A stretch of DNA of 21,698 nucleotides. It comes from a virus. The DNA is taken from the IMG/VR virus record IMGVR_UViG_3300042923_000280, positions 1-21,698 of that record; one strand, 5' to 3'. Below are positions 1 through 21,698 of the stretch, piece by piece. Positions within the stretch are counted from its first letter, which is position 1. Every line of letters begins with the position of its first letter. Under the pieces are notes generated by a model. It saw only the letters and a program-made list of their open reading frames with translations, searched no databases and had not been told where the DNA came from. The position numbers were made by a program, and so were the translations under genes.

Positions 1-200
1 ATTGGAAAGCCGGATATCCGGACAAGAACAATCACAGCATTGATTCGGTTCGTTATGCGCTCAATGATGAGTGGTTGAAGTTCCGGGAAGAAAGACCGAA
101 AGCGCCAGCTAAGCGAGATGACTTCGGATTCAGCAAGCCAAAGCCTGATGCATTCGTAGGAGCAGCGGTTGATCAGTCGTATATAAACGGAGGTTGGTAG
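1..200 (+). CDS. Terminase large subunit, C-terminal end (partial)
   Basis: This is the 3' end of a gene that begins before the window; codons read in frame from base 3 and the TAG stop is at 198-200, giving 65 residues. The visible segment starts WKAGYPDKNNHSIDSVRYAL. The pattern N-N-H-x-I-D-x-x-R-Y-A-L is the usual end of the RNase H-like nuclease domain of large terminases, the ATP-driven motor that packages phage DNA into the prohead through the portal. The tail after it is charged and proline-rich, as is common there. The portal gene follows after one small gene, which is the usual terminase-portal order. The ATPase half lies outside the window, so the subfamily cannot be assigned. Confidence 0.85.
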   Translation, partial: WKAGYPDKNNHSIDSVRYALNDEWLKFREERPKAPAKRDDFGFSKPKPDAFVGAAVDQSYINGGW

Positions 201-201
201 A

Positions 202-471
202 GTGGCATATATGATCGTAGGCGTAGTCTTCGGACTGTGCCTTTTTATTATACCCCTATGGGCTTACAGGCGAGGCTTAAAGGATGGGTTAGCGCTCAAC
301 CAAGGAAAGCCAGTTGAGCCAATCAAAAGCCCTGTACAAGCCTATAACGAGCTGAAAGATACGCAGACAGTGAAGAAGGAGGCGAAGGTTGCCAATGATG
401 CGTTATCCGTTGGGCTAGCTAATCTCATGGCTTATGACGGCTCGAAGCAGAAAGAGGTGAAAAATGAGTAA
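202..471 (+). CDS. Small single-pass membrane protein between terminase and portal
   Basis: An 89-residue protein starting at GTG 202, one base after the terminase stop, with GGAGG at about 190-194 as ribosome site. Residues 3-21 are a hydrophobic segment (MIVGVVFGLCLFIIPLWAY), followed by a basic stretch RRGLKDGLALNQGK and a charged helix-prone tail, so it is probably a type I or tail-out membrane protein with a cytoplasmic C-terminus. The gene overlaps the portal start by 8 bases (464-471), which suggests translational coupling. I recognise the GLKDGL..N.G..P.PI.SP pattern as recurrent in Firmicute phage proteins of unknown role at this position, but I cannot name a function. Confidence 0.7.
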   Translation: MAYMIVGVVFGLCLFIIPLWAYRRGLKDGLALNQGKPVEPIKSPVQAYNELKDTQTVKKEAKVANDALSVGLANLMAYDGSKQKEVKNE

Positions 472-2368
472 ACGAAACCCGGATGATACGTTAGAGTGGC
501 AACAGTACCAGGACGGAATCGACTACAATACTCGAATTAACCTATACGAGAACGTTAACAAGAATGAGCGGTTCTATTCGGGTGACCAATGGAACGGCGT
601 GATTGCCAACGGGCTACCTACTCCGGTATTCAACATATTCAAAAGGATTATCAACTACTTTATCGCGGCCATTATGAGCCAAAATGTGGCTATCAAGTTC
701 ACGGCCGAGAATATAGCGGAAGATCCTGGCTTACCGGAAGAAATAGCAATGAAGGAAGCCGCTGACACCATTACGCAATACTCCGAGACTTTGCAGGAAA
801 AGAGCAAGATGCACGAATTCTTGTGGCAATCACTACTGGATAGCTCCATATCAGGCGATGGATGCGGTTATAACTATTGGGATGCATCGATTGATACGGG
901 ACAAGCGCTAAAAGGCGACATTTGCCTCGAAAATATTGACTCAGTAAATGTATTTTTCGGCAATCCCAACGATAAACGAGTTCAAAAACAGCCTTATATC
1001 ATCATCGCTTTCCGTGAGTTGGTTAAGAACCTCAAGGAAGAGGCTATAGCAAACGGAATACCGGAAGCACAAGTAAATCTAATCACGAGTGACGTTGATA
1101 CGGATTACCAATCGGGAGACCGGTCGAAGATTGAGCTTAATTACAAGGATGAGCAATCCGGTAAATGCCAAGCATTGCTGAAACTGTGGAAGAAAGACGG
1201 CGTTATCTATGCGAAGAAGACTGTTAGGCAGACGGAGATTCGTCCTGAGTGGAATACGAAGCTTTCCCTTTACCCGATCGCATGGATGAATTGGGATCAG
1301 CGTAAAAATTCCTATCATGGTCAAGCGATTGGTACGGGGTTGGTTCCAAACCAGATATTCATCAACAAGATGTTCGCTATGGCGATGATGAGTCAAATGC
1401 ACACGGCTTTCCCGAAGGCAATCTATAACAAGAATGTCATTACAGCGTGGAACAACGGCATAGGGACAGCAATTGGAATCGAATCCGACCTTCAAACGAG
1501 CGTTAACAACGTTGCCGCATACATGAATCCCGGGAACATGAGTGAACAGGTGTTCAAACTCATCGACCTAGCCATTCAGTACACCAAGGACATGCTAGGA
1601 GCCACAGACGCCGCACTAGGCGAGATAAACCCGGATAATACTTCGGCTATCATCGCAGTACAGCAATCGTCATCCGTGCCATTAGAGACGGTCAAGCGTA
1701 ATCTATACCAATATGTCGAGGACATCGGCTATATCTGGTTAGATATGATGGCGAGTAACTACGGCAAGCGCAAGATAGACGTCATGGTCATGGGTAAACG
1801 AGTGGTCAAGGATTTCGACTTCTCAAAACTCAAGGATATGAAAATGCGCATCAAGATTGATGTTGGCCCATCGTCTTACTGGTCACAGATCACAGCACTA
1901 CAAACGCTTGATGCCCTACTAGAGCGAGACAGGATTACATTCCAACAATACCTAGAACGTGTACCTAACGGCATCATACCGAAGTCTCAGGAGCTTATAG
2001 AGGAATTGAAGGCACAGGATACCAAACAACAATTCATCTACGAGCAGATGGCGAGGTTCATGGAGACATTACCTCCGGAACAACAACAAGCGTTGCAACA
2101 ACTACCACCGGAAGAGATGGAAGCTAAACTCATGGAAATGATGATGCAACCACCAGAGGTAGCGCAACAACAGCAAGCCGAGCAACAAGCGCAGCAGGAA
2201 CAGGTTATTGCTCAGCAACAGCAACAAGAACAAGCGGTCGCGCAACAGGCTCAAGCGGCTGAACAACAGAAATTCGAACAGACGATGGCGCTGAAAGAGA
2301 TGGATATCAACGGCAAGATGGCTATAGAGGGCATGAAACAAGAAAAACAAAAGGTTGGATCAAAATAA
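464..2368 (+). CDS. Portal protein
   Basis: A 634-residue protein starting at ATG 464 behind AGAGGTG. The portal is the dodecameric ring at the head vertex through which DNA enters and leaves. The N-terminal NERFYSGDQWNG segment (about residues 34-45) and the central ATDAALGEINPDNTSAIIA region (about residues 380-400) are typical of P22-gp1-like portals encoded by Firmicute phages. Size and position, between terminase and scaffold/coat, agree. From about residue 520 on the protein becomes glutamine-rich, with many CAA/CAG codons between 2080 and 2270, and ends in a charged helix. Such a tail could form the extended barrel seen in P22-type portals, which is an inference. A candidate terminator lies directly after the stop. 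Confidence 0.9.
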   Translation: MSKRNPDDTLEWQQYQDGIDYNTRINLYENVNKNERFYSGDQWNGVIANGLPTPVFNIFKRIINYFIAAIMSQNVAIKFTAENIAEDPGLPEEIAMKEAADTITQYSETLQEKSKMHEFLWQSLLDSSISGDGCGYNYWDASIDTGQALKGDICLENIDSVNVFFGNPNDKRVQKQPYIIIAFRELVKNLKEEAIANGIPEAQVNLITSDVDTDYQSGDRSKIELNYKDEQSGKCQALLKLWKKDGVIYAKKTVRQTEIRPEWNTKLSLYPIAWMNWDQRKNSYHGQAIGTGLVPNQIFINKMFAMAMMSQMHTAFPKAIYNKNVITAWNNGIGTAIGIESDLQTSVNNVAAYMNPGNMSEQVFKLIDLAIQYTKDMLGATDAALGEINPDNTSAIIAVQQSSSVPLETVKRNLYQYVEDIGYIWLDMMASNYGKRKIDVMVMGKRVVKDFDFSKLKDMKMRIKIDVGPSSYWSQITALQTLDALLERDRITFQQYLERVPNGIIPKSQELIEELKAQDTKQQFIYEQMARFMETLPPEQQQALQQLPPEEMEAKLMEMMMQPPEVAQQQQAEQQAQQEQVIAQQQQQEQAVAQQAQAAEQQKFEQTMALKEMDINGKMAIEGMKQEKQKVGSK

Positions 2369-2370
2369 CG

Positions 2371-2404
2371 GGCTTGCGCTGAGACTGCGTGAGCCTTTTC
2401 TATT
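2371..2404 (+). terminator. Candidate intrinsic terminator after portal gene
   Basis: Nine-pair stem 2371-2379 (GGCTTGCGC) with 2387-2395 (GCGTGAGCC), two of the pairs being G-T, with a 7-base loop and then TTTTCTATTT. The T run is short, so this may attenuate transcription into the scaffold and coat genes without stopping it. I saw no convincing promoter between it and the scaffold start. Confidence 0.5.
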
Positions 2405-2466
2405 TCCACTTTCGGTACTAAATCGGACGTAACAGTGTGGTCGTCGCACACAAGGAGGGTTTTACC

Positions 2467-3249
2467 ATGGAAGAAGTACAACAAACGGTCGTAGATACCT
2501 CGGTCGACGCGGGGACAGCGGAAGTAACAACACAGGAAACGCAATCAGAATCACAAACGGTCGAAACAACTGCGGTCGACGCGCAGGAAACGCATGATCC
2601 CAAGGTTGGCGAAGCTATCCGTAAGGAAGTTGAGAGACGCGAAGCCAAGTTAAAGGAGAAGTACGAGAACGAGAGCAAGACCGCCGCGCAACAGGCAAGA
2701 GACGCTTATATCGCTGAACAAGGCTATACGTGGAATGGTAAACCAATCACCACAGAAGCCGAGTACAGACAAGCGGAGAAAGATCAGGCGGCAATTGATG
2801 CGTATCGCGAACAAAAGTTACCCGATGACGTCATTGCTGAGCTTGTGGAAGGTAAGAAGTTCCGCGAGAAGTACACGGAAGCCGAACAAAAGAGCGCTGA
2901 ACGTGCAAAGGTAGAGTCTGATTTCAGGCAATTTACCGAAACGTTCCCCGATGCCAAACCGGAGGATATACCAACCTCTGTATGGGCTGACGTGAACGCC
3001 GGGAAGAGCCTAGTGGACGCTTATACCAAGTACGAGAACCAAACGCTCAGAGAGAAGCTTGCGGCGGTTGAACAAGCCAAGCAGATTGAACAGCAAAACC
3101 TAGCGAATGCGGCTAGTTCTACGGGGTCAGTTACCGGGAATGGGACAGGAACACCAACACAATTCACACGGGATCAAGTTGAAAAAATGAGTCGTGCAGA
3201 TGTGGACAAAAATTTCGCGGCAATCACCGCATCGATGAAAAAATGGTAA
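2467..3249 (+). CDS. Capsid scaffolding protein
   Basis: The frame is open from GTG 2437, but the start chosen is ATG 2467 because AAGGAGG at 2452-2458 sits 8 bases before it and lies inside the longer version. That gives 260 residues. The protein is acidic and Thr/Val/Glu-rich for about 45 residues, then strongly charged and helix-forming with heptad-like character (for example VEQAKQIEQQN near residue 205), and ends in a basic, Lys-containing helix (FAAITASMKKW). This architecture, with placement immediately before the major coat gene, fits phage scaffolding proteins, which template prohead assembly and then exit. Low sequence conservation in the family means the call rests on context and composition. 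The acidic N-terminus carries an internal duplication. Confidence 0.8.
   Translation: MEEVQQTVVDTSVDAGTAEVTTQETQSESQTVETTAVDAQETHDPKVGEAIRKEVERREAKLKEKYENESKTAAQQARDAYIAEQGYTWNGKPITTEAEYRQAEKDQAAIDAYREQKLPDDVIAELVEGKKFREKYTEAEQKSAERAKVESDFRQFTETFPDAKPEDIPTSVWADVNAGKSLVDAYTKYENQTLREKLAAVEQAKQIEQQNLANAASSTGSVTGNGTGTPTQFTRDQVEKMSRADVDKNFAAITASMKKW
2481..2583 (+). repeat. Two imperfect 31-nt direct repeats, 72 nt apart, in scaffold gene
   Basis: ACAAACGGTCG at 2481-2491 and CGGTCGACGCG at 2501-2511 recur with identical internal spacing at 2553-2563 and 2573-2583. The period is 72 bases (24 codons), so the frame is kept and QTV..T.VDA is repeated in the protein. A shorter CAGGAAACGCA also occurs twice (2533-2543 and 2584-2594). 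This looks like an old tandem duplication within the acidic N-terminal region. Confidence 0.65.
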
Positions 3250-3264
3250 AGGGAGAGATAATCA

Positions 3265-4101
3265 ATGGCAGTAACACCTAATTTCATTCCAACAATTTGG
3301 GATACACAGATTCTTCGCACTCTCGAAGATAATCTAATTGCAAAAAAGATTTGTTCTCGTAAGCCGGAAGGCGAAATTAAAAAACATGGAGATACGGTTA
3401 AATTCGGCGGTCTATCCGATCCGACAATCAGCACTTACGCAGGTTCTGTGTCGTATGAAGACCTGAAAGACGCTGGTGTAACGATGATCATCGATCAACA
3501 GAAATACTTTGCATTCAAAGTTGATGATGTCGACAAAGCGCAGATGAACATCGACGCAAAAGATAGTCAAGCAACGCGGGCTGGATATAAGTTGCGTGAA
3601 ACTGCTGACACTTTCATTTTAAGCAAGTATGTAGATGCCAACCAAAGCGTAACGGCAACCATTACGACAGCCAACGTGCTTTCGAAAGTAGGCGCAGTCA
3701 GTCAGAAACTTGCCGAGCAAAACGTTCCGGAAAATGACCGCTTTATCATCCTTCCTCCATGGATGCAGTTGAAGTTGGAGCTTGCGGGAGTTAAATTCCA
3801 AATCAATACGGGTATCCAAGGAACTGGCGGCATGGCATGGGCGAAGGTTATGAACCTTGATGTATTCGTCACAAACCAAGTTGTCAATACCGGAACAGTA
3901 GATGTTCCAATCTCGCAATGCCTTGCCGGAGCTTACAACTCCATCGTTTACGCTGAACAAATCCTTGAAACAGAAATGATTCGCCTTGAAACCCAATTCG
4001 CTAGCGCTGTTCGTGGCCTTCATGTATACGGCGGCAAAACAATCCGTCCAGATTTGCTGGTAAATGGCGCGTTCACGTTCGGAGCAGAAACAGAAATTTA
4101 A
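3265..4101 (+). CDS. Major capsid protein, P22 coat-protein-5-like
   Basis: A 278-residue protein starting at ATG 3265 behind AAGGGAGAG. It is the main shell subunit of the icosahedral head (HK97 fold in this family). The N-terminal FIPTIWDTQILRTLEDNLIA and GDTVKFGGLSDPTI segments (about residues 6-58) resemble the family annotated in Firmicute phages as P22 coat protein 5-like. Residues 85-140 contain the spine helix region (DVDKAQMNIDAKDSQATRAG) and the C-terminal part (LETQFASAVRGLHVYGGKTI) is a typical P-domain ending. It is much shorter than the 430-residue P22 coat protein and probably lacks the P22 insertion domain. Position after the scaffold and a more biased codon usage than its neighbours support high expression. 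Confidence 0.88.
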   Translation: MAVTPNFIPTIWDTQILRTLEDNLIAKKICSRKPEGEIKKHGDTVKFGGLSDPTISTYAGSVSYEDLKDAGVTMIIDQQKYFAFKVDDVDKAQMNIDAKDSQATRAGYKLRETADTFILSKYVDANQSVTATITTANVLSKVGAVSQKLAEQNVPENDRFIILPPWMQLKLELAGVKFQINTGIQGTGGMAWAKVMNLDVFVTNQVVNTGTVDVPISQCLAGAYNSIVYAEQILETEMIRLETQFASAVRGLHVYGGKTIRPDLLVNGAFTFGAETEI

Positions 4102-4127
4102 TAAACCTTGAAAGGGATGAATAGAAC

Positions 4128-4514
4128 ATGGCAGTAGCAGTAACTAACTCCAATATCACCGCTTATAACACAGTCACGACGATTACGGATAACCCGGCCA
4201 CTTCTTCGGTTGTCGATGCAACAGAAGTATTTACGATCACGCCGACAAAACCGGACGGAAGAGTATTGATCGAGATTGAAAATGGGCCAACACACGGAAC
4301 GGTTACGTATTCCATTGCGGCAGGTGGCTTCTGGGCTGCTGGATCTGCCCTGACGGGAAGTGTGGCGCAGGATACCAAGAGAGGCATTGTACTGGAAAGC
4401 GGAAAATACAAATCCGCAGCAGGTACGATTGCAATCACGTTTACCCCAGCAAGTGGAAAACGACTCTTGACGGATCACCTCTTGAAAATGCGTGTTACGC
4501 AATTACCAGGATAA
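4128..4514 (+). CDS. Small beta-rich head protein, possible decoration protein
   Basis: A 128-residue protein directly downstream of the coat gene, starting at ATG 4128 with an AAAGGGATG ribosome site about 11 bases upstream. It is rich in Thr, Ser, Val and Gly with alternating hydrophobic residues (VTYSIAAGG, GTIAITFTP), as expected for a beta-sandwich. It has no cysteine, no hydrophobic membrane segment and no catalytic motif that I recognise. Small beta proteins in this position often decorate the capsid surface or form head fibres; that role is inferred from composition and location alone. It is followed immediately by a strong terminator, so coat and this protein may form the most highly expressed segment of the late operon. 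Confidence 0.6.
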   Translation: MAVAVTNSNITAYNTVTTITDNPATSSVVDATEVFTITPTKPDGRVLIEIENGPTHGTVTYSIAAGGFWAAGSALTGSVAQDTKRGIVLESGKYKSAAGTIAITFTPASGKRLLTDHLLKMRVTQLPG

Positions 4515-4528
4515 TAAACTCATGGATG

Positions 4529-4556
4529 GGGCGGGTACATTACCGCCCTTTTTTTT
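4529..4556 (+). terminator. Strong intrinsic terminator after coat/decoration genes
   Basis: Six G-C pairs, GGGCGG (4529-4534) with CCGCCC (4543-4548), an 8-base loop, then eight T (4549-4556). This is a textbook Rho-independent terminator lying inside the structural gene cluster. Confidence 0.88.
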
Positions 4557-4572
4557 ATGAAGGAGGCTTAAG

Positions 4573-4893
4573 ATGGTCAAGTTTCTAGGGGAACCATTCC
4601 AACTCATTCGCTTTAACCCACCTATCGGGCTAGTTAAATACGTTCGGTTCGATGAAAAAGGCGAGTACACAACTGAAAATGAACGAATCATTAAACGATT
4701 TCACCACAATTTTGATAGTGTGCCGGCAGATGGTGGAACGGAAACACCGGAGTTGTCGGAAGATGATCTTCAACTGGAATGTCAAAAGCAAGTAGAAAAA
4801 AGGCAATACAACTGTAACCAATGCGATTTCACATCAGAAAATAAAGGTGTTTTATTGGCTCATAAAAAGACAGAGCATCCAAAGGAGGATTAA
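4573..4893 (+). CDS. Small virion-region protein with C-terminal C2H2 zinc finger
   Basis: A 106-residue protein starting at ATG 4573 behind GAAGGAGG. Residues 1-48 look like a compact beta/alpha unit (GLVKYVRFDEKGEYTTENER) similar in style to the N-terminal domain of small accessory proteins in phage head-tail regions, though I cannot name a family. Residues 50-75 are an acidic linker. Residues 79-102 form a classical C2H2 finger: C81-x2-C84-x12-H97-x4-H102, with the aromatic and leucine positions of the eukaryotic-type finger (Y79, F86, L95). It sits between two candidate decoration proteins, with its stop 1 base before the next start. A role in head completion, or in binding DNA or a host factor, is possible; neither is shown by the sequence. 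Confidence 0.7.
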   Translation: MVKFLGEPFQLIRFNPPIGLVKYVRFDEKGEYTTENERIIKRFHHNFDSVPADGGTETPELSEDDLQLECQKQVEKRQYNCNQCDFTSENKGVLLAHKKTEHPKED

Positions 4894-4894
4894 T

Positions 4895-5176
4895 GTGAGT
4901 CAATTAGAGCAAGCAGCCGCACAATCATACTTAAATAATCATGGAGTAAATGGTGGCAAAGCTATAACAGGAACATCCAAGGTTTCACCAACGGCAGGTA
5001 AATACTTCTGTGCTATCGTAGCGACCGCCGCAACCGTAGTGGCTTCTCAAGAAAACGTAGCCGGATCAGACAACCCAGTACTCGGCCCCGTTCCAGTAGG
5101 AACAACGGTATACGGTAAGTTTTCATCGATCACGCTTACGAGCGGCACGGCAATTGGCTACTATGCCAAGTTATAG
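4895..5176 (+). CDS. Small beta-rich structural protein, possible head fibre/decoration
   Basis: The start is GTG 4895, chosen because AAAGGAGG (4881-4888) lies 6 bases upstream; an in-frame upstream ATG at 4847 would lie inside the zinc-finger gene and has no ribosome site. The product is 93 residues. An N-terminal helix (SQLEQAAAQSYLNNHG) precedes a Thr/Ser/Val-rich part with repeated beta patterns (KYFCAIVATAATVVASQ, FSSITLTSGTAIGYYAKL). This short-helix plus beta design resembles small head-attached proteins of Firmicute phages. No enzymatic motif is seen. It lies between the zinc-finger gene and the adaptor gene, so it is most likely a minor virion component. Confidence 0.6.
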   Translation: MSQLEQAAAQSYLNNHGVNGGKAITGTSKVSPTAGKYFCAIVATAATVVASQENVAGSDNPVLGPVPVGTTVYGKFSSITLTSGTAIGYYAKL

Positions 5177-5186
5177 GCGGTGACTT

Positions 5187-6113
5187 ATGGCAACGACAGC
5201 GCAACAGATATTTAATCTCACGATGGCGCTCATTGATGAGGTGTTAGATACCGGACTAATAAGTACTTCGGATACCGCCTCATATGCGGCAAAGACGCCG
5301 AGCTTGCTTACTCTACTGCAAACAGAGCTAATCAAGGCGGGGGACATATTCAGTACTTATGAGATATCTAACAAACCTATCAATAACCTTCTTGGTTATG
5401 GTGGAGAGTTCGATATCATGACGTTTGAAGGCACGGAGTTCTCGCGGGAATGCGAAGGATCTGCCAAATCGTACTATTTCGAGGTTGATAGAGTCGGTAC
5501 GGTGTACGTGGAGGACTACAACGGCGCATGGAACACGCTGGCTACTGTAACGACTGCAAATACCCCAAGCGGATTTACAGCCTATAAGGGCGTTGTAGCC
5601 CCTTCTAGCGGCGCGACTCGTTCAAGGTTGAGATTCACAGGGACATATTACTATCGGACGGTCAATAGAGCGCTGTTCTCGGTTCCATTCGAAGCGATGG
5701 CAGACGTTCCAGACTATCGACCGTGGGTGAAGAAACAGATGCCCTTGGACTTCAAGAGCGTCAATGAGATCGTCAACGAATACCCAACACAACAGTATAC
5801 CCAAGACGCTTCTTATAAGTGGGAAGGTCGCCGGGATCTTTATATGAGTTACTACTACGAAGGCAATATCCGGATTGTCTACCGTCCGGTTCCTTCGATG
5901 ATTACTGCATTAACGGACACGATGCAAGTTGATGACGTGACCGCACGCACGGTTATGCCTTATGGATTGGCAGCTCACTTAATGCTAGACGAAAACCCTG
6001 CTACAGGCAGTTACTTCAATGGTCGATATGAGGACTTGAAGGCAGAAGCATCCAAAGAACCACCAGCACCAACAGAACAGATAGAGTCATTATACGGCGG
6101 ATTTAATGGATGA
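5187..6113 (+). CDS. Head-tail adaptor (connector) protein with beta-sandwich insertion
   Basis: A 308-residue protein starting at ATG 5187 behind AGGCGGTGA. Residues 1-60 (TAQQIFNLTMALIDE, then LTLLQTELIKAGDIF) and the C-terminal part (about residues 165-308, with PLDFKSVNEIVNEYP and MPYGLAAHLMLDENP) are helical and match the pattern of phage adaptor proteins that bind beneath the portal, functionally like P22 gp4 or the gp15/gp6-type connectors. Residues about 80-160 form a beta-rich insertion (KSYYFEVDRVGTVYVED, SRLRFTGTYYYRTVN) resembling a carbohydrate-binding or Ig-like sandwich. The placement, after head genes and before the tail nozzle gene, fits. The exact family name is uncertain. 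Confidence 0.7.
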   Translation: MATTAQQIFNLTMALIDEVLDTGLISTSDTASYAAKTPSLLTLLQTELIKAGDIFSTYEISNKPINNLLGYGGEFDIMTFEGTEFSRECEGSAKSYYFEVDRVGTVYVEDYNGAWNTLATVTTANTPSGFTAYKGVVAPSSGATRSRLRFTGTYYYRTVNRALFSVPFEAMADVPDYRPWVKKQMPLDFKSVNEIVNEYPTQQYTQDASYKWEGRRDLYMSYYYEGNIRIVYRPVPSMITALTDTMQVDDVTARTVMPYGLAAHLMLDENPATGSYFNGRYEDLKAEASKEPPAPTEQIESLYGGFNG

Positions 6114-6122
6114 TTATACCAA

Positions 6123-6136
6123 AATATGCTATAATA
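6123..6136 (+). promoter_or_regulatory. Extended -10 promoter of the HNH endonuclease gene
   Basis: AATATGCTATAATA contains TG-C-TATAAT (6127-6135), a perfect extended -10 element. No good -35 hexamer lies 16-18 bases upstream, which extended -10 promoters can do without. It starts just after the adaptor stop codon and precedes the endonuclease start by about 90 bases. Confidence 0.7.
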
Positions 6137-6140
6137 AATA

Positions 6141-6190
6141 GGTGGGATAGGCTGATCACCGACAAGTTAGGAACTCTACCTAATTTCCCA
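6141..6190 (+). ncRNA. Foldable 5' leader of the HNH gene (candidate structured RNA)
   Basis: Two mutually exclusive folds are visible. Fold A has a hairpin GGTG/CACC (6141-6144 with 6157-6160) and a 7-pair hairpin AGTTAGG/CCTAATT (6165-6171 with 6179-6185, one G-T). Fold B pairs TGGGATAGG (6143-6151) with CCTA (6179-6182) and TCCCA (6186-6190), leaving a 3-base bulge. I do not recognise a known riboswitch or intron core. The leader ends 37 bases before the start codon. Confidence 0.35.
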
Positions 6191-6227
6191 TGTAAACATT
6201 ATTAGAGAACACTAAGAGGGTGTTGAT

Positions 6228-7037
6228 ATGCCAGAATTTAAAGATTTTACAGGTGAAAAGATTGGAAGATTGACAGTGATACGAAGAACTGAAAATGACA
6301 AAAAAAACAATTCTTTGTGGATCTGTGTTTGTGAATGCGGCAAGGAAACTGTTGTTCGAGGAATTAGGCTGAAAAATAAAGAAACATTGTCTTGTGGTTG
6401 TGTAAGAAGGGCTGATTTAACGAATCAGAGATTCGGCATTTTGCAAGTTATTAAATTTCATCATAGTGATGATAAGGGTGTAACTTTTTGGGAATGTTCG
6501 TGCGATTGCGGAAATAATAAGGTTATAAGATCCGGTGATCTAAAAAGAGGTTCTATAAAAAGTTGTGGTTGTTATGGAATTCAAACACGTGCCGACAGCA
6601 TTCGAAAACACGGAATGACAGGAACGCCAATATACGCCGTTTGGCGTGGGACGAAACAAAGATGCGACGACAAAAATCACGAAGGATATGCCAATTACGG
6701 TGGTCGCGGAATTAAATATTGCGATAATTGGAAGGCCTTTGAGGGTTTTTATAATGATATGGGTGAGGCGTACCAAACTGGATTAACGATCGACAGAAAA
6801 AACAACGACGGAAACTACGAACCCGAAAACTGCCGATGGATTACTCAAAAAATGCAGTGTAACAACAAGAGGGACAATAGAAATATTGAATTCGATGGAA
6901 TAGTCGATACACTGACTAATCACTGCGAAAAACATGGAATACCATTTCACACTGCAAAAAGTAGGTTGAATAGTGGGTGGAGTGTAGAAAGAACATTCAA
7001 AACCCCAGTACGACATAGTAAAAATAGAAGCGCCTAA
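6228..7037 (+). CDS. HNH/AP2-type homing-endonuclease-like protein with two zinc ribbons
   Basis: A 269-residue protein starting at ATG 6228. It has two N-terminal zinc-ribbon-like repeats, each opening with G-[EQ]-[KR]-x-G-x-L-x-V-I: cysteines C33/C35/C37...C56/C58 and C90/C92/C94...C113/C115. Residues 127-210 carry the nuclease-like core seen in many phage HNH/AP2 proteins (HGMTGTPIYAVWRGTKQRC, NYGGRGI and D188-R-x-x-N-x-G-x-Y-x-x-x-N-C-R-W). Residues about 222-260 are a helix-turn-helix of the kind attached to homing enzymes (LTNHCEKHGIPFHTAKSRL, then NSGWSVERTF). Its own promoter and terminator, and its insertion cleanly between two tail-connector genes, mark it as a selfish free-standing element. 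It is visibly more AT-rich than the flanking genes. I see no intron core, so it is not clearly intron-borne. Confidence 0.82.
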   Translation: MPEFKDFTGEKIGRLTVIRRTENDKKNNSLWICVCECGKETVVRGIRLKNKETLSCGCVRRADLTNQRFGILQVIKFHHSDDKGVTFWECSCDCGNNKVIRSGDLKRGSIKSCGCYGIQTRADSIRKHGMTGTPIYAVWRGTKQRCDDKNHEGYANYGGRGIKYCDNWKAFEGFYNDMGEAYQTGLTIDRKNNDGNYEPENCRWITQKMQCNNKRDNRNIEFDGIVDTLTNHCEKHGIPFHTAKSRLNSGWSVERTFKTPVRHSKNRSA

Positions 7038-7050
7038 CGGTGCTTTTTTT
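7029..7050 (+). terminator. Intrinsic terminator overlapping the end of the HNH gene
   Basis: Stem AGCGCC (7029-7034) with GGTGCT (7039-7044), one G-T pair, loop TAAC, then seven T (7044-7050). The loop contains the TAA stop codon of the endonuclease gene, so the terminator belongs to the inserted unit. Confidence 0.8.
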
Positions 7051-7072
7051 ATTTTCTGAATAGAGGTGAATC

Positions 7073-8851
7073 ATGGCGACAGTTCAAGTGCCTAAGCAGG
7101 CGCCACCAACGACAATAGACATATTTCGGGGACTAAATGAGTCAGACTCAGGTGACACACAACTAGAGCTAGGCGAAGCTTCCACGATGAAAAACTTTCG
7201 ATTAACTACCAATGCAAAACTAAGAAAGCGAGAGGGATATGCGGAATTATTCGACTCCTTGGGAGATTTTGACATACAAGGGATGTGGCATGGCAAGGTA
7301 GCAGGAACGCATTATCTCTTATTCGCTTGCAATGGAAACGTCTATAAGCGAGTCGCAGACGTAAATACCTCGATAGGAACTTTAACAGACGCAAAAACAA
7401 CCTTTTTCTCGTTCAAAGAAAAGGTTTATATATTAAATGCCTCAGAATATTACTCATGGGACGGTACAACCTTCGGAGTTGTCGAAGGATACATTCCATT
7501 GATTGCTACTGCAACGCCTCCTACGGGCGGTGGAACGCCGAATGAGAGTTTAAACAACCTCACAGGCAAGAAACATCAAACATTCAGCGGAGATGCGGCG
7601 GCGGTTAATTACCAAGTCGCAGAAGCAGCCCTTACCAGTGTCGACAAGGTTTATGTAGGTGGCGTTCTCAAGACTGTAACAACGGATTATACAGTTAACC
7701 TCACGACAGGCGTGGTGACGTTTGTAGTCGCTCCAGCAACCGGGGTTGATAATGTAGACATCCAATGGACAAAAGGCACAGGAAGCCGCTCAGAGATTAC
7801 AGGGTATAGATACGCAATGCTATTTGGTGGTCAGAACGATACGAGGGTGTTCCTGTACTACAATGGAACTAATCGATATATTTATACCGGCCTCGCTGCT
7901 GGTGTTCCGAGTGCTGAATATTTTCCCGCTCTTAACTACCGCGAAGTTGGATCGGATGAGTTCGCTATAACAGACATTGAACGGCAGTATGATCGACAAC
8001 TAATCTATACAGACGGTGGAGAGACATGGTACAGCTACTACGACCCGATAACTTTAGAAAATGGCGATGTGGTAGCGGACTTCCCAACGTTTACACTAAA
8101 CAATGCAGTTGGTAATATTGCACCAGGACAAGTCCAGCTCATTCAAAACAACCCCTTCAGTATTCAAAATGGGGTATACGAGTGGCAAGCAACTAACGTC
8201 AGAGACGAAAGAAATGTATCCTTTATCTCTCAAAAGGTCAGGCTTTCGATGCAGGAAATTGATCTAACTCAAGCTCTTACAGTCGATTGGGAGGCAATGC
8301 GGGAGTATTGGTTGGCGATTGGGAATCAAGTGTGGATATACAATTACAGATTAGGCGCGTGGTATCGGTTTGAGACAGCCGATGACATCACGTGCTTTTT
8401 AATTGCAGAAAATCAGATGTACATCGGCACTCCTAATGGTCAAATCATGAAGTTTGACGCCGATGAGACTAGCGACAACGGGACGGTTATAAGCGCTGTA
8501 TGGGAGATGGGTTTTTATGATTTCCTTGCGGAATGGCTTCGAAAGTTCCTTAATCGTGTTTGGATATCGATTCAACCAGGTACGAGAGAGCGTGTTGACG
8601 TTTCATGGCAAACGGACAATAACGCATCAAGCGATGAAACTACTATTGAATACAGTTTTATTGATTTCGGCGATGTAGATTTCGATGATTATTCATTCCT
8701 CACGTATTATAATCCTCAACCATTCAGATTGAAAATAAAGGCAAAGAAGTTCGTATATTTTAAGTTAATCCTCACTGCCGATAGCCTAACGGCTAAAGCA
8801 ACAATATTATCAATTAACCTATTGTCCCGAATGGGCGGACAAACGAAATGA
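7073..8851 (+). CDS. Tail nozzle / DNA-stabilisation-like protein
   Basis: A 592-residue protein starting at ATG 7073 behind AGAGGTGA. The opening (IDIFRGLNESDSGDTQLELGEASTMKNFRL pattern, residues about 16-45, then KLRKREGY) is the typical start of the short-tail proteins that close the tail tube, functionally comparable to P22 gp10 or T7 gp12. Repeated beta strands (HYLLFACNGNVYKR, FFSFKEKVYILNASEYYSWDG, MYIGTPNGQIMKFDADE) suggest a beta-propeller. Residues about 162-236 look like an inserted beta domain (DKVYVGGVLKTVTTDYTV). The C-terminal third (WLRKFLNRVWISIQPG, VSWQTDNN) is again beta-rich. Placement between the adaptor and the tailspike agrees with a tail hub role. Assignment to one named family is by pattern only. 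Confidence 0.7.
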   Translation: MATVQVPKQAPPTTIDIFRGLNESDSGDTQLELGEASTMKNFRLTTNAKLRKREGYAELFDSLGDFDIQGMWHGKVAGTHYLLFACNGNVYKRVADVNTSIGTLTDAKTTFFSFKEKVYILNASEYYSWDGTTFGVVEGYIPLIATATPPTGGGTPNESLNNLTGKKHQTFSGDAAAVNYQVAEAALTSVDKVYVGGVLKTVTTDYTVNLTTGVVTFVVAPATGVDNVDIQWTKGTGSRSEITGYRYAMLFGGQNDTRVFLYYNGTNRYIYTGLAAGVPSAEYFPALNYREVGSDEFAITDIERQYDRQLIYTDGGETWYSYYDPITLENGDVVADFPTFTLNNAVGNIAPGQVQLIQNNPFSIQNGVYEWQATNVRDERNVSFISQKVRLSMQEIDLTQALTVDWEAMREYWLAIGNQVWIYNYRLGAWYRFETADDITCFLIAENQMYIGTPNGQIMKFDADETSDNGTVISAVWEMGFYDFLAEWLRKFLNRVWISIQPGTRERVDVSWQTDNNASSDETTIEYSFIDFGDVDFDDYSFLTYYNPQPFRLKIKAKKFVYFKLILTADSLTAKATILSINLLSRMGGQTK

Positions 8852-8860
8852 GGTGGGTTT

Positions 8861-10567
8861 GTGGCAATTACTAAGTTAATTACTGATGTTAACAATGTTC
8901 AGGCTTTAGCTGATAGGCCTAATTCGAATGACGGATTGACCGCAAATGAATTAAAAGAAGTTTTCGATAAAGCTGGAGCAGACATAAAGGACTATATTAA
9001 TAACATTTTAACGCCTGAGATTGACTCAAATTCAGGTTTGAATATAGGTATCGTCAATGTCATGTCATACGGCGCTAAGGGTGACGGAGTTACTAACGAC
9101 ACAGCATCCATTAACGCAACCTTCGATTCACTTGCGGGCGGTGGAGTCGTTGTTATTCCAGGTGGAACTTACATGATTGATGTTGTTACTGATTCAAGAG
9201 ACAGACCATCAACAGGAGGCATTCGTGTCCCGAGTAACGTCACGCTTTTCATCCACCCTGATGCAACCCTAAAGGCGATAACAAATGATTCTGAAAAATA
9301 TGCAGTGTTGAGACTTCTTGATGCTACAAATGTTTTAATTTATGGAGGCGGGACGATAGAAGGAGAACGGAGCACTCACACAGGTGTCGGTGGCGAGTGG
9401 GGTAACGGTATTATGATCAATGGTGGATCTGATATAACAATTGAATCAATAAATATCAAAGATTGTTGGGGGGATGGTATATTCTTCGGATCTGGAACAG
9501 GTTCGCTAGGTGATCCGTCCATAAACGTAAAAATTAAGAATGTAGTAATCGACAACGTACGCAGAAATGGCATTTCAGTAATTTATGGCGAACGACTAAC
9601 GATAGATGGGTGTGAAATTAGAAACACCAACGGAACGGCACCTGAATGTGCAATAGATATTGAACCTGAGTTTTTGTCTGTAGGATATACGGTCAGGGGA
9701 ATCACGATAAACAACTGCAATTTTATTGATAATAACGCTGATGGAGTGTTGGCCTTCTCGGAGGTGTATAACCTCACGATTAGCGATTGTTTAGCTAAAG
9801 GTAATAATCGAGGGTTTGTCCTATTCGGCACTAAAGGCGGTAAATTGGTCGGTAACTCCTGCAAAGAAAACACTCTTTCAGGAATTCATTTAGAGGGTTG
9901 TACTGTGGTAAGCGTAACTGCTAACGAAACAGTACTAAACGGGGAGAACGGCATTTCAGTTATCGGGAGCAGCGAGAAAAACACGATAACAGCAAATGTA
10001 AGTTCAAGCAATACAGGTAGCGGTATTTATGTAGGTGGATCGAGTAAAAATATTATTTCATCCAATATTACGAGGAGCAATGTACAACAAGGAATCCATC
10101 TATTCCAGTCGTTAAATAACGTAGTGAATTCTAATCTCGTTTCGGAAAATACTCAGAATGGAATCAGAGTGTTTTCCACTTCTACTGGAAATAAAATTTC
10201 AGGAAACTCAGTGTTTCAAAATGGATTAAACGGTATTGCAAATGACACATGTGGAGAAACTTCAATCCTAGAAAACGATTGTTATGAAAACTCCCAGACA
10301 ACCAACTCAACCTATCACAACATATATGTGCTTGAATCAGCGGATTGTTCAGTCATAGGGAACAAGTGCAGGAAGGGCGCGACTACAAACAAGCCAGCAA
10401 GAGGAATATTCTTGTCTGGAGCTTCCACTAATCGCACAATCCTTAGTAACAACGATTGTTATTTAGGTGGTGTAAGTTTTGGAATAAATGTGGGCTCCGG
10501 GCCAACAAATACTTATAATGGCGGAAATAAGAATATTGATGGTGCTTTCAGCACAACGCCGAGTTAA
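8861..10567 (+). CDS. Tailspike with pectate-lyase-like right-handed beta-helix
   Basis: A 568-residue protein; start GTG 8861 is preceded by TGAGGTGG. Residues 1-60 (LADRPNSNDGLTANELKEVF) are a short head-binding/trimerisation segment seen on many Firmicute phage fibres. Residues 66-110 carry the signature of the pectate-lyase-3 family: VMSYGAKGDGVTNDTASIN followed by GGGVVVIPGGTYMI. The rest is a chain of beta-helix coils of the type N-x-[IV]-x-x-N-x-x-x-x-x-x-G-I (for example NTITANVSSSNTGSGIYVGG), as in NosD-like and spike proteins. Such spikes bind and often cleave surface polysaccharide; the active residues cannot be read with confidence, so depolymerase activity is inferred. There is no classical C-terminal chaperone domain. 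The stop overlaps the next start as TAATG. Confidence 0.85.
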   Translation: MAITKLITDVNNVQALADRPNSNDGLTANELKEVFDKAGADIKDYINNILTPEIDSNSGLNIGIVNVMSYGAKGDGVTNDTASINATFDSLAGGGVVVIPGGTYMIDVVTDSRDRPSTGGIRVPSNVTLFIHPDATLKAITNDSEKYAVLRLLDATNVLIYGGGTIEGERSTHTGVGGEWGNGIMINGGSDITIESINIKDCWGDGIFFGSGTGSLGDPSINVKIKNVVIDNVRRNGISVIYGERLTIDGCEIRNTNGTAPECAIDIEPEFLSVGYTVRGITINNCNFIDNNADGVLAFSEVYNLTISDCLAKGNNRGFVLFGTKGGKLVGNSCKENTLSGIHLEGCTVVSVTANETVLNGENGISVIGSSEKNTITANVSSSNTGSGIYVGGSSKNIISSNITRSNVQQGIHLFQSLNNVVNSNLVSENTQNGIRVFSTSTGNKISGNSVFQNGLNGIANDTCGETSILENDCYENSQTTNSTYHNIYVLESADCSVIGNKCRKGATTNKPARGIFLSGASTNRTILSNNDCYLGGVSFGINVGSGPTNTYNGGNKNIDGAFSTTPS

Positions 10568-10716
10568 TGAAGGTGATTAAAATTAATAGGTTATATCACG
10601 CCCTATGGTTCCGCTATCATAGGGCGTTACTCAATTCTTTGACGGACAATCCGAACGTCGAAAAGACAAGAATGCACCATGAACGTAAAATGAACCGTCA
10701 CAAGGAGCTTATATAA
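10567..10716 (+). CDS. 49-residue basic protein, coupled at both ends
   Basis: A short frame too small for common length cutoffs. ATG 10567 overlaps the tailspike TAA as TAATG, and its own TAA (10714-10716) overlaps the protease ATG the same way, so the three are joined base by base. The product reads MKVIKINRLYHALWFRYHRA then LLNSLTDNPNVEKTRMHHER, ending KMNRHKELI: basic, aromatic at the front and helical, with many His. An alternative start is GTG 10573, in the same frame. No strong ribosome site precedes the first ATG, so it may rely on ribosomes ending the spike gene. The 3' end contains CAAGGAGC, the ribosome site of the protease. No known family recognised; it may be a small DNA-, RNA- or membrane-associated helper. 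Confidence 0.65.
   Translation: MKVIKINRLYHALWFRYHRALLNSLTDNPNVEKTRMHHERKMNRHKELI
10598..10627 (+). repeat. Perfect 10-bp inverted repeat inside the 49-aa gene
   Basis: ACGCCCTATG (10598-10607) and CATAGGGCGT (10618-10627) flank a 10-base loop. No T run follows, so it is unlikely to be a standard terminator; it could slow transcription or translation, or be a protein-binding site. Confidence 0.7.
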
Positions 10717-11345
10717 TGAAAAAAATACTCTCTTTAATCCTGATTCTCATATTCGTCATCCCTTATCAATCCAGCGCCGGGGAACTCACAGACGAACAAC
10801 AACGAATAAGCGGAATAGATCGCGCAATGAAAGCAACCGTAATGATTGAAATATTAGGTGATGGAATAATCCCGCTAAGCTACTCTAGCGGGTTTTTTGT
10901 TACCCAAAACACCATTATAACTAATCATCATGTAGTCAGCCGTGAGGGTTCAACGGGTATTCGAATCAGGATGTCGGACAATAAAGTTTGTACTGGAACT
11001 GTGGGATACCGGAATAAAGGCGTGGATCTAGCTCTCATTAAGACTGATTGCACAGCGGAACCATTGGAAATCGCAGACTATGCAGTACTAGGCCAAGACG
11101 TATTCGTACTCGGATCGGCTAAAGTGGATTTCGCAGTTAATGCGGGTATCGTGGCTAAGCTAGAGGATAAGCAACACATCGTAGCCAACGTATTTGCTAC
11201 TCACGGAAATAGCGGGGGCGCAATGATTAATTCTGACGGCAAGGTCGTCGGCGTTGTGAGAGGAAGCGAAGATGCTGAATACTTCGTTTACGGAATCCAG
11301 ATTAAGCACATAAAATACTTTTTAGAACAATCGGGGGTGTTGTAA
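10716..11345 (+). CDS. Secreted trypsin-like serine protease
   Basis: A 209-residue protein starting at ATG 10716 behind AAGGAG. Residues 1-21 are a clear signal peptide: KK, then the hydrophobic run ILSLILILIFVIP, then a likely cleavage site after SSA. The mature part has the chymotrypsin-fold (S1, DegP-like) triad: H72 in TNHHVV, D104 in VDLALIK and S166 in GNSGGA, plus the closing GKVVGVV strand. C92 and C112 could form a disulfide outside the cell. There is no PDZ domain, so it is a minimal protease like the S1 fragment of HtrA. It lies between the tailspike and internal protein genes with 1-base TAATG overlaps on both sides. Export could target a host surface protein; a virion-associated role is the alternative. 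A secreted protease in this position is unusual. Confidence 0.87.
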   Translation: MKKILSLILILIFVIPYQSSAGELTDEQQRISGIDRAMKATVMIEILGDGIIPLSYSSGFFVTQNTIITNHHVVSREGSTGIRIRMSDNKVCTGTVGYRNKGVDLALIKTDCTAEPLEIADYAVLGQDVFVLGSAKVDFAVNAGIVAKLEDKQHIVANVFATHGNSGGAMINSDGKVVGVVRGSEDAEYFVYGIQIKHIKYFLEQSGVL

Positions 11346-12709
11346 TGGCGGCCTACAGTTATGCTGATGAAAAAGCAAGGAAGCAAGCCGCAGGAATACC
11401 GCTTAACAATGGGGTGAAAGCCACAACAACCCCGGCTAAACCCACTTCTACAGGCGGCATGTCGCAAGCTCAGATAGATGCTGAGATTAGACGCAAGGCT
11501 AATGAGGGCATAGCGTTAAATAAACCCACAGCGGATAGGCAAGCGATGTATGACGAAGTAAGAGGAAATTTAACAAACGAGGTTTACCGTAAAGCAGACA
11601 ACGGAATCCCTTTGGCGGGAAGTAGTGGTTACAATCAATCGTTGTATGATGCAAGATTAGCCGCTAATAAACAACCGGAAGTTAATGCAAGCGCTATGGG
11701 GACAGGATCGGGAAACGCCGGAACACCTCAATCATTCATTGATCAACTAAACAATTCAAGATTAAACGCCACTCTAGCCGCACTCGGTAAGTCACGGGAT
11801 GCGGCTTTGTCGAATCTAGGGGCTGAAAAGGGCGCGATTGCCCCTAAATATTACGACCAACGAAACCAAGTGGCTGCCGGCGCACAACAACAAGCTCGCA
11901 ACTTCGCTGAGTTTATGGCGGCTAGAGGCGGTACGTCGTCCGGTGCTAACGCTCAAGCTGAATTGTCCCGTAACATGACCACACAAGGCAACCTAGGCAC
12001 TCTAGGGCGGCAAGAGGCGCAAGCATTCACGGACATAGAGCGTAGAACCTCAGACTTGCAGAACGCCTACCAATCCGACGTAGCAGGAGCTACAGCGGGC
12101 GTTGAAGCTGATCGTATGCAAGCGATGCTCCAAGACTATTACAACGAACAACAACGTCAATTACAGATTGCAGGACTCACAGGAGTCTATAACGATCAGA
12201 AGACGCTCGGAGGAAGATCCGCTGACCTCGCACAGCAACAATTCCAATATGGTCAAACACGCGATACTATTGGGGATTCCCAATGGCAACAACAGTTTGA
12301 CCTTAACAAGCAACTTAATGAACGAGACTATAACTATCAGGTCGGACGGGATGATATAGCTGATTCACAGTGGGCGCAACAGTTCAAAGAAGAAGTCAAT
12401 CAAAATGGAGTTCAGAATGCTTTAGCGCGAGTGAAAGCTAGTTCTAGTGGTTCTGGTGGAACTAAAGGGCTATCGCTTGCTCAGAAGATATCCATTTGGA
12501 AGATCAGCGGTGAAGCTCCAGAGGGTATACCAGGAGTCACGCCGGGCGCTAAAGTATATGACGAAGTAGCTGCAAGAAAAGCCGCTGAGAAATCCGGTGG
12601 AGTTAAGCTGTGGGATGCCATTAAAGGTGTCTTAGGATCTGTTAACAATGCGGCTGGAAATGCTTCCGGTGGTGCAAGTGATGCAGATATTAATCAGTAC
12701 CTCAAGTAG
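11345..12709 (+). CDS. Repeat-rich internal virion / DNA-ejection protein
   Basis: A 454-residue protein starting at ATG 11345, whose first base is the last of the protease TAA stop. It is Ala/Gln/Asn-rich, without membrane segments, and long stretches are helical. Three N-terminal copies of R-K-x-A-x-x-G-I-[PA]-L are seen at R12-L20, R50-L58 and R82-L90. A second pair, D-S-Q-W-x-Q-Q-F, starts at residues 311 and 340 (29-residue period). The middle part (NQVAAGAQQQARNFAEFMAA, then RGGTSSGANAQAELSRN) is a pattern common to internal core proteins of podoviruses and N4-like phages. With the 1281-residue protein next door, it is best explained as part of the set of proteins ejected to make the DNA conduit. 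No enzymatic motif seen. Confidence 0.7.
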   Translation: MAAYSYADEKARKQAAGIPLNNGVKATTTPAKPTSTGGMSQAQIDAEIRRKANEGIALNKPTADRQAMYDEVRGNLTNEVYRKADNGIPLAGSSGYNQSLYDARLAANKQPEVNASAMGTGSGNAGTPQSFIDQLNNSRLNATLAALGKSRDAALSNLGAEKGAIAPKYYDQRNQVAAGAQQQARNFAEFMAARGGTSSGANAQAELSRNMTTQGNLGTLGRQEAQAFTDIERRTSDLQNAYQSDVAGATAGVEADRMQAMLQDYYNEQQRQLQIAGLTGVYNDQKTLGGRSADLAQQQFQYGQTRDTIGDSQWQQQFDLNKQLNERDYNYQVGRDDIADSQWAQQFKEEVNQNGVQNALARVKASSSGSGGTKGLSLAQKISIWKISGEAPEGIPGVTPGAKVYDEVAARKAAEKSGGVKLWDAIKGVLGSVNNAAGNASGGASDADINQYLK

Positions 12710-12720
12710 GAGGTGACAAA

Positions 12721-15700
12721 GTGAGCGCGGAAAAACTATATCAGCAAGTAAAAACGGGCAAGGTTAAACTCGATGATTTGAATGATGAGGGTAAAGCCGC
12801 TCTAAAGTCATATATGGCAACAAAACAAGAAAAGCAGAAGGAAACCCTTGTCAATACAGGAAAAACACTGGTTAGCACGGCTAAGAAAATAGGTGACAAG
12901 ATAGGCGGGGATCTCAAAACCGCCTTTTCTGTTGCCCAAGAACGAGGGAAAGCTGTTCAAGCAGAGAAAAAAGCTAAGGAAGAAGCGTTCCAAGCTTCTA
13001 AAACGCCATACGAAAAGTGGTACGACAAAAACATTGCCGATACTAAGGTAGGAAAGGTTCTAGGATTGGCTCAGAAAGCCGATAGAACCGTGTCCAATGT
13101 CAAGGCTGGCGTATTAGATACTGCCTCTATAGGAGCCACACAGGGACTAGGAAGAGCGGCTACCAGTAACATTCCCGAAGGCGAAACAAACCTTAAACCA
13201 ATCTTTGACGAACGCTTAAAGGGAACTGATTACAAAGTCGGTCAAATTGCGGGCTATGTGGCTCCCGGTGTGATTGCTGATAGAGCGGTCGTTAAACTGG
13301 GTGGTCAGTTGCTTCCGAAACTTCCAAAGGTCATGCAAGGGCTTGTCAGGGGCGGCGCGGTAGGGGCATTAGATACAGCAGCCCAAGAAGGTGGAGACGT
13401 TGCATTCCGCGAAGGCACTTTCGATCCTGCAAATGTAGCCTTAGGTGTGGGTTTAGGTGGAGGTCTTGGTGCGGCGGTTCCTGCTGTTGGAAAGTTAATT
13501 CAGAAGTTCAGAGCTAAACCTAGCAATGTCGCTCCGGAAGTTGAACAATCCGTTAGGAACGCGTTTGAAGGAAAAGCAATGAGTAATCTTCGGAATGCTA
13601 CTCAGGATCAATACGTTAATCGTATCATGGGGCAGATTAAAGACGACGTTTACCAACGTATGACACCACCTTTAGAAAATCCAAACGAGTTAGCCAAGTG
13701 GGTTAAGAGTCATATGGGAGACGATATTTCTCTCAATGAAATTAGAAAGTTAACCTATGATGACTTGGGCGAACTAGCGAATGAAATTAAGTCCGGCATC
13801 AAAATGTACGATGTGGCTAATTCTGTTGCAAAAGAACGAGGATTTAATCTTGATGATATATTCGCGGGTAAGCTTCCAAGCGTGAAGGAAACTGTTGCTC
13901 GTGACGCTTCAAGGAGAGCATACGGTGTCGGTGAAGCCCCTAACATTAATATTCAACGAACGATTCGTCCGGAAGGGCCGCAAATCCCTAGGGGTGAGAC
14001 GCCACTCCCGCGAACAACTCCCGTTGATAACGGTACGCCTTTGAATTCTTCGCCAGGAAGACAGCCACAGCCCATCAAGTTAGACGATGAGGTAAGACAG
14101 TTTAACGAAAGTGGCGCAGGGAATGCGGATACGTTCGGAAGCAAAATAAGTAATGCACCAAAGGACAAGAAAGGTTCAATCAGTAAGTGGTGGGAAAAGA
14201 CGCGCACTCAATTAGTCGATGACCTCGCACCTCTAGAAGGGCTTGAGAAGCGTGTTTCTGGCTCCGTAGCAAGCGCAGAAGATAGCTTGTATAAATCTGG
14301 ACGGATGTTCAAGGGAACGCCTGAGAGAGCCGCTCAGATCGTACAGGATAGACTATCGCCAATCGTTAGAAATGTTGAAAAGTCAGGTAATTCTGCTACG
14401 GATCTCGGTAAATACGCCCTTGCGAGACATGCGAAGGACGTCAATGATGCCGGACTTCAATCTGGTTTTACGAATGCTGAAATCGACGATGTTTTAGCAA
14501 GGTATGGAACTCCTGAAATGGAAGCCGCACGGCAAGAACTTGTTCAGGTCAATAAGGATATGTTGGCTGAGCTTGTTGATAGCGGAGTGGTGAGTAAGGA
14601 ATTAGCTAGCGTGCTAAACGATCGTTGGAAGAACTACATCCCTTTATTCCGCGCCTTTGATGATGAGAGTGTAGATATAGGGGCAGGCTTGTCTAATTCG
14701 CTTGCGAATGTAGCGAGTCCTATAAAGACGCTTAAAGGCTCCAGACGTGCGGTTATTGATCCTCTTGAGAATATGGTTAAGAATATCGCCCAATCCATTA
14801 ATGCAGCAGAAAGAAATAGAGTCGCTTCCCAACTTCATCGGTTACACGAAATAGATACACAAAGCAACTTCATTCGTAAATTAGGAGAAGGTGAAGAAGT
14901 AGGGAGGAAGAATGTAGTTAATGTTAAACACGACGGAAATAACGTTAAGTATGAGGTAGAACCAGAGGTCTATAAGGCTCTACTTAACCTTGATAAAGAA
15001 TCCTCAAACATGATCACCAACATTCTCTCCAAGCCCGCTTCATTACTCCGTGCAGGAGCTACGTTGACACCTGAATTCAGCTTACGGAATCCTATGCGGG
15101 ACGTTGTACAGGCTTTTGTGGTCAGTAAATCGGGGTTTAACCCTATTACCGATTTTGGTGCAGGATTGATTCAGAGCATTAAAAAGGGGCCATTGTACAA
15201 GGAATGGATTGATAACCTCGGTGCCTACGGAAATGTAATGTCGATGGATCGTAATGTACACCGTCAAGCCCTTGAAAAGGTGTTCAAGGAGCCTCTATCC
15301 AAAAAGTTCGTTAATATCGTTACAGGTAAGTCGTTGGTAAGGGCGCTACGGTACATTACAGATACCACGGAGTCAGCTACAAAGATAGGTGAGTATCGCG
15401 CAGCTCTCCGTAAGGGCGTCACTAAGCAAGAGGCGGCATATCGATCGAGGGATATCATGGATTTTGCTAGGGCCGGATCCGGTGTCCGTCAGGCTAACAA
15501 GATGGTCGCTTTCCTTAATGCGAATATCCAAGGTAAGTCAAAGTTGATTCGTGCCATAAAAGAGAATCCATCCGGGACCATTGCTAGGGCAGCCACAGCC
15601 GTAACCATTCCGACAGTCGGTATTTATGTTCTTAATAAACAATTCGCAAACGATACACAGCGCGAAACGATCGACAATGCGCCGGATTGGATGCGGAATT

Positions 15701-16566
15701 CCTTTTGGCTCATGGCGATACCTGGAACGGATGTTGTGGCTAGGATTCCGAAGCCTTTCGATCTTGCGGCCATCTTTTCCAACCTTCCTGAACGGGCATT
15801 AGATTTCACATTTGAGAACGACAGGGAAGCATTTGACGGGTTCATTAGTCGGACATTGAAAGAATCAGCCTTACCAATGCAGATATCCGGTTTAATGCCG
15901 TTTATCGAAGGTATGGCTAATTACTCCTTTTTCAGAGAAGGAGATATCATCCCGCAGCGCGAACAAGGTTTGAAATACTCTGATCAATACGATCCGGTCA
16001 GGACTACCGAAGCAGGGAAATTCATCGCTTCTGGCGTTGAAAAGATAACCGGAGGTAAAGGGGCATTTAAGAACTTCTCATCCCCAAGAGTTATTGATAA
16101 CACAATTCAAGGATTGACCGCAGGACTTGGTAAATATGGTACGGATGCAATCGATTCCATCCTCACAGGAATTAGAATCCCGTTTACCAATAAGAAGATT
16201 ACACCTGCTATTGTCGATCGTCCGAGTGCGCCGGCGAAGAGCCTTGAACAGAAGCCTTTTGCTAAAGCATTCCTTGTGGATCCTAATCAAGGCGGCAAGG
16301 ATATGGACAAATTCTATTCGGAGATCGATAAGCTTAGTGAGGAAAAAGCATCAAGCAAGCTGAACGAAGAGAACTTCGGTTATAGCAAAAATTATTTACT
16401 AAAAGAACTTAACTCAGCTTCCGATGATGTAAGTGATATTAATAAAGAAATTCGCGCAATAGAGAAAGATCGGTTGCTAACCCCGCAGCAGAAGAAAATG
16501 AAGATAGACCGATTAATAACCGATCGTAAGAAACTTGTTAAAGATGCGGTTGGACTTATCAAATAG
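12721..16566 (+). CDS. Large internal virion / DNA-ejection protein (LPD38-like region)
   Basis: A 1281-residue protein, the largest in the window; GTG 12721 follows AGGAGGTG. The first 100 residues are lysine-rich and helical. Residues about 200-260 contain a Gly/Ala-rich amphipathic stretch (NVALGVGLGGGLGAAVPAVG) of a kind that can insert in membranes. Residues 390-470 form a proline-rich linker (RPEGPQIPRGETPLPRTTP). Residues about 770-930 (LTPEFSLRNPMRDVVQAFV, RDIMDFARAGSGVRQANKM) resemble the large polyvalent protein-associated domain 38 found in giant phage internal proteins; this is pattern recognition, not a search result. A further hydrophobic patch lies near residue 955. The last 100 residues are a charged coiled coil. 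A tape-measure role is less likely because no tail tube genes are present. Confidence 0.72.
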   Translation: MSAEKLYQQVKTGKVKLDDLNDEGKAALKSYMATKQEKQKETLVNTGKTLVSTAKKIGDKIGGDLKTAFSVAQERGKAVQAEKKAKEEAFQASKTPYEKWYDKNIADTKVGKVLGLAQKADRTVSNVKAGVLDTASIGATQGLGRAATSNIPEGETNLKPIFDERLKGTDYKVGQIAGYVAPGVIADRAVVKLGGQLLPKLPKVMQGLVRGGAVGALDTAAQEGGDVAFREGTFDPANVALGVGLGGGLGAAVPAVGKLIQKFRAKPSNVAPEVEQSVRNAFEGKAMSNLRNATQDQYVNRIMGQIKDDVYQRMTPPLENPNELAKWVKSHMGDDISLNEIRKLTYDDLGELANEIKSGIKMYDVANSVAKERGFNLDDIFAGKLPSVKETVARDASRRAYGVGEAPNINIQRTIRPEGPQIPRGETPLPRTTPVDNGTPLNSSPGRQPQPIKLDDEVRQFNESGAGNADTFGSKISNAPKDKKGSISKWWEKTRTQLVDDLAPLEGLEKRVSGSVASAEDSLYKSGRMFKGTPERAAQIVQDRLSPIVRNVEKSGNSATDLGKYALARHAKDVNDAGLQSGFTNAEIDDVLARYGTPEMEAARQELVQVNKDMLAELVDSGVVSKELASVLNDRWKNYIPLFRAFDDESVDIGAGLSNSLANVASPIKTLKGSRRAVIDPLENMVKNIAQSINAAERNRVASQLHRLHEIDTQSNFIRKLGEGEEVGRKNVVNVKHDGNNVKYEVEPEVYKALLNLDKESSNMITNILSKPASLLRAGATLTPEFSLRNPMRDVVQAFVVSKSGFNPITDFGAGLIQSIKKGPLYKEWIDNLGAYGNVMSMDRNVHRQALEKVFKEPLSKKFVNIVTGKSLVRALRYITDTTESATKIGEYRAALRKGVTKQEAAYRSRDIMDFARAGSGVRQANKMVAFLNANIQGKSKLIRAIKENPSGTIARAATAVTIPTVGIYVLNKQFANDTQRETIDNAPDWMRNSFWLMAIPGTDVVARIPKPFDLAAIFSNLPERALDFTFENDREAFDGFISRTLKESALPMQISGLMPFIEGMANYSFFREGDIIPQREQGLKYSDQYDPVRTTEAGKFIASGVEKITGGKGAFKNFSSPRVIDNTIQGLTAGLGKYGTDAIDSILTGIRIPFTNKKITPAIVDRPSAPAKSLEQKPFAKAFLVDPNQGGKDMDKFYSEIDKLSEEKASSKLNEENFGYSKNYLLKELNSASDDVSDINKEIRAIEKDRLLTPQQKKMKIDRLITDRKKLVKDAVGLIK

Positions 16567-16758
16567 GTGGTGATTCATCTGTCTGTCTGGAAAGACAAAG
16601 GATTCTGGAAATCGGATATAAGCATTGCTCAGAAAGTGCTGTTATCACCCATTTGGTTAGTTTCGATGGTATACACAGGCTTTTTATACGCTCTCTGTTC
16701 GCTCATCACACTATGGTTCATTTACTCAGCTTTAATGTTCATAATCGATTTATTCTAA
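16567..16758 (+). CDS. Small membrane protein at start of lysis cassette (holin-like)
   Basis: The frame opens with GTG GTG directly after the TAG of the ejection gene and yields up to 63 residues. GGTGG (16566-16570) looks like a ribosome site, but it overlaps those GTG codons; the codon at the best distance (8 bases) is CTG 16579. Either coupled restart at GTG 16567 or a CTG start is possible. After an N-terminal polar part (WKDKGFWKSDISIAQK) some 40 residues are hydrophobic (IWLVSMVYTGFLYALCS, ITLWFIYSALMFIIDLF), probably a two-helix hairpin. Position before the holin/amidase genes suggests a lysis accessory (holin, antiholin or spanin-like) function, but no family is recognised. A terminator follows immediately. 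Confidence 0.6.
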   Translation: MVIHLSVWKDKGFWKSDISIAQKVLLSPIWLVSMVYTGFLYALCSLITLWFIYSALMFIIDLF

Positions 16759-16783
16759 GGCTCCCTAATGGGAGTCTTTTTTT
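16759..16783 (+). terminator. Intrinsic terminator inside the lysis cassette
   Basis: Stem GGCTCCC (16759-16765) with GGGAGTC (16770-16776), one G-T pair, loop TAAT, then seven T (16777-16783). The next gene's GGAGG ribosome site begins at the base after the T run. Confidence 0.87.
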
Positions 16784-16794
16784 GGAGGTATGCC

Positions 16795-16941
16795 ATGATC
16801 AGCATGGTCACAAAAATATGTAAATGCCATGAAGTACCGGAGGATAAATGCCACTTCATACGCACTCTAAGGGATCTTAGGGCTGATAGGTTCGCGGATG
16901 AAATGGTAGAAGAGAGGGAAGTTCCATCTATGCCTTCCTAG
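16795..16941 (+). CDS. 48-residue Cys/His-rich mini-protein
   Basis: ATG 16795 follows GGAGG (16784-16788) at a good distance. The product begins MISMVTKICKCHEVPEDKCH and ends in an acidic helix (FADEMVEEREVPSMPS). The cluster C9-x-C11-H12-x6-C19-H20 could hold one metal ion, as in small treble-clef or knuckle-type proteins. It is below usual length cutoffs, so it is easily missed. It lies between a terminator and the holin-like frame; its 3' end overlaps the open upstream extension of that frame. No family recognised. A small binding or regulatory protein is the most that can be said. Confidence 0.6.
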   Translation: MISMVTKICKCHEVPEDKCHFIRTLRDLRADRFADEMVEEREVPSMPS

Positions 16942-17042
16942 AATTCATTCATGGTGTCATAAAAAGCGGCATTTCATGGGCGACCACGATTGCCGCTATT
17001 CTTGCGTGGCATAAATGGAAGTCCGGGCGCGAGGCGAAGAGG
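16902..17042 (+). other. Coding-like upstream extension of the holin frame, no canonical start
   Basis: The frame of the holin-like gene stays open back to base 16902 and reads as a convincing membrane protein N-terminus (FLEFIHGVIKSGISWATTIA then AILAWHKWKSGREAKRM). No ATG, GTG, TTG or CTG occurs in this frame before 17043. The best placed candidate is ATC 16926, with GAGAGGG (16912-16918) 7 bases upstream. Alternatively, ATG 16930 is in the -2/+1 related frame, and a single-base indel after it would join it to this segment. Confidence 0.45.
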
Positions 17043-17588
17043 ATGAACAGAATTATGCTTGCTGAAATTAGAGCCATTAGAGAGGCGCTAGGGGGTTCAC
17101 AGTGGGATGTAGAAAAATCAAATTGGAACGTAGATGGGGACCGGAATACGTCAAAATTGCCATGGGCGGTTATGTCCCGTGTGGATACTGCGGTAGAGTC
17201 CATACTCCAAATGAGCATGTTATCGAAATTCAAGGAAAACTCATTCAAATCGAGGGGGATACAAATGAAGGAATATCTGAGGAGCCTAGGACGCACTAAA
17301 TTCATTGCATTCATGATCGCTACTTGCACGAATGTCGGACTCATTATCGGTTATGCACTCAACGTTCAGGACATCCAAACCCAAGTAACCGCATGGGCGC
17401 CTGTGTTCCTTGCGGTTTCTCAACTTCTTGCCGGGGTTGTGTATCAATGGGTAGAGGGTTCGAAAGACAAAGCTGTCGCTGTTGGTGCGGCTCAAATAGA
17501 AGTGGCAAAGGCTAATGCGGAGGGGAAACCGCCTGAAAGCGTTCCCGCAGCAGTATCCGATATCGAAAAGTCATACCACGGGGAGTAA
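17043..17588 (+). CDS. Holin-like membrane protein, long form
   Basis: From the first canonical codon, ATG 17043, the product is 181 residues. Its N-terminal half is charged and helical (MLAEIRAIREALGG, AVMSRVDTAVESILQM); its C-terminal half has two hydrophobic segments, about residues 87-105 (FIAFMIATCTNVGLIIGYAL) and 115-138 (WAPVFLAVSQLLAGVVYQWV), followed by an Ala/Lys-rich tail. Two short membrane helices with a charged tail directly before an amidase gene fit a holin, which makes the membrane lesion that lets the endolysin out. The frame reaches upstream into another membrane-like segment (16902-17042) lacking a canonical start; from ATC 16926 the protein would be 220 residues with three membrane segments. 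An internal start at 17265 gives a plain 107-residue holin. Which products exist is not decided by sequence. Confidence 0.6.
   Translation: MNRIMLAEIRAIREALGGSQWDVEKSNWNVDGDRNTSKLPWAVMSRVDTAVESILQMSMLSKFKENSFKSRGIQMKEYLRSLGRTKFIAFMIATCTNVGLIIGYALNVQDIQTQVTAWAPVFLAVSQLLAGVVYQWVEGSKDKAVAVGAAQIEVAKANAEGKPPESVPAAVSDIEKSYHGE
17102..17299 (+). other. Overlapping alternate-frame reading frame with CxxC motif (doubtful)
   Basis: GTG 17102 is preceded by AGGGGG (17090-17095) at 6 bases and opens 65 codons in the -1 frame relative to the holin-like gene. The product contains GYVPCGYCGRVHTPNEHVIE (C-x2-C-x3-H-x4-H) and reads like a small zinc-binding protein. It ends after the internal holin start. It may be chance, a true overlapping gene, or the sign of a frameshift at the G5 run. 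Confidence 0.25.
17265..17588 (+). CDS. Holin, short form from internal start
   Basis: ATG 17265, in the same frame as the longer product, is preceded by GAGGGGG (17252-17258) at 6 bases, the best ribosome site in the frame. The 107-residue product MKEYLRSLGRTKFIAFMIAT... contains both hydrophobic segments and the basic tail, and has the size and layout of small class II-like phage holins. The amidase gene starts 3 bases after its stop. If both forms are made, the long form could act as a modulator (antiholin) of the short form, as with dual-start holins; this is inference. Confidence 0.55.
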   Translation: MKEYLRSLGRTKFIAFMIATCTNVGLIIGYALNVQDIQTQVTAWAPVFLAVSQLLAGVVYQWVEGSKDKAVAVGAAQIEVAKANAEGKPPESVPAAVSDIEKSYHGE

Positions 17589-17591
17589 CTT

Positions 17592-18437
17592 ATGATTGCA
17601 ATCGAAAAGAAGATACTTGGTGGTCATGAAGGCCGTGCCGGACACAAGCCAATTATCATAGTTAACCACGTTACTGTAGGCGGTGAGGGCTCGGTAATCA
17701 ACACGTTCTCAAACCTTGCTAATAAGGTATCCTCAACGTTCCTAAACTGCCGTGACGGATCAGTAATACAGTTCTGTGAGTTTACTTCGCGCCCTAAAAC
17801 AAACGGTATCATACGATCTCCTAGGTCGCCTATAGTCATTCAGATGGGAAACCTTAATCCTAACTATTATTCCGTCACCATCGAGAACGAAGACGCTTAT
17901 AACGACGATACGCCGGGCGTAGACGGTCAGTTAACGGATGTTCAATTCTTTAATCTTTGCTGGCTCCACAAATACATTCAAACTGAGGTTAAGCGGATCT
18001 ACAATAACACGATCCCGTTAAACTCTTCCCACGTCCTCGGTCACCGAGATATCGATTCTATAGGAAAGTCGCTGTGTCCCGGTAATAACTTCCCAATGAA
18101 TCGTTTACTCGCCGAGCTTGCCATAGCCGATAAGATGACTTTGGAAGCTTACGAGGAACGTCTAGAGTACCTAAGAAACCCGTCCGCACAATACGTCAAA
18201 GCCTTTGCCATAGCCAAGCGTATAGAAAGCCTACACAGCGGACTAGGAGAGCCTAAGTACGGCAACGAGCGCAGACGTAAGCTAACTCTTTTGCTGTCCG
18301 TAGAAGGGATTGCAGACGTAGACAAGCTTAAAGTGAGGGTATGCGAGGACTTATATGGGAAGCTGAAGACGTTGAAGGAAGCTAATCGGAAGCTTGAGTT
18401 GTATCATGATTTTGCAGAAGAGAATCGCTTACTCTAG
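17592..18437 (+). CDS. N-acetylmuramoyl-L-alanine amidase (endolysin)
   Basis: A 281-residue protein starting at ATG 17592 behind GGGAG. It cleaves the amide bond between muramic acid and the stem peptide of peptidoglycan. Residues about 15-170 form an amidase-2/PGRP-type domain: H26 in IIIVNHVT, the IENED strand at 97-101, and GHRDI (H151) with K159 and C162 in KSLCPG give the zinc ligands H-H-C. The remaining 110 residues are helical and charged (EAYEERLEYLRNPSAQY, GKLKTLKEANRKLELYHDF), probably a coiled coil or novel cell-wall-binding part; no SH3b, LysM or SPOR repeat is seen. No signal peptide is present, so release depends on the holin upstream. The stop codon overlaps the stem of a terminator. 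Confidence 0.88.
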   Translation: MIAIEKKILGGHEGRAGHKPIIIVNHVTVGGEGSVINTFSNLANKVSSTFLNCRDGSVIQFCEFTSRPKTNGIIRSPRSPIVIQMGNLNPNYYSVTIENEDAYNDDTPGVDGQLTDVQFFNLCWLHKYIQTEVKRIYNNTIPLNSSHVLGHRDIDSIGKSLCPGNNFPMNRLLAELAIADKMTLEAYEERLEYLRNPSAQYVKAFAIAKRIESLHSGLGEPKYGNERRRKLTLLLSVEGIADVDKLKVRVCEDLYGKLKTLKEANRKLELYHDFAEENRLL

Positions 18438-18456
18438 CCTCTTCGGAGGCTTTTTT
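18436..18456 (+). terminator. Intrinsic terminator with TTCG tetraloop ending the late operon
   Basis: Stem AGCCTC (18436-18441) with GAGGCT (18446-18451), loop TTCG, then a run of six T from 18451 to 18456. The extra-stable TTCG loop and T run make it a strong stop; the amidase TAG (18435-18437) is part of the stem. Confidence 0.9.
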
Positions 18457-18469
18457 ATTTTACTATTAA

Positions 18470-18500
18470 TGAGCTATTCGGCTCACAATATGTTATAATA
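18470..18500 (+). promoter_or_regulatory. Extended -10 promoter with operator-like inverted repeat
   Basis: AATATGTTATAATA (18487-18500) holds TG-T-TATAAT (18491-18499). Over the place of the -35 box, TGAGC (18470-18474) and GCTCA (18481-18485) form a perfect 5-bp inverted repeat with 6-base spacer, a possible repressor site. It lies between the late terminator and the first gene of the mini-protein operon (ATG 18517, behind GAGGTGG). Confidence 0.72.
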
Positions 18501-18516
18501 TGGTTGAGGTGGTATC

Positions 18517-18678
18517 ATGAACTATATGGGCATAGGCGAGGCAGAAAAGCTATGGAACATACCTCGCGCTACATTAAAGAGAATGTGTATAGACAAACGT
18601 TTGGTTGCTGAGAAAGTCAGTGGGCGTTGGCTAATTGATAAGGATCAGAAGAAACCGGAGAAGATGAGGGGGATATAA
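18517..18678 (+). CDS. Excisionase/AlpA-like helix-turn-helix protein
   Basis: A 53-residue protein starting at ATG 18517 with GAGGTGG upstream. It reads MNYMGIGEAEKLWNIPRATL then KRMCIDKRLVAEKVSGRWLI and a basic tail. The layout GEAEKLWNIPRATLKRM (helix-turn-helix), then RLVAEKVSGRWLI (a wing ending in W-L-I) is that of the small winged MerR/excisionase group (HTH_17). Members bind DNA to bend it for phage excision or to regulate transcription. Being the first gene of an operon under an operator-bearing promoter and sharing the phage with a serine integrase, it is a candidate recombination directionality factor or regulator. It is joined to the next gene by TAATG. Too short to settle which. 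Confidence 0.7.
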   Translation: MNYMGIGEAEKLWNIPRATLKRMCIDKRLVAEKVSGRWLIDKDQKKPEKMRGI

Positions 18679-18848
18679 TGAAGCTTAGCGAAATGACATA
18701 CAATCAACTGCTCGATGAAATCGGTTATTGTGAGAGTAAGAAAGAGGCTTTGCAAGAAAAGATTTATGAAATGTCGGGAGAGCTAAAAAGAAGAAGGAAT
18801 ACAAGTTCGGTTAACCCATCCTATACTATGAAGGAGAGGGAGAAATGA
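18678..18848 (+). CDS. 56-residue charged coiled-coil protein, function unknown
   Basis: ATG 18678 shares its first base with the TAA of the preceding gene. The product opens MKLSEMTYNQLLDEIGYCES and is helical throughout its first 40 residues (KKEALQEKIYEMSGELKRRR), with a polar end. Length and heptad-like spacing suggest a small dimerising helix. Its 3' end supplies AAGGAGAGGGAG as ribosome site for the next gene, whose ATG overlaps its TGA. No family recognised. Confidence 0.6.
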   Translation: MKLSEMTYNQLLDEIGYCESKKEALQEKIYEMSGELKRRRNTSSVNPSYTMKEREK

Positions 18849-19024
18849 GACGGCGTTATATGATTTCATGGAGATGTAACGACACTACTGGACGTGATAT
18901 ATGGGTTATGGAGCGAAGAGGTAATATTAATTCAGCGGATATCAAGAAGTTAGAACGAACTCTAGCAGATAAATGGGGATTGAAGGTTCCAGTTACTCTC
19001 ACACACATTTATCCGATAAATTAA
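18845..19024 (+). CDS. 59-residue hypothetical protein
   Basis: ATG 18845 overlaps the upstream stop as ATGA, behind a strong AAGGAGAGGGAG site. The sequence (MRRRYMISWRCNDTTGRDIW, then VMERRGNINSADIKKLERTL, ending VPVTLTHIYPIN) looks like a compact beta-alpha-beta unit: a strand, a helix (ADIKKLERTLADKWG) and a final strand (PVTLTHIYPI). No family recognised. Its place in the operon suggests a small early or regulatory phage protein. Confidence 0.6.
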   Translation: MRRRYMISWRCNDTTGRDIWVMERRGNINSADIKKLERTLADKWGLKVPVTLTHIYPIN

Positions 19025-19052
19025 TTATCCTAATCCATAAGGAGGGAAAGAG

Positions 19053-19208
19053 ATGGACAAAATAATCGCTACGACAATTGATAATAAAGTAATGGTATTC
19101 AATTCAGAAGAAGAGTATCGAGAGTATGTTGATAAACTAATGTTGAGAGTGCTGGACAATGGATTCTCTACGGACGGATACAAGAAGGAAGAGTGGGTGG
19201 GCTCATGA
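19053..19208 (+). CDS. 51-residue acidic hypothetical protein
   Basis: ATG 19053 follows AAGGAGGG (19039-19046), the strongest ribosome site in the operon, after a 28-base gap. The product (MDKIIATTIDNKVMVFNSEE, then EYREYVDKLMLRVLDNGF) has a two-strand start and a helix, and ends in a charged tail rich in K, E and W. No cysteines, no membrane segment, no family recognised. Its TGA overlaps the next ATG by 4 bases. Confidence 0.6.
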   Translation: MDKIIATTIDNKVMVFNSEEEYREYVDKLMLRVLDNGFSTDGYKKEEWVGS

Positions 19209-19342
19209 AAGAAAAAACAATCTACATCATCCACGACATAGGCAAAACAGAACTAACACCAGAAGAAGCAAAGGAACAATTAAGCGATGTTGAGTTACCA
19301 CCTAATATGAAGAAGATTATAGAGGGGATGGATGAGGAATGA
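19205..19342 (+). CDS. 45-residue acidic hypothetical protein
   Basis: ATG 19205 overlaps the preceding TGA as ATGA. The product (MKEKTIYIIHDIGKTELTPE, then EAKEQLSDVELPPNMKKIIE) has a strand (TIYIIHDI) followed by a helix and a second helix, strongly acidic at the end. It could be an antagonist of a basic partner, as many tiny acidic phage proteins are, but nothing in the sequence shows this. Its stop overlaps the next gene's start. Confidence 0.55.
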   Translation: MKEKTIYIIHDIGKTELTPEEAKEQLSDVELPPNMKKIIEGMDEE

Positions 19343-19608
19343 GTAAGTTAGAGGAAATAAAGCTTCAACTAGAACTTTGGGATAACCAATACCCGTTAGA
19401 CCCTCCGTCAGACAAACGCGCTGAGATTCTCTACGAAACAGTCAAACTACGAGCAAATATATTTAAAGATAATGCAGTTGAACATGTCCGTACCCTCCTA
19501 TCACGTTTAGAGATAGCGGAGAAGGCGTTGGAGGAAACACACAAACATGGCGGTTCTCAAATAATGAAGATTTCAAGTGAAGCGCTCCAACAAATCCGGG
19601 GTGGATAA
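19339..19608 (+). CDS. 89-residue helical protein ending the mini-protein operon
   Basis: ATG 19339 overlaps the upstream TGA as ATGA; GAGGGGATG about 15 bases upstream and GAGG close to the start serve as ribosome site. Nearly the whole protein is predicted helical and charged by inspection: SKLEEIKLQLELWDNQYPLD, a linker DPPSDKRAE, then EHVRTLLSRLEIAEKALEET. It has the look of a coiled-coil protein often found among Bacillus-group phage early genes. No family recognised. Its stop lies in the loop of a hairpin that spans the convergent junction with the minus-strand gene. Confidence 0.65.
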   Translation: MSKLEEIKLQLELWDNQYPLDPPSDKRAEILYETVKLRANIFKDNAVEHVRTLLSRLEIAEKALEETHKHGGSQIMKISSEALQQIRGG

Positions 19609-19617
19609 AACCACCCT
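19598..19617. terminator. Hairpin at convergent gene junction
   Basis: GGGTGG (19599-19604) pairs with CCACCC (19611-19616), with a loop ATAAAA. It spans the stops of two converging genes (TAA 19606-19608 on plus; TAG 19616-19618 on minus), which are only 7 bases apart. No T run follows on either strand, so termination is weak or absent; it could also limit read-through. Confidence 0.4.
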
Positions 19618-20026
19618 ATACCCTCGGTATCTCTCCCCCGGCCGTAGTCATTACTTTATATTCTGAAACGTATTCCCCACTCAGCTCCGCATCCATAATC
19701 TCCTGCAAAGTGACTTCCATATCCTCGCGCATCACCTTGCGCTTAACCCCATGCCTACCCTTTACACCACGCTTATTCGTACATACGTATATAACTTCGT
19801 CTCCATCATCCTCGAACCATACGTGTACACCGAGAGCGCGTAACTCCTTCTCAGTAGCCTTCAACCGATCCCGTAACTTCCCGCCAAATAGCTTTACTCC
19901 AATCTTTAGCATATCGTTGAGAGCGATCCTAGACGTTGGTAACCATTCTATTGTAGATACTGCTTCTTTAATGAGGTAATGGATGTGTAGGTGCTGGCGT
20001 ATTAGGTTAGTTTCCGTTTCGTTCAT
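19616..20026 (-). CDS. SOS-boxed hypothetical protein
   Basis: The frame is open from a GTG at 20041, but the start chosen is ATG 20026-20024 because GGAGGTG (20039-20033) lies 6 bases upstream. The product is 136 residues. It begins with helices (NLIRQHLHIHYLIKEAVSTI), a central helix-rich part (LKIGVKLFGGKLRDRLKATE then KELRALGVHVWFEDDGDEVI) that resembles a winged helix with its strand pair, a basic patch (residues 84-97, KRGVKGRHGVKRK) and an acidic C-terminal helix. A DNA- or RNA-binding role is plausible but no family is recognised. A LexA-type box 42 bases upstream suggests induction by DNA damage, as expected for a gene controlling prophage induction. It lies downstream of the integrase gene, on the same strand. 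Confidence 0.65.
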   Translation of the reverse strand: MNETETNLIRQHLHIHYLIKEAVSTIEWLPTSRIALNDMLKIGVKLFGGKLRDRLKATEKELRALGVHVWFEDDGDEVIYVCTNKRGVKGRHGVKRKVMREDMEVTLQEIMDAELSGEYVSEYKVMTTAGGEIPRV

Positions 20027-20067
20027 GTGCTGCACCTCCACTTATATAGTAGAGATATATCGTACCA

Positions 20068-20081
20068 CGAACGAACGTTCT
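20068..20081 (-). promoter_or_regulatory. LexA/DinR (SOS) box
   Basis: Plus-strand CGAACGAACGTTCT fits the Bacillus-group LexA site CGAAC-R-N-R-Y-GTTYG at all positions except the last. Its core is the inverted repeat GAAC-nnnn-GTTC (20069-20080). On the minus strand a TATAAG -10-like hexamer (20085-20080) with TATG before it overlaps the box edge, so a bound repressor would block transcription of the gene at 20026-19616. Confidence 0.72.
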
Positions 20082-20100
20082 TATACATACCATTAAAATG

Positions 20101-20144
20101 TGCGCTTAAAGAAGTCTAGCTTTGCCTAGAATATCACTAGCGCA
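20101..20144. repeat. Nested inverted repeats 3' of the integrase gene
   Basis: TGCGC (20101-20105) pairs with GCGCA (20140-20144), enclosing TCTAG (20115-20119) with CTAGA (20126-20130). The outer arm ends directly at the integrase stop codon. It may be a weak terminator for the minus strand, or a recombination-related structure. Confidence 0.4.
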
Positions 20145-21581
20145 TTAATCTGCGAATCTATACCCCATGATTTTCCATCCGCTATCGAACATTAGGACGA
20201 TTGCTGAGAATAGATTTTGTACTTGTATCTTCCGCGTTTCGTATGATAGGGAATCCCATTTCTCCGACATTTTTATTATGTCTGAAAGGAAGTCTTTACG
20301 AGTTCTTGAAGAGGTAGGAGAAAATTGCTCTAACTGGCTCAACTCATTTTCCCATTTTGTTATTTTAGAGTTCTCTTCGTCCATCAGCTTCTCATACATG
20401 TCGAAGTCGAGCTTGCCTGATCCCATAGCTCGGGTGTAGTTCATTTTCTTAGCTGCGCTTTCTTCGATTAGTTTGCGTGTCTTTTTAATTTCTTTCTCGG
20501 GATTCTTATCGTCAACTTTCTTTTCCGAATCTGGCGTATCTAATTTAATCCTGGTTAGCAACTCAAGGAACAATTCATTTATTTTCAATTCGTTTATGCG
20601 GGGATTGGGGCAATTGTCGAATCGGTTACCGGAACAAACATAGTATCTGTACTTCTTACCGTCAGCCCCTTGTGATCTTCCCGTTAAGCTCCTGCCGCAG
20701 GCCGCACATTTAAGGATTGCAGAGAAAGGAAATTCAAATCCTGATCGGGACATCGATCGTTCTCCTTTGCGTCGAATAATCCTTTGGGCAGTCATAAACA
20801 CATCTTCGCTAACAATAGCTTCGTGACGATCCTTAACTATGATTCTATCACTCTCGTCATCACCTTTAGCCTTCCAGTGCGTAGCGCCTATATAAGACCA
20901 GTTAGAAATGATAGTGCCTATTACCATGTGTCGCCATACGCCGCCCTTAGGAGCCGACACAGGAGTTCCGTCGATGCCTTCTGTGTTTAACTTGTGCGCG
21001 ATCCACTGGAAACCTTTTCCCGAGATATACCAAGAGAACATCTGCCTAACGACACGAGCCTCAGGTTCGCTTATGACGAGTGTTAAATCTTTGTTGGCAC
21101 TATAACCGAACGGAACTGATCCTGTCATTCTAAGCCCGTTCTCGGCACGTTTGCGGACACCTTTGTAAACTTCCTCAGATAGATTCTCTCGATACCATTG
21201 AGCGAATATCCCCAACATATACACAAACATCCTGCCCATGGCAGACGATGTATCTATATTTTCCGAAACGGATACGAGTCTTATTTCCTTTTTGTCGAAC
21301 AACATCAATAAACTGTGCAAATCTCCAATGTTACGAGTAAGCCTGTCCAATTTATGCACAACAACGATGTGGACAACATTTTTATTAACATCAGCTAGCA
21401 GCCTTTTCATGTCCGGTCTGTTTAAGTTCTTACCAGACTTGCCAGGATCGATGTAAGAGCCTCCGAAGTCCCATCCTTGGGATTTGATAAGCGATATATT
21501 CTTTTCGTTCTGTACCTCAAGGGAGAAGCCCTCACGCGCCTGTTCTTCCGACGATACCCGTTCATACGAGACAGCTATCAT
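20145..21581 (-). CDS. Large serine integrase
   Basis: A 478-residue protein starting at 21581 (ATG behind AGGAGGTG-CAGC). It catalyses site-specific integration of phage DNA (attP x attB) by a serine nucleophile. Residues 1-140 form the resolvase domain: R8 and S10 in YERVSSEEQ, and D79-R80-L-T-R83. Residues 150-270 are the recombinase (DNA-binding) domain, starting LRMTGSVPFGY. A zinc ribbon follows with C292, C295 (KCAACGRSL), C316 and C324, then a coiled-coil segment (about residues 350-425) that controls synapsis and direction. Size and layout match TP901-1/phiC31-like integrases. Excision by such enzymes normally needs a directionality factor; the helix-turn-helix protein at 18517 is a candidate. 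attP normally lies near the 5' end of the gene, here to the right of 21581. Confidence 0.93.
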   Translation of the reverse strand: MIAVSYERVSSEEQAREGFSLEVQNEKNISLIKSQGWDFGGSYIDPGKSGKNLNRPDMKRLLADVNKNVVHIVVVHKLDRLTRNIGDLHSLLMLFDKKEIRLVSVSENIDTSSAMGRMFVYMLGIFAQWYRENLSEEVYKGVRKRAENGLRMTGSVPFGYSANKDLTLVISEPEARVVRQMFSWYISGKGFQWIAHKLNTEGIDGTPVSAPKGGVWRHMVIGTIISNWSYIGATHWKAKGDDESDRIIVKDRHEAIVSEDVFMTAQRIIRRKGERSMSRSGFEFPFSAILKCAACGRSLTGRSQGADGKKYRYYVCSGNRFDNCPNPRINELKINELFLELLTRIKLDTPDSEKKVDDKNPEKEIKKTRKLIEESAAKKMNYTRAMGSGKLDFDMYEKLMDEENSKITKWENELSQLEQFSPTSSRTRKDFLSDIIKMSEKWDSLSYETRKIQVQNLFSAIVLMFDSGWKIMGYRFAD

Positions 21582-21698
21582 GCTGCACCTCCTGTAAATA
21601 TATGTTGAAAAATGGAAGTTTAAATCATAATATGTTTAAGGGACATCCTTTCCTACCTAGTCGGCATAGTTTGAAGCTGAATGAGGGCGGCAACAGCT
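21582..21698. other. Integrase upstream region, candidate attP/att site
   Basis: No coding frame of note in these 117 bases. AT-rich DNA at 21590-21640 includes an imperfect inverted repeat, TTTAAA (21619-21624) and TTTAA (21635-21639), around ATAATATG. The region includes the integrase ribosome site and presumably its promoter. Serine-integrase att sites commonly lie here, but without the phage-host junction the core cannot be named. The last 40 bases are less AT-rich and could be phage left arm or host DNA. Confidence 0.35.

Follow-up and report, generated by a model that had tools for sequence, protein, structure and literature searches.

Are four phage genes that are joined by overlapping stop and start codons a functional unit, or does such an arrangement also arise when unrelated cargo is packed into an operon? 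We addressed this question for a locus in a 21.7-kb virus record (IMG/VR IMGVR_UViG_3300042923_000280), all 21,698 nt of which are hereafter called the window. The record encodes a P22-type portal, a coat protein, and a serine-recombinase-like ORF (20145-21581, named from its own sequence) that suggests the phage is temperate. The original prediction proposed that a tailspike, a 49-aa protein (p49), a trypsin-like protease, and an ejection protein are produced at fixed dosage by translational coupling and function jointly in entry or maturation. The genes and the elements within them, all on the + strand, are as follows.

8861 to 10567, +: beta-helix tailspike of 568 aa (Pfam Beta_helix, 2.3e-35; PHROG 2234, tail spike); one flank of the slot, outside the cassette.
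10567 to 10716, +: p49, a predicted basic two-helix hairpin protein.
10594 to 11342, +: exchangeable cassette block defined by blastn, 749 bp of shared DNA with abrupt boundaries at both ends.
10597 to 10628, +: RNA hairpin within p49 at the 5' edge of the block, with a 12-bp stem (-19.7 kcal/mol, z -6).
10716 to 11345, +: trypsin-like serine protease of 209 aa (Pfam Trypsin_2, 1.6e-20) with a hydrophobic N-terminal export signal or anchor and no PDZ domain.
10871 to 10898, +: terminator-like hairpin in the protease gene, a 7-bp GC-rich stem followed by U6.
11345 to 12709, +: 454-aa protein, a probable internal virion protein distantly homologous to Pagevirus Page_18; the other flank of the slot.

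The evidence presented below favors, with a probability of roughly 0.7, a different arrangement, wherein two related lineages of Gram-positive podophages carry a variable slot behind the tailspike and the window carries a mobile p49–protease cassette as cargo in that slot.

The three TAATG junctions chaining the spike, the 49-aa ORF, the protease, and the 454-aa gene (10565-10569, 10714-10718, and 11343-11347) are indeed present, and in each the last base of the stop codon is the first base of the next ATG. They are ordinary in kind, and their occurrence as a run of three is only mildly unusual. TAATG is not over-represented in the window (64 occurrences versus 55.8 expected), a fourth -1 overlap of this type is found at 18676-18680, and with four such junctions among approximately 22 same-strand junctions, a run of three is expected in roughly 5% of random placements. 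Co-directed prokaryotic genes are most often spaced by overlaps of -4 or -1 nt (PMC10666635, PMC6728339), -1 being the second commonest distance (PMC10666635). Coupling via such overlaps has been established experimentally in other organisms and was strict in 13 of 14 tested pairs (PMC6728339, PMC10666635). Overlapping or closely spaced gene pairs are also enriched for subunits of complexes, although in Escherichia coli the proportion of such pairs that specify complex subunits is only 30.4% (PMC10666635, PMC6728339). Translational coupling at the window junctions is plausible, and joint function does not follow from coupling.

The ribosome-binding sites of the three downstream genes have values of -2.5 (49-aa ORF), -7.5 (protease), and -12.5 kcal/mol (454-aa gene). 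Because p49 is the only one of the three without a good Shine–Dalgarno (SD) sequence, it alone would depend on coupling, and the fixed dosage originally proposed is doubtful given that the other two have SD sequences of their own. When related phages were inspected for the same gene order and TAATG junctions, the order was not conserved. Likewise, none of the three junctions is retained as TAATG in the other cassette copies, where the spacing is +12 or +8 between spike and p49, -4 between p49 and protease, and 0 between protease and the next gene.

A search with the protease sequence yielded three contigs that carry p49 and the protease together, in each case between a spike gene (447 or 582 aa) and an unrelated 219-aa gene. 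The shared block (blastn query positions 1795-2542 at an offset of 8799) is 82% identical to the window in L002/L003 and 77% identical in L004, and it is the sole DNA common to the two lineages in the stretches compared. The pair is adjacent and tightly overlapped (-1, -4, and -4 nt) in three distinct phages, and thus co-occurs in independent contexts (window, L002/L003, and L004). Note that there are only three distinct cassette copies, and that those other than the window copy come from related metagenome samples. All three have GGGGGTG at the 3' end of the block, which serves as the SD sequence for the next gene. The first nine codons of the window p49 lie outside the block, indicating that the p49 start comes from the host context. 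These sequence comparisons support well the view that p49 and the protease are a real pair that moves together. The diverged proteases of L042 and L053 have no p49 upstream, and we found no description of this cassette in the literature.

The portion of the proposed joint unit that stands is therefore the p49–protease pair, which is adjacent and co-moving in three phages. Membership of the spike and the 454-aa protein is not supported, since in L002 and L004 the pair follows a different spike and precedes an unrelated gene, and the pair is absent or replaced in relatives that have both the spike and the 454-aa protein (L052, L053, L055, L058, L062, and Pagevirus). The latter is the pattern that the original prediction itself had named as contrary to a unit. 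The N-terminal part of the spike is common to the window, L051-L053, L056, L058, and L062, and its beta-helix body is 35-36% identical to the spikes of L002 and L027. Cassette DNA is 82% identical although the spike proteins are only about 35% identical, and thus the cassette does not track the spike; the distant similarity of the window and L002 spike bodies (35%) may nonetheless reflect some link to spike type. The 454-aa protein may be an ejection protein; a scan of viral contigs with this protein revealed no confirmed relative.

The variability of the slot is evident in both lineages. Using the 219-aa gene as an anchor, we recovered 21 lineage-B loci, 18 of them distinct, in which the slot holds the cassette (2), a different protease (1), no gene at all (5), or another or no clear gene (10). 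Occupants in the last group include an acyltransferase, a hydrolase-like protein of 253 aa, and small ORFs of other kinds, and some of its loci have no clear gene; in L041, for example, the slot encodes an Acyl_transf_3 protein whose gene is followed by a terminator-like site. The different protease, in L042, is trypsin-like, 33% identical to that of the window, and unaccompanied by p49. The spike directly abuts the 219-aa gene in L028, L030, L032, L034, and L037, and the cassette lies between these genes in L026 and L029. The closest comparison is provided by L027 and L029, whose spike DNA is 89% identical and whose slots contain an unrelated 110-aa ORF and the cassette, respectively, with homology breaking just after the spike stop codon and resuming at the start of the 219-aa gene. 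These two loci are versions of the spike region at the two ends of one 50-kb contig (IMGVR_UViG_3300042934_000156), which may represent prophages in tandem or two strains assembled together. In either case, two different slot contents accompany closely similar spikes.

For the window lineage, the 592-aa tail gene served as the anchor. The slot holds a trypsin-like protease 32% identical to that of the window in L053, and only small ORFs in L052, L055, L058, and L062. In Pagevirus, the corresponding place has a zinc carboxypeptidase in Page and Palmer and nothing in Pascal. Short XkdX-like proteins, named from sequence, are encoded behind the spike, in the position of cargo in other phages, in L045:4850-4993, L046:4841-4984, L052:10303-10434, and L058:10809-10967, and those of L045, L046, and L052 have a -1 overlap with the preceding ORF. 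Elsewhere in the window, a 269-aa HNH endonuclease-like ORF (6228-7037, assigned from sequence) separates two tail genes that are direct neighbors in L053.

The protease has the His/Asp/Ser triad and the fold of trypsin-like S1 proteases. Residues H72, D104, and S166 (the last within GNSGG) are invariant among five aligned proteases, and the structural model (pLDDT 84.3) best matches HtrA1 protease domains in the PDB (TM about 0.75). Its N-terminus consists of MKK, a strongly hydrophobic core, and SSA-GE, and a hydrophobic N-terminus is present in all six proteases compared. On the basis of hydropathy and this sequence pattern, a candidate for a cleavable Sec signal peptide, the protein is predicted to be exported, and its site of action is probably outside the cytoplasm, at the host surface or in the surroundings. 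Such a signal or membrane anchor would make a role in capsid maturation unlikely. Likely roles would be release, stripping of the surface or of receptors, or lysogenic conversion. Among other phages, matches H1-H8 are distant trypsin-like proteases, three records being fecal scaffolds without annotation. Among 100 genomes reached via P. jilunlii, searched with the protease and without a positive control, there was no match at 1e-10. A further trypsin-like protease with a hydrophobic N-terminus (L010:11830-12549, 25% identical) lies approximately 2 kb behind a large 1375-aa gene and not behind a spike.

The p49 protein has no Pfam match and no PHROG match even at an E value of 10, and its AlphaFold model (pLDDT 78.6) comprises helices at residues 8-25 and 29-48. 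Searches of viral contigs with p49 recovered the same cassette only, and a search of a phage collection yielded only chance-level Vibrio matches. Codon evidence that p49 is a protein is modest (40 codons). Its dN/dS relative to the other copies is about 0.2-0.3, compared with about 0.06 for the protease; the strong conservation of the protease, together with a constraint on p49 that is weaker yet evident, suggests that both genes are in use. L053 has a 46-aa Tyr/His-rich ORF (11509-11649) that overlaps the protease stop codon by ATGA and resembles p49 in composition, on the other side of the protease. As an order-swapped p49 homologue this ORF is unproven, because shuffles gave nonsignificant p values of 0.06-0.31; a p49 HMM search also gave no support, the exact reading being absent as a separate top match.

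Two hairpins within the cassette are candidate RNA-level elements, and an Rfam search returned nothing at gathering thresholds. The inner stem of the p49 hairpin is identical in all copies, and its codon-resampling p values (0.002 for the window, 0.016 and 0.017 for the other copies) point to a candidate RNA-level signal. The terminator-like hairpin and U-run of the protease gene recur in L002 and L004 (about 6156-6183 in each) and in L053 (about 11026-11053), where they occupy the same two Phe codons though the protease is only 32% identical. When the window, L002, and L004 are compared, both partners differ in three of the seven base pairs, yet all pairs are kept; this compensatory signal is abolished by sliding the partner columns. 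Synonymous-codon shuffles were as stable as the observed sequence in 0.65% (window), 0 (L002), 0.45% (L004), and 0 (L053) of cases; the window value is not independent because the site was noticed afterwards, and the others are fixed-site tests in which L002 and L004 are related to the window. Coding sequence contained 233 runs of at least five U residues; a hairpin with a stability of -8 kcal/mol or better accompanies 22 of them, these four included.

A second hairpin with a U-run was observed about 730-780 nt downstream of the 219-aa gene start in L028, L030-L037, and L039, early in the gene that follows the 219-aa gene. These ten loci (eight distinct) all belong to lineage B, none has the cassette, and the distinct ones comprise all five whose slot is empty plus three more. 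The stems differ by paired changes (GGGCTC/GAGCCC, GGACTC/GAGTCC, and GGACTG/CAGTCC). In Gram-positive bacteria of low GC content, ribosomes can fall behind RNA polymerase, which leaves the RNA between them uncovered (PMC13323073), and therefore such a hairpin could terminate transcription within a gene. The candidate terminator in the protease gene also argues against fixed dosage across the region. Tentatively, these late operons might possess selected intrinsic terminators inside coding sequence behind the tailspike, which would act as step-down or lysogeny-silencing valves, such that the protease and downstream genes are expressed only after antitermination or at a reduced level. If so, the dosage of structural genes would be set partly by elements hidden in accessory genes.

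How the cassette might be used can be viewed in several ways. That all four genes constitute an entry or maturation module with stoichiometry fixed by translational coupling is very improbable. Three consecutive -1 overlaps, the strict coupling, and the enrichment among complex subunits cited above speak for it, but the pair is missing or replaced between the same flanks, occurs with other flanks, and is joined by junctions whose types change, while the export signal speaks against a capsid maturation protease and only one of the three downstream genes lacks a good SD sequence. It is unlikely, though not to the same degree, that the protease belongs to the virion or is ejected from it, cleaves surface proteins during entry, and is exchanged along with receptor specificity. 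Wherever a slot locus has the protease, it does adjoin the spike; proteases recur there in both lineages, and the slot of Page and Palmer also has a peptidase. However, the protein has a predicted N-terminal export signal, the disparity between cassette and spike identity indicates no tracking of the spike, and the diverged L010 protease lies on the far side of the lysis genes, distant from the spike.

We consider it doubtful that the protease gene is a conversion gene expressed in the lysogen, whose secreted product alters the lysogen surface or excludes other phages. The serine-recombinase-like ORF and the L041 acyltransferase with its terminator-like site are consistent with this role, but the cassette is on the same strand as the late operon, packed tightly into it, and a promoter scan gave only chance-level hits, with none evident before the cassette. 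In the accessory-slot reading, which we prefer, the cassette would bring the ribosome-binding site of the protease and a strong 3' SD sequence for whichever gene comes next. With its own translation signals, it could drop into a late operon without breaking it, and the TAATG overlaps would be seams of tight packing. The protease would be made late in infection (or at a low level in a lysogen), then exported to act outside the cytoplasm, probably with p49 as its partner. Gram-positive podophages have a recurrent insertion slot behind the tailspike in which putatively surface-acting or secreted enzymes, repeatedly proteases, are swapped. More generally, stop–start overlaps are no proof of a functional complex, because the close fitting of cargo into an operon produces them as well.

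Several known systems resemble parts of this arrangement. The window protease shares the protease-domain fold and triad of the HtrA/DegP family (S1C), but it is phage-borne, approximately 25% identical, and outside HtrA/DegP proper because its 209 aa end with the protease domain and the C-terminal PDZ domain is absent. The Pagevirus phages of Bacillus megaterium (Page, Palmer, and Pascal) have the same late-gene logic and homologues of the portal, 592-aa, 454-aa, and 1281-aa proteins; the shared proteins are, over parts of their length, about 26-43% identical, which is below genus-level similarity. In contrast to the window phage, neither a trypsin-like protease nor p49 was found in them, and their 454-aa homologue is located four or five genes downstream of the spike. 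Morons characteristically have their own promoter and terminator; in contrast, the sole terminator-like site of the cassette lies inside the protease gene rather than behind it, no promoter was found, and translation of the cassette is packed into the operon by overlaps. Nevertheless, like morons, the cassette consists of extra, interchangeable genes inserted between conserved neighbors that abut in relatives, and several occupants of the slot share with morons functions that are secreted or directed at the cell surface.
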